From: Ligilactobacillus salivarius DSM 20555 = ATCC 11741
Lineage (GTDB): Bacteria > Bacillota > Bacilli > Lactobacillales > Lactobacillaceae
Assembly: GCF_001435955.1 (NCBI RefSeq)
Contig: NZ_AYYT01000014.1
Span: 1 to 49,445, forward strand
Reading direction: 5' to 3'
DNA length: 49,445 nucleotides
Shown: piece by piece, positions 1 to 49,445 of the stretch
How positions within the stretch are numbered: position 1 is the stretch's first letter
Layout: each line of letters begins with the position of its first letter
Notes under the pieces: model-generated
The model's input: only the letters and a program-made list of their open reading frames with translations
Told to the model about the DNA's origin: nothing
The model's database searches: none
Translations under genes and position numbers: made by a program

Positions 1-10
1 GCTATCCATC

Positions 11-28
11 CCCTCACTAAAGTAAGGG
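11..28. mobile_element. Possible right-end hairpin of an IS200/IS605-type element (element itself outside window)
   Basis: CCCTCAC, loop TAAA, GTAAGGG form a short stem (one C-A mismatch on plus, a G-T wobble on minus) inside the context CATCCCC...GGAATTTCCGCC. Hairpins of this kind close the tnpB end of many Gram-positive IS200/IS605 elements. No T-run follows on the minus strand, so it is a poor terminator for cshA. No transposase codons are visible because the window begins here. Family assignment rests on resemblance only. Confidence 0.3.
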
Positions 29-57
29 AATTTCCGCCAAATCGTCATTAAACTTAA

Positions 58-1536
58 TTAAGCTTTCTTTGTTCTAATAGTAAATCTATTTTTTTTGCCA
101 CTTCTGCGCTTATTATCACGATTATTTCTATCGTGCTTATTAAATCTCTTACTACGCTTAAAGTTATCATTACCGCGACGATAATTTCCATTACGACGAC
201 CTTTTTTACGGCGAGGTAGTGGTTTTTCTGGTGTAATCTTAACAGGAACATCAGAAGCATCCTTCTTAGTCATATTATTCAAAAAGGCTGCTACTACTTC
301 AACTGCATCATATTGTTCCAATAGTGCTTGTGCTTGTGCTTCATAGCGTTCTGTATCTGTATCAGCTATTAAATCTTTAATATCATCTAAAGCACTTGAA
401 ACTTGTCCAATAAATGCTTCATCTTGAGTTGGTGGCTTCAATGGATCCATGCGTTTCTTAGTTAATTTCTCGATAACACGTAGGTAATCCATTTCGTTAG
501 GTGTAACAAATGTTACGGAAGTTCCATGGTGTCCTGCACGACCAGTTCTACCAATACGGTGAACATAACTTTCCGGATCTTGTGGAATATCATAGTTGTA
601 AACATGAGTAACTCCTGAGATGTCTAAACCACGGGCTGCGACATCAGTTGCTACTAAGATATCCAAATCTCCATTTTTAAACTTACGTAATACGTTCATA
701 CGACGTTGTTGAGTCAAATCACCATGAATGCCAGCTGCATTGTAACCACGTGCTTCTAAACCTCGAGAAAGTTCATCAACACGACGCTTAGTTCTACCAA
801 AAACGATTGTTAATTCAGGAGCTTGAACATCAATCAATCTAGTCATAATATCGAATTTTTCAAATTCTTTTGTCTTCACAAAATATTGATCAACTAAATC
901 TGTTGTTAACTCTTTAGCTTTGATTTTTACAATTTGTGGATTAACCATAAATTTTTCGCCAATCTTCAAGATTTCTTTAGGCATAGTTGCTGAGAATAAT
1001 AAAGTTTGACGTTCAGCTGGTACTGCTTGGATAATCTTTTCAATATCATCCAAGAATCCCATGTCTAGCATTTCATCAGCTTCATCTAAAATCAAATGTT
1101 TAACATGAGCCAAGTTAATTGTTCCTCTTTGAATATGATCAAGTAATCGTCCTGGTGTTCCTACTAAAATATGTGGTGTGTGTTGTTCAAGTTGCTTAAT
1201 TTGACGTCTAATGTCAGCTCCGCCATACACAACTTGGACCTTAGCTCTTTTTTCTTTTCCTAAATGAAAAAGTTCTTCTTGTGTTTGAATTGCTAATTCA
1301 CGAGTTGGTGAGATTATTACTGCTTGAATTTGTCTCAAATCCAAATCTAATTGTTGTAATACTGGCAAACCAAAGGCTGCAGTTTTACCGGTACCTGTCT
1401 GTGCTTGTCCAATTACATCATTACCAGCTAAAACAAGTGGTATTGTTTCTGCTTGAATAGGAGTAGCTTCTTCAAAACCACTTCTCTTTACAGCCTTTAA
1501 CAAACTTTTATCTAATCCTAATTCGCCAAATTTCAA
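58..1536 (-). CDS. cshA: DEAD-box ATP-dependent RNA helicase CshA
   Basis: Cytoplasmic RNA helicase of the CshA type, expected to unwind structured RNA in mRNA turnover, ribosome assembly and cold adaptation. All superfamily 2 motifs are readable: the Q-motif around TPIQAE, Walker [19 protein letters not shown], the DEAD box in [11 protein letters not shown], and the C-terminal DVAARGLD and [10 protein letters not shown]. The last ~50 residues form an Arg/Lys/Asn-rich basic tail typical of RNA-binding DEAD-box proteins. The start is taken as the TTG at 1536, seven bases after AGGAGGA; this gives the family-like N-terminus MKFGELGL and 492 residues. It lies downstream of murF on the same strand, a familiar Lactobacillaceae order, but has its own promoter candidate and a leader hairpin at 1559-1604. 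Confidence 0.95.
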
Positions 1537-1558
1537 AATTCTTCCTCCTAAAAACAAT

Positions 1559-1604
1559 AGAAACCGAAATGGTCTTGCGCGTCATAACCATTCATTCGGC
1601 TTCT
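1559..1604 (-). terminator. Hairpin with T-run in the cshA leader (terminator or attenuator)
   Basis: On the minus strand AGAAGCCGAATGAATGGT and ACCATTTCGGTTTCT pair around a 13-base loop and are followed by ATTGTTTTTAGG, immediately before the cshA ribosome binding site. It could end murF transcripts or attenuate cshA. Its place downstream of the cshA promoter candidate fits attenuation. Confidence 0.55.
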
Positions 1605-1638
1605 ATTAACGTTCAGCCATTATTAAGGCTTCTTTCTC

Positions 1639-1668
1639 ATCATAAATTTACTCTAGATTGGCATTCAA
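1639..1668 (-). promoter_or_regulatory. Candidate cshA promoter
   Basis: On the minus strand TTGAAT (1663-1668) and TATGAT (1639-1644) are separated by 18 bp, just downstream of the murF stop codon. The -35 matches 4/6 and the -10 5/6 of the sigma-A consensus. Confidence 0.5.
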
Positions 1669-1671
1669 TGC

Positions 1672-3042
1672 TTAAATTAATTCACTTACAACGTTTTCCA
1701 AATGAATTCCGTGACTAGCTTTTAATAAAACAATATCATCAGGCATTAATTCATTTTTTAAATCAGAAGTTAAAGTTAGTAAATCATCTTTTTGATAGTG
1801 ATGAATTTGAGTTTCATCAAATTTCTCTCTTAATTTTTCAGCTAAATACCCCATAAGTTCTCCACATAGATAGACACTGTCTATTCTATCAGGATTAATA
1901 GCTTGGGCTAAATCACTGTGCATTTCAGCAGCTTTCTCACCTAATTCAAGCATATCACCTAGAACAATAATTCTCTTTCCTTCAGTTGGAACTTGTTCAA
2001 AAGCATATAAAACTTCTTTAACTGCTGTTGGATTTGAATTATATACATCGCTCAAAATCTTTGCACCATTTTTAGCTTCTAACCATTCTGTTCGATTGGC
2101 TGTTAAATCAAATGATGCTAAAGCTTTTTGCATCTTATCTACTGGTATATGATAAATATTACCCACACTTAAAGCTGCTAAAGCATTGAAAACATTATAT
2201 GCACCAATCATATTGATCGTGAAATCTACTTCAGGCCAAGTTGCTACTTTAAAACTTGTCTTAGTAGCATCACTAACAATATCCATTGCACGCATATCAT
2301 TATTATCAAGGCTACCAAAGGTTAGTACTTCTTGACTAACTTCTTTAGCTTTTGTAGTCAATAATGGTTCGTCACCATTAATTACCAATTCTCCATCTTC
2401 TTTTAAACCATGTGTAATTTCCATCTTAGCGTCAGCAATATGATCTCTTGTTCCAAAGAATTCTATATGCGCTTCACCAATCATAGTAATTACTGCAACA
2501 TCAGGTTCAGCTAATTTACTCAAAAAATCCAATTGACCATAACGATCCATACCCATTTCTACTACTAGAACTTCTGTATTAGGTTCCATACTTAAGATTG
2601 TCATAGGTACTCCAATTTCATTATTGAAATTAGCAAAAGTCTTATGAACATTGAACTGTGTAGCCAACACTGCTGCTGTCATATCTTTTGTTGTAGTTTT
2701 TCCGTTACTTCCTGTAATAGCTACTACTTTAGGATTAATTTTCATTAAATAATGCTTACCTAATTGTTGTAGAGCAACTAAAGTATCAGAAACAGGTAAT
2801 ACTGCAATACTATCTGGGATATTTTCAGAATGATCTTCTTGCCATAGTGTAGCAACTGCCCCACCATTGATTGCAGCTTCTACATACTTATGACCATCAT
2901 TTTCAGCCACCAAAGGAATAAACAAAGCACCAGACTCGATTTTACGGCTATCGAAGCAAACACTTGTAATTGAAATATCTTCCCATTCTTCTTTAGCTTC
3001 GATATTGAGTGCTCGTGCTACTTCGGCTAATTGCATTTTCAT
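1672..3042 (-). CDS. murF: UDP-N-acetylmuramoyl-tripeptide--D-alanyl-D-alanine ligase
   Basis: Mur ligase that adds the D-Ala-D-Ala dipeptide to UDP-MurNAc-tripeptide, the last cytoplasmic step of muropeptide synthesis. The N-terminal substrate domain is followed by the Mur ligase ATP-binding loop GSNGKTTTKD, the central-domain stretch FANFNNEIGVP, and the C-terminal ligase region with NRTEW and DVYNSNPTAVKE. I place the start at the ATG at 3042 (MKMQLAEVARAL), seven bases after GAGAGG, rather than an in-frame upstream codon; this gives 456 residues, normal for MurF. The usual upstream partner ddl is not next to it. A macrodomain gene is there instead, suggesting local rearrangement. Confidence 0.95.
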   Translation of the reverse strand: MKMQLAEVARALNIEAKEEWEDISITSVCFDSRKIESGALFIPLVAENDGHKYVEAAINGGAVATLWQEDHSENIPDSIAVLPVSDTLVALQQLGKHYLMKINPKVVAITGSNGKTTTKDMTAAVLATQFNVHKTFANFNNEIGVPMTILSMEPNTEVLVVEMGMDRYGQLDFLSKLAEPDVAVITMIGEAHIEFFGTRDHIADAKMEITHGLKEDGELVINGDEPLLTTKAKEVSQEVLTFGSLDNNDMRAMDIVSDATKTSFKVATWPEVDFTINMIGAYNVFNALAALSVGNIYHIPVDKMQKALASFDLTANRTEWLEAKNGAKILSDVYNSNPTAVKEVLYAFEQVPTEGKRIIVLGDMLELGEKAAEMHSDLAQAINPDRIDSVYLCGELMGYLAEKLREKFDETQIHHYQKDDLLTLTSDLKNELMPDDIVLLKASHGIHLENVVSELI

Positions 3043-3179
3043 GCTCAAACCTCTCCCTTTCAATATTATCAATTTGCAGGTATATTTAACCTCTTAATCA
3101 TTATAATTATAGTAATCTACCAATTTAGAGTTCTAAATCATTGTAACATATTAACCAGAGTAATGCTTTAGATTTATCA

Positions 3180-3953
3180 TCAATCTTTCAAAGTATTTTC
3201 AAAAATTTTCAAAACTTGTGGATTTTTCATAATATCAAAATATATTTCTTCAAATATGCCCTTGAACTCTGATCTATCTAGGACTTGCTTAAATATTTTT
3301 GCTACCATCTGTGGATCGTTTCCAAATGCACCACAACCAAAAGCACCTAATATTAAAACTTTAGTTTCATGATTTTTGAAAACACGCAAAGTTGCTAAAA
3401 CTTTATTATATATATCTTCAGCAATCTTTTCTGCCGGTAAAACTTTATTATTTTCTCGCATTGAAGTTACATCAGGTGCTGCCACAGATACAACATCAGC
3501 AAACTTTCCTTTCAAGATTTGGTCTTCTTTTTCATCGCGAATAAATTTAATATCACTAGCATAAATTAAATATGGACTAAATAAAAAATCATTGGGGTTT
3601 TGAATATTATGATAATAATATGTCCTGCGGTACTTCTTTAACTCTGGGTATAGAAAACTATTTCGGCAAATTGTTTGTTCTTGCGCATTTACACCATGTT
3701 GAAAATTTCCGCCAATTGTAACCGGACTTGCAAAACTCATTACTCCTAGTTTCTTATCTTCAGGAACCTTAAAAATTCTATAAAGTAAATTTTCATCCTT
3801 TACCACTATCTTAGTTTCATATTGATTTAATGTTTCCGTTTCTACAGGTAATTCTGTAATTAATTCCGAAGATTGTGGTAGTTGTCGCATTTCTACTTGA
3901 TATATATTCATCGTTTTATGCGCTAATAATTGTAATCTCTCTTTATTCATCAT
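3180..3953 (-). CDS. TIGR02452-family PARG-like macrodomain protein
   Basis: Resembles the microbial poly(ADP-ribose) glycohydrolase-like family TIGR02452/DUF2263, macrodomain proteins that bind or hydrolyse ADP-ribose conjugates. Family marks are the segment FASPVTIGG at residues 74-82, the QEE-type loop at 91-93 followed by CRNSFLYPEL, and the C-terminal LGAFGCGAFGNDP loop. The loop reads Q91-E92-Q93 instead of Gln-Glu-Glu. In characterised PARGs the second Glu is catalytic, so glycohydrolase activity may be lost or altered. Length is 257 residues. Two adjacent ATGs (3953 and 3950) are possible starts; AGGGG lies seven bases before the second. It seems to stand alone between murF and the purine permease terminator. 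Confidence 0.8.
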   Translation of the reverse strand: MMNKERLQLLAHKTMNIYQVEMRQLPQSSELITELPVETETLNQYETKIVVKDENLLYRIFKVPEDKKLGVMSFASPVTIGGNFQHGVNAQEQTICRNSFLYPELKKYRRTYYYHNIQNPNDFLFSPYLIYASDIKFIRDEKEDQILKGKFADVVSVAAPDVTSMRENNKVLPAEKIAEDIYNKVLATLRVFKNHETKVLILGAFGCGAFGNDPQMVAKIFKQVLDRSEFKGIFEEIYFDIMKNPQVLKIFENTLKD

Positions 3954-4033
3954 TTCACCCCTCTATTTTTTAATCTAATTTTAATTTTATCATATAAAAA
4001 ATAAAACTCAAATTTCTTATCTTAGTAGCAAAA

Positions 4034-4074
4034 AAGCAGCATTAACGAGATTATTCATCAAGTTAATGCTGCTT
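4034..4074 (-). terminator. Intrinsic terminator after the purine permease gene
   Basis: AAGCAGCATTAAC and GTTAATGCTGCTT form a 13-bp stem followed on the minus strand by TTTTTTGC, 23 bases beyond the permease stop codon. Confidence 0.85.
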
Positions 4075-4096
4075 GTTTGTTATTCATTTAAATTAA

Positions 4097-5410
4097 TTAT
4101 TCGCCTGTTTGCAAAATCCATAAGAAGATTAAAAATACGAAGAATAATACATACATCAAAGGTGGAACTTCTTTACCACGTTTTGCAGTAATCATTGTGA
4201 TTGGGTAGAAGATAACACCTAATGCAATACCATCAGCGATACTGTATGTTAATGGCATAGTTGCAAGAATAACGAATGATGGAATAGCAATTTCCAACTT
4301 ATCCCAGCTAATACGTGCCATGTTACCTGCCATTAAAACACCTACCATAATCAAAGCTGGTGCTGTAACGTATGATGTAACTACTGTTAACAATGGTGAG
4401 AAGAACATACCTAAGATGAACAATACACCAGTTGTAACAGCCGTTAAACCTGTACGTCCCCCTACCGCAATACCAGCAGATGATTCAACATAAGCACCAA
4501 TTGGAGATGTACCTAAAACAGAACCCACTAACATAGCACTGGAGTCAGATAGTAAAGCCTTACCTACACGAGGCATCTTGTTATCCTTCATGAAACCAGC
4601 TTGTTGTGCTAAACCAACTAATGTACCAGCCGTATCGAAGAATGTTACCAATAAGAAAGTAATTACAACTACGACTAATTGCATTGTATTAATATCTGTA
4701 ACATGCTTGATTGCTTGACCAAATGTTGGTGCTAAACTTGGAGCAGATGAGATGAATTGATGTGGTGCTGGAATTAAACCTGTTACCATACCAATGATTG
4801 CAGCTACAAGCATAGCGATAAAGATTGCACCTGGAACGTTTAATAACATTAATACTGCCATTAAAACAAAACCAATAATTGATAACCATGTTTGACCTTG
4901 GAATGTTCCTAAACCAACTAATGTAGATTTGTTAGCAACGATAATGCCTGCACTCTTCATACCGATAAAAGCAATGAATAAACCAATACCAGCAGAGATA
5001 GCATATTTCAAGTCTTGCGGAATAGAGTCAATGATCATTTCACGTAACTTAAATACTGTAATTAATAAGAAAATAATGGCTGCAACAAATACACCAGCTA
5101 ATGCTGTTTGCCATGGAATACCCATACCAATAACAACTGAATAAGCGAAGAATGCATTAACACCCAATCCTGGAGCTGTTGCAATAGGATACTTAGCATA
5201 AAGTCCCATCATTAAACATCCAAAGGCACTAGCCAAAGCTGTAGCTGTAAATACAGCTCCTTTGTCCATATGGGCAGCCCCTAAAACTGTCGGATTAACG
5301 AACAAAATGTACGCCATTGAAATAAATGTGGTAAAGCCGGCTAAAATTTCACGTCTAATTGTGGAACCGTGCTTATCAATACCAAAGTATGAAATAATTT
5401 TATCTTTCAC
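4097..5410 (-). CDS. NCS2-family (AzgA/PbuG-like) purine permease
   Basis: Polytopic membrane protein of 437 residues that very likely imports a purine base such as hypoxanthine, guanine or adenine by proton symport. The family signature is seen near the N-terminus: REILAGFTTFISMAYI, VNPTVL, and PIATAPGLGVNAFFAY. Further on are FFDTAGTLVGL and SPIGAYVESSAGIAVGGRTG, which line the substrate site in AzgA-type carriers. About 12 or more hydrophobic segments are evident. The start is GTG at 5410 after AGAGGAG. A sigma-A promoter lies at 5472-5500 and a strong terminator follows, so it appears monocistronic. I looked for a purine riboswitch in the leader and did not find one. Confidence 0.9.
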   Translation of the reverse strand: MKDKIISYFGIDKHGSTIRREILAGFTTFISMAYILFVNPTVLGAAHMDKGAVFTATALASAFGCLMMGLYAKYPIATAPGLGVNAFFAYSVVIGMGIPWQTALAGVFVAAIIFLLITVFKLREMIIDSIPQDLKYAISAGIGLFIAFIGMKSAGIIVANKSTLVGLGTFQGQTWLSIIGFVLMAVLMLLNVPGAIFIAMLVAAIIGMVTGLIPAPHQFISSAPSLAPTFGQAIKHVTDINTMQLVVVVITFLLVTFFDTAGTLVGLAQQAGFMKDNKMPRVGKALLSDSSAMLVGSVLGTSPIGAYVESSAGIAVGGRTGLTAVTTGVLFILGMFFSPLLTVVTSYVTAPALIMVGVLMAGNMARISWDKLEIAIPSFVILATMPLTYSIADGIALGVIFYPITMITAKRGKEVPPLMYVLFFVFLIFLWILQTGE

Positions 5411-5471
5411 AATAATTCTCCTCTTTCGGTTTTAATAAGAAATAAGTACATTCAACTTAACTTACAATGTA

Positions 5472-5500
5472 AATATACACTAAAACACGAATATTGTAAA
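5472..5500 (-). promoter_or_regulatory. Promoter of the purine permease gene
   Basis: On the minus strand TTTACA (5495-5500) and TATATT (5472-5477) are separated by 17 bp, about 60 bases upstream of the GTG start. Both hexamers match 5/6. Confidence 0.65.
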
Positions 5501-5526
5501 TAGTATTTACCAAAACATTCTAAAAA

Positions 5527-5568
5527 AAATAGTGAAAACCCATTCTTTCAATTGAGTTTTCACTATTT
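5527..5568 (-). terminator. Intrinsic terminator of the WxL cluster
   Basis: AAATAGTGAAAAC and GTTTTCACTATTT form a 13-bp stem; T-runs flank it on both strands. It lies just beyond the long WxL gene (minus strand). Confidence 0.85.
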
Positions 5569-5592
5569 TTTTCGTAATTAGCGATAATTCTC

Positions 5593-7335
5593 CTATTCAG
5601 ACGCACTAACTGTTGTTTTTGGAGATAAATTCCAATTAATATCTTCTGTAAAGCTCGTTCCAGCTGCCAAAGGATTGTGATAACCTTTGAAAGTTACTTT
5701 AGCATTCAAAGGTAATTTTACGGTTTTACCAGTTTCATCTACACTTGCAACTTCTACTGGTGTAGTCGTTAAGTTTTTACCAAAGATATTTAATTGTCCA
5801 TTCAACTTAGCAATACTGTTATTACCAGTTTCTTCAGTACTAGCCGAAACCTGCCAAACATTCTTACTTACAATTGGAATAGAGACAGAAATGTTGTCAT
5901 CATTCTTTGTTAAAGATTCAAAACTTCCGCCATTATAGATATCCTTTGCTGGAATAGTTCCGAAATCTATCTTATCTGGAACTTTTAAAGTTGGTGTTTG
6001 AATTTGAACCAATATTGGATTAGTTAACGCCTTTAAATCTCCACCAAATCTAATTTTCATCATCAAATAAACTTTCTTATCCTCACTATTTTGAGTAGCA
6101 ACATATTTCAAAAAAGAACTATTCTCTGGAAAACTCATCCAATCACTTCCCAGAATCCCCGTACTATTCTTAGTATCACTAAAATCTTTACCAACTTCTT
6201 TTAATGAACTCTCGTTATCACTAGTTGCATAATACCAAGTATATGTCAGATTACTACCAATATCAGAAATAATAGTATCAACATACTTCCCGTATAAATA
6301 ATCTTTAGTATTAACTGTTGTCTTTGATAAATTAGTGTCATCTAAAACGATGTTTCTTAATCCACCATAAAAGAATTCTGTCTTCTGTGGTGCGGAAGGA
6401 AGGTTATACGTCATAGTCGCTCGTAAACCATAATCATCATTATTTAGCGGAAGTAAACCTTCAATTTGATTTTCAATTGCTTCTGCATCACTATAAATCG
6501 TATATGAAGTTTTAAGTACATTACTATCTACTGTCTGAGCACCAACTACAACTGTACTAGCATTTTTAAAAAAATTATTATTTACAGTTATAATTGAATC
6601 ACCTTGGACCGCTGGTGAACTAAAGGTTAAATTACTAGATTCCCCCACATAGTATTCTCTTGATACATTTATTCGTGTAACACTAATCTGATGCCATCCA
6701 ATTACTGGACTGATCAACATATACTTGTATGTACTATCATCTGCTACCCCATTTGTTTCATGGAAACCTGTACTACTATTGTCATACATACACAATTGAA
6801 ATTCGTCTCCACTATCTTCTGGAATATTAACCTTAACTTCCCATAAAGCTGACCTAGAATATGATGTTACCTTATTTATGGTTACATTATCACTATTCAA
6901 ATCTTTTCCGCTATATTGATCATTAGTTTTTGATAAAATATAGAATTTTGTTTGTGATTTATCCCAACTTCCAAACGCAATTAGATTAAACTTCAGATAG
7001 ATATTATTTCCATCCTTACTTTCACTAATTAAATTGTTAGAATCTACCATATATCCATATGGATTAGGTGAAAAAACACCTCGTTTTTCACCTTGCGTCC
7101 ATTGAGCAAATTCTGTGGGCCAAGCTATTGCAGATGATGTTGCCCCAACTATAGGAGATGAAGAAGCCGACGAGGAATTTGCAGTTGTCGATGTCGTAAT
7201 GGAAGAAGTAGTAGAAGAAGTATCAATATTATCAGCATACACATACCTGACTCCTAACATTGCCACAATTATTCCTAACAGTAACCACATCCAAGTTGAT
7301 CTACCATTTTCTCTGAGTCTTAACATATAAATCAC
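5593..7335 (-). CDS. Long WxL-type cell-surface protein
   Basis: Secreted protein of 580 residues, third gene of a WxL cluster. It has a signal peptide or N-terminal anchor (hydrophobic stretch about residues 14-34 ending at VYADN), then a Ser/Thr-rich linker, a long beta-rich region without recognised motifs, and a C-terminal WxL-like domain ending in INWNL about 13 residues from the end. WxL domains bind peptidoglycan non-covalently. No LPXTG motif is present. The GTG start shares one base with the preceding TAG stop (TAGTG) and has AAGGA five to six bases upstream, so translation is probably coupled to the DUF916 protein gene. The central region may be an adhesive or ligand-binding part, but its function cannot be read from sequence. 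Confidence 0.75.
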   Translation of the reverse strand: MIYMLRLRENGRSTWMWLLLGIIVAMLGVRYVYADNIDTSSTTSSITTSTTANSSSASSSPIVGATSSAIAWPTEFAQWTQGEKRGVFSPNPYGYMVDSNNLISESKDGNNIYLKFNLIAFGSWDKSQTKFYILSKTNDQYSGKDLNSDNVTINKVTSYSRSALWEVKVNIPEDSGDEFQLCMYDNSSTGFHETNGVADDSTYKYMLISPVIGWHQISVTRINVSREYYVGESSNLTFSSPAVQGDSIITVNNNFFKNASTVVVGAQTVDSNVLKTSYTIYSDAEAIENQIEGLLPLNNDDYGLRATMTYNLPSAPQKTEFFYGGLRNIVLDDTNLSKTTVNTKDYLYGKYVDTIISDIGSNLTYTWYYATSDNESSLKEVGKDFSDTKNSTGILGSDWMSFPENSSFLKYVATQNSEDKKVYLMMKIRFGGDLKALTNPILVQIQTPTLKVPDKIDFGTIPAKDIYNGGSFESLTKNDDNISVSIPIVSKNVWQVSASTEETGNNSIAKLNGQLNIFGKNLTTTPVEVASVDETGKTVKLPLNAKVTFKGYHNPLAAGTSFTEDINWNLSPKTTVSASE

Positions 7336-8381
7336 TACTTATCCTTTGTTTTTAAATTTTGCTTTTGTCTTACTATCACTACTACCAATCCTACAATGAT
7401 AATTACTAGAATTAGTATTACTATCCACATTACCATTGAAATTCCTAACCAACCTGTGCGCTTAGTCAATGGCACACCTTGTTGGGCAGTAATTGTAAAG
7501 TCTTTTACTAAATGCCATTTTCTTTTACCTGATTGTAGGTGCATATCTATTGTATACTTACCTGCTCCAAGTTGGTTACTACTATCGGAGGATAAAAAAT
7601 TAAAACTAGAATTAGGAGCTACTTGATAATTATTTACACTCTTGTGAACCAATGTTTTCGTGTGATTCTTCTTAGTTATCTTTGAATCTATTGATAACTT
7701 ACCAAACATTACTGGTTTCACATTATGTAATTTAGCAGTAATTTCAGGTCCATTCTTCACCGTTACTTTATCTAGTTCCATTTTAGCAATTCGTTTGACT
7801 TTAGCTTGTTCAGTTAAAATAATTGGTAATGTCATAGAAAAATGATTTCTTGTATTCATACCACTTTTTTCATTAACATAAGCATTCGTCAATCGTTCTA
7901 CATAAATTCCCCCAGCAATCGTCCCTGGAAATTTTTGCTTTGGCACTTTTAAATTTACTGTAACTTCAGAACTTGAACCAGCTTTTACTGTGACTTTTTG
8001 TTTCAACTCTGTTTTAGAAATGAAGTCTGTAAGTTGATACTTTGCTGTCGTATCTTTTTTATTTTTGAAATTAGTATAATTGATTGTACCATTGTCATTT
8101 GTAGTTGCATTTCCAACTTTAATCAAATACTCTATATCTTGATTTTTGTTCAAATTAGAAATCTTTACTTTTACAGGTACCGTTGTTGATTTTTTTACAT
8201 TTAAATCAAAATATCCTGCATCATCCTCTTTTTGTTCATGAGAATATACAGGACTTATTGTAAATTCAGCTGCATTATTAGATATATTATCAGCATTTAC
8301 ATGTGGTAACTGTAAAAAACAAATACATAGTACAATGCTTAGACATAGCTTTACTATCGAATTTGTTTTCAACTTTATCAT
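7335..8381 (-). CDS. WxL-interacting protein, DUF916 and DUF3324 domains
   Basis: Membrane-anchored surface protein of 348 residues. It has an N-terminal signal peptide (hydrophobic residues about 10-30), an extracellular DUF916 region beginning near EFTISPVYSH and containing the PGTIAGGIYV segment typical of these proteins, a DUF3324 region, and one C-terminal transmembrane helix (about 318-339) followed by a short basic tail. Proteins of this kind are encoded next to WxL proteins and are proposed to bind them and peptidoglycan at the wall. Here it lies between the small and long WxL genes, 17 bases after the first and overlapping the second by one base. The start has only a weak TTAGG close to the ATG. 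Confidence 0.88.
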   Translation of the reverse strand: MIKLKTNSIVKLCLSIVLCICFLQLPHVNADNISNNAAEFTISPVYSHEQKEDDAGYFDLNVKKSTTVPVKVKISNLNKNQDIEYLIKVGNATTNDNGTINYTNFKNKKDTTAKYQLTDFISKTELKQKVTVKAGSSSEVTVNLKVPKQKFPGTIAGGIYVERLTNAYVNEKSGMNTRNHFSMTLPIILTEQAKVKRIAKMELDKVTVKNGPEITAKLHNVKPVMFGKLSIDSKITKKNHTKTLVHKSVNNYQVAPNSSFNFLSSDSSNQLGAGKYTIDMHLQSGKRKWHLVKDFTITAQQGVPLTKRTGWLGISMVMWIVILILVIIIVGLVVVIVRQKQNLKTKDK

Positions 8382-8398
8382 ACCTAACTTAATTAATA

Positions 8399-9022
8399 TT
8401 ATTCACTTTTTTTTGATGAATCTGTTGTTGCTGCAGTTAAATTCCATGTCAAATTAGCTGTGTAGCTACCAGGAACAATTGCATCATGTCCGTTGAATTT
8501 CAAACTTGCATGTTTAATTTCAGAAGTTGCTGTACCTTTTTTAGCACCTGTTGAAGTTGCTACTTGATTAGAAGTGCTATTTGGTAAAGCTAAACTTGTT
8601 GTTGAATTAGTCCATGTCCAACCTTCAGCAGCTCCATCAGAAAATTGAAATGTAAGTGGTGTAAAGGTAATAGTACCATTAATTTTACTATTGCCATTTG
8701 TAAAAGCAGTTGTATTTGTAACTGCTAAGTTCCAACCTCCACTGCTTAAACGTGTATCATTAACTACAACAGTATTGTTACCGGATAGGTTTGATTCAGT
8801 TGTACCACCACTAAAAATAGTACCTGCTTTAACAGTATTAAATGGGAAACTAGGCACAGCATCTAAAGATAATTTAGCAGTTGTATCTGTACTCTCATCT
8901 TGAATATTAAGAGTTGCTGTACTCTGTTGATTGTTAGTATCTGCCTTCACTGCTGGTACACTCAAAACTAAAACTCCACCGAGAGCTAATGTTAATAAAT
9001 TTAACTTTGAAAATAACTTCAT
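8399..9022 (-). CDS. Small WxL domain surface protein
   Basis: Secreted 207-residue protein with a signal peptide (MKLFSKLN, hydrophobic core, cleavage probably after VKA). Most of the mature chain is a WxL domain with the two hallmark Trp-x-Leu motifs: GGWNLAV in the middle and LTWNLT close to the C-terminus. The first gene of the cluster, it has a strong AGGAGG ribosome binding site and an extended -10 promoter upstream. It should sit non-covalently on peptidoglycan, probably in a complex with the DUF916/DUF3324 protein and long WxL protein encoded downstream. Confidence 0.9.
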   Translation of the reverse strand: MKLFSKLNLLTLALGGVLVLSVPAVKADTNNQQSTATLNIQDESTDTTAKLSLDAVPSFPFNTVKAGTIFSGGTTESNLSGNNTVVVNDTRLSSGGWNLAVTNTTAFTNGNSKINGTITFTPLTFQFSDGAAEGWTWTNSTTSLALPNSTSNQVATSTGAKKGTATSEIKHASLKFNGHDAIVPGSYTANLTWNLTAATTDSSKKSE

Positions 9023-9064
9023 TATATTAACTACCTCCTAAAAAATTATATTTTTTACAACCAT

Positions 9065-9073
9065 ATTATAACA
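9065..9073 (-). promoter_or_regulatory. Extended -10 promoter of the WxL cluster
   Basis: On the minus strand TGTTATAAT, a perfect -10 with a TGn extension, lies about 40 bases before the small WxL start. No good -35 is seen. Confidence 0.5.
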
Positions 9074-9304
9074 CTTTTAAACAACATAACATCAGACATT
9101 TTGAGAAAAATGTTTTTTATTATCTATACATATCGATTTTAAAATATCATGCTATCATTGCTATGATGGCCCTTATTTGAAATTCATTTATTTTGATGGA
9201 GATTATTTTTATTTATTAACAAATTCATTTATTTTAATCGATTATAAGTTTATTATTTATAATAACATTACTTAGCCTTATACTTATAGAAAGGAGGATT
9301 TTTT
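9074..9304. other. AT-rich divergent intergenic region with a hairpin and direct repeats
   Basis: This region between the WxL cluster and the nuclease-helicase gene holds no coding sequence. It contains an 8-bp hairpin (GCTATCAT, loop TGCT, ATGATGGC; 9151-9170) and two copies of AAATTCATTTATTTT (9180-9194 and 9221-9235), 41 bp apart, about four helical turns. They could be operator sites for either gene. Confidence 0.5.
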
Positions 9305-11671
9305 ATGTCAACCTCTATTGGAGTTAGAAAATTAGTTGAATTTATCCTGAAAAAAGGAAATTTAACATCTAATACTAATTCACAAAATACTGCTTTAGAT
9401 GGGATCAACATTCATCAACGATTACAGAAAAAATTCTCTAATGATACAAAATCGGAAATTGCTTTGAAAAAAGAATTAGACATTGATGGTGAAACTTGGA
9501 TTATTCATGGAAGAGCTGATGGAATTAAATATATCGATGACCGACCACAACAAGTTATCGAAATAAAAACTTCTAGTCCTGAATTTTCAGAATTAGCTCC
9601 TAATACTCTCGAACTTTATTGGGCTCAAGCTAAAATTTACGCTCATATAATTATGGAACAAGAGCAACTGCCAGAATTATCTCTTAAATTGATTTATGTA
9701 CAAACTACTGATAATACAATTTCTGAAGAAACTCAGGTTATTAGTCAAACTGATGCTCAAAATTTCTTTGACAACATTATTGCGGAATTTACAAATTGGA
9801 TAAAACTTCAGCATCAACTCCAAAAAGAACGCGATCATTCTATTAACAAATTGGATTTTCCATTTTCATCTTATAGGAAAAATCAACATGAATTTGCTGC
9901 TGCAGTTTATAAAACAATAGCTTTAAATAAAAAATTATTAGTTGAAGCCCCTACTGGAACTGGGAAAACTATTTCAACTATTTTTCCTGCAGTCAAGGCT
10001 TTAGGTACTAAAAAATGTCAAAAAATATTCTACTTAACTGCTAAACAAAGCACTCGTAAAGTAGCTGAAGAAACTTTACAGTTATTGGTAAAACATGGAC
10101 TTTCTATTACTGCAATTACCCTAACTTCTAAAGAGCAAATTACATTTCCTGAAGAATTAGATTTGGCAGACGATGAAAATCCTTATTACTTGGGTTATTA
10201 TGATCGCCTACGACCAGCTTTGATAGATATTTTAACCAATGAAAAAGTGATTACCCGGAAAATTGTGGAAAATTATGCTAAGAAACATATGCTTGATCCT
10301 TTTGAATTTTCTCTAGATATTAGTAATTCTTGTGATGTAGTAATATGCGATTATAACTACCTTTTTGATCCTTTAGTTAAGTTACAACGATTCTTTACAG
10401 AAAGAAACTATGATTATACTTTTTTGTTAGATGAAGCTCATAATCTAGTTAGTCGTTCTCGAGATATGTATACTAAAGAAATTTCTTCACAACAAATCAA
10501 GGATTTATTAGACAAACTCCAAACGCTGCCACATCCACCCCAAAAGATTGTGGATAAGCTAAATACTCTTTTAAATGATTTTGATTTGATTAAGGAACCC
10601 TTAGTTAATTATCAACAAGCTGACGTAATAATTGAGGAAAAACTTGCCTCACTGACAAAAAAAATAATGTATTTTTGTGATTTTACTACTGATTGGCTGG
10701 CAGAAAACCCACATTTTTCTCTTAAAGATGACTTACTGGAATTTTTCTTCGCCGCTTATGCCTTTGTTAAGATTAGTGATTATTACAATAATAGCTTTAG
10801 AACACATTTATTTATTACTGAAAATTCTGAGTTACTAATTAGGGTGTTTTGCTTAGATTCTAGTGAATTGATTGCTAATAGTCTTAACTTGGGAGGTAGT
10901 GCTGTTCTTTTTTCAGCGACTTTGTCACCATTAAATTACTACCAAGAAATGTTTGGATTAATTGATAACAGTTTGTTATACCAGCTATCCTCATCTTTCG
11001 ATGAAAGTAATCTTAACTTGTTAATAACATCTTATATTCCTGTTACTTATCAACAAAGGCAGCAAAGTCTTGGAAAAATTATTGATGCTATTCACACTAT
11101 GATTGCTACTAAGCAAGGGAATTATCTGATTTTCTTACCATCTTATACTTTTTTGAAGCAGGTAGTTGTGGCATTTAATCAAGCTTATCCACATATTGAC
11201 ACTGTAATTCAAGAAAACGATATGACTAGAGAACAACAGGAAGATTTTTTGAATTATTTCGTTGAAAATCCAACTAAAATTTTAGTCGGTTTTGCTGTAT
11301 TAGGTGGTAGTTTTTCAGAAGGAATTGATTTAAAAGGTAATCGTCTAAGCGGTGTAGCAATAGTTAGTGTGGGACTTCCAAAATTAAGTAAAGAAACTAA
11401 TGAACTCCAAAATTACTTCAATAATAAACAAAAAGATGGATTTCAATATGCTTATCAACTTCCTGGACTTAATAATATTTTCCAGGCTGCTGGTCGTGTT
11501 ATCCGAAGTTCTACTGATGTAGGTGTAGTCCTTTTAATAGACAATCGTTTTGCTACTTCTAGATATGCGAAATTTTTCCCACCACATTGGAAATATGCAC
11601 AGATTATTCACAATCAATATAAACTTGAACAAAACTTATCTACATTTTGGAATAAAAATAAAGACAGCTAA
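9305..11671 (+). CDS. PD-(D/E)XK nuclease fused to DinG/XPD-like superfamily 2 helicase
   Basis: A 788-residue protein with two parts. Residues ~1-170 resemble a RecB/Cas4-type nuclease: Asp72 in GRADGI, and Glu86 and Lys88 in VIEIKTSS form a D...ExK site. Residues ~185-780 are a DinG/XPD-like helicase with Walker A APTGTGKT (215-222), DEAH (376-379), SATLSP and C-terminal QAAGRVIRS. In relatives known to me four cysteines between Walker A and DEAH hold a 4Fe-4S cluster. Here the matching segment (~280-335, with GYYDR and DPFEFSLD) has none, so the cluster appears lost. The start ATG has AAAGGAGG seven bases upstream. The gene is monocistronic and ends in a terminator that includes its stop codon. 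Probable role: DNA repair or processing; substrate unknown. Confidence 0.8.
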   Translation: MSTSIGVRKLVEFILKKGNLTSNTNSQNTALDGINIHQRLQKKFSNDTKSEIALKKELDIDGETWIIHGRADGIKYIDDRPQQVIEIKTSSPEFSELAPNTLELYWAQAKIYAHIIMEQEQLPELSLKLIYVQTTDNTISEETQVISQTDAQNFFDNIIAEFTNWIKLQHQLQKERDHSINKLDFPFSSYRKNQHEFAAAVYKTIALNKKLLVEAPTGTGKTISTIFPAVKALGTKKCQKIFYLTAKQSTRKVAEETLQLLVKHGLSITAITLTSKEQITFPEELDLADDENPYYLGYYDRLRPALIDILTNEKVITRKIVENYAKKHMLDPFEFSLDISNSCDVVICDYNYLFDPLVKLQRFFTERNYDYTFLLDEAHNLVSRSRDMYTKEISSQQIKDLLDKLQTLPHPPQKIVDKLNTLLNDFDLIKEPLVNYQQADVIIEEKLASLTKKIMYFCDFTTDWLAENPHFSLKDDLLEFFFAAYAFVKISDYYNNSFRTHLFITENSELLIRVFCLDSSELIANSLNLGGSAVLFSATLSPLNYYQEMFGLIDNSLLYQLSSSFDESNLNLLITSYIPVTYQQRQQSLGKIIDAIHTMIATKQGNYLIFLPSYTFLKQVVVAFNQAYPHIDTVIQENDMTREQQEDFLNYFVENPTKILVGFAVLGGSFSEGIDLKGNRLSGVAIVSVGLPKLSKETNELQNYFNNKQKDGFQYAYQLPGLNNIFQAAGRVIRSSTDVGVVLLIDNRFATSRYAKFFPPHWKYAQIIHNQYKLEQNLSTFWNKNKDS

Positions 11672-11695
11672 AACTCAAAATTTTAGCTGTCTTTA
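11659..11695. terminator. Bidirectional intrinsic terminator
   Basis: TAAAGACAGCTAAAA and TTTTAGCTGTCTTTA form a 15-bp stem that contains the stop codon of the plus-strand helicase gene and abuts the stop codon of the minus-strand membrane protein gene, serving both convergent genes. Confidence 0.85.
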
Positions 11696-12352
11696 TTAGA
11701 ATCTAAATGATTTATGAAAATAAAATCCCTGTAACCATCGTGATGAACGTTTAATATTAAAATATGCATAAATACATAGCAATCCTGCACCGATAGTATC
11801 AGCAATTAGATCTCCCATAGTATCCATCAATGCTGCTCGACCTACAAAAGCTTTTCCTGCACTGCTAGCATAACGCTGTAAGTTCATTCCAAATAAACCA
11901 TCGCAAGTAAACTCATAAAATTCCCAACACACTCCACAAAAAATTGCAAACGATAATGCATAAAGTACTAAGAATCCAGCTGGCATATGTTCTCTTAAGT
12001 GCTTAGGAACAAGCATGCCATATAGTGAAAATCCAAAACTAGCCAGTAAGGCTCCACTTATTAAATGAAGTCCCTTATCCCAATAAGGCACGCTATAAAA
12101 ATGCAATAATGTACCTAGATAAACTGAACCATATATAAATAATAAATAAAACGCATTTAGGAATTTAGGCAAGTTAAATCTAAAAAGGCTTGAGGCAATC
12201 ACAGGAGCTAAAGCTAGTAAAATCCCTGCAATTGTTTCTGCTATGTATAACATACTTTTATGTTCAATAAAACTTGAAACTAATGATACCAGCATTGAAA
12301 TTTCAATAAATATTAGCATAATTATGTCAAATGACCAATTAAATTTTTTCAT
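11696..12352 (-). CDS. YjdF-like (DUF2238) multi-pass membrane protein
   Basis: About 218 residues with six or more predicted transmembrane segments. The pattern resembles the YjdF/DUF2238 family: GKGLHLISGALLASFGF-type helix, WEFYEF, and DTMGDLIADTIGAG near the C-terminus. No enzymatic function is established for that family. I start it at the ATG at 12352 (MKKFNWSF), which has GAGGTG nine bases upstream. The rpmE terminator stands between rpmE and this gene, so it depends on read-through or an unseen promoter. Confidence 0.7.
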   Translation of the reverse strand: MKKFNWSFDIIMLIFIEISMLVSLVSSFIEHKSMLYIAETIAGILLALAPVIASSLFRFNLPKFLNAFYLLFIYGSVYLGTLLHFYSVPYWDKGLHLISGALLASFGFSLYGMLVPKHLREHMPAGFLVLYALSFAIFCGVCWEFYEFTCDGLFGMNLQRYASSAGKAFVGRAALMDTMGDLIADTIGAGLLCIYAYFNIKRSSRWLQGFYFHKSFRF

Positions 12353-12372
12353 ATTATAATTCACCTCACAAA

Positions 12373-12415
12373 AAAAACTGCTACCCACCTAATTATGAGG
12401 CAAGTAACAGTTTTT
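12373..12415 (-). terminator. Terminator after rpmE
   Basis: A stem of about 18 bp including G-T pairs, AAAAACTGTTACTTGCCT with AGGTGGGTAGCAGTTTTT, is followed by a T-run on the minus strand, close downstream of rpmE. Confidence 0.85.
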
Positions 12416-12433
12416 GACAAGTTATCCACAATC

Positions 12434-12682
12434 TTAGTTTGTGAAACCGTATTTCTTGTTGAAACGATCCACACGTCCGTCTGCTTGTGTAAACTTTTGA
12501 CGACCTGTGTAGAATGGGTGTGAATCACTAGAGATTTCAACACGGATCAATGGATATGTGTTGCCATCTTCCCATTCAATTGTTTCTTCAGAATTCTTTG
12601 TAGAACCTGATAAAAATTTATAACCTGTTGCAGAGTCCATGAAAACAACTTCATGGTAATCTGGATGAATTCCTTGTTTCAT
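12434..12682 (-). CDS. rpmE2: 50S ribosomal protein L31, type B
   Basis: An 82-residue L31 of the cysteine-free B type: [16 protein letters not shown] at the start and [10 protein letters not shown] and RFNKKYGF toward the end, without the CxxC zinc site of type A L31. It binds the large subunit near the central protuberance and contributes to inter-subunit contacts. It has its own promoter (12751-12779) and terminator. The leader carries a repeated TGACTCAG (minus-strand reading) upstream of the ribosome binding site AAAGGAG. Confidence 0.96.
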
Positions 12683-12750
12683 TTCATTTCGCTCCTTTGC
12701 CCTGAGTCATTTGCTGAGTCAGAGTTATTCTGTGTATTACAACAAGAAAC

Positions 12751-12779
12751 ATAATAACATGTTTCAAAACATTCTGCAA
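12751..12779 (-). promoter_or_regulatory. rpmE2 promoter
   Basis: On the minus strand TTGCAG (12774-12779) and TATTAT (12751-12756) with a 17-bp spacer, in the rho-rpmE2 intergenic region. Confidence 0.6.
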
Positions 12780-12787
12780 TAAATTTT

Positions 12788-14071
12788 TTATTTCATCATT
12801 TTTTCAATTTTACCACAAAATTCAGTATTATCTTGCGAATTACGTAAAAGTTGTAGCACCTGTTCAGTGTCAGAAACTAAATCATTACTCAAGTTTTTAC
12901 GCAATTTCCACAATGCATCCAATTTCTCTTGTGATAATAATAATTCTTCTTTTCTTGTTCCTGAACGCTTTATATCAACTGCAGGAAAGACTCTTCTTTC
13001 TGCCAATTCACGTGATAAGTGAAGTTCTTGGTTCCCAGTTCCCTTAAACTCTTCATAGATAACATCATCCATACGAGAACCAGTATCTACTAATGCAGTC
13101 GCTAAGATCGTCAAACTTCCGCCTTCTTCAATATTACGTGCTGCTCCAAAGAATTTCTTTGGCTTGTATAAAGCTGCTGGATCAATCCCACCAGAAAGTG
13201 TACGTCCACTTGGCGGAACTACTAAATTATAAGCTCTGGCTAAACGAGTCAAAGAATCCAATAAGATAATAACATCTTGTTTATCTTCAACTAATCGCAT
13301 CGCCCTTTCCAATAATAATTCTGCTACACGTACATGATTTTCAGGACGTTGGTCAAAAGTTGAGTAAACAACTTCACCGTTAACTGTTCTTTCTAAATCT
13401 GTAACTTCTTCTGGACGTTCATCAATTAGTAGTAATAGTAATTTTGCATCTGGATAATTTGCAGAAATTCCCTTCGCAATTGCTTTTAACAAACTAGTCT
13501 TTCCAGCTTTAGGTGGAGCAACAATTAAACCACGTTGACCAAATCCAATTGGTGCAAATAAATCTATTACACGTGTAGATAATTGTCCCTTAATTGTTTC
13601 CAATTCTATCTGTTTATCTGGATAGATTGGCGTTAAAGCTGGAAAATGATCACGTTTCTTAGCTTCTTCAGGATCCTTATTATTTACAGAATCAACATGT
13701 AAAATTCCATAAAATTTTTCTCCTTGTCGAGGTGGGCGAGCGGTCCCTGCAACTTCATCACCATTTCTTAAACCAAATCGTCTAATCTGTGATGCTGAAA
13801 TATAGATATCCTCTTGTGATGGTCCATAATTAATAGGTCTCAAGAATCCATAGCCATCTTGATTAGGAACTATTTCTAAAATTCCTTTCATATAGAAACC
13901 ATTTTTATTTGCTTGTGCTCGAATTACCGCTAGAGATAATTCTTTTTTATTCATTTTGCTATAGTAAGGAATTTTATAAATTCTTGCGTAATTATAGATT
14001 TCCTTTAGCGTCATGTTTTCCAATTCAGCAATTGTTAATTCTTTGATATCTTTATTTTCAGATGTCGCCAT
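12788..14071 (-). CDS. rho: Transcription termination factor Rho
   Basis: RNA-dependent hexameric ATPase that terminates transcription. The 427-residue protein has the N-terminal helical domain (SAP-like, [14 protein letters not shown]), the cold-shock RNA-binding domain with GYGFLRP and [18 protein letters not shown], and the RecA-like motor with Walker [22 protein letters not shown], and the Q/R-loop region around [13 protein letters not shown]. It begins 10 bases after the murA stop codon and its AGGGG ribosome binding site overlaps that stop, so murA and rho are probably one transcription unit. Confidence 0.97.
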
Positions 14072-14081
14072 TACATTTCCC

Positions 14082-15353
14082 CTATTCTCGGTTATCTGTA
14101 ATAATTTCTACTTTTACAGACAGACCCTTTAATTTATCTACTATTCTGTCATAACCACGTAAAATATTATCAGCCTTTGTGATCACAGTTGTTCCTTCTG
14201 CCATTAATGCTAAACCTAGTAATGATACTCCAGCTCTAATTTCGCTAGCTTCAACTGTTGTTCCTAGTAAGTCTTTAGATCTCTTAACAGTAATAATTCC
14301 ATCTTTACTAGAAATCTTTGCACCCATTTTACGCATTTCAGGAATATGTTTAACACGTTCAGGATATAATGTATCAATAATTCTAGAACTACCTTGTGCT
14401 TTTAATAATAGTGGAGTTAGTGGTTGTTGCAAATCTGTCGCAAAACCTGGGAAAGGAGCTGTTTTAACTGTGACAGGGACTAATAAATCGCCACCAGGAA
14501 CATAGATGCTATCTTCATGAATTTCTAAACGTACACCCATTTCTTGTAACTTGGCGATGAATGGATCTAAATGTTCTGTAATAACATTTTTTACTAATAC
14601 ACCGTTACCGTTTGCTGCTGCAAATGCTAAGTATGTACCTGCTTCAATTCTATCAGGAATAATTGTATGAGTATTTGTAGCTCTTAATTCATCTACACCC
14701 TCAATTCTAATAACATCTGTACCAGCTCCACGAATTCGAGCCCCCATATTATTTAAAAATGTAGCTAAGTCAACAATTTCAGGTTCTTTAGCTGCATTTT
14801 CAATAATTGTAGTTCCTTTAGCTTTAACTGCTGCTAATAAGACGTTAACTGTAGCCCCTACTGAAACTAAGTCAAAGAAGATTCTTGCACCCTTCAAACC
14901 TTCAGGACCAGTCTTGATATATACTTTATCTTTTTCTTCTACAACTTTTGCACCTAAAGCTTCGAAGCCTTTAATATGTTGATCAATAGGACGTGGACCA
15001 ATATTATCGCCACCAGGAAAATCAACAATTGCTTCACCAAATCTACCTAACAAAGCTCCCATGAAATAATAAGAAGCTCGCAAACTTCTAATAGCTTTAC
15101 CAGGAAGTGGAGCTTTCTTGATTTCAGTAGGATCTATCATCAATTCCCCATGTCCAAAATGGGAAGAAACATTCATAGACTTTAAAATAATCATCAAATT
15201 ATGTACATCTAAAATATCCGGTACACTATCAAATCTTACAACTGTGTCCGCCAAAATAGCTGCTGGAATTAGTGCCACTGTACTATTTTTAGCACCTCCA
15301 ACAGTTACTTCTCCAGATAAGGTCTGCTTACCTTTAACAATCATTTTTTTCAT
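14082..15353 (-). CDS. murA: UDP-N-acetylglucosamine 1-carboxyvinyltransferase with Asp at the catalytic Cys position
   Basis: Catalyses the first committed step of peptidoglycan synthesis, transfer of enolpyruvate from PEP to UDP-GlcNAc. The 423-residue protein shows the family marks [35 protein letters not shown] and the C-terminal [17 protein letters not shown]. The active-site loop that normally reads PGGC reads PGGD here, with Asp116 in place of the Cys alkylated by fosfomycin (codon GAT, complement of 15006-15008). Cys-to-Asp MurA enzymes are known to be active and fosfomycin-insensitive. The loop context [19 protein letters not shown] resembles the Firmicute MurA2/MurZ paralogue. An operon with rho is likely; promoter and inverted repeats lie at 15394-15477. 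Confidence 0.95.
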
Positions 15354-15393
15354 TTATTTATCTATCCTCTATCTAATTTAATATCATTAAATG

Positions 15394-15429
15394 GTGCATC
15401 CTTAATCACTATAAAGCTTCATGATGCAC
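15394..15429 (-). promoter_or_regulatory. Leader hairpin upstream of murA
   Basis: GTGCATC and GATGCAC pair around a 22-base loop in the murA 5' leader. No T-run follows; role unknown. Confidence 0.4.
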
Positions 15430-15477
15430 AGAGCGTACTCTTCTCTTTATCTTACAAGATTAACGCTCTGTTTTCAA
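15429..15477 (-). promoter_or_regulatory. murA promoter with overlapping inverted repeat
   Basis: On the minus strand TTGAAA (15472-15477) and TAAGAT (15449-15454) are 17 bp apart. The 8-bp repeats CAGAGCGT (15463-15470 on minus) and ACGCTCTG (15429-15436 on minus) bracket the -10, one in the spacer and one after the likely start site. This is the layout expected of an operator or of an early hairpin. Confidence 0.55.
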
Positions 15478-15559
15478 CGATAATACGGCGTTTTCATTAA
15501 TATTTAACATTAACTAATATTACTGGAATAATTATTACATATATAACAATATATTAAAA

Positions 15560-15597
15560 AAACTACTTCCAAATCATCAACAGATTTGAAAGTAGTC
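15560..15597 (-). terminator. Terminator after the 67-residue protein gene
   Basis: On the minus strand ACTACTTTCAAATC and GATTTGGAAGTAGT form a 14-bp stem followed by seven Ts. Confidence 0.85.
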
Positions 15598-15608
15598 TCT
15601 ATCTATTT

Positions 15609-15809
15609 TTAATCCAGCTTTTGTCCATTAATGACTGCTGTAATTTCGCGATACTCATCGTTAGTAGGTTCAGCTTCCATTGTCTTCAAGGCATGGATTC
15701 TTTCAACTGAGCGATGACTTTCCAAAGAAAAATCAGCATCTGTTAAATGATTTTTTTCTTGATATTCAATGATTGATTTTGCAAATGGACTTAACTCTCT
15801 AGCTACCAT
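15609..15809 (-). CDS. Small conserved-looking protein of unknown function
   Basis: A 66-residue soluble protein starting MVARELSPFAKSIIEYQ. The start at 15809 is chosen because GGAGG lies eight bases before that ATG. It resembles the small Lactobacillaceae proteins annotated as the LBP_cg2779 family, which have no known function; the match is from memory and not firm. The pattern of alternating helices with EYQEKNHLTDADF and SVERIHALKTME recalls short helix-turn-helix folds, but no clear DNA-binding motif can be claimed. It lies between the pyrG terminator and its own terminator and is therefore an independent unit. Confidence 0.6.
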   Translation of the reverse strand: MVARELSPFAKSIIEYQEKNHLTDADFSLESHRSVERIHALKTMEAEPTNDEYREITAVINGQKLD

Positions 15810-15873
15810 TTTCCCTACCTCCAATTCTATACAATTTAATCATAGCACAATTTACAGAATTGGATAATAAAAA

Positions 15874-15907
15874 ACAATATATCCATAATTAAATACAGAT
15901 ATATTGT
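15874..15907 (-). terminator. pyrG terminator
   Basis: ACAATATATC and GATATATTGT form a 10-bp stem followed on the minus strand by TTTTTTATT, just after the pyrG stop codon. Confidence 0.8.
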
Positions 15908-15920
15908 CTTTAAATCAATA

Positions 15921-17540
<1,620 letters not shown>

Positions 17541-17574
17541 TTAATTATTTAAGGACTATCACAAAAACAAGAAA

Positions 17575-17606
17575 CTCCCTATTCGCTTATCTTTGAATAG
17601 GGAGCC
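17575..17606 (-). terminator. pyrG leader attenuator hairpin
   Basis: On the minus strand GGCTCCCTATTC and GAATAGGGAG form a 10-bp stem followed by TTTCTTGTTTTTG. The CU-rich 5' arm (CTCCCTATTC) could pair with a poly-G tract added at the RNA 5' end, preventing termination when CTP is scarce. Confidence 0.75.
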
Positions 17607-17646
17607 TTATTATCCGTTCTTTACTTCATAACTTATATGAAGTGCC

Positions 17647-17683
17647 CGTATTGTATTCTACATACTCTTTAGGCACACGTCAA
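17647..17683 (-). promoter_or_regulatory. pyrG promoter with GGGC start site
   Basis: On the minus strand TTGACG (17678-17683), 17 bp, TAGAAT (17655-17660), then seven bases to GGGC beginning at 17647. GGGC at the start site is the sequence needed for reiterative G addition at pyrG of low-GC Gram-positives. The promoter begins just after the rpoE stop codon. Confidence 0.75.
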
Positions 17684-17693
17684 GAATTAAATC

Positions 17694-18284
17694 TTAATCT
17701 TGATTTTCTTCATCAAGATCTGCGTCAGAAAATTCTGTTAATTGACCTTCAATTCCGTCAGCTAATTCATCTTCTGGATCATCGCCATCATCAATATCAT
17801 CTAAATCTTTAGTATATTGTTTTAATTCATGACTACCTTCATCGTCGTCATCATCTTCATCATCATAATCATTGTCAAGATCTTCATCTTCTGGATCATC
17901 GTCATCATAGTCGATAACATCATCATCATCAGAAACATCGGCCAAGAAGGCGTTAACTTTCTTACGTTTCTTACGTGGACGTTCCTCGTCTTCTTCGTCT
18001 TCGCCATGAACGAGTGCTTCGTCAATGGAATCGTATGGATACCATGAACGTAACCCCCAAACATTATCCCCTAATGAAATGAAGCTACCATCAATATTCA
18101 AATCTGTATAGAATTGTGCTAGACGGTCACGAATCTCTTCATCAGACTTACCAAGATAGACTTGGATTTCGTTAGTTAAATCAGCAAATGCCATTGTTTC
18201 ACCACGTTGATGTAGAATCTCGTGGGCTACTTCAATCATAGACAATTCATCTTTATTTGCATCTTTGAATTTTTCAAGCTCCAA
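17694..18284 (-). CDS. rpoE: DNA-directed RNA polymerase delta subunit
   Basis: Accessory subunit of Firmicute RNA polymerase that promotes enzyme recycling and affects promoter selectivity. The folded N-terminal HARE-HTH domain is recognised by [20 protein letters not shown], and the second half is a long Asp/Glu-rich disordered tail, broken by one basic patch (RPRKKRKK) after the domain. The start is the TTG at 18284, giving the family-like MELEKF; AAAGGA lies upstream, and the in-frame ATG at 18320 has no ribosome binding site. The length is then 196 residues. The gene lies directly upstream of the pyrG promoter, a conserved order. Confidence 0.93.
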
Positions 18285-18329
18285 ACTGGTACACGTCCTT
18301 TCAAACAGTTTACTCTTCATACTACAATA

Positions 18330-18767
18330 TTAAGCAGTAAATTGCAATCTAATTTTGTATTCCCCAACAATTTTTTCTTGGGAATATAGTAAATAATCTA
18401 CTTCTACTTTAGCAGAAATTGGCATATCTTTCTTGGAAATATTGATTTTATTGGTCAAAGTTTCAATTGGGATTACCCCATATGGTGTTTTATATGTGGT
18501 TGATACTCTCTTTTGACTAGCGAAATACAAGCGCATCTTCATCTCGCCTTGTTGACGATTTAATTGAACTTCACCATCATCAGTGATCTTAAAGGTTACT
18601 GTTGCATCCCCATGTTGATCATGCTTTTCTTGATAGCGCAAATAAATATTTGATCCCATTTTTACATATTGTCCATTAAAAGTCTCAGTATACTTGGATA
18701 CTTCACCATCTTGTTTACGAATTGTTTCCACTTTTACAACAATAGGTGTTCCATTCTTTAATTCCAT
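18330..18767 (-). CDS. DUF1934 (YwiB-like) protein
   Basis: A 145-residue all-beta protein resembling the DUF1934/YwiB family, lipocalin-like barrels without a confirmed ligand. Family-like segments are RYQEKHDQ near residue 45, a FKITDDGEVQLNRQGE-type strand, and the C-terminal YLLYSQEKIVGEYKI. It has AAGGAAGG before the ATG and lies just upstream of rpoE, which is a common neighbourhood in this family of bacteria. No catalytic residues can be named. Confidence 0.8.
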   Translation of the reverse strand: MELKNGTPIVVKVETIRKQDGEVSKYTETFNGQYVKMGSNIYLRYQEKHDQHGDATVTFKITDDGEVQLNRQQGEMKMRLYFASQKRVSTTYKTPYGVIPIETLTNKINISKKDMPISAKVEVDYLLYSQEKIVGEYKIRLQFTA

Positions 18768-18810
18768 ATGATCCTTCCTTCAAAGTTAATTTATATATTT
18801 TGTGATTACA

Positions 18811-18855
18811 TGCAAAAAAGACAACTAATACTTCCAAAATAGAAGTTAAATTGCC
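18811..18855 (-). terminator. Terminator after the glutamine amidotransferase gene
   Basis: On the minus strand GGCAATTTAACTTC and GAAGTATTAGTTGTC form an interrupted stem followed by TTTTTT. Confidence 0.65.
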
Positions 18856-18869
18856 CTTTATTTTCTATC

Positions 18870-19538
18870 TTAAACTAATAAATAGTCCAGTAATTTAAAC
18901 AAAATTTCTTTATTTCCCTTAGGTACTCCATGTTTTATTATATCTTCTGGAGTTTGATGTAATGCATTATTTTGTAGTGCATAATTACCATCATTCAAAG
19001 CTACTTCTCGCACAGAATCTTCATCTTGTTCAAAATGAAATTGCAGACCGACTACATTATCTCCCAATATAAAGCCCTGATTTTTAACTAAATCGCTACT
19101 AAATAACAATTTAGCTTCTTGTGGTACCTCAAACATTTCCTCATGCCAATGAAATGCAGTAAAACTGTCAGGCAATTCTAAATCAATATCACATTGTCGA
19201 TAAACTTTTGCCCAACCAACTTCCTTGTATGGTGATTTAGTTACTTTATACCCTAAAGTTTTAGCAATTTGTTGTGCCCCATAACAGAATCCAATAATTG
19301 GCTTCTTTCTAGCTAACAGTTCTGCAATTATTTTTCTTTCTTGCACAATCCAATCTAAATCATCATTAGGACTCATAGGTCCACCTAAAATTATTAAAAA
19401 GTCAATCTCGTTTGCTTGTGGTAAAATCCCAAATTGATAAGGATGATAAACATATAACTCATGCTTATGCAAATGAGCATAATCTCTAATCATGCCTAAG
19501 CCTTCATTAGGAGTGTGTTGCAAAACAGTAATTTTCAT
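18870..19538 (-). CDS. Class I glutamine amidotransferase-like protein
   Basis: A stand-alone GATase-1 domain of 222 residues. The nucleophile elbow is GFCYGAQQ and the catalytic His lies in LQFHFE, with a conserved FHWHEEMFEVP before it. These are features of GuaA-like GATase proteins of unknown substrate, often annotated as GMP synthase-like. The synthase part is absent, so it is not GuaA. The start ATG at 19538 has AAAGGA upstream; an earlier in-frame codon lacks one. Flanked by its own terminator and a divergent HD protein gene. Confidence 0.85.
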   Translation of the reverse strand: MKITVLQHTPNEGLGMIRDYAHLHKHELYVYHPYQFGILPQANEIDFLIILGGPMSPNDDLDWIVQERKIIAELLARKKPIIGFCYGAQQIAKTLGYKVTKSPYKEVGWAKVYRQCDIDLELPDSFTAFHWHEEMFEVPQEAKLLFSSDLVKNQGFILGDNVVGLQFHFEQDEDSVREVALNDGNYALQNNALHQTPEDIIKHGVPKGNKEILFKLLDYLLV

Positions 19539-19729
19539 GTTTTTCCTTTCTATCGACGGCAAGGTTGGGAGTAGGTTTCGCCTGCAAATACCTATATTTA
19601 CAAATATATTATAGCTTAGATATTATTTTTTTCAATTTAAATGGCATTAATCTGATTTAAATTAGTATTTTATGCTAGTATTAATATTGAAATCCATTAC
19701 ATTATATTTGGAACCTAGGAGGGGAATTT

Positions 19730-21085
19730 TTGATTTCCGATTACAAACATCAAATGTTACCTATGGAGAAAGTTCTTCGTGACCCAATCCATAATTACAT
19801 TTACATTCAACACCAAGTTATTTTAGATTTAATTAATACTAGAGAATTTCAACGTTTACGCCGCATTCGACAATTAGGAGTCGCAAACTATGTATTTCAT
19901 GGTGCTGAACATTCTCGTTTTACCCATTCTGTCGGTGTTTACGAAATTACTCGCAAAATTTGTGATTTATTTCAACGTAACTACCCTTCAAAAGAAAAAG
20001 GAGACGGTCTTTGGAATGATGATGAAAGATTAGTAGCTTTATGTGCAGCACTTTTACATGATGTTGGTCATGGAGCTTATTCACATACTTTTGAACATAT
20101 TTTTCATACCAATCATGAAAAAATGACGACTGAAATTATTACTTCATCTCACTCTGAAGTTAATGCTGTTTTACGCAAAGTGGCTCCCGATTTTCCAGAA
20201 AAAGTTGCGAGCGTTATTGAAAAAAGCTACCCTAATCCTCAAGTTGTTCAAATGATTTCTAGTCAAATTGATGCTGATCGAATGGACTACCTTTTAAGAG
20301 ATTCTTATTTCACTGGTACAAATTACGGAACTTTTGATCTAACTAGAATTTTAAGAGTTATGAAACCATACTCTGATGGAATTAGCTTTGATATGAGTGG
20401 TATGCACGCTGTTGAAGATTACATCGTTAGTCGTTTCCAAATGTATCAACAAGTGTATTTCCACCCTGTATCACGCTCAATTGAAGTTATTCTGAGTCAC
20501 TTATTAAAACGTGCCAAGTATCTTTATAAAAATGGTAAAACAAATTGTCTAGGTCCAACTAATCTACTCTTTCCATTTTTCGAAGGTGATTTTAGTTTAT
20601 CAGACTACTTGAAACTTGATGATGGTGTTTTAAATTCTTACTTCTCACTTTGGCAAGATAGTGATGATAAAATTTTGAGTGATCTGGCAGATCGATTCTT
20701 AAATCGCAAACCTTTCAAATCTGTAAGAGTAAGCGAAGATACTCGTTACTTACTCCCTACTCTTCGAAAATTAGTGGCCGATGCCGGATTTGATAGTGAA
20801 TATTATACAGCTACCAATGATAGTTTTGACTTGCCTTACGACACTTATTCACCATCGCAAAATAAGCATCGCACTCAAATAGAGCTTATGCAAAAAGATG
20901 GCTTGTTAGTTGAATTATCTCAAGTAAGTAATTTAGTAGCCGCTATTTCTGGTAAAGTTTCTGGCGATGAACGTTTCTTCTTTCCGAAAGAAATGAAATC
21001 ATCTGAACAGCAATTGGAATTATTCGGTCCAATATATTCTGAGTTTCAGAGTTATCTAAAAAATGACACATTAATCAAAAAGTAA
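19730..21085 (+). CDS. HD superfamily phosphohydrolase (YwfO-like)
   Basis: A 451-residue metal-dependent phosphohydrolase related to bacterial dNTP triphosphohydrolases. The HD motif is in LLHDVGHGAYSHTFEH, with an upstream His in FTHSVGVYE and a downstream Asp in QIDADRMDYLLRD, completing the H...HD...D set. It probably hydrolyses (d)NTPs or related nucleotides; the substrate is unknown. The start is TTG at 19730, seven bases after AGGAGG. It is followed after 15 bases by a Cof-type phosphatase, so both are probably in one operon. Confidence 0.85.
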   Translation: MISDYKHQMLPMEKVLRDPIHNYIYIQHQVILDLINTREFQRLRRIRQLGVANYVFHGAEHSRFTHSVGVYEITRKICDLFQRNYPSKEKGDGLWNDDERLVALCAALLHDVGHGAYSHTFEHIFHTNHEKMTTEIITSSHSEVNAVLRKVAPDFPEKVASVIEKSYPNPQVVQMISSQIDADRMDYLLRDSYFTGTNYGTFDLTRILRVMKPYSDGISFDMSGMHAVEDYIVSRFQMYQQVYFHPVSRSIEVILSHLLKRAKYLYKNGKTNCLGPTNLLFPFFEGDFSLSDYLKLDDGVLNSYFSLWQDSDDKILSDLADRFLNRKPFKSVRVSEDTRYLLPTLRKLVADAGFDSEYYTATNDSFDLPYDTYSPSQNKHRTQIELMQKDGLLVELSQVSNLVAAISGKVSGDERFFFPKEMKSSEQQLELFGPIYSEFQSYLKNDTLIKK

Positions 21086-21100
21086 AGGATGAAATTAACC

Positions 21101-21922
21101 ATGAGTAAAATTAAAATGATCGCAACTGATATCGACGGAACACTAGTTGATGACGCTAAAAATCTTTCACCTAAGACAATCGAAGTCTTAAAAAAAGCAA
21201 GAGCTAATGGTATTTATGTTGTCTTATGTACAGGTCGTCCATTAAGTGGTGTCGCTAATCTCCTAACTCAATTAGGTCTGGATAATGACGACAATTTCGT
21301 AATTACACATAATGGTGCCCAAGCTGTTAGTGCTAAATCTGGTAAAGCTATTTTCAAACATTTATTAGACTTTTCTGATTTCAAACGTCTTGACGCTATT
21401 AGTAAGGAATTAAAAGTTAATATGCAGACAATTACTACTGATTCTCAATTATTTGTTACTTCTCCTGATATTAACTATTATTCTGTTTTAGATACTTTCT
21501 ATACTCATATGCAACTTAGGTATCGTCCTGTAACAGAAGTACCTAAAGATATCGAAATTGCTAAAATTATGTGGGCCGATTATCCAGAAAATATCGATAA
21601 TGCCCTACCTAACTTGCCTAAAGATTTGCTAGATAAATTTGATTGCATCCGTAGCGAAAAATGGTTCTTTGAATTTATGAATCCTCTAGCTACAAAAGGA
21701 AATGCAGCTATCGAATTAGGAAAGCATTTAGGCATTGATGCTAGCGAAATTTTAACTGCCGGTGACCAAAATAATGATCTTTCTATGATTGAAAAAGGTG
21801 GATTTAGTATCGCGATGGGAAATGCGATTGATACAATTAAAGAAAAAGCTGATTATGTCACTGATACTAACAACAATGATGGTTTAGCTAAAGCTATTGA
21901 AAAATTTGTTTTTGAAGATTAA
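21101..21922 (+). CDS. Cof-type HAD-IIB sugar/phosphate phosphatase
   Basis: A cytoplasmic HAD phosphatase of 273 residues. Motif I is TDIDGTLVDD (both catalytic Asp), motif II is CTGRPLSG, motif III includes ATKGNA, and motif IV is AGDQNNDLSMI. A C2B cap lies between residues ~85 and 190. Such enzymes dephosphorylate sugar phosphates or nucleotides with loose specificity. The start at 21101 has AAGGA eleven bases upstream; an earlier ATG at 21089 overlaps that ribosome binding site. Probably cotranscribed with the HD protein gene. Confidence 0.9.
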   Translation: MSKIKMIATDIDGTLVDDAKNLSPKTIEVLKKARANGIYVVLCTGRPLSGVANLLTQLGLDNDDNFVITHNGAQAVSAKSGKAIFKHLLDFSDFKRLDAISKELKVNMQTITTDSQLFVTSPDINYYSVLDTFYTHMQLRYRPVTEVPKDIEIAKIMWADYPENIDNALPNLPKDLLDKFDCIRSEKWFFEFMNPLATKGNAAIELGKHLGIDASEILTAGDQNNDLSMIEKGGFSIAMGNAIDTIKEKADYVTDTNNNDGLAKAIEKFVFED

Positions 21923-21925
21923 TCA

Positions 21926-21956
21926 TTGACTTATAGCTAACTCTAACTTGTATAGT
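21926..21956 (+). promoter_or_regulatory. Candidate promoter of the DUF606 transporter gene
   Basis: TTGACT (21926-21931) and TATAGT (21951-21956) with a long 19-bp spacer, 30 bases before the start codon. Confidence 0.4.
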
Positions 21957-21985
21957 AAGGGTAACAATTATTAGGATGTGATTAC

Positions 21986-22915
21986 ATGTTACTACTAGCT
22001 TTAATTCCTGTTTTTATGGGAAGTGGACTAGCTATCCAAACTGCAATTAATTCCAGACTAGGTAGTGTATCTGGCTCTTCCTTTCTTGCTTCAATGGTTT
22101 CATTTGTAGTTGGGGCTATCTTTTTAAATATCCTGCTCATACTTACAGGTACTTCTCCTTTAGTAAATATGACCACAATTACTAGCAACCCTTGGTGGAT
22201 TTGGCTAGGTGGTGTTTTGGGAGTAATTGGTTTAACTACCAACATTTTGCTTTTTCCTAAATTAGGTAGCGTTCAAACAGCTGTACTACCTATCTTTGGA
22301 CAGATTGTCATGGGCCAAATTATTGATCAATTTGGTTTGTTTAAATCTCCAATCTCTAAATTTACTATTATCAAACTAGTTGGTTTAGTGTTGGTGGCAG
22401 GTGGTATGCTACTAGCAACAGGAGCTTTCATGCCTAAAGATAAAATGGCTAAAAAGCAACATCATTTACTACCTTATCAATTATTAGGAATATTCGCAGG
22501 TGTTTTAATGGCTACTCAAACTGCTATTAACGGTCACTTAGGCGTTATTTTAAAATCATCATTACATGCTGCGATGATTTCATTTACAGTTGGTGCCTTA
22601 TTGCTAATAATTATTGTGCTGATCCTTCCTGTACAGATTTCGAATTTAAAGTTAGCTTACCGAGATTTTAGTAAGCAATGGTGGCTTTGGATTGGAGGAT
22701 TTTTAGGTGCCGTATATGTTTTAGGATGTGCTTGGTTAGTTCCACAAATTGGTACTGGTCAAGTAATTGTATTAGTATTATTCGGGCAACTTTTCTTCAG
22801 TGCAATTATTGATCAATGGGGCCTACTTCATTCCAAGGTTAATCCTATTAATCTAATGAGAATCTTAGGCCTTATTACTATGTTTATTGGTGTAGTCGTA
22901 CTGCACTTTATCTAG
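21986..22915 (+). CDS. DMT-superfamily transporter, tandem DUF606 (YdcZ-like)
   Basis: A 309-residue membrane protein with about ten transmembrane helices built from two homologous DUF606 halves: ALIPVFMGSGLAIQTAINSRLG in the first and LGIFAGVLMATQTAINGHLG in the second, each followed by a PWWIWLGG- or QWWLWIGG-type loop and a PxxGxxQ helix. Members of this DMT branch are predicted small-molecule permeases; the substrate is unknown. It is followed by a bidirectional terminator. Confidence 0.85.
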   Translation: MLLLALIPVFMGSGLAIQTAINSRLGSVSGSSFLASMVSFVVGAIFLNILLILTGTSPLVNMTTITSNPWWIWLGGVLGVIGLTTNILLFPKLGSVQTAVLPIFGQIVMGQIIDQFGLFKSPISKFTIIKLVGLVLVAGGMLLATGAFMPKDKMAKKQHHLLPYQLLGIFAGVLMATQTAINGHLGVILKSSLHAAMISFTVGALLLIIIVLILPVQISNLKLAYRDFSKQWWLWIGGFLGAVYVLGCAWLVPQIGTGQVIVLVLFGQLFFSAIIDQWGLLHSKVNPINLMRILGLITMFIGVVVLHFI

Positions 22916-22921
22916 ATATTA

Positions 22922-22967
22922 AAAAGACTGATAATCTATAAAAATTAAAATAGATTATCAGTCTTTT
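22922..22967. terminator. Bidirectional terminator
   Basis: AAAAGACTGATAATCTA and TAGATTATCAGTCTTTT form a 17-bp perfect stem between the convergent transporter and lipoprotein genes. Confidence 0.9.
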
Positions 22968-22982
22968 GTTATTGGCTATGAT

Positions 22983-23678
22983 TTAAAATTTATAATTTAT
23001 ATCATCGTATTTAGTATCACTTTGTTGGTTAGCTAAATCTTCGCTTGGATAATAAACATAATCTGTAAGATCGTTTGCCCCAAAACCGTAAAGAACAAGT
23101 GGTACTTTTTGTCCGTCAATTTCTTCTTCATGTGCAAAGAAATGTTCACCACCGCCTTGAAGTTGATACCAGCCTCTCATGCTGATACCATTAGTGCCTA
23201 TATTACCAGCACTTCTCCATTCTTCCTTACTTTGACGTTCAGATTCGCTGACATCAGAAGGCGTATCTTTAGTTCTCTTATATAAAACAGCATGGTTTGT
23301 TTCGCCATCTGCACTAATAAGTGTAATCTCATGTTCAGAAATCACTAATTTTTTCATTCCATCTTCGCCTTTAGAATACCATGTTCCTCTCATCGCTTCT
23401 GGTGTAGTCACATAACCTCCACGATCTTCTCCTAGATCTTCAGAACTTTGAGTACTGCTACTTGATGATACTTCAGATGACAAACTAGATGATGAACTTT
23501 CTTTTTCACTTGATGATTCTTTCTTCTTTTCAGAATGTTTCTTCTTACTTGAAGAACTCTTTACTAATTCTGCTTTAGAACTAGCACTTGACTTGTGTTC
23601 ACTAGAATTTGAACTACAACCAGTTAAAATCAATAAAGTACTTAAAGCTGCAAAAATAACCCATATGGTCTTTTTCAT
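22983..23678 (-). CDS. Predicted lipoprotein, paralogue of the adjacent DUF4767 lipoprotein
   Basis: A 231-residue lipoprotein: N-terminal signal with lipobox LTGC (Cys21), then a Ser/Lys/Glu-rich linker of ~60 residues, and a C-terminal domain of ~140 residues starting EDLGEDRGGYVTTPEAMRGTWYS. This domain is shared almost word for word with the lipoprotein encoded upstream (GGYVTTPEAMRGTWYS, MKKLVISEHEIT, VYYPSEDLANQQ). It lacks the DUF4767 domain present in that paralogue. The two genes are 18 bases apart and evidently arose by duplication. Surface location is expected; function unknown. Confidence 0.8.
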   Translation of the reverse strand: MKKTIWVIFAALSTLLILTGCSSNSSEHKSSASSKAELVKSSSSKKKHSEKKKESSSEKESSSSSLSSEVSSSSSTQSSEDLGEDRGGYVTTPEAMRGTWYSKGEDGMKKLVISEHEITLISADGETNHAVLYKRTKDTPSDVSESERQSKEEWRSAGNIGTNGISMRGWYQLQGGGEHFFAHEEEIDGQKVPLVLYGFGANDLTDYVYYPSEDLANQQSDTKYDDINYKF

Positions 23679-23696
23679 TAATCTTCCCCATCCTTT

Positions 23697-24788
23697 TTAT
23701 TGGTAATATAAATCTTCGTATTTAGTATCACCTTGTTGGTTGGCTAAATCTTCACTTGGATAATAAACAGAAAATGTCCAATATCCAGCTCCACCACCTT
23801 CAACAACAACTGGAACCTTATTGCCATTTATTTCTTCTGTATGTGCAGCGTAATCTGCCCCTGCACCAGCTGTTTGGAACCATCCTAAAACATTAATATA
23901 TTGCAATCCATGTATATTTACGTAGCGTGCATCGCCCCATTCCATTTTATCCTTAACTTCTTCTTCACTTACATTGTCAGGAGTTGGAATTGTTTTCTTA
24001 TATAGGATCGTCCGGCCACTTTGCCCATTTGAATCAGTATATGTAATCTCATGTTCAGAAATCACTAATTTTTTCATTCCATATTCACTTTTAGAATACC
24101 ATGTTCCTCTCATCGCTTCCGGTGTAGTTACGTATCCCCCACGTCCTTCACCTAAATCTTCTGTTGCTTTAGTCGAACTCGAACTTTTTGCACTACTACT
24201 TGATGATACTTTTGGCTTTTCAACATGAGTAGCTTTACCATCAAAGATGTTCACGAAATTTTCTTTAAGTGATTTATTCTTAGTTTCACTCCAGTTATTC
24301 CCACTACCCTCATTTACTAAAACAATAGGTTCACCATCAGCTAAAGTAAATGCATAAGTTATACTAGAACTTGAAGATTTATTGTAGTTATAGATGGCTA
24401 CAACATTGTAATCATTTTTACCTGTTCCTTTTTTATCCCATGCCATTGAAATATTTTGTCCATTTACTGTAGCACTATTAAAATCTTGAGGATAATTCAT
24501 TCCTGAAGCCGTTTGAATATTATTGGTTCCATCATACTTTGTGTAGGTTTGGTTCATGACCTCTCCCCATTGTTTCATAAAATCTTCTAGGTGGCTGTCC
24601 TTATCGTTATTCCATAAAGAACCTGATTTCTTCTTAGCTACACCTTTTTGACTTTTCTTACTTGATGATTGTTTAACAACTTTAACCTTAGAAGTTACAT
24701 TTGACTTCTTACTAGAATTAGATCCACAACCAGTCAATATGAGTAATGAACTTAGTATGACTGAACTAATGATAGTGAGTTTTTTCAT
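23697..24788 (-). CDS. DUF4767 domain lipoprotein
   Basis: A 363-residue lipoprotein. Signal peptide with lipobox LTGC (Cys20), Ser/Lys-rich linker, a DUF4767-like domain (LWNNDKDSHLEDFMKQWGE, then YTKYDGTNN) and, after a second Ser-rich linker, the C-terminal domain shared with its neighbour (DLGEGRGGYVTTPEAMRGTWY). The start is ATG 24788 (MKKLTIISSV): AAAGGA precedes it, and an extended -10 promoter at 24823-24831 lies upstream, which makes the longer in-frame start at 24845 unlikely. The gene is therefore probably transcribed apart from the operon that ends at 24842, although read-through is possible. Confidence 0.82.
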   Translation of the reverse strand: MKKLTIISSVILSSLLILTGCGSNSSKKSNVTSKVKVVKQSSSKKSQKGVAKKKSGSLWNNDKDSHLEDFMKQWGEVMNQTYTKYDGTNNIQTASGMNYPQDFNSATVNGQNISMAWDKKGTGKNDYNVVAIYNYNKSSSSSITYAFTLADGEPIVLVNEGSGNNWSETKNKSLKENFVNIFDGKATHVEKPKVSSSSSAKSSSSTKATEDLGEGRGGYVTTPEAMRGTWYSKSEYGMKKLVISEHEITYTDSNGQSGRTILYKKTIPTPDNVSEEEVKDKMEWGDARYVNIHGLQYINVLGWFQTAGAGADYAAHTEEINGNKVPVVVEGGGAGYWTFSVYYPSEDLANQQGDTKYEDLYYQ

Positions 24789-24822
24789 AAGCAATCTATC
24801 CTTTTCTATAGTATCCACTTCC

Positions 24823-24831
24823 ATTATATCA
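24823..24831 (-). promoter_or_regulatory. Extended -10 promoter of the lipoprotein pair
   Basis: On the minus strand TGATATAAT, a perfect -10 with TGn extension, lies 35 bases before the ATG at 24788 and just beyond the stop codon of the upstream gene. No strong -35. Confidence 0.5.
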
Positions 24832-24841
24832 AATCTAACTA

Positions 24842-27457
24842 TCACTCTGTCTCTAATTTTTTAATATCAACAATCTGCCACAGTAGTTTATTTTTCTTTT
24901 GCTTAATCTTTTGGGTTACCTTCACTTTATCATCATTTTGTAAATGATATTCTTCAACCATCCATGCTGGGATACGTTTATTTTCATAATCTGTCACAAT
25001 GAGATCTCTATTATCCCAAGGATCCAAACCTTGCTTATAAACACCCTCATAATTTTGGATAAACTTCACTTTAAATGTATAATCTGTAGTTTCTTCTACA
25101 TCGCCCACCAATTCAAAGCGTGGTTTCATTCCAGCTTTTTTCACTTTCTTAGGTACCAATCTAGCGAAATAACATTCATATAAGCTTATTTTTTTCAGCA
25201 ATTCTTCGTCAATAATAATTCCTTCAACTTTTTCGCCATTTTTGTCTAAAACAATAATATCAATAAATTTCTTTCCATCCGAACCAGCAACATAGAAATT
25301 ACGCTTTTCTATTTTTTCATTGAATTTCTGCTCAATCATCTTAGTAAATTTACGATAAAATTTCTGGTTACTTTCAGGCAATTGAGTTTCTACATACCAA
25401 GGAAGATTTTCAAACTTAGCCTTATATTCTTTGTCCTTAATCTTAGATAATTCAAACTTAATTGGACCATAGTATTCTGAATTTTTAGCTGCGATTAAAT
25501 ATTCTATAATTTCTTTTCTAACTTCATCGCTATCACCTTTAGTCTTTAGGAATTCAAATAAAGCTGCTATTCTAAGCTCATTATCATCTTTTACAAAATC
25601 TGCATAAGCTTTCCAGAGCCAACTATTACCTCTATCAGTTACCAAGAATTTATCGAATGCTTTACCAGTTTCTTCATCAAAGTCATGATCCAATAAAATC
25701 TTGCAATAATAATATCCAATCCATTTATTTCCCTTATAATTTTCAAAAACTATACTACCTAATTTATCGATAATAACTTGTACTTGTTGTTGAGTTAGAG
25801 AAGCAGATTTTTCTTTAGCTAATTTCAAGAATATCCTTAAAAACTCTCCAACAGCTTTATTACTAGTATAAACTTTCCTCACTTCAGAAAGTTTCTCTAG
25901 CCATAAATCCAAACTCGCTAAAATATCCGTATTTGTTCTTGATACTGCTGCATAATAACTACTCAATAATTTTGCAAAGTCGCTTGGATAAGGGCGAGAG
26001 GGATCATCAGGATTCTCTACTTCTTTAAAGTTCTCAACTACAAATGACTCATCATTCGATAGTACCCAAGTCATTAATCTGAGGTATTCTTTAGGGTTGC
26101 TGATATTAAACTTAGTAATTACTAAAGCCTTGTTAAATTCTGTGACTCTATTTTCAAAGATTGTTACTGGCAATTCAGCTATTAATGTATCTGTTAAATT
26201 CTCTAATTCCTTAGAAGTAGTTTTATACACGAGATAGATTACATTCTCACCAATACTTTCACGTACCAAGTCATCGTTATATGATAACTGTTCCTTTTTC
26301 TTCAAAAAGCTACCATATTCTTGAATTAAATGTTTTTTATCTTGCCTATATTCCACATATCCATAAATTCGAATAAAATCATTAATCAAGTTCTTGCCAT
26401 AATGTCCTCTATATTCTCGTAATCTTTTCGTCTTCTCCAAAGCAAAGATTTCAAGCACTACCTTTAAGTATCTTTCTATACTATCTGATCTATTACATAG
26501 TGATTTTGCGTAGCCTTGCATAATCTGGATAATTTTACTTGCATACTCTTTGTCTTCCATCACATTTTTAGTAGGCGACAAATAGGCATCGGGTATTTTG
26601 CTGAAATCTAATACTTTTTCTACTAGATAAATATATCCATTTTCTCTCTTAGTAATCTCAGCTTTATTATTACCTAATTGATAATATTTAACCTGTGATA
26701 AAACCTGAATCAACTCAAATGGTGTTTCAGAAAAATGTTCTCTATCTATTTCTCTAACAACCAACTTGCAACATCTATCAATTGCTGCATAATCTTTTGA
26801 TTTATATTTTTCCCAAATGACCGCTGTTAACATTATTCCTAGGACTTTACCCATATAAATATAGTTATCTTTATACTTTGAATAGAAATTCAAAACTTCA
26901 TTCATAATAGTTTGGATATCAGCATGTAAAAAATGCTCACTTCTTACATAACAGCTTACTAAATCGCCTAAAAAGCCACTTATCCCTACCATTTGATTTT
27001 TTCCGGAATAATAGTTATCGGTACTTGCTAATTTGCTATCCCAATCAGCTAGATTAAATTCTTGATTTACAAAAAATGTAAATGAGGTTGTTACTAACTC
27101 ATGTAATTCATCCCATTTTTCTTGCTTACTAAGTTCCCAAGCTTTTCTCATTATTTGTGCTTGTGTGAGTTTTATATACAATGAGAAATATCCAATTTCA
27201 TAATCATCAGAGAATATAGTCTTTTGAATCTCGTAGTTTTCTTGAACAATTCTCATGTATTTCGTAAATTCGCTGTCAGCTTTTAGAAAATCATACAATA
27301 CCCATACCGCAGATGCAGTTACATCTAAGTTGTTTTGCTGTGCCAATTTACATACATTGTAAGCTTCCACTAGCCTACCATCTTTTCTAAAAAAACTAAT
27401 CGCATCATTTAATCCATCAACATCGCGAACTGCTATCATTTTTTCAACATCATTCAT
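24842..27457 (-). CDS. Operon gene E: large helical-repeat protein with possible OB-like C-terminus
   Basis: Unrecognised protein of 871 residues, the last of five coupled genes. The first ~680 residues are rich in amphipathic helices of TPR/HEAT-like character (for example EAYNVCKLAQQNN near the start), without a catalytic motif that I can name. The last ~180 residues turn beta-rich: FIDIIVLDKNGEKVEG, YTFKVKFIQNYEGVYK, and IPAWMVEEYHLQNDDKVKV resemble the layout of a small OB or cold-shock-like fold. No signal peptide or membrane segment. The start is placed at ATG 27457, with AGAGGA about ten bases upstream, overlapping the end of gene D by 8 nt; a GTG at 27466 is too close to that site. 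Probably a scaffold or nucleic-acid-binding partner of the helicase D. Function unknown. Confidence 0.7.
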   Translation of the reverse strand: MNDVEKMIAVRDVDGLNDAISFFRKDGRLVEAYNVCKLAQQNNLDVTASAVWVLYDFLKADSEFTKYMRIVQENYEIQKTIFSDDYEIGYFSLYIKLTQAQIMRKAWELSKQEKWDELHELVTTSFTFFVNQEFNLADWDSKLASTDNYYSGKNQMVGISGFLGDLVSCYVRSEHFLHADIQTIMNEVLNFYSKYKDNYIYMGKVLGIMLTAVIWEKYKSKDYAAIDRCCKLVVREIDREHFSETPFELIQVLSQVKYYQLGNNKAEITKRENGYIYLVEKVLDFSKIPDAYLSPTKNVMEDKEYASKIIQIMQGYAKSLCNRSDSIERYLKVVLEIFALEKTKRLREYRGHYGKNLINDFIRIYGYVEYRQDKKHLIQEYGSFLKKKEQLSYNDDLVRESIGENVIYLVYKTTSKELENLTDTLIAELPVTIFENRVTEFNKALVITKFNISNPKEYLRLMTWVLSNDESFVVENFKEVENPDDPSRPYPSDFAKLLSSYYAAVSRTNTDILASLDLWLEKLSEVRKVYTSNKAVGEFLRIFLKLAKEKSASLTQQQVQVIIDKLGSIVFENYKGNKWIGYYYCKILLDHDFDEETGKAFDKFLVTDRGNSWLWKAYADFVKDDNELRIAALFEFLKTKGDSDEVRKEIIEYLIAAKNSEYYGPIKFELSKIKDKEYKAKFENLPWYVETQLPESNQKFYRKFTKMIEQKFNEKIEKRNFYVAGSDGKKFIDIIVLDKNGEKVEGIIIDEELLKKISLYECYFARLVPKKVKKAGMKPRFELVGDVEETTDYTFKVKFIQNYEGVYKQGLDPWDNRDLIVTDYENKRIPAWMVEEYHLQNDDKVKVTQKIKQKKNKLLWQIVDIKKLETE

Positions 27458-29462
27458 TGTCCGCACTTCCTCTAAAATTTGGATTTATCTTCTTAAATTC
27501 TGCCCCAATCAACTCTAATTTATCAGCTATTTCTACCTTGCTACGAAGTGTTGCTTTAGTCCAAAATTTTCGACTATTATAATATGCTTGCATGACATAG
27601 TTGTTATTTTCAACATCACTTAGATAAATCAAAACAAAATATTGTTTTTCAAAATTTCTATCATCAATATTAGTAACAACTAAACCATTATTTTCAGAAA
27701 TTTCTTCCACCTTATCTACTAAGCGAGCAATCTTTTCATCATTAAATTGATACTCTTCAATCTTAGTTGCCGTTTCTCTTTCTTTTTCAAGATTCTTCTT
27801 TTTGCCAATAAATTCATTTGAGATATCAAAGTTACCAAATAAACTAGTTGCGTTAAATACTAATACATTCTTTATCGCTCTTGATAAAGCTGTATAAGTC
27901 CAACGTAAACTAGATTCATCTAATCCATTTCTGTCAGTAAAATCTACATATACATCATTCCATTCATTTCCTTGAACTTTATGACCGGTCATCGCATAAG
28001 CATATTTCACTTGGATACTATTATAAAATTTATCCTGATAAATCTTGTCTAGTAGTTGATATCTTTCACATTCATTTTTAGGATCACAAATCGGATGTTT
28101 TCTCAAAAGTTCTCTTATCCTATCCTTATCTGATACAGATAATCCACTTTCTCCAACATTTGCCAATTTCTTTATGGCTGTTTCCCAGTATTCATTATTA
28201 CTTTTAATATGACGACAATGTTCTTCTGGAGTTTCTGTAATTCCCATACGTTCTTCAGCATCGTAAAACAGTGCTGTCCTCTCATCTGATGAAAGTTGAG
28301 AATCATCTGAATTTAGAACATTTTCTAATAAGTAGCTCACATACTCTTTTCCTGTTCGTTCCAAACGATATTTAACCTTTACATAAGACAAAGTTACATC
28401 TTGGTTATTAACTCTTACATTACTTGACTTTCGATCATAGGTTGCGATTATTTCCGCAATATCTCCAGTGAAAAAGTCCTCATTAAACTCATTACCTGCA
28501 GCATCCATTACAAGTAAATCATATTGATTTTTAGAAAAGACTACTAAATCACCACTACTAATCGGCGCATCTTCCATATTTTGAAGTTTTCTACGGATCA
28601 ATTTATTATATTCTTGGGCTGCCCTAGTTGAATAAGTTACTACTACCTTATTTCTCTTATTGTCACGATTAAATTGCCCAGCAATCTTTTGTTTCTTTTC
28701 TTCCTTACTCCAATCAGCTTCATCAATATTTCTAACATTACCAGTATTTTTAAATTCATAAGGTATTATTTTTTGATGATTTTCTACACTAGTAATCAAT
28801 TCAGCATATTTATCTATACCTCTAGCTAGTTCCCCATGCATACGATACTGAGTTTTCAATTCGTATTTCATAGTATTTAAGCCTAACTCTTCAAAATAAG
28901 TTTGCTTTAAAGCCTTAGCACTAGTATCTCTAATTGGTAATAATCGATATTCATCTCCAATAAATATTATTTTGACATTACCTTTTTCAAAAATTTGAGT
29001 AGAAGTCAATAAGTCCGTTAATAGTTTTCCAGAACCAAAGTGTAAGTTTCCCTTATTACTTTCTTCATCAGAAATGTAAGAAGCATCGTCTATAATAAAA
29101 ATATTCTTATCTTCTTGTTTGTTCAATTTGAAATCAAATATCAAATTATCTCCATCATCAATCTTTTTTGTTGCTCTTCGATAGATTTTACGATAGATCG
29201 TTTGACAATCTTGTTCTGGAATTTGAGGAAATTTTTGTTTAATTAGACCTACAGATTGACCCGTAGGAGATAGGATCTGTGCTTGGGAATATTCAGACCC
29301 ATTATTCTTATTTGCTAATTCATAAATTTTTCCAGCCAAAGTCGACTTTCCACTACCAGCTCGTCCAGATACTATTAATACCTGTGTATTACTCTTTAAA
29401 AAATTCTCTACTACTTGCAACGCTTCTTTTTCAAATTTCTCGTTATCCATAGTTTCACTCAT
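27450..29462 (-). CDS. Operon gene D: superfamily 1 RecD/Dda-like helicase
   Basis: A 670-residue SF1 helicase. Walker A is GRAGSGKS (33-40); motif II is IIDDAS (123-128), with Asp126 where DEAS proteins have the catalytic Glu; motif III GDEYRLLP (169-176), motif IV QYRMH (205-209), motif Va MTGHKVQG (491-498) and motif VI TYTALSRA (522-529). This set matches the RecD2/Dda/DUF2075-like branch. Residues ~330-480 form an insertion, and the last ~110 residues hold an extra beta-rich domain (YFVLIYLSD, NYVMQAYYNSRKFWTK). It overlaps gene C by 8 nt and gene E by 8 nt. It should translocate on DNA or RNA; the substrate and its link to the proteolytic partners are inference. Confidence 0.82.
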   Translation of the reverse strand: MSETMDNEKFEKEALQVVENFLKSNTQVLIVSGRAGSGKSTLAGKIYELANKNNGSEYSQAQILSPTGQSVGLIKQKFPQIPEQDCQTIYRKIYRRATKKIDDGDNLIFDFKLNKQEDKNIFIIDDASYISDEESNKGNLHFGSGKLLTDLLTSTQIFEKGNVKIIFIGDEYRLLPIRDTSAKALKQTYFEELGLNTMKYELKTQYRMHGELARGIDKYAELITSVENHQKIIPYEFKNTGNVRNIDEADWSKEEKKQKIAGQFNRDNKRNKVVVTYSTRAAQEYNKLIRRKLQNMEDAPISSGDLVVFSKNQYDLLVMDAAGNEFNEDFFTGDIAEIIATYDRKSSNVRVNNQDVTLSYVKVKYRLERTGKEYVSYLLENVLNSDDSQLSSDERTALFYDAEERMGITETPEEHCRHIKSNNEYWETAIKKLANVGESGLSVSDKDRIRELLRKHPICDPKNECERYQLLDKIYQDKFYNSIQVKYAYAMTGHKVQGNEWNDVYVDFTDRNGLDESSLRWTYTALSRAIKNVLVFNATSLFGNFDISNEFIGKKKNLEKERETATKIEEYQFNDEKIARLVDKVEEISENNGLVVTNIDDRNFEKQYFVLIYLSDVENNNYVMQAYYNSRKFWTKATLRSKVEIADKLELIGAEFKKINPNFRGSADNE

Positions 29463-30750
29463 TTCTCTTTACGATTTTCTCAGCACTTTTTATTTGCTGA
29501 TTTATCCATTCTTTAAATGATATCTCATCTTTTGAATCTTCATCACCTTGCTTTTCTTCTCTATTAACAACTTTTTCAGCTAAACTTATTTGCTTTTCTA
29601 TCCACTCGTCAAATGTTAATTCAGGCTCATCTGAAATTCTAGGCTTCTTTAAGTTGTGAACTGTTCTTTCTTCACTCGTAACTTTTAACTCTATATCTCG
29701 TACATTTTTCCCTTTTTGCACCCAAGATACTTTACCATTACTTGCAATAGTTAAAACATCAATGCTCCCACCTACTGTTTGATCATTGTCAAAAAAGTTA
29801 CACCTAATCATAGTAGCTAAAACTAATTGTTTAGCAAAATTAGCCACCTTATCTAAGGTTAAACCATTAATGTATGCTCGATAAAATTTGTTATAGTAAT
29901 TATCAACTGTTCTTTGAAATGCTTTTGTTATTTCAACAGTATCCGTACCTTGATATTTCATATACAACTTATCATAAAAGGTATCGCTAACTTTTCTATC
30001 CACACCTAACAATAAAGCATCGGCACCATCACTTTGGGCAAATTTGTATAAATTACTATAATTAGGAAAACTTGATATTTCCTTTATTGAGAAAATTTTA
30101 CTATCTAAAACACCATATAATTCACTATTCCATAATGAACAATAATTTTCTTTCTTGCCTTTTCCTGCTAATACAATTCCTGTCGTATAAAAATTGGATA
30201 CAGTTTGACTAACTAGCATATAATACGCATACTCTAGTTCTTCAGTCGTATACTTATTATCTTCACTAATCAAAAATTGACTCATTCGATCTTGATTCAT
30301 GAATTTCTGAAACTCTTGAAAAGTATAAGGTATTTTTTCTTCTTGAATTTCTTTTTTTACTTCAATCAGATTTCCTAATAAATCTTGAGTTTTGTAGGTG
30401 CTATGTAAGTTGTTCAATATATCTTCTAGTTTCTGCTTAATATATTGCTCATATTCTCTGTTTGCTGATTTAATCAAATATTCCTTAAACAACTGAACGT
30501 ATTCTGTAAATTTATTTAATGGCTCTTCACCTAAGTATTGGTTAAACCCTTCAACAATTGATTGTATTTTTTGACCATTGATTGTAGCATTTCCATAAAA
30601 CATAATAACTACACTATGCTTCAATGATAACTTAAAAATTTTTTGCCCAGTTATATAATATTTTCGGGAGCTATGGTCTTGCATTGTTAGACTACTATCA
30701 GCAGCCAGAACTACTCCATAACCATTTGTTATTCCTAATTCCGCAGTCAT
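29455..30750 (-). CDS. Operon gene C: proteasome beta-like Ntn hydrolase, predicted active
   Basis: A 431-residue protein whose N-terminus matches proteasome beta/HslV subunits. It begins Met-Thr, and Met removal would expose Thr1. Asp lies at mature position 17 (VVLAADSSLT), exactly the proteasome spacing; Lys37 in TGQKIFKLS aligns with Lys33. Asp323 followed by GGSIDVLTI (327-335) matches the Asp166...GGxIDVxxI strand of beta subunits, and GIVLAGKG...LYGV (191-214) matches the central strands. A helical insertion (~75-185) makes it longer than the usual ~200 residues. The C-terminus carries two copies of a 22-residue motif (377-398 and 409-430). The ATG has AGGGGG seven bases upstream, so the Met-Thr start is well supported. 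Assignment is by motif only; peptidase activity is inferred. Confidence 0.78.
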   Translation of the reverse strand: MTAELGITNGYGVVLAADSSLTMQDHSSRKYYITGQKIFKLSLKHSVVIMFYGNATINGQKIQSIVEGFNQYLGEEPLNKFTEYVQLFKEYLIKSANREYEQYIKQKLEDILNNLHSTYKTQDLLGNLIEVKKEIQEEKIPYTFQEFQKFMNQDRMSQFLISEDNKYTTEELEYAYYMLVSQTVSNFYTTGIVLAGKGKKENYCSLWNSELYGVLDSKIFSIKEISSFPNYSNLYKFAQSDGADALLLGVDRKVSDTFYDKLYMKYQGTDTVEITKAFQRTVDNYYNKFYRAYINGLTLDKVANFAKQLVLATMIRCNFFDNDQTVGGSIDVLTIASNGKVSWVQKGKNVRDIELKVTSEERTVHNLKKPRISDEPELTFDEWIEKQISLAEKVVNREEKQGDEDSKDEISFKEWINQQIKSAEKIVKRNE

Positions 30751-30753
30751 AGT

Positions 30754-32361
30754 CTAACCCCCTATTTGCCAATTAACGCTATCTCTTAGGACTTCATTAA
30801 ACAATCTATTTCTAGGAAATTGTGGATGCTTAGCACAATAACTCAATTGCTTTTCTATCAATTTTTGAGCATAATTTCTTGCCCAACGTGCATTAGATTT
30901 TTTATCATCTGGAATTTGATCATACAGATTAATTGCTACTGCTTTTACATATTTTTCATTAAACTCTATTTTGTTCTTCTTTAAAATGTTAACCACTATT
31001 TGAGCTACAACCTGGGGCTTATATGATTCAAAAATTATTTTATGTTGGAATCTGGAAGCCAATCCTGGATCAAATTTCAAAAATTCTTCCATTTCTTTAG
31101 TATATCCTGCAATAATTGCGATAAACTTTTCTCCGTCATTTTCTAGTCGAGGTACAAAAGCCTGAATAACTTGTTTTCCTTTGTCATAAGGATCCTCTTT
31201 ATTATAAAGTTGATGAGCTTCATCAATGAAAAGTACTCCACCTAAAGCAGAATCTACTTTTTCATTGATTTTTCCACTTAAATCGCCAACCCATTTACCT
31301 TCTAATTCATTACGTTTAGTTTCAATTACAGTTGTATTTTCTAAAATACCTAGTGCATAGAATAAACGTGCAACTATTCTAGCAACCGTCGTTTTACCAG
31401 TTCCAGGTGGTCCTTCAAAAATCATATGATGTCTTCTGGATAATTCCATATTTCCAATATTTGCCTGTGAAACTTCCACTGCCTCACAAATCTCATGAAT
31501 TTGTTGTTTCACATTATTCAATCCTTGTAGACTATCTAATTCATCCAAGATTTGCTTAACTAGCTTAGGATTATATACACTTGTGGCATCTAAGATGGAT
31601 TTCTTATCAATTACATTCGACATTCTGCTGTTTTTAGCAAAACTATTTAATATCTTTTTATTAAAACGTTCAACAACACGCTTGGTCAAATGCTTGCTTT
31701 TTTGCACATATGACTTTAATACATTTCCATATAAAATATCATCTTCTAAACTTAGACCTTGATTATATAGGAGACTCTTGCCATAATTGATAGCTTCTTC
31801 AATTGTCAAATCTCTAATTACAAAATAATTAGTAAGATTGTTTTTCACTTCTTCTAAAGAATTTATATAGCTAATATTTTCTTCTGTATCTTCTAACAAG
31901 ATTATTTTTTGACTGTCAGATCTTTCAAGTATCCCCATTATATAGTTTTTATAATCGATCTTATATCCACGTCTATCTTCAGGTAAATCTCCACCAAAGG
32001 CAGACTTAGCATCTTGAATTATTATGAATGCATTATTTTCTACACTTTCCAGATATTCATACTGATCAGGCATAATATAAGTTTTATCCCCAAAACTAGG
32101 GTTGAGTACCTTAATGAGTTTATATAAGATGTCTAAAAAGACTTCTGATTGTTCTTTTCCATTAGAAACTAAACAAATATTTATATCTATACTTTGAGAA
32201 ACACTACTATTGCTAAACTTATGAATTACCTTATTTAAATAATCAATAACTTCGTCTCTCAAATTATTATCGGAATATTCATTATTAAAAGCCTCTATAT
32301 ATTTTGTCGTATATGGATATATACTGCAGAACATTCTTTGTTTTTCCGTCATTTTTTCCAT
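30754..32361 (-). CDS. Operon gene B: CbxX/CfxQ-type AAA+ ATPase with degenerate N-terminal AAA-like domain
   Basis: A 535-residue AAA+ protein. The second domain (~265-535) is of CbxX/CfxQ/SpoVK type: Walker A GPPGTGKT (317-324), pore-region EGKWVGDLSGK, Walker B GGVLFIDEAH (374-383), sensor 1 in IIAGYTKEMEEF, arginine finger in PGLASRF, and sensor 2 region NARWARNYAQK. The first ~240 residues look like a second AAA-fold domain that lost its nucleotide site: ICLVSNGKEQ stands at the Walker A position, NAFIIIQDAKS at Walker B and KIILLEDTEE at sensor 1. ATP-driven unfolding or remodelling is the likely role. Start ATG shares one base with the stop of gene A (TAATG). There is no HbYX motif at the C-terminus, which ends NWQIGG. 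Confidence 0.85.
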   Translation of the reverse strand: MEKMTEKQRMFCSIYPYTTKYIEAFNNEYSDNNLRDEVIDYLNKVIHKFSNSSVSQSIDINICLVSNGKEQSEVFLDILYKLIKVLNPSFGDKTYIMPDQYEYLESVENNAFIIIQDAKSAFGGDLPEDRRGYKIDYKNYIMGILERSDSQKIILLEDTEENISYINSLEEVKNNLTNYFVIRDLTIEEAINYGKSLLYNQGLSLEDDILYGNVLKSYVQKSKHLTKRVVERFNKKILNSFAKNSRMSNVIDKKSILDATSVYNPKLVKQILDELDSLQGLNNVKQQIHEICEAVEVSQANIGNMELSRRHHMIFEGPPGTGKTTVARIVARLFYALGILENTTVIETKRNELEGKWVGDLSGKINEKVDSALGGVLFIDEAHQLYNKEDPYDKGKQVIQAFVPRLENDGEKFIAIIAGYTKEMEEFLKFDPGLASRFQHKIIFESYKPQVVAQIVVNILKKNKIEFNEKYVKAVAINLYDQIPDDKKSNARWARNYAQKLIEKQLSYCAKHPQFPRNRLFNEVLRDSVNWQIGG

Positions 32362-33386
32362 TAATTGTTCACCCCTAACTCTTTTTCTATTACTATCGGT
32401 TCATCTAATAAAGAAAATTTTACTAGCTTTACTTTATTTGCTTGTAAATCTTCCCCTACCTGTGCTATTTCTAACTGGCGATGTATCCCATATACATTGA
32501 ATAAAAAATCACTGATATCATCTAAACTCTTATTTCTTAAAATTTCTTGTGAGATATTATATTCATTTTGAGCAATTTCAGATAATGAACTTGTAGCTTG
32601 TAATAGATTAGGATTATTACTATTATTCAAATTCCAGTAAAAATCATCCATAAAAGTTTGAGAAATACCACCAATCATAATTTCAGTCGCTTCAGATTTT
32701 TCAAGATTGATAATACCCTTACCTATCTGTTGAACACTAGATAATAATTTATTATTTTCTGTTACTCCATATAATCTATAACTTGTTGCACTAATACTGG
32801 TTTCGTCATTGCCCACACCTACAAGACAAATTCCCATATAATCTTGCAAATTCTTTCTAGGATATAAATAGGTATCCTTAACAATTTCAACTAATTTATT
32901 AAAACTTTCTTGATCAATGGAGATTTGATTTTGATTTAAAAAATTAACTAGTTCATTAATCAAAATTGGAGTGGCTTCTTCATTTACTTGTCTATCAATT
33001 GATAATGTACTATATATTCGGTTAATATTTTCGACCAAACTTTGTATTCCGCCATTTATAGTTAGGTTATTTAAAACTGTCCAAATTATTCTTTGAATAT
33101 AAAGATCTTTTCTATAGTTATCTTTTAAACTTCTTAGATATTCTTCAAATCTAAGTATACATTCTTTAAACGTGGCTATTGGTTGGTTAACTCTCATCTG
33201 AAATCCTTTTATCAGACTGTCCCAAACTAATCCATCTAATTCATATTTTCCAAAAGAAACTAAGTATATTTTGGCTTCTTTGTTTAATTGAATTATTTTA
33301 TGTTCAGCTTTATTTCGTTTAGTATCAATATTATCAACTATAATAACTGCCCCTTCATCTTTAGTAACAATTGTTGAATACGCCAT
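32361..33386 (-). CDS. Operon gene A: proteasome beta-like paralogue, predicted inactive
   Basis: A 341-residue protein, distant paralogue of gene C. Its N-terminus MAYSTIVTKDEGAVIIVDN lines up with that of C without gaps: Asp18 corresponds to the catalytic Asp17 after Met removal, but residue 1 is Ala, not Thr, Ser or Cys. A Lys (Lys30, HKIIQL) stands near the Lys33 position. Shared central segments are GICLVGVGNDE (C has GIVLAGKGKKE) and LYGV. The Asp...GGxIDV strand of C is missing. It is probably a catalytically dead ring partner, as in alpha or inactive beta subunits. The start is ATG 33386 with AGGA ten bases upstream; an in-frame GTG at 33395 overlaps that site. First gene of the operon. 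Confidence 0.68.
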   Translation of the reverse strand: MAYSTIVTKDEGAVIIVDNIDTKRNKAEHKIIQLNKEAKIYLVSFGKYELDGLVWDSLIKGFQMRVNQPIATFKECILRFEEYLRSLKDNYRKDLYIQRIIWTVLNNLTINGGIQSLVENINRIYSTLSIDRQVNEEATPILINELVNFLNQNQISIDQESFNKLVEIVKDTYLYPRKNLQDYMGICLVGVGNDETSISATSYRLYGVTENNKLLSSVQQIGKGIINLEKSEATEIMIGGISQTFMDDFYWNLNNSNNPNLLQATSSLSEIAQNEYNISQEILRNKSLDDISDFLFNVYGIHRQLEIAQVGEDLQANKVKLVKFSLLDEPIVIEKELGVNN

Positions 33387-33411
33387 AATTATCACATCCT
33401 GTCCATATAAA

Positions 33412-33456
33412 AAAGCATAAAACTAGATAAGAAAACCCCATCTAATTTTATGCTTT
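33412..33456 (-). terminator. Hairpin with T-run in the leader of the five-gene operon (attenuator candidate)
   Basis: On the minus strand AAAGCATAAAATTAGAT and ATCTAGTTTTATGCTTT form a 17-bp stem (one G-T pair) with an 11-base loop, followed directly by a T-run, 26 bases before the first gene. It lies downstream of the operon's promoter, so it can act as attenuator; it also stops read-through from the YibE/F genes. Confidence 0.75.
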
Positions 33457-33468
33457 ACTTACTATTCG

Positions 33469-33590
33469 ATTTTCTTATCGTATAACTTAGAGTAGACTCT
33501 TCATTTTTATATAATTTCAGCATCTGATTAATGCTAATTAACTGTACTAACTTAGTTCAAATTCTACTCTTGATAAGAAAATTTTGTCAA
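33469..33590 (-). promoter_or_regulatory. Promoter and structured leader of the five-gene operon
   Basis: On the minus strand TTGACA (33585-33590) and TAGAAT (33561-33566) with an 18-bp spacer form a near-consensus promoter, giving a leader of ~170 bases. ATTTTCTTATC plus AGAGTAGA around the promoter (33563-33582) recur inverted at 33469-33496 as TCTACTCT and GATAAGAAAAT. A third copy of TTTTCTTATC lies in the loop of the terminator hairpin (33426-33435), so the middle copy GATAAGAAAA could pair with it. Confidence 0.6.
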
Positions 33591-33605
33591 TATTTTCAGA
33601 GAATT

Positions 33606-34355
33606 TTATGTCCGTCTGACTTTCTTTCCCATCATATAAGTTGTTATCCAAATTACTAAGATTATTGAAATTGATGAGAATAAAACTTCCATTGATTCTG
33701 CTACAAATATTTTGGAATTTAAGTAATATCCAAATGTCGCATCTAATTTATATAGCAAGATGAATAATGCTAAATCTCCACCAAACATTCCAAAAAATAA
33801 AGTGTTAAATGTCATACCCATAATTTGTAATCCTATATTTCGTCCACTTGTGTATAAAGCCGGCAACGTTATGTCTGGTTGTTGTTCAATTATTTCATCT
33901 AAACCACTTGCAATAGCAATCGCAGCTTCTGCAATTGCTCCTAAAGTACTCAAGATCATAGTTGAAATTACGATACTTTCAAAATTTACTCCGATTAATA
34001 AATTAAAAGCTTCTATTTCTTCAGATTGTTCCGGACTAAAGCCTTGAATTCCAACTAGTTTAATGAAAGGAACCATAACTACAACAACTATCGCTAATGA
34101 AATCAAAGTAGCTTCAAAAGCAATATTAGTGGTTTTTTCATCGCTATTTCCCATATAAATAGTAACAGCTAAAATCGCAATTCCTGCAAAAATAGTTGTC
34201 CACAAAGCAGGTATCCCTATTGAAATAAAAATTACAGTTAGAAATAAAAGTATGAAATTTAATGCTACGCTGGAAAAAGAGGCTAATCCTCTTTTTCCAC
34301 CAACTATCCACATTAGTATAAATAAAATTATTGTTAGTAGTGTGATTGTACTCAT
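33606..34355 (-). CDS. YibE/F-family membrane protein (second of pair)
   Basis: A 249-residue multi-pass membrane protein of the YibE/F family, function not established. It has about seven hydrophobic segments; ILSTLGAIAEAAIAIASGLDEI and YTSGRNIGLQIMGMTFNTLFF match equivalent stretches in the larger partner (LLGAVMDAATDIVSTLFE; FISGQNVGKSIMGPLVNVLLL), so the two are homologous. The genes overlap by 4 nt (ATGA-type). It is followed by the leader region of the five-gene operon. Confidence 0.82.
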   Translation of the reverse strand: MSTITLLTIILFILMWIVGGKRGLASFSSVALNFILLFLTVIFISIGIPALWTTIFAGIAILAVTIYMGNSDEKTTNIAFEATLISLAIVVVVMVPFIKLVGIQGFSPEQSEEIEAFNLLIGVNFESIVISTMILSTLGAIAEAAIAIASGLDEIIEQQPDITLPALYTSGRNIGLQIMGMTFNTLFFGMFGGDLALFILLYKLDATFGYYLNSKIFVAESMEVLFSSISIILVIWITTYMMGKKVRRT

Positions 34356-35452
34356 TTGTTATCACTACCCAATACTAATGAACTCAGTAAACTAGCCGAA
34401 GGAATAACTAACGTAATCCCTATTCCACTAATTAAACTTTGAATAATGCCTAATGACATTGTCCATTCAAACGTATATGCAATTGAATTTCCAGTTCTGA
34501 AAAATAAAACTGCCATTGTTACTGTTTCAGCAAAAAAGATTAATAGCAAGACATTTACCAATGGTCCCATTATTGATTTTCCAACATTTTGTCCTGAAAT
34601 AAATAATTGCTTTCTAGAAATTCCAGGTTGAGTACGTTTCATTTCAAATAATGTTGATACAATATCTGTTGCTGCATCCATAACAGCTCCTAGTAATCCA
34701 ATTACAGTCGCTGCTAGAAATAATTGTTTTGGTGATTGTGTAGCAAAGTCTAGAGCCTCATAATGTACTCCCTTGTCATTGGTTACTTGCATCGCCACTA
34801 CTCCAATTATCATCGCTAAAGTTGTTCCGATAAATATTGAACTAAATGTTACTAGACATTGCCAATTAAAACCAATTACTAACACCAAAGATAAAGCCAG
34901 AAAAATTACCGCAACTGTTGCGAATATCCAAAAGAAATTATTGATATTCCACTTAACATCTAGTTGTACACATAATAGAAAAATTATGAAATTTAAAATA
35001 ACACTTATTAGCGATGTAAATCCTCGAATTTGTGTAACTAAGAATAGTAGTACTACTACCGCCCAACACAACATTATTAAATAAACATCTCGTTTATAAT
35101 TATTTATCATTGCCATCAATTTACCGTCTGACTTTTCAAACTTTATGAAAACTTTTTGTCCTCGATAAAATCTTTGATCATATCCGCCTGATTTAGAAAA
35201 AGTATTCTTGGCTGTTAACACTTCTCCTTTTCTATGACCGTTAAGAACTTTCACTTTTAAAGTTTGTTCCGTCGTCATATCCTTATTTTTATATGTATCT
35301 TCTGTTTTAGTTGCTTTTGAATTTGTTACACTCACAATTTGAGCGACTGGATCTTTATATAAAAAAGCATCATTATCAACTAAAAAATAGATAAGAATAC
35401 CACTTAAAATTATTAATAGCCATTCTATTAAATATTTTTTCTTTACTCTCAT
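34352..35452 (-). CDS. YibE/F-family membrane protein (first of pair)
   Basis: A 366-residue protein with one N-terminal transmembrane helix, an extracytoplasmic region of ~90 residues with a beta-rich, OB-like look (TLKVKVLNGHRKGEVLTAKN, GQKVFIKFE), and then about seven more helices of the YibE/F type. Start ATG 35452 has GAGAGG ten bases upstream. Probably a two-subunit membrane complex with the overlapping downstream gene. Transport role is only a guess. Confidence 0.82.
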   Translation of the reverse strand: MRVKKKYLIEWLLIILSGILIYFLVDNDAFLYKDPVAQIVSVTNSKATKTEDTYKNKDMTTEQTLKVKVLNGHRKGEVLTAKNTFSKSGGYDQRFYRGQKVFIKFEKSDGKLMAMINNYKRDVYLIMLCWAVVVLLFLVTQIRGFTSLISVILNFIIFLLCVQLDVKWNINNFFWIFATVAVIFLALSLVLVIGFNWQCLVTFSSIFIGTTLAMIIGVVAMQVTNDKGVHYEALDFATQSPKQLFLAATVIGLLGAVMDAATDIVSTLFEMKRTQPGISRKQLFISGQNVGKSIMGPLVNVLLLIFFAETVTMAVLFFRTGNSIAYTFEWTMSLGIIQSLISGIGITLVIPSASLLSSLVLGSDNK

Positions 35453-35522
35453 CAACTCTACACCTCTCAATCTTTACTAACGTACCACTTTTTATTTCTC
35501 AGAAAAAGAATCTGAATTAAAC

Positions 35523-35550
35523 TTTACTAAGTCTTTGAATTTGCTACAAT
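35523..35550 (+). promoter_or_regulatory. Candidate birA promoter
   Basis: TTTACT (35523-35528), 16 bp, then TACAAT (35545-35550) preceded by TGC (extended -10), about 30 bases before the birA start. Confidence 0.5.
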
Positions 35551-35580
35551 TAGTATATCATTGATATCGAGGTGTATTAC

Positions 35581-36546
35581 ATGAACACTGAAAAAGCTGT
35601 TTTAAATTATTTTATCCAAAATCTAGGAAATTATACATCTGGAGAAGAATTATCAAATAAACTAAATATCTCTCGCACAGCGGTCTGGAAAGCTGTCAAA
35701 CAATTAAAAGAACAAGGCTATGAAATTTCCAGTAAAACAAGAAAAGGATATTGTCTAGTTGATAATGGAGTATTGAATACTGCGTTTATTAACAAATATT
35801 TACATACTGATAATCTTGATCTGCATGTTTATGAAACTATTGGTTCAACTAACTCTGAAGCTAAAAATATCAGTAGTCAACGTCATTCTACTGAGCCACT
35901 GGTAATTATTAGTGACCAACAAACGGCAGGTTACGGACGCTATGGCAGAAAATTCGAATCACCTAAGAATACCGGTATTTATATGAGCATCTTGCTTGAA
36001 AATCAACATCAAAATGATTTAAATCCTGGTTTGTTGACTACTGCTGTCGCTATTGCGGTTAGTCGTACTATCAAAAAGTTATTCCACAAAACCGTTGAAA
36101 TTAAATGGGTTAACGACGTGTTACTTGATGGCAAAAAAATTTGTGGCATTTTAACTGAGGGTGTTGCTAACCTTGAAACTCAAAGTATCTCACAAGTTAT
36201 TATCGGAATTGGTATAAACTATACTACTCCCCTAGAAGTATTCCCTGCTGAACTTAGGGAAAGAGTTGGTTCACTTAAAGAGTTAGCTGAAAAATACCAT
36301 GTATCCAGAAATATGTTTATTGCATGTTGCTTAGATGAATTTTTCGCTATTTATCGTAACTATACTTCTGCTGATTTTATGGATGAATATCGTAAATTAT
36401 CTGTTGTTATCGGTAAAGAAGTTCGCATTAAACAAGGAAATAAAATAATAACTGGTGTAGTTTCTACCATTGATGATTTGGGAAGAATTGTCCTTACTGA
36501 TGGACAAATTTTCAGTTCCGGTGAAGTCACCAAAATTAGATATTAA
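35581..36546 (+). CDS. birA: Bifunctional biotin--[acetyl-CoA-carboxylase] ligase / repressor BirA
   Basis: A 321-residue class II biotin protein ligase. The N-terminal winged helix (SGEELSNKLNISRTAVWKAVKQL) suggests DNA binding and control of biotin genes. The ligase domain has GSTNSEAK, the biotinyl-AMP loop GRYGRKFESP, KWVNDVLLDGKKICGILTE and a C-terminal SH3-like domain. The ATG at 35581 follows GAGGTG by six bases. Monocistronic, with a terminator directly downstream. Confidence 0.94.
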   Translation: MNTEKAVLNYFIQNLGNYTSGEELSNKLNISRTAVWKAVKQLKEQGYEISSKTRKGYCLVDNGVLNTAFINKYLHTDNLDLHVYETIGSTNSEAKNISSQRHSTEPLVIISDQQTAGYGRYGRKFESPKNTGIYMSILLENQHQNDLNPGLLTTAVAIAVSRTIKKLFHKTVEIKWVNDVLLDGKKICGILTEGVANLETQSISQVIIGIGINYTTPLEVFPAELRERVGSLKELAEKYHVSRNMFIACCLDEFFAIYRNYTSADFMDEYRKLSVVIGKEVRIKQGNKIITGVVSTIDDLGRIVLTDGQIFSSGEVTKIRY

Positions 36547-36554
36547 GAAAAAGA

Positions 36555-36574
36555 CCTGGAATTTTCATTCCAGG
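36555..36574 (+). terminator. birA terminator
   Basis: CCTGGAA and TTCCAGG around a 6-base loop, followed by CTTTTTTG. Confidence 0.85.
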
Positions 36575-36595
36575 CTTTTTTGTCAATTTAGTATT

Positions 36596-37255
36596 TTATA
36601 ATTCAAATGGTTTGTCAATTTCAGTTGTAAATTTCATATTTTCAGGAACGTCTTTCCAAAAATCATTTACATCTTGCTTAATTGGTGGGAACGTATTGAA
36701 GTGATATGGAATAACTTTTTTAGCATCAATTAATGAAGCAGCATAGGCAGCATCGTCAGGTCCCATTGTATAATAATCGCCAATTGGTAAGAATGCCAAG
36801 TCAATTTGTTGCTTACGTCCAACTAGCTTCATATCACTGAATAAACCAGTATCTCCAGCGATATAAATTAATTTTCCTTCAATTTTTAAAGCTAAGCCTG
36901 TTGCCATACCTAAAGGCACATTAGCAGTAGTATGCCAAGCTGGGATGATCTTAACATCGCCCCAATCAAAATGCACTGTTCCACCATAATTAGGACCTTC
37001 AACTTTGAAACCTTTTTGTGCGTAATCATTAGCCATATCCATTTCTGTTACAATTGTCGCACCTGACTTTTTAGCTAATTCTTCCGTATCTCCCACATGA
37101 TCATGATGTGAATGAGTTAATAGAATATAATCTGGATTAAAATCTTCTGGTTTAGTCTTAGTAAATGGATTTCCAGTAATAAAAGGATCAATTAGAATTT
37201 GCTTTCCATCAACTTGAATTTCAATAAAAGCATGTCCATGCCAAGTAATTTTCAT
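36596..37255 (-). CDS. UPF0173 metal-dependent hydrolase (metallo-beta-lactamase fold)
   Basis: A 219-residue MBL-fold hydrolase of the UPF0173/YtkL family. Metal ligands are in HSHHDHVGD (residues ~48-56), preceded by the N-terminal WHGHAFIEI and followed by the His in PAWHTT, the Asp in AGDTGLF and the C-terminal His in PYHFNTF. Substrate unknown. GAGGTG is seven bases before the ATG. A terminator-like hairpin from the ABC-F gene separates it from its upstream neighbour. Confidence 0.88.
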   Translation of the reverse strand: MKITWHGHAFIEIQVDGKQILIDPFITGNPFTKTKPEDFNPDYILLTHSHHDHVGDTEELAKKSGATIVTEMDMANDYAQKGFKVEGPNYGGTVHFDWGDVKIIPAWHTTANVPLGMATGLALKIEGKLIYIAGDTGLFSDMKLVGRKQQIDLAFLPIGDYYTMGPDDAAYAASLIDAKKVIPYHFNTFPPIKQDVNDFWKDVPENMKFTTEIDKPFEL

Positions 37256-37286
37256 ATTATCACCTCAAAACTATTATAAGAAAAAA

Positions 37287-37315
37287 GTCATGCACTTCCA
37301 ACAGAAGGGCATGAC
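37287..37315 (-). terminator. Terminator after the ABC-F gene
   Basis: On the minus strand GTCATGC-CTTC and GAAG-GCATGAC pair with one internal mismatch; TTTTTTC follows. Confidence 0.75.
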
Positions 37316-37326
37316 CTTGTATTTTC

Positions 37327-38949
37327 TTAATATAATTTTTCAACTTGTTCTTGAACTGAATCTAATGCCAAGAATTCATCGTAAGTAGTGTCAAAACGAT
37401 CAACAATTCCTTTAGGCCCTACTTCGATAATATGATTTGCGATTGTTTGAATATACTCATGATCATGAGATGTAAAAATAATCGAACCTTTGAAATCAAT
37501 CATGGAATTATTAAGTGAAGTAATTGATTCTAAGTCTAAATGGTTAGTTGGATCATCCATCAATAGCACATTAGCACGCTCTAACATCATTTTAGCTAGA
37601 ATACAACGAACCTTTTCGCCACCAGATAACACTTTGATTTGCTTATCAATATCATCGCCTGAGAATAACATTTTACCTAAGAATCCACGTAAGAAAGTAT
37701 TATCATTTTGTTCTTTAGTAGCAAATTGACGTAACCAATCTAAAATGCTTAATTCATCATTATCAAAACTAGCATTTAAGTCTTTTGACATGTAACTTTG
37801 ACTTGTTGTTTGTCCCCAAGTTACAGTACCTTCATCGGGTTCAATTTCACCAGCTAAGATTTGCATTAAAGTTGTGGTTGCTAAGTCATTACGTGATAAT
37901 AAAGCTACTTTTTCGCCAGGACGAATAATAAAACTTACGTTATCAAGAATCTTCTCACCATCAATAGTATGGCTAACATTTTCAACCTTAACTAAGTCAT
38001 TTCCTAATTCACGTTCCATTTCAAATTTGATAAATGGATACTTTCTTGATGATGGCTTAATGTCATCCAAAGTAATTTTTTCAAGTTGTTTCTTACGTGA
38101 TGTAGCTTGTTTAGATTTAGAAGCATTAGCAGAGAAACGTGCAATAAATTCTTGCAATTCCTTGATTTTTTCTTCTTTCTTAGCATTTGCATTTGCTTGA
38201 AGTTTAGCAGCTAACTGACTAGATTCTAACCAGAAGTCATAGTTACCAACATATAACTTAATCTTGCCATAGTCCACATCACACATATGTGTACATACTT
38301 GGTTTAAGAAATGACGGTCATGAGATACCACAATTACAATATTTTGATAATCTGCTAAAAAGTCTTCTAGCCATGAAATTGTATGTACATCTAAACCGTT
38401 TGTTGGCTCGTCTAATAGTAAAATATCAGGTTCACCAAATAAAGCCTGTGCTAATAAAACTTTAACCTTATCACTTTCAGGTAATTCGCTCATCTTAGCA
38501 TCATGCAAGGATTCTGGTATGCCTAAAGATTGTAGAAGTTGTGATGCTTCTGCTTCTGCATTCCAACCATCCATCTCTGCAAATTCAGCTTCAAGTTCTG
38601 CAGCCTTAATCCCATCTTCTTCAGAAAAGTCAGGCTTAGCATAAATTGCATCTTTCTCTTTCATAATTTGATAGAGCTTTTTATGGCCTTGAATGACAGT
38701 TTCCATTACTGTGAATTCTTCAAAACCAAAGTGGTCTTGGTTCAAGCTTGAAATACGTTCATTACTACCAATTGAAATATTTCCAGTTGTTGGTTCTAAC
38801 TTTCCTTCAAGTAACTTTAAGAAAGTAGACTTTCCAGCACCATTAGCACCAATAATACCGTAGCAGTTTCCTGGAGTGAATTTCAAATTAACATCATCAT
38901 AGAGTAAACGTCCAGAAAAGTTTAAACTTAAATCACTTACAGTAATCAA
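37327..38949 (-). CDS. ABC-F family ATP-binding protein (YbiT/YkpA-like)
   Basis: A 540-residue soluble protein with two ABC ATPase domains and no membrane part, as in ribosome-associated ABC-F translation factors. First domain: Walker A GANGAGKST and Walker B DILLLDEPTNGLD, with a degenerate signature MSELPESDKVKVLLAQ lacking SGGQ, typical of the YbiT/YkpA subgroup. Second domain: a modified Walker A region LLSRNDLATTTLM, and an intact signature LSGGEKVRC with Walker B VLLMDDPTNHLD (Asp where Glu is usual before PTN). A linker of ~80 residues between domains is rich in Lys and Gln. The TTG start at 38949 follows GAGG by eight bases. Likely helps stalled ribosomes; drug protection cannot be inferred. 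Confidence 0.88.
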   Translation of the reverse strand: MITVSDLSLNFSGRLLYDDVNLKFTPGNCYGIIGANGAGKSTFLKLLEGKLEPTTGNISIGSNERISSLNQDHFGFEEFTVMETVIQGHKKLYQIMKEKDAIYAKPDFSEEDGIKAAELEAEFAEMDGWNAEAEASQLLQSLGIPESLHDAKMSELPESDKVKVLLAQALFGEPDILLLDEPTNGLDVHTISWLEDFLADYQNIVIVVSHDRHFLNQVCTHMCDVDYGKIKLYVGNYDFWLESSQLAAKLQANANAKKEEKIKELQEFIARFSANASKSKQATSRKKQLEKITLDDIKPSSRKYPFIKFEMERELGNDLVKVENVSHTIDGEKILDNVSFIIRPGEKVALLSRNDLATTTLMQILAGEIEPDEGTVTWGQTTSQSYMSKDLNASFDNDELSILDWLRQFATKEQNDNTFLRGFLGKMLFSGDDIDKQIKVLSGGEKVRCILAKMMLERANVLLMDDPTNHLDLESITSLNNSMIDFKGSIIFTSHDHEYIQTIANHIIEVGPKGIVDRFDTTYDEFLALDSVQEQVEKLY

Positions 38950-39023
38950 ATAAATTTCCTCGTTTCATTAAAAGTAATAAGTTCAATTTAGCATAATTCT
39001 ATTGTTAAAGACAAGCTAAATTA

Positions 39024-39794
39024 TTAGTTTTTTAATTTCGCCATAACTTTTGTCGCTATTTTTAATACTTTTAGATGTGAATTAATTCCAAAATCTCGTT
39101 CATCATAATTATCAACATCTTTCAGTGAGTCCGCTGTGAATAAAATCTGCGCAAAATCCACATTTCTAAATTGTGCACATGCAGCTAAAGCAGCACATTC
39201 CATCTCGACTGTAGCGACTCCTTGTTTACGATAACGATTGACTAACTCTATAGTTTCTCGATAAAATCCATCGGTTGTCCATGTTGTAACTTCATGAATT
39301 CGATAATTAAAATCTTGTAGTATTTGTTCTACTCGCTGTACAAACTTTGAATTTAATTCAATACTTTCACTAGCTGGTAAATAGTGCAACGATGTTCCTT
39401 CATCTCTAATTGCTTTTGTTGGAATAACAAACTCATTTTCTTCAAAATCTTCTAGTGAACCACAAGAACCAACAGCTAATACCTGTTTTACTCCATAACC
39501 AATTAGCCAATCTAATAGTTGTGTAGCTGCAGGTGCCCCAAGTGGAGCTTGGCATAATCCTATTTTTTGTCCTTCATAATCAATTTCATAGACATTAGGA
39601 TTAAAAGAAATTGTCTCCATGCTCCCTACAATTCGATAAGAATATCTTGCTAAAAATTTATCAATATTTTCTTTAGTTACAAAAGCATAAATTAATTTTT
39701 TTGGCAGCTTATAATTCAAACTCTCATGGTCTGGATTGATTACTGCGTCCTGTGGATAATCATGTATAAATAATGGCAATTTTTGATAGTCCAT
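39024..39794 (-). CDS. Nucleoside phosphorylase (PNP/UDP family)
   Basis: A 256-residue phosphorylase-fold protein that probably cleaves nucleosides with phosphate. Visible family elements are the glycine loop AVGSCGSLEDF, the TDGFYRET stretch, the ribose-binding VEMECAALAACAQF and the base-site TADSLKD. It resembles uridine phosphorylase-type enzymes more than MTA/SAH nucleosidases, but the substrate is uncertain. Monocistronic, opposed to the following plus-strand genes. Confidence 0.82.
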   Translation of the reverse strand: MDYQKLPLFIHDYPQDAVINPDHESLNYKLPKKLIYAFVTKENIDKFLARYSYRIVGSMETISFNPNVYEIDYEGQKIGLCQAPLGAPAATQLLDWLIGYGVKQVLAVGSCGSLEDFEENEFVIPTKAIRDEGTSLHYLPASESIELNSKFVQRVEQILQDFNYRIHEVTTWTTDGFYRETIELVNRYRKQGVATVEMECAALAACAQFRNVDFAQILFTADSLKDVDNYDERDFGINSHLKVLKIATKVMAKLKN

Positions 39795-39884
39795 TCTATC
39801 ATCTCATTTCAAAATTAATTTACACAATCTTAGCATATCAGTATCACTCTCACAAGTTTGGAATATAGAAATTTTTGACAATAA

Positions 39885-39893
39885 TGGTACAAT
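39885..39893 (+). promoter_or_regulatory. Extended -10 promoter of the 78-residue protein/aldo-keto reductase pair
   Basis: TGGTACAAT, a -10 with TGn extension, lies 44 bases before the start codon. A TTGACA at 39876-39881 is too close to serve it and may be the -35 of a second overlapping promoter. Confidence 0.45.
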
Positions 39894-39936
39894 TATAGTA
39901 TGAAATCATTTACACAATTTATAAGGAAGTGATCTT

Positions 39937-40173
39937 ATGAGTGAAAATGTATTTTTCAATCCAGGACAATCAATTTCCAGCTCTTATGATTTCGATAAAG
40001 CTTATACTGCAGCTAAAATCTATCATATGAAAGCTGATAATTCTGTTCTGATCGTTCAAGAAAAAGATGGTCAACCTTATGTCATCTTTGATGAAGCTAA
40101 AGCTCTACAACAAGAAGCAGCTGAAGGCAAGAAGTATTCTGTAATCAAACGTGTGTCCCATGATAAGGAGTGA
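39937..40173 (+). CDS. Small protein of unknown function
   Basis: A 78-residue soluble protein, acidic to neutral, with no motif that I recognise. It has AAGGAAGTGATCTT before its ATG and is followed after 5 bases by the aldo/keto reductase start, whose ribosome binding site lies inside its last codons (AAGGAG). Coupled translation suggests a linked role, but none can be named. Predicted fold: short beta-strands (SVLIVQEKDGQPYVIFDE) with flanking helices. Confidence 0.7.
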   Translation: MSENVFFNPGQSISSSYDFDKAYTAAKIYHMKADNSVLIVQEKDGQPYVIFDEAKALQQEAAEGKKYSVIKRVSHDKE

Positions 40174-40178
40174 TTATT

Positions 40179-41018
40179 TTGGCAAAAATTCCTAACTATA
40201 CTTTAAATGATGGTAATCAAATTCCTGTACTTGGATTTGGTACTTATAAATTGAATGGTGCTACAGGAGTTAACGCTATTAATAGTGCTTTAAATAATGG
40301 TTATTCATTATTAGACTCTGCTTTTAATTATGAAAATGAAGGTGCAGTCGGCGAAGCAATCAGACGTTCATCTCTTAAGCGTGAAGATATCTTCGTAACA
40401 TCTAAACTTCCAGGAAGACATCAAGTATACGAAGAAGCTATCCCTACTATTCAAGAATCACTTTATCGTGCAGGCTTAGATTATTATGATCTATATCTCA
40501 TCCATTGGCCTAATCCTAAAGAAGATCATTATGTTGAAGCATGGCAAGCTTTAATTGATGCACAAAAATTCGGTCTTGTTCGTTCAATTGGGGTCTGCAA
40601 CTTCTTACCTGAACATCTTGATCGTTTAGCTAATGAAACAGGTGTGATGCCAGCTGTAAACCAAATTGAATTACATCCATATTGGTCTCAAGCTGTTCAA
40701 AGAGAATATGATAAAGAACATGGTATTTTCACACAAGCTTGGAGCCCACTAGGTAGAGCTAATTCAGTATTACAAGATCCTGTAATCGTTGAAATTGCCA
40801 AGAAGCATCATAAATCTGTTGCTCAAGTAATTTTGCGTTGGGAATTCCAATTAGGTGTAGGTATTATTCCTAAAGCTAACTCTACAAAACACCAATTATC
40901 CAATTTGGATATTTTTGATTTTGAATTATCAGCTGATGAAGTCGCAGCTATTACTAATTTGGATAAACCTAATGGCAGAACTAAGAATCAAGATCCTGCT
41001 GTTTACCAAGAATTTTAA
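40179..41018 (+). CDS. Aldo/keto reductase (2,5-diketo-D-gluconate reductase-like)
   Basis: NADPH-dependent aldehyde/ketone reductase of 279 residues with a TIM-barrel fold. The catalytic tetrad is intact: Asp and Tyr in DSAFNYENE, Lys in TSKLPG and His in LIHWPNP. The AKR5-type patterns GVCNFLPEHL and the C-terminal coenzyme segment IIPKANS are present. The start is the TTG at 40179, eight bases after AAGGAG; a GTG at 40170 overlaps that site. Substrate unknown. Confidence 0.92.
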   Translation: MAKIPNYTLNDGNQIPVLGFGTYKLNGATGVNAINSALNNGYSLLDSAFNYENEGAVGEAIRRSSLKREDIFVTSKLPGRHQVYEEAIPTIQESLYRAGLDYYDLYLIHWPNPKEDHYVEAWQALIDAQKFGLVRSIGVCNFLPEHLDRLANETGVMPAVNQIELHPYWSQAVQREYDKEHGIFTQAWSPLGRANSVLQDPVIVEIAKKHHKSVAQVILRWEFQLGVGIIPKANSTKHQLSNLDIFDFELSADEVAAITNLDKPNGRTKNQDPAVYQEF

Positions 41019-41033
41019 AATTAAGATCCAAAT

Positions 41034-41067
41034 AAAAAGGCATCTAGAAAATAATAGATGCTTTTTT
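41034..41067 (+). terminator. Terminator after the aldo/keto reductase gene
   Basis: AAAAAGGCATCTA and TAGATGCTTTTTT form the stem and T-run, 16 bases after the stop codon. Confidence 0.85.
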
Positions 41068-41096
41068 ATTATACGAATTTGTCTAATTTACGTTTT

Positions 41097-41170
41097 AGAC
41101 ACAGGACCAATTTTTTAATTTCTGCAAATTCTACAATTTTTGCGTCAATTTTTGAATTGGTCCTATGTCT
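41097..41170. repeat. Long inverted repeat with 42-base AT-rich loop
   Basis: AGACACAGGACCAATT (41097-41112) and AATTGGTCCTATGTCT (41155-41170) are complementary at 15 of 16 positions. The loop contains CAATTTTTG twice. It overlaps the stop codon of the GNAT gene. It lacks a terminal T-run on either strand and a separate terminator sits next to it, so it may be a small repeat element or an RNA end. Confidence 0.65.
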
Positions 41171-41693
41171 AGATTTGACATTTTGACTTTTTTAGAATTT
41201 TTTTGCACAATACTATCCATTTAACTTCTCCATTTTTCCAAGATGTTAATTTTTCAACCTCTTGATATCCTAATTTATGTGCCATTTTCAAACTATTAAC
41301 ATTATTAGCTTTAATTAACATTTTCAGAGTATTTATCTTTGTTTTTGATTTAGAGTACTTTTCAATCTCACTTATAACAGCACCTGCAATTCCTTTTCCC
41401 TGATACTCTTCACTTAGCCAAAGTCCAACCTCACCCATTTTGCCATCTGGTGATATATCGCTAATATCTGCCATTCCAATAACTTTTTCATTCAGTAAAA
41501 TTACAAAAGTTATTGTTGCTTCTTTACGTTCAGTGTGGATAATTTTTTGAATATATGTATGCATCTCATCTTCATTGTGAATATCTCTTATCCACTCAAT
41601 CCATTTTTCCAAATTATTACGATTATCCACAATCAATTGATATAATTCTCCACTATCAGCTTCAGTTATTAACCTAATTCTTACATTATCCAC
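41169..41693 (-). CDS. GNAT-family N-acetyltransferase (RimJ/RimL-like)
   Basis: A 174-residue acetyltransferase. It shows the N-terminal RLITEADSGELYQLI, the central strand VIGMADISDI, and the acetyl-CoA loop LSEEYQGKGIAGAVISEIE, followed by LKMLIKANNVNSLKMAHKLGYQEV, as in ribosomal-protein acetyltransferases. The target could be a protein N-terminus or a small molecule. The start is GTG at 41693 with GGGGG seven bases upstream. It is downstream of prs but separated by the prs terminator. Confidence 0.87.
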   Translation of the reverse strand: MDNVRIRLITEADSGELYQLIVDNRNNLEKWIEWIRDIHNEDEMHTYIQKIIHTERKEATITFVILLNEKVIGMADISDISPDGKMGEVGLWLSEEYQGKGIAGAVISEIEKYSKSKTKINTLKMLIKANNVNSLKMAHKLGYQEVEKLTSWKNGEVKWIVLCKKILKKSKCQI

Positions 41694-41720
41694 CTAAATT
41701 CCCCCTTTTTTGTGCAAAAA

Positions 41721-41751
41721 ATAAGCCAGCTACATAAAGTAACTGACTTAT
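41721..41751 (-). terminator. prs terminator
   Basis: On the minus strand ATAAGTCAGTTAC and GTAGCTGGCTTAT form a 13-bp stem with two G-T pairs, then TTTTTT. Confidence 0.85.
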
Positions 41752-41765
41752 CAACATGTTTATTA

Positions 41766-42743
41766 TTAATCTTCCTTGTGGAAACGATTCTTGAACAATG
41801 GACTAACTGGCTTGTGTTCATGAATACGTTTAATAGCATCACCAATAAGTGGACCTACAGAAACTTGAACAACTTTGTCAATCTTCTTGTCTTCTGGAAG
41901 ATTAATAGAATCTGTAATAACCATTTCCTTAATTGGAGATTTTTCAATACGTTCAATGGCTGGACCTGAGAATACAGGGTGTGTAGCACAAACATATACT
42001 TCTACTGCACCAGCATCTTTCAATGCTTGAGCTGCTAAAGTAATTGTTCCAGCTGTATCAATCATATCATCAATTAAGATACAACGTTTACCATCAACAG
42101 AACCAATAATGTTCATAACTTCAGCTACATTAGCCTTAGGACGACGCTTATCAATAATAGCGATCGGTGCTTTCAAGAATTCTGCTAATTTTCTAGCACG
42201 TGTAACACCACCATGGTCAGGAGAAACAACAACTGCGTCTTTTTCCAAACCATTAGTTAAGAAGTAATCAGCCAATAATGGTGCACCCATTAAGTGGTCA
42301 ACAGGAATGTCAAAGAATCCTTGAATTTGAGCAGCATGTAAATCAAGAGCTACCACACGAGTTGCACCAGCTTTTTCTAACATATCTGCAACTAATTTAG
42401 CTGTAATTGGTTCACGTGAACGAACCTTACGATCTTGACGTGCATATCCATAGTAAGGAATTACAACGTTGATAGTTGCTGCACTAGCACGACGAAGAGC
42501 ATCAATCATAATTAATAGTTCCATCAAATTATCATTAACAGGAGCAGATGTTGATTGAACGATAAATACTTCATCGCCACGAATACTTTCTTCAATGTTG
42601 ATACGAATTTCACCATCACTGAAACGATCAACAGAGATTTTTCCCAAAGGTACCCCAACAGCTTCAGCAATTTTTTCTGCTAAAGGCTTATTTGAATTTA
42701 AAGCAAAAATTTTAAGCTTTGGATCAGAATATTGTCCAGACAT
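41766..42743 (-). CDS. prs: Ribose-phosphate pyrophosphokinase
   Basis: Makes PRPP from ribose 5-phosphate and ATP, feeding nucleotide, His and Trp synthesis. The 325-residue protein has [15 protein letters not shown] near the start, the flexible loop region [35 protein letters not shown], the pyrophosphate loop DHGGVTRAR and the PRPP-binding signature [13 protein letters not shown]. The start ATG 42743 follows GGAGG by five bases. No terminator separates it from glmU, so glmU-prs is probably one operon, the usual order. Confidence 0.97.
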
Positions 42744-42833
42744 AACGGCCTCCAATTATTTATACCTATTATTTTACCTACTACAATAGTACGTCAAAAT
42801 ATAGTCTAAAATCAAGCAAATTTAGTTTTTTTC

Positions 42834-44243
42834 TTACTCTTCTTTAGCTTTTTCTTCAGCAATACGTGCAGCTTCAGCTACTGGATAACGGTCAAAATAA
42901 CCTTTTTTGTTAACTTGACGTCCACGAGCAATTCCCATATCATGTGCATCAATATCATCTGTAATTGTTGAACCTGCTGCTACATAAGCATGATCAGCAA
43001 TATTTACAGGTGCGATAATATTTGAAGCACTACCAATGAAGGAGTAATCTCCAACTGTTGTATGGTGCTTGTTAATTCCATCGTAGTTAACGAATACTGT
43101 GCCACAACCAACATTAATATCTCTACCTAATGTTGCATCGCCAACATATGTTAAATGACCAACTTTAGTATTCTTTCCAATTGTAGCTTTCTTAACTTCT
43201 ACAAAGTTTCCGATATGAGCATTTTCGCCAATTTCAGCTTTAGGTCGTAAATGACTGTATGGACCAATATTGGAATTCTTATGCATTATAGCATCTTCGA
43301 TATAAGAACTTGTAACCTTTACGCCATCTTCAATTACACTGTCTATAATTTCAGAATGAGCACCAATATAGCAATCAGCACCAATTTCTGTCTTACCTTT
43401 TAATTGTACTCCAGGTTCGATAACTGTATCTGATCCTACTTTTACATCGATATCAATATAAGTTGTATCAGGATCAATTAAAGTTACACCTTGACGCATC
43501 AAGTTTTCATTAATACGACGACGCATTACTTTGGTTGCATTAGATAAAGCAATACGATCATTAACACCCATTGATTCTTCAAAGTTCTTCATTTGGTAAG
43601 CAGCAACAACTTTACCTTGTTTTTGGAAGATTTCCATTACATCTGGAAGGTAATATTCACCTTGTGCATTATCATTTTTAATTTGGTGTAATGCCGCAAA
43701 TAATTCTTTATTATCAAAACAATACACACCAGTATTGATTTCTTTTACTGCAGCTTCCTCAGCTGTTGCGTCTTTTTGTTCAACAATTTTTTCCACAATT
43801 CCAATTTCATTACGGATGATACGACCATAGCCAAATGGATTTTCAGCATGAGCTGTTAAAACTGTAGCTACCGCACCTTTAGATTTGTGATATTCAAATA
43901 ATTCTTCAAATGTCTTTGCTGTGAAAAGAGGTGTATCTCCACAAGCAATTAAAGTCATACCATCTTTATCACCAAGTAACTTTTCAGCTTGTAAAACAGC
44001 ATGTCCTGTTCCTAATTGTTCTGCTTGTAAAGCGTATTTTGTACGATCACCTAAAGTCTTTTCAACCATTTCAGCACCGTGACCTACAACTGTCACAATT
44101 TCATCCATGTTATTCTTTTCAATTTCAGTTAATACATGATCTACCATTGGCTTTCCACATACTGGATGTAGTACTTTATATAGCTTTGATTTCATGCGTG
44201 TTCCTTGACCAGCAGCCAAGATGATAGCATATTTAGAAGTCAT
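42834..44243 (-). CDS. glmU: Bifunctional UDP-GlcNAc pyrophosphorylase / GlcN-1-P acetyltransferase
   Basis: Two-domain enzyme of 469 residues supplying UDP-GlcNAc for wall synthesis. The N-terminal uridyltransferase has [20 protein letters not shown] (split LAAGxGTRM, K) and CGDTPLF; the C-terminal left-handed beta-helix acetyltransferase has repeated hexapeptides such as IGAHSE, IGPYSH, IGNFVE, and the GSASNIIAP active region. The start at 44243 follows AAGGAG and is confirmed by the promoter at 44280-44309, which leaves no room for a longer protein. Confidence 0.97.
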
Positions 44244-44279
44244 AATATTTCTCCTTGTCAAATTAATATTTACTACTGT

Positions 44280-44309
44280 ATCATACTCTATTTTTACCAC
44301 TGATAACAA
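44280..44309 (-). promoter_or_regulatory. glmU promoter
   Basis: On the minus strand TTGTTA (44304-44309), 18 bp, TATGAT (44280-44285), 36 bases before the glmU start codon. Confidence 0.6.
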
Positions 44310-44385
44310 GGTTTGAAACTGAAGTCAAAATAAATCTTAATCAAGATTAGATTGCGTTCTTAGTATTCTCTTTAATTTCTAACAA

Positions 44386-45603
44386 TTATGCTAAATTCTT
44401 AGACTTTTTCCCTAAGAAAAGTAGTACAACGATAACGATGATGTTAACTACAATTCCACTAATTAGAAAGACTGTTGGATAATCAATTTTAGCGAATAAA
44501 GTACTGTAAATCAGCACTCCAACTGGTGTGAGAAGTTGTGCTAATGTATACAAGAATGTCATAACTTTTCCTAAATTTTCTTTAGGAATTACTTCTTGAA
44601 CATAGGTAAATAATGGAGGATCGGATAATGCAGTTGAAATTCCTAAAATTAGTTCAAATACGATGAAGATTATCAAAGTCTCATGTTTAAAGAATGATAA
44701 TGAGATCCCTAAGATCAATAATGCTACCGCAAAAGAAGAATATAGTCTTATGATAAATCTAGTAATATTCTTTATATTAATTGCAGCTATTACTGCTCCT
44801 CCTAGAACTACTCCAATAGAATACAAACTTTGAATATCTCCACTGACTACTGAGCTGTATTTTAAAACATGAATAACAACATATGGAACACCAATCGTTA
44901 AAGAAGTTACTGCTAAATTCAAAAGCATAGCTATCATTGTTAATCTAGTTAATTCCATATTACCTTGCAAAATTTCAATTAACTTTCTACCCGTTTCATG
45001 TGCTTTTTCTTCATTTCTATGAGCTTTAAATTTAGTTATTACTGTCAAAAAGATAGTCAAAATTTCAGTTATAATTTCAATTAAAATTATGTATTCAAAT
45101 GCGATTTTCCCGTAAATATACCCTGCTAATGGTAGTGCAGCAATCCCTGCAATCGCAACCCCTGTCGTTTGAATCGCATTTAGTTTTTGCAAATAATCTT
45201 TAGAAACTATGTCTGGAGTTGATGAAAGATATGAAATTGAGAAAAATCTAGCACAAATATTACTAATACTTACAAATACTACTGATACAACTAGTAAATT
45301 AGTTTTCACTGCTAGTGGGTAAATGATTAAGAAAATTGCCAAGCAGATTACCAAAGCTATCTCTGCTACAATCGCGACATTTTTGCGTGGATATTTATCT
45401 ACAACTTTACTAATAACTGGCGATAGAATTAGGCCAATGATTGGTCCAATAAATATATTCACTCCATAACCCAAAGCTGAACCTGTTATTTCCAATAGTT
45501 TTAATGACAAAGCATAAGTAAATATCGCTGCACCTAACGCATTAATGATTGTTGTCGTTCCAGCTTTTAGTAACTGAAATAAATTAAATCTTTTATCCCC
45601 CAT
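44386..45603 (-). CDS. Major facilitator superfamily transporter
   Basis: A 405-residue membrane protein with about 12 hydrophobic segments. The loop after helix 2 has SPVISKVVDKYPRKNVAIVAE, which follows the MFS motif A pattern (GxxxDRxxRR-like). The N-terminal half resembles macrolide-efflux-like or H+-antiport MFS proteins, but the substrate is not readable. The ATG at 45603 has AGAG eight bases upstream. The gene sits between glmU and purR with its own short termination-like palindrome (AATCTT GATT AAGATT) downstream. Confidence 0.8.
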   Translation of the reverse strand: MGDKRFNLFQLLKAGTTTIINALGAAIFTYALSLKLLEITGSALGYGVNIFIGPIIGLILSPVISKVVDKYPRKNVAIVAEIALVICLAIFLIIYPLAVKTNLLVVSVVFVSISNICARFFSISYLSSTPDIVSKDYLQKLNAIQTTGVAIAGIAALPLAGYIYGKIAFEYIILIEIITEILTIFLTVITKFKAHRNEEKAHETGRKLIEILQGNMELTRLTMIAMLLNLAVTSLTIGVPYVVIHVLKYSSVVSGDIQSLYSIGVVLGGAVIAAINIKNITRFIIRLYSSFAVALLILGISLSFFKHETLIIFIVFELILGISTALSDPPLFTYVQEVIPKENLGKVMTFLYTLAQLLTPVGVLIYSTLFAKIDYPTVFLISGIVVNIIVIVVLLFLGKKSKNLA

Positions 45604-45675
45604 ACAATCCACTCTTCACATATTATAATTAATTTATAATTATTTTATCATTTTTTTGGAAAGTTTCATTAAAAA

Positions 45676-45719
45676 AATGAATTATTTACTAAGTACACAT
45701 GTACCGTAAATAATTCATT
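45676..45719 (-). terminator. purR terminator
   Basis: AATGAATTATTTAC and GTAAATAATTCATT form a 14-bp stem followed on the minus strand by a T-run. Confidence 0.85.
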
Positions 45720-45734
45720 CCTATCTTTTATATT

Positions 45735-46574
45735 TTAATCTTCTTTTTTGCCAAAGACTTTTTCTAAATAATTTCCTGGACTTACGTGAATAGTTTTATC
45801 AATTGTATTAACACTATCAACTTTTAATAATGATGTGTAATCTTCAACCATTCGACGACCATCAAATGCACCTTCTGCAAAAACTGTAATTCCCACAAGT
45901 TCAGATTCAAATTCTTCAATCATGGACTTCATACCGTTAACAGTACCGCCGCCCTTCATGAAATCATCTACTACTAATACATGAGAACCACGTTTCAAAC
46001 TACGCTTGGATAATTCCATTTTTTCAATGCGTTCACTAGATCCAGATACATAATTTACTGATACTGTAGAACCTTCTGTAATCTTAGAATCACGACGTAC
46101 AATTACAAATGGAACATTTAAATATGAAGCTACACTTTGTGCAATTGGAACACCTTTAGTAGCTACTGTCATTACTGCATCAATTTGCTTATCTATATAT
46201 TGACGTGCAATCACACGACCAACGTATCTCAAAACGTCTGGTCTACCAAGTAAGTCAGATAAATACACATATCCCCCAGGTAATAATCTATCTTGATGTG
46301 AAAGTTGTTCAGTCATATCTTCGATAAATGCACGTGCTTCATCTTCATCAATAGATGGGATAAAAATAGCTCCCCCTGTAGCACCTGGTATTGTTTCTAA
46401 AATTCCTATACCTCTTAACTTAACAGTACGTTTTATAATAGCCAAGTCTTCACTGATTGATGATTTAGCAGATTCATAACGTTCGGCAAAAAAAGTTAAT
46501 GACACTAATGTATGTGGTCGCTCCATAAAATAACGCGTCATATCAATTAATCTGTCGCTTCGTCTTGTTTTCAA
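45735..46574 (-). CDS. purR: Purine operon regulator PurR
   Basis: A 279-residue regulator of the Firmicute PurR type: N-terminal winged helix (RRSDRLIDMTRYFMERPHTLVSL) fused to a phosphoribosyltransferase-like domain with the PRPP signature VLVVDDFMKGGGTVNGM, which senses PRPP rather than catalysing. It controls purine genes through PurBoxes. The TTG start at 46574 follows AGGAGG by seven bases and gives the family-like MKTRRSDRL; upstream in-frame ATGs would precede the ribosome binding site. A PurBox at 46678-46690 suggests autoregulation. Confidence 0.94.
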   Translation of the reverse strand: MKTRRSDRLIDMTRYFMERPHTLVSLTFFAERYESAKSSISEDLAIIKRTVKLRGIGILETIPGATGGAIFIPSIDEDEARAFIEDMTEQLSHQDRLLPGGYVYLSDLLGRPDVLRYVGRVIARQYIDKQIDAVMTVATKGVPIAQSVASYLNVPFVIVRRDSKITEGSTVSVNYVSGSSERIEKMELSKRSLKRGSHVLVVDDFMKGGGTVNGMKSMIEEFESELVGITVFAEGAFDGRRMVEDYTSLLKVDSVNTIDKTIHVSPGNYLEKVFGKKED

Positions 46575-46625
46575 ACTAATACCTCCTAAAATATCCATCA
46601 TATTTCTATTTTATAATACTTAGAT

Positions 46626-46690
46626 ATTATACGTCATTTTACGGTATTTTCCTAGTTTTTTTATTATTTTTTATAATAAAGTTCGTTTTT
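46626..46690 (-). promoter_or_regulatory. purR promoter region with PurBox
   Basis: On the minus strand AAAAACGAACTTT (46678-46690) matches the PurBox consensus AWWWCCGAACWWT at 12 of 13 positions. A TATAAT -10 lies at 46626-46631 with a poor -35. A second, paired PurBox was not convincing. Confidence 0.55.
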
Positions 46691-46742
46691 TAATAAAATA
46701 GAAATTTAGAGGTACTAATCTAAGAAAAAGATTAAGGTAATT

Positions 46743-46875
46743 TTATTTTATATCTTCAGCAATTAATTTAGGAGTAAATTTTCCAATTTCAAAATATTTT
46801 TTAAACCATTGGCGATGCTTTCCTAATCTATCATCAGTTATTTGTTCTTTTTAATCTAACTGTTAGTAAAAACAT
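46743..46875 (-). pseudogene. Broken YciI-like small gene (frameshift, truncated)
   Basis: After the merR stop codon AAGGAG leads to ATG at 46875 reading MFLLTVRLK, then a TGA soon follows. Removing one A from the A5 run just after (TTAAAAAG) opens a frame continuing EQITDDRLGKHRQWFKKYF and GKFTPKLIAEDIK to a stop at 46743. The joined 44-odd residues resemble the N-terminal half of YciI-family proteins (~90 residues). Both the frameshift and the missing C-terminal half point to a decayed gene. A single-base assembly error would not restore full length. Confidence 0.6.
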
Positions 46876-46889
46876 TATTCAAAATCTCC

Positions 46890-47297
46890 TTACTTATCTT
46901 CCATAATCTTATATTCTGTAAAATATCTTTTATGTTGTTTAATCTCTCCTGATTCGTATAAGCTAATCTTATGTTCCAAACGTGCAATTGAACGGTTAAG
47001 ATTGTGTTGTTTTTCTTTTAGATTAGCTAGTTGCTCTTTCAACAAATCTTCACGTGCTTGTAACGTTGAATCGCCTTTCTGAATCATTTCAGCATAGTCG
47101 ATTAATTTTTCAACAGGTACACCCGAATGACGCAAGCAAACAATCATTTCAATCCATTCTTGCACACTATCATCGTAATAACGATTTCCATTACTTTGAC
47201 GTGGAACTTTAGGTAACAGTCCTATACGTTCATAATATCTTAGTGTATCTGGTGTAAGATTATACTTTTCTGACACTTGGGTAATTGTTAAGTTCAT
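46890..47297 (-). CDS. MerR-family transcriptional regulator
   Basis: A 135-residue regulator: N-terminal MerR helix-turn-helix (TITQVSEKYNLTPDTLRYYERIGLLP), RxxNGNRYYDD wing, then a long dimerisation coiled coil (about residues 75-115). It has no Cys cluster for metals, so it probably belongs to the group that senses small molecules or oxidants. The ATG at 47297 (MNLTITQ) follows GGAGG by about nine bases. A typical MerR operator lies just upstream, indicating autoregulation; the decayed YciI-like gene is downstream in the same transcript. Confidence 0.9.
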   Translation of the reverse strand: MNLTITQVSEKYNLTPDTLRYYERIGLLPKVPRQSNGNRYYDDSVQEWIEMIVCLRHSGVPVEKLIDYAEMIQKGDSTLQAREDLLKEQLANLKEKQHNLNRSIARLEHKISLYESGEIKQHKRYFTEYKIMEDK

Positions 47298-47323
47298 ATC
47301 CATCCCCCTCCATTTCAATTATC

Positions 47324-47354
47324 AGAATATCACTTGGAGCTAGCTCAAAGTCAA
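47324..47354 (-). promoter_or_regulatory. MerR-type operator and promoter with 19-bp spacer
   Basis: On the minus strand TTGACT (47349-47354), a 19-bp spacer holding the near-perfect palindrome CTTTGAGCTAGCTCCAAG, and TATTCT (47324-47329). The stretched spacer with a dyad is the hallmark of MerR-activated promoters. Confidence 0.8.
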
Positions 47355-47458
47355 GTTGCTTATCCCCAAGAAATATAAATAATTTCTTAAAAAGATTTTT
47401 CACCATTTAATAAAATAATTAGTTGCATTTATTCTTTATAGAATCGCATTCTCTTTAC

Positions 47459-47487
47459 TTGTAATTTGTATAAAATTAACTTATGAT
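47459..47487 (+). promoter_or_regulatory. asd promoter
   Basis: TTGTAA (47459-47464), 17 bp, TATGAT (47482-47487), 39 bases before the asd start codon. Confidence 0.6.
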
Positions 47488-47526
47488 AGGTTTAATATCA
47501 ATAATTATAAGAAATGAGGTTTTAAA

Positions 47527-48618
47527 ATGAGTCAAAAATTAAAAGTAGCAGTTATTGGTGCTACTGGTATGGTTGGACAAAGATTTATTGCGATTTTGGA
47601 TAACCATCCCTGGTTTGAAGTTACAGAATTAGCAGCTAGCCCTCGTAGTGCTGGTAAAACTTACGAAGAAGCTCTTAACGGTCGCTGGCGTATGGAAACA
47701 CCTATTCCTGAACGTGTTAAGGATATGGTTGTTTTAGATGCTAATGATGTAGAAAAAGTTACTTCTAATGTAGACTTTGTATTTTCAGCTGTCAGCATGT
47801 CTAAAGATGAAATTAAAGCACTTGAAGAAAGATATGCTAAAACTGAAACTCCTGTTGTTTCTAATAATAGTGCTCACCGTTGGACTCCAGATGTTCCTAT
47901 GATTATCCCTGAAATTAATCCTGAACATACTGAAGTTATCAAATACCAACGTGAACGTTTAGGTACAAAACGTGGCTTTATCGCAGTTAAACCAAATTGC
48001 TCTATCCAAAGCTACACACCAGCATTATCTGCTTGGAAGAAATTTGAACCTTATGAAGTAGTTGCTACTACATATCAAGCTATCTCCGGTGCCGGAAAGA
48101 CTTTCAAAGAATGGCCAGAAATGGAAGGTAACATCATTCCATTTATTAGTGGAGAAGAAGAAAAATCAGAAAAAGAACCTCTTCGTATTTGGGGTCATGT
48201 AGATGCTGAAAGTAAGTCTATTGTCCCAGCTGATGATACAGTTATTACTACTCAATGTGTTCGTGTACCAGTGCTTTACGGACATACTGCAGCTGCTTTT
48301 GTTAAATTCAGAAAACCTGCTACTAAGGAAGAATTAATTAAAGCACTTGAAGATTATCGTGGTGTCCCACAAGAATTAGAACTTCCTAGTGCTCCTAAAC
48401 AATTCATTCGTTATATGACTGAAGATGACCGTCCTCAAGTTGCATTAGATGTAAACTACGAAAATGGTATGGGTGTTTCCATCGGTCGTTTACGTGAAGA
48501 TAAAGTATATGACTGGAAATTCATCGGTCTATCACACAACACTGCTCGTGGTGCTGCTGGTGGCGCTGTTGAATGTGCTGAATTATTAAAGGCTCAAGGT
48601 TATATCACTAAAAAATAA
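47527..48618 (+). CDS. asd: Aspartate-semialdehyde dehydrogenase
   Basis: Reduces aspartyl phosphate to aspartate semialdehyde for Lys/diaminopimelate, Thr and Met synthesis. The 363-residue protein has the NADP loop GATGMVGQRF, the nucleophile Cys in KPNCSIQSY, a GAGKTF motif, and the His in the region LYGHTAAAFVKF. The length and PNCSIQ loop are like the archaeal/fungal-type enzyme rather than the E. coli type. It stands alone with its own promoter and terminator; no lysC or dap genes are nearby. Confidence 0.93.
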   Translation: MSQKLKVAVIGATGMVGQRFIAILDNHPWFEVTELAASPRSAGKTYEEALNGRWRMETPIPERVKDMVVLDANDVEKVTSNVDFVFSAVSMSKDEIKALEERYAKTETPVVSNNSAHRWTPDVPMIIPEINPEHTEVIKYQRERLGTKRGFIAVKPNCSIQSYTPALSAWKKFEPYEVVATTYQAISGAGKTFKEWPEMEGNIIPFISGEEEKSEKEPLRIWGHVDAESKSIVPADDTVITTQCVRVPVLYGHTAAAFVKFRKPATKEELIKALEDYRGVPQELELPSAPKQFIRYMTEDDRPQVALDVNYENGMGVSIGRLREDKVYDWKFIGLSHNTARGAAGGAVECAELLKAQGYITKK

Positions 48619-48628
48619 GCAAAATAAA

Positions 48629-48671
48629 GAAGCTTTGATTTTACGAATTTTTTCTCGTAAATCAAAGCTTC
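48629..48671 (+). terminator. Terminator between asd and the MucBP adhesin gene
   Basis: GAAGCTTTGATTTTACGA and TCGTAAATCAAAGCTTC form a 17-bp stem followed by a T-run on plus; the reverse strand also has T-rich sequence, so it may serve both convergent genes. Confidence 0.9.
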
Positions 48672-48682
48672 TTTTTTATTTA

Positions 48683-49445
48683 TTAATGATTATCTTTTTC
48701 TTCTTTACGTTTAATACCTAAACCTAAAAGACCTGCTAATCCTAGAGAGACTAAGCCCATAACTGAACTGTTATTTTCTTTCTTATCTCCAGTTTGTGGT
48801 AAAACTGTAGCTTTATTCACAGTTACTTTTTCAGCATTCACTTTTGAAGTTGAAGTCTTAACAGGAGTATCTGTTGTAGTCTTTTCTTCTTGTGGAACTG
48901 CTGGAGTTTCAGGTGTTGTTGGTACTTCTGGTTTGTTAGGTTCTGGTTGTGGAGTATTGTTCTTTGTATATACATAAACAACTTGTTGGTCTCCTTCAAC
49001 AACCTTACCTGTTGGATCTGAAGAACCTTCAGCCATATGACTAAATGTATAACCATCAAAGTCTTTTTCTGTAGTGAAGTAGTAACTACCTACTTTACCA
49101 TCTTTAACAACAGTTATCTTTTCGCCACCTGGTAGTTCATTTCCATTTTCATCCACATATTTAACATATACGGAACCTTTCTTTTCTACCGGTGTTGTTG
49201 GTACTTCTGGGTCTTTTTCATATACGTAAACGATATGTTTGTCACCTTCGGTTACCTTACCATTTGCAGAATCGGATGTCTTATCCATTCCTACGAAGTG
49301 GTAGCCATCAAAGCTCTTTTCTTCCGTTGTATATGCTTCACCTACCGGTACGTTATCCTTAACTTTTGTTACATCTTCTAAGACTTTGCCATCTGTTGTT
49401 ACATACTTAACGTCTACAGAGCCTTTCTTCTTTTCTGGTGTTGGT
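48683..49445 (-). CDS. MucBP-repeat LPXTG surface adhesin (3' part only)
   Basis: C-terminal part of a sortase-anchored surface protein; the frame is open to the window edge. Two MucBP-type repeats are visible (GSVDVKYVTTDGKVLED...HIVYVYEKDPE and GSVYVKYVDENGNELPGG...VVYVYTKNN), each ~70 residues and separated by a short Pro/Thr linker. A Pro/Thr/Lys-rich wall-spanning stretch follows, then LPQTG, a hydrophobic helix and a basic tail. The first in-frame ATG at 49288 is inside a repeat and is not the start. Mucin or host-surface binding is the usual role of such repeats. Confidence 0.9.
   Translation of the reverse strand, partial: PTPEKKKGSVDVKYVTTDGKVLEDVTKVKDNVPVGEAYTTEEKSFDGYHFVGMDKTSDSANGKVTEGDKHIVYVYEKDPEVPTTPVEKKGSVYVKYVDENGNELPGGEKITVVKDGKVGSYYFTTEKDFDGYTFSHMAEGSSDPTGKVVEGDQQVVYVYTKNNTPQPEPNKPEVPTTPETPAVPQEEKTTTDTPVKTSTSKVNAEKVTVNKATVLPQTGDKKENNSSVMGLVSLGLAGLLGLGIKRKEEKDNH

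Follow-up and report, generated by a model that had tools for sequence, protein, structure and literature searches.

Five tightly packed genes, here called A to E, all lie on the minus strand of contig NZ_AYYT01000014.1 of Ligilactobacillus salivarius DSM 20555 = ATCC 11741, within the 49,445-nucleotide stretch that we analysed (the window). A (32361..33395) and B (30754..32361) overlap by 1 nt, B and C (29455..30750) are 3 nt apart, C and D (27450..29462) overlap by 8 nt, and D overlaps E (24842..27466) by 17 nt if E is read from its GTG start or by 8 nt from an ATG at 27457. These coordinates bear out the packed, one-strand arrangement described in the initial annotation, and the 1- and 8-nt overlaps together with the 3-nt gap suggest translational coupling. 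The single promoter also claimed there has a good candidate upstream of A, a sigma-70-like site (TTGACA-18-TAGAAT; 33561..33590, minus strand) identified by 11 of 12 matches to the consensus, but the region holds no more sites of this kind than shuffled sequence does (50 versus a mean of 59). Between this site and A, a hairpin of 20 pairs with a T run after it (33412..33456, minus strand) may terminate yibF or serve as an attenuator-like element in the leader; terminator-like sites in the region do not exceed shuffles either (2 versus a mean of 2.5). The setting looks chromosomal, with ordinary genes on either side as first described; the gene at 21089–21922 encodes a HAD phosphatase, and a Pfam or NCBIfam scan of 19 window proteins revealed no recognisable phage gene.

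Sequence comparison places the product of gene C in a sparse family, phrog_5990, of proteasome-like, putative Ntn hydrolases with Thr2, Asp18 and Lys37 matching the proteasome triad. Members begin M-T-A-E, and position 2 is Thr in 32 and Ser in 2 of the 34 aligned rows other than A; in C this residue (codon 30745..30747, minus strand) is the predicted N-terminal nucleophile once Met is removed. The top PDB profile match of C was archaeal proteasome beta, a weak match (E 0.016–0.022) of which neither aligned piece is significant alone, with T2 aligned to the first Thr and K37 to Lys33 of the archaeal protein, whose T1, Asp17 and Lys33 we take to be the catalytic residues. C itself gave no match to PF00227 and so did not reach the Pfam cut-off; a threshold of E 0.1 brought in 5 of 12 family members (best 8.4e-5), and one of E 0.01 brought in 2 of 35. 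Alignment of the whole family with HslV by hhalign was negative (E 0.055, in the wrong register); with insertions removed, residues 1–26 from Thr1 aligned in register at E 0.0065, with three controls at 0.18–0.35, a comparison given little weight because the trimming was guided by the hypothesis. Including further PF00227 genes in the trimmed comparison gained little. Together, these weak scores hint at a proteasome fold for C.

C has 431 residues, against 173–177 from Thr1 in HslV, and ends in a 23-residue repeat with copies at residues 377–399 (29554..29622, minus strand) and 409–431 (29458..29526, minus strand). None of 2,000 shuffles gave as good a repeat, in a test that tried every split point of the real tail and every second one of each shuffle, and no other aligned member of the family has it. 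C is not the HslV of this genome, which carries a separate HslV-type gene on another contig (G000:C45), and an HslV-type PF00227 gene is also present in 14 of the 15 other members of the genus scanned.

Gene A encodes a degenerate paralogue of C, with homology above chance (E 3.7e-14; 97% and 1.8e-11 for A against the C family in hhalign). Its likely start is the ATG at 33386, which has AGGA 10 nt upstream; the same AGGA precedes the GTG at 33395 by 1 nt. Read from this ATG, A begins M-A-Y-S and carries Ala at the position of C Thr2, so the Thr nucleophile would be replaced; read from the GTG, it has a gap in the alignment at the nucleophile position. A also lacks the C-terminal GG.xDV motif. 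From the likely start, then, A has lost its nucleophile and is probably non-catalytic, which would make the pair one predicted active and one inactive subunit. Thus, the proteasome-beta features first reported for both proteins are intact in C but degenerate in A. A recent duplication making A and C sisters was considered and dropped, as the tree gives them no firm place: theirs are its two longest branches, and these meet, possibly as an artefact.

Gene B encodes a AAA+ ATPase that was correctly recognised at the outset as CbxX-type, with Walker A (GPPGTGKT), Walker B (FIDEAH) and a K-W-V-G pore loop at residues 356–359 (31285..31296, minus strand), an aromatic loop of the sort that acts in other AAA+ unfoldases. 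Its C-terminal AAA domain matches CbbX, SpoVK and EccA at E 1e-42 to 3e-53, with 146–180 bits against equivalog cut-offs of 423–467; by these scores B belongs to the same superfamily and is not an equivalog, differing from those proteins in its N-terminal half and its operon context. Within that half, residues 111–247 (31621..32031, minus strand) resemble B's own AAA domain and its relatives in hhalign (P 4e-4, probability 36%) and lack Walker A, pointing to a degenerate first AAA domain that is probably dead. The C terminus of B reads QIGG, with no HbYX docking motif. B matches 268 plasmid records, none covering 80% of it, and no C-family or D/E-type gene accompanied the match in the four of these that were inspected (H44, H54, H53 and H40).

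In pairing a AAA+ ATPase with a Thr protease, and an active with an inactive subunit as in beta and alpha, A–B–C resembles HslUV and the 20S proteasome with PAN or Mpa. It differs from them in that B is of the CbxX/SpoVK type, neither HslU-type nor HbYX-tailed, and in that the genome's HslV-type gene lies elsewhere. ATP-dependent proteases are nonetheless usually built in this way, with a coupled pore-loop AAA+ protein beside paired active and inactive subunits, and this argues against an alternative that we consider unlikely, in which C is non-processive and makes one specific cleavage or ligation, like connectase or the single-gene prophage members, while B remodels A–C or D–E much as CbbX remodels Rubisco. 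That alternative would fit the great length of C and the varied surroundings of its family, in which the commonest neighbour family accompanies at most 5 of 38 loci. It would also fit the survey of Fuchs et al. 2021 (PMC8665760), where insertions in proteasome homologues were suggested as possible obstacles to ring stacking and connectase is noted to be a ligase. The same survey described 22 new proteasome-like families and reported finding neither AAA+ interactors that co-occur with them nor an informative genomic context. C is probably of its PMI-4 type, as judged from insertions and from occurrence in phages and across a wide range of phyla. It shares with those homologues the Thr/Asp/Lys triad, long insertions and prophage occurrence, and differs in being paired with a dead paralogue and a AAA+ protein in one operon and in its two-copy tail.

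Gene D had been read as an SF1 helicase and gene E as encoding a helical protein, and both assignments could be made more specific. The SF1 helicase encoded by D belongs to the TOTE / PDC-M16A type (PADLOC PDC-M16A, 2.2e-82); because of this match and a C-terminal TBP-TOTE-like stretch we rejected a plain RecD2 (NCBIfam, 1.8e-13). The stretch, at residues 581–648 (27519..27722, minus strand), scores 24.6 bits, just below the cut-off of 27 (E 1.9e-5; 6e-6 with a profile of relatives, next best window ORF 0.035), and is shorter than the region in relatives, which have two such stretches. E is a large helical protein of the PDC-M16B type (PADLOC PDC-M16B, 2.4e-12), with a DUF7017 domain at residues 581–709 (25340..25726, minus strand; 4.9e-20, above the family cut-off); scored over its full length with the E profile, window E reached 8.8e-13, a value that includes a large composition correction. 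Among the relatives scanned, TBP-TOTE exceeded its cut-off in 5 of 5 D proteins, DUF7017 in 6 of 6 E proteins and S1CSD-TOTE in 5 of 6.

A helicase with a C-terminal TBP-like stretch, followed directly by a helical DUF7017 protein, is the arrangement of PADLOC candidate PDC-M16AB, and by these domain matches D–E counts as a two-gene core of the TOTE type of conflict system (TPR, OB, TBP, Effector). The operon departs from it in several respects. A–B–C precede D; helicase motifs II (E126 to D) and III (Q173 to R) are altered relative to all ten relatives compared; and the OB (S1CSD-TOTE) domain was undetected in window E with a profile of relatives (E 0.5), as in one of the six relatives (L038). 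TPR motifs as such were not called in window E. TOTE domains have been described as parts of conflict systems, and PDC-M16 is not explained in the available part of the PADLOC paper.

Across genomes, the five genes do not travel together. No A-, B- or C-like gene was found near any of 25 other D–E pairs (21 with 4 kb of upstream sequence examined, 4 with less); B-type matches at the D loci L038 (5e-6) and L092 (3e-5) were weak and counted as general AAA+ similarity. These 25 leave out L021, L022 and L194 (the window itself), L191–L193 (the same places as L199–L201), L195/L202 (E-like, with no D) and genomes with weak DUF7017 matches (G905, G1031 and G825). Conversely, none of 93 other C-family loci, excluding the short duplicates L002–L005 and L011/L012, had B, D or E nearby (62 with at least 2 kb on both sides). 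Among the best 80 of 445 genome-contig loci, 13 had an E-type gene and the rest apparently mostly a shorter helicase. C-family genes and D–E pairs thus occur separately elsewhere, and the union of the two modules is known only here, a single case. The idea of a conserved five-gene system is therefore not upheld: homologues largely occur without each other, which the initial annotation had said would count against it. Its statement that it knew of no described system with this gene set agrees with the literature that we searched, where we found none; a word search of the DefensePredictor paper gave no mention of proteasome, Ntn, protease or TOTE.

The C family is missing from all 25 other genomes of the genus, the genes flanking the operon site lie about 80 bp apart in a relative (L311), and the DNA beyond yibF varies among the 10 genus members compared. 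The varying DNA beyond yibF and the separate occurrence of D–E pairs and C-family genes would suit two unrelated defence modules, a TOTE D–E pair and proteasome-like A–B–C cargo, that work independently and came to share a promoter fortuitously at an insertion hotspot. We regard this as rather unlikely, as the short overlaps and gap suggest coupling and A–B–C as a set is known only here, where it is joined to D–E. A housekeeping or stress proteostasis operon with no defence role would fit the chromosomal-looking setting, the ordinary neighbours and the 19 proteins free of recognised phage genes, but is very improbable given the absence of the C family from the 25 other genomes of the genus, the HslV-type gene that nearly all members scanned carry, and the description of TOTE domains as conflict-system parts.

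The reading that we favour, though it falls somewhat short of probable, is a TOTE-type conflict system, probably anti-phage, with an ATP-dependent proteasome-like protease as its effector module; A–B–C, linked to the D–E core by gene overlaps, may be that module. Here we infer the defence role, the proteolysis and the partnership of B with C. The helicase, TBP-like and DUF7017/OB-like parts of D–E would recognise nucleic acid or nucleoprotein that is foreign or aberrant, and binding would license B, as a hexamer, to unfold a target protein. B would pass the target into a compartment of catalytic C and structural or gating A (compare alpha with beta), perhaps docking by way of the two-copy tail of C. 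The N-terminal Thr of C would then cut and so destroy the target, either a protein of the phage or one of the host without which infection stops. A more novel proposal is possible but doubtful: an anti-phage system whose TOTE core senses nucleic acid and thereby activates a proteasome-like protease that is driven by ATP and whose active and inactive subunits evolved independently.

In favour of an effector role for A–B–C we count the gene spacing and single good promoter-like site, the TOTE matches of D and E, Thr2 of C and its match to archaeal proteasome beta, the Walker motifs and pore loop of B, the RT genes upstream of some other D–E pairs, as well as the absence of the C family from the 25 other genomes of the genus and the closely spaced flanking genes in L311. 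Against it stand the single instance, C-family members elsewhere having no conserved neighbour or B-like gene, the absence of AAA+ partners for such homologues in the survey of Fuchs et al. 2021, the lack of HbYX in B, the changed motifs II and III of D, the undetected S1CSD-TOTE and sub-threshold TBP-TOTE, the weak proteasome-fold scores of C, and the fact that most other D–E pairs have no tightly coupled upstream gene. The original suggestion of a protease tied to a nucleic-acid complex, possibly in defence, keeps its footing in the PADLOC defence-candidate models and TOTE-type domains matched by D and E, but not as a conserved five-gene system.

For one proteasome-like family the operon supplies candidates for an unfoldase, a dead partner subunit and a controller linked to nucleic acid, and the function of the family could thereby be tested in one expression construct. 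If the more novel proposal above is true, no AAA+ partner of insertion-bearing proteasome homologues was known before B, and no earlier TOTE system with a compartmental protease as effector, within the literature searched; if the system is anti-phage, regulated proteasome-like proteolysis would join the effectors of TOTE-type systems.

Some other D–E pairs show different genes in the corresponding position, as would be expected if the effector slot is variable. A reverse transcriptase (RT) gene lies upstream of D–E in the same orientation in at least 4 of the 25, a minimum because upstream genes were scanned in a minority of these pairs. Three of the four also have a response regulator, and a HisKin-conflict domain was found in one of these three loci.

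Five genes, A to E, occupy the minus strand of the window between 24842 and 33395, with overlaps of 1, 8 and 8–17 nt and a single gap of 3 nt. Upstream of the operon lies one good promoter-like site, a consensus match of a kind that shuffled sequence yields at least as often. Between it and gene A (32361–33395), a hairpin of 20 pairs followed by a T run (33412–33456), is either the yibF terminator or an attenuator; the region has no more terminator-like sites than its shuffled versions do. The likeliest start codon of gene A is the ATG at 33386, because AGGA lies 10 nt upstream of this codon and only 1 nt upstream of the competing GTG. Nineteen window proteins were scanned; apart from those of the operon, they are ordinary proteins or have no assignment, examples being YibE/F-like proteins, a DUF4767 lipoprotein, Rho, CTP synthase and GlmU. 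Two adjacent lipoproteins (22983–24788) are alike in their C-terminal region (GRGGYVTTPEAMRGTWYSK...), the longer additionally carrying DUF4767, and a 788-residue helicase (9305–11671) is kin of rad3/YoaA/DinG, scoring far under the equivalog cut-offs.

Genes D (27450–29462; an SF1 helicase) and E (24842–27466; a helical protein) resemble the core of a TOTE-type system, a name standing for TPR, OB, TBP and Effector in an excerpt of PMC12458937, which credits a 2022 paper. For D, the PADLOC defence-candidate model PDC-M16A gave a match at 2.2e-82, and a weaker one came from Pfam TBP-TOTE (24.6 bits, under the cut-off of 27); E matched PDC-M16B at 2.4e-12 and DUF7017 at 4.9e-20. At other loci, TBP-TOTE was over cut-off in all five D relatives scanned, DUF7017 in all six E relatives scanned, and at least one S1CSD-TOTE domain in five of those six, the exception being locus L038. 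With profiles of relatives, the TBP region of window D scored E = 6e-6 and window E overall 8.8e-13, the latter carrying a large composition correction; no S1CSD domain was detected in window E (E = 0.5). Two helicase motifs of window D depart from those of ten of ten relatives, motif II by E126 to D and motif III by Q173 to R, which may mean an altered ATPase. An IncR plasmid carries, near stbA, a D–E (PDC-M16) pair in which DUF4145 forms an N-terminal extension (L026:8200–12560); D-like genes occur in 69 plasmid records, including 23 from Klebsiella and 23 from Escherichia with a D similar to that of the IncR plasmid, which is the one record of these looked at in detail.

Besides the window, 25 distinct D–E pairs were present among the matches listed, drawn from genome loci (best 80 of 445), 77 viral loci, plasmid loci and Bacillota genomes. 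In at least four of the 25 (L024:3824–12517, L025:3876–12547, L038:5047–13707 and L045:1794–7818), a reverse transcriptase gene lies upstream of D in the same orientation, the upstream genes scanned being those of a minority of the pairs. A response regulator is also present in three of these four loci (L024, L025 and L038), and L038 further encodes a HisKin-conflict domain (a conflict-type histidine kinase), its final upstream gene overlapping D. The reverse transcriptase set is another module on the same D–E core. Because reverse transcriptase genes precede D in four other pairs, the data support an exchangeable module in this position, with A–B–C filling it in the window; however, most other D–E pairs are without a tightly coupled upstream gene.

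Gene C (29455–30750) matched phrog_5990 (function unknown) at 3.7e-33, and A did so at 3.8e-5. The best PDB matches of the C-family profile were archaeal proteasome beta chains (E = 0.016–0.022 among 177,635 sequences), with T2 placed at the first Thr and GG.IDV at GG.IDV, neither piece being significant alone; K37 of the family aligned with a residue that we take to be Lys33. Of the 34 rows besides A in a 35-row alignment, 32 have T at position 2 and the remaining 2 have S; with A included, D18 is present in 34 of 35 rows and K37 in all 35. With an E limit of 0.1, Pfam Proteasome matched 5 of 12 family members (best 8.4e-5), and with a limit of 0.01 it matched 2 of 35; C itself had no match. 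C has a tail in which a 23-residue motif occurs twice (0 of 2,000 shuffles equally good); the other aligned members lack this tail. A aligned with the C-family profile by hhalign (97%, 1.8e-11). Its second residue is Ala, its GG.xDV motif is gone, and it shows E in the D18 column, though counting from its ATG gives D at position 18.

The C-terminal half of B (30754–32361) is an AAA+ domain near SpoVK, EccA and CbbX (146–180 bits, under equivalog cut-offs), in which Walker A and Walker B are joined by a G-L-A-S-R-F finger and the pore loop K-W-V-G, of the aromatic-hydrophobic-glycine kind. Residues 111–247 aligned in register with the Walker B-to-lid part of the AAA domain of B and its relatives (P = 4e-4, probability 36%), which suggests a dead first AAA domain.

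Our tentative reading of A–E is a conflict system of the TOTE type with an AAA+-driven proteasome-like protease as its proposed effector, to which we give slightly less than an even chance. C would be the catalytic subunit, A its dead partner, B the unfoldase and D–E a nucleic-acid-linked trigger. The genes, their order, domains and residues are direct observations; complex formation, proteolysis, sensing and defence are what we infer. Fuchs et al. 2021 (PMC8665760) report 22 new proteasome-like families, with no AAA+ interactors co-occurring and gene context that was not telling; C is like their PMI-4 type in its insertions and phage distribution, a candidate assignment.

The initial annotation had proposed a search for co-occurrence of all five genes elsewhere, and among the loci listed the set proved to have one instance. 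No A- or C-family gene or B-like gene (E up to 1e-10) lay near any of the 25 listed D–E pairs in the DNA examined, which for 21 of them took in 4 kb or more on the upstream side of D, the expected place of A–B–C; L038 gave a weak AAA+ match (5e-6). Likewise, no B, D or E match lay near C-family genes at the 93 other loci listed (80 viral, the best 80 of 105, and 13 genome or plasmid, some near-identical to each other), at least 2 kb being covered on both flanks in 62. The single instance, the weak OB and TBP signals of the window and the altered helicase motifs weaken the proposed reading. No family recurred within four genes of C-family genes in more than 5 of 38 loci, and a few C-family genes lie within 25 nt of a same-strand open frame.

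Searches of order, phylum, family and class used samples of larger groups, the genus search excepted. C homologues were single genes in 4 of 294 other genomes of the order (34–37%); a further sample, from the phylum, had C in 1 of 298 other genomes, and a C-family profile found none in the 25 other genomes of the genus. D had no match at or below 1e-10 in 298 other genomes of the phylum, nor was gene E found in 150 others of the family; DUF7017 was present in 7 of 397 others of the class, three of these being clear D–E pairs. The two genes that flank the locus are about 80 bp apart in the relative L311 (by aligned ends), so the locus sits at a variable site.

C homologues also occur on nine plasmid records (Rhizobium 5, Enterococcus, Pantoea, Ruegeria and Hyphomicrobiales), in viral contigs (best 80 of 105) and in 13 phage records, nine from Streptococcus. 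On Rhizobium plasmids (L017:12001–13242, L018:12001–13074 and L020:5274–6515), a multiubiquitin/ThiF/ClpP-type set lies three small genes from the C-family gene in three of three annotated loci, a proximity that may point to a connection of the C-family proteases with a ubiquitin-like system. In some phage records the C-family gene is not terminal; in Streptococcus satellite phages MK448509 and MK448354 and phages MK448832 and MK449008 it is at the extreme end of the record, a usual site of cargo or defence genes.
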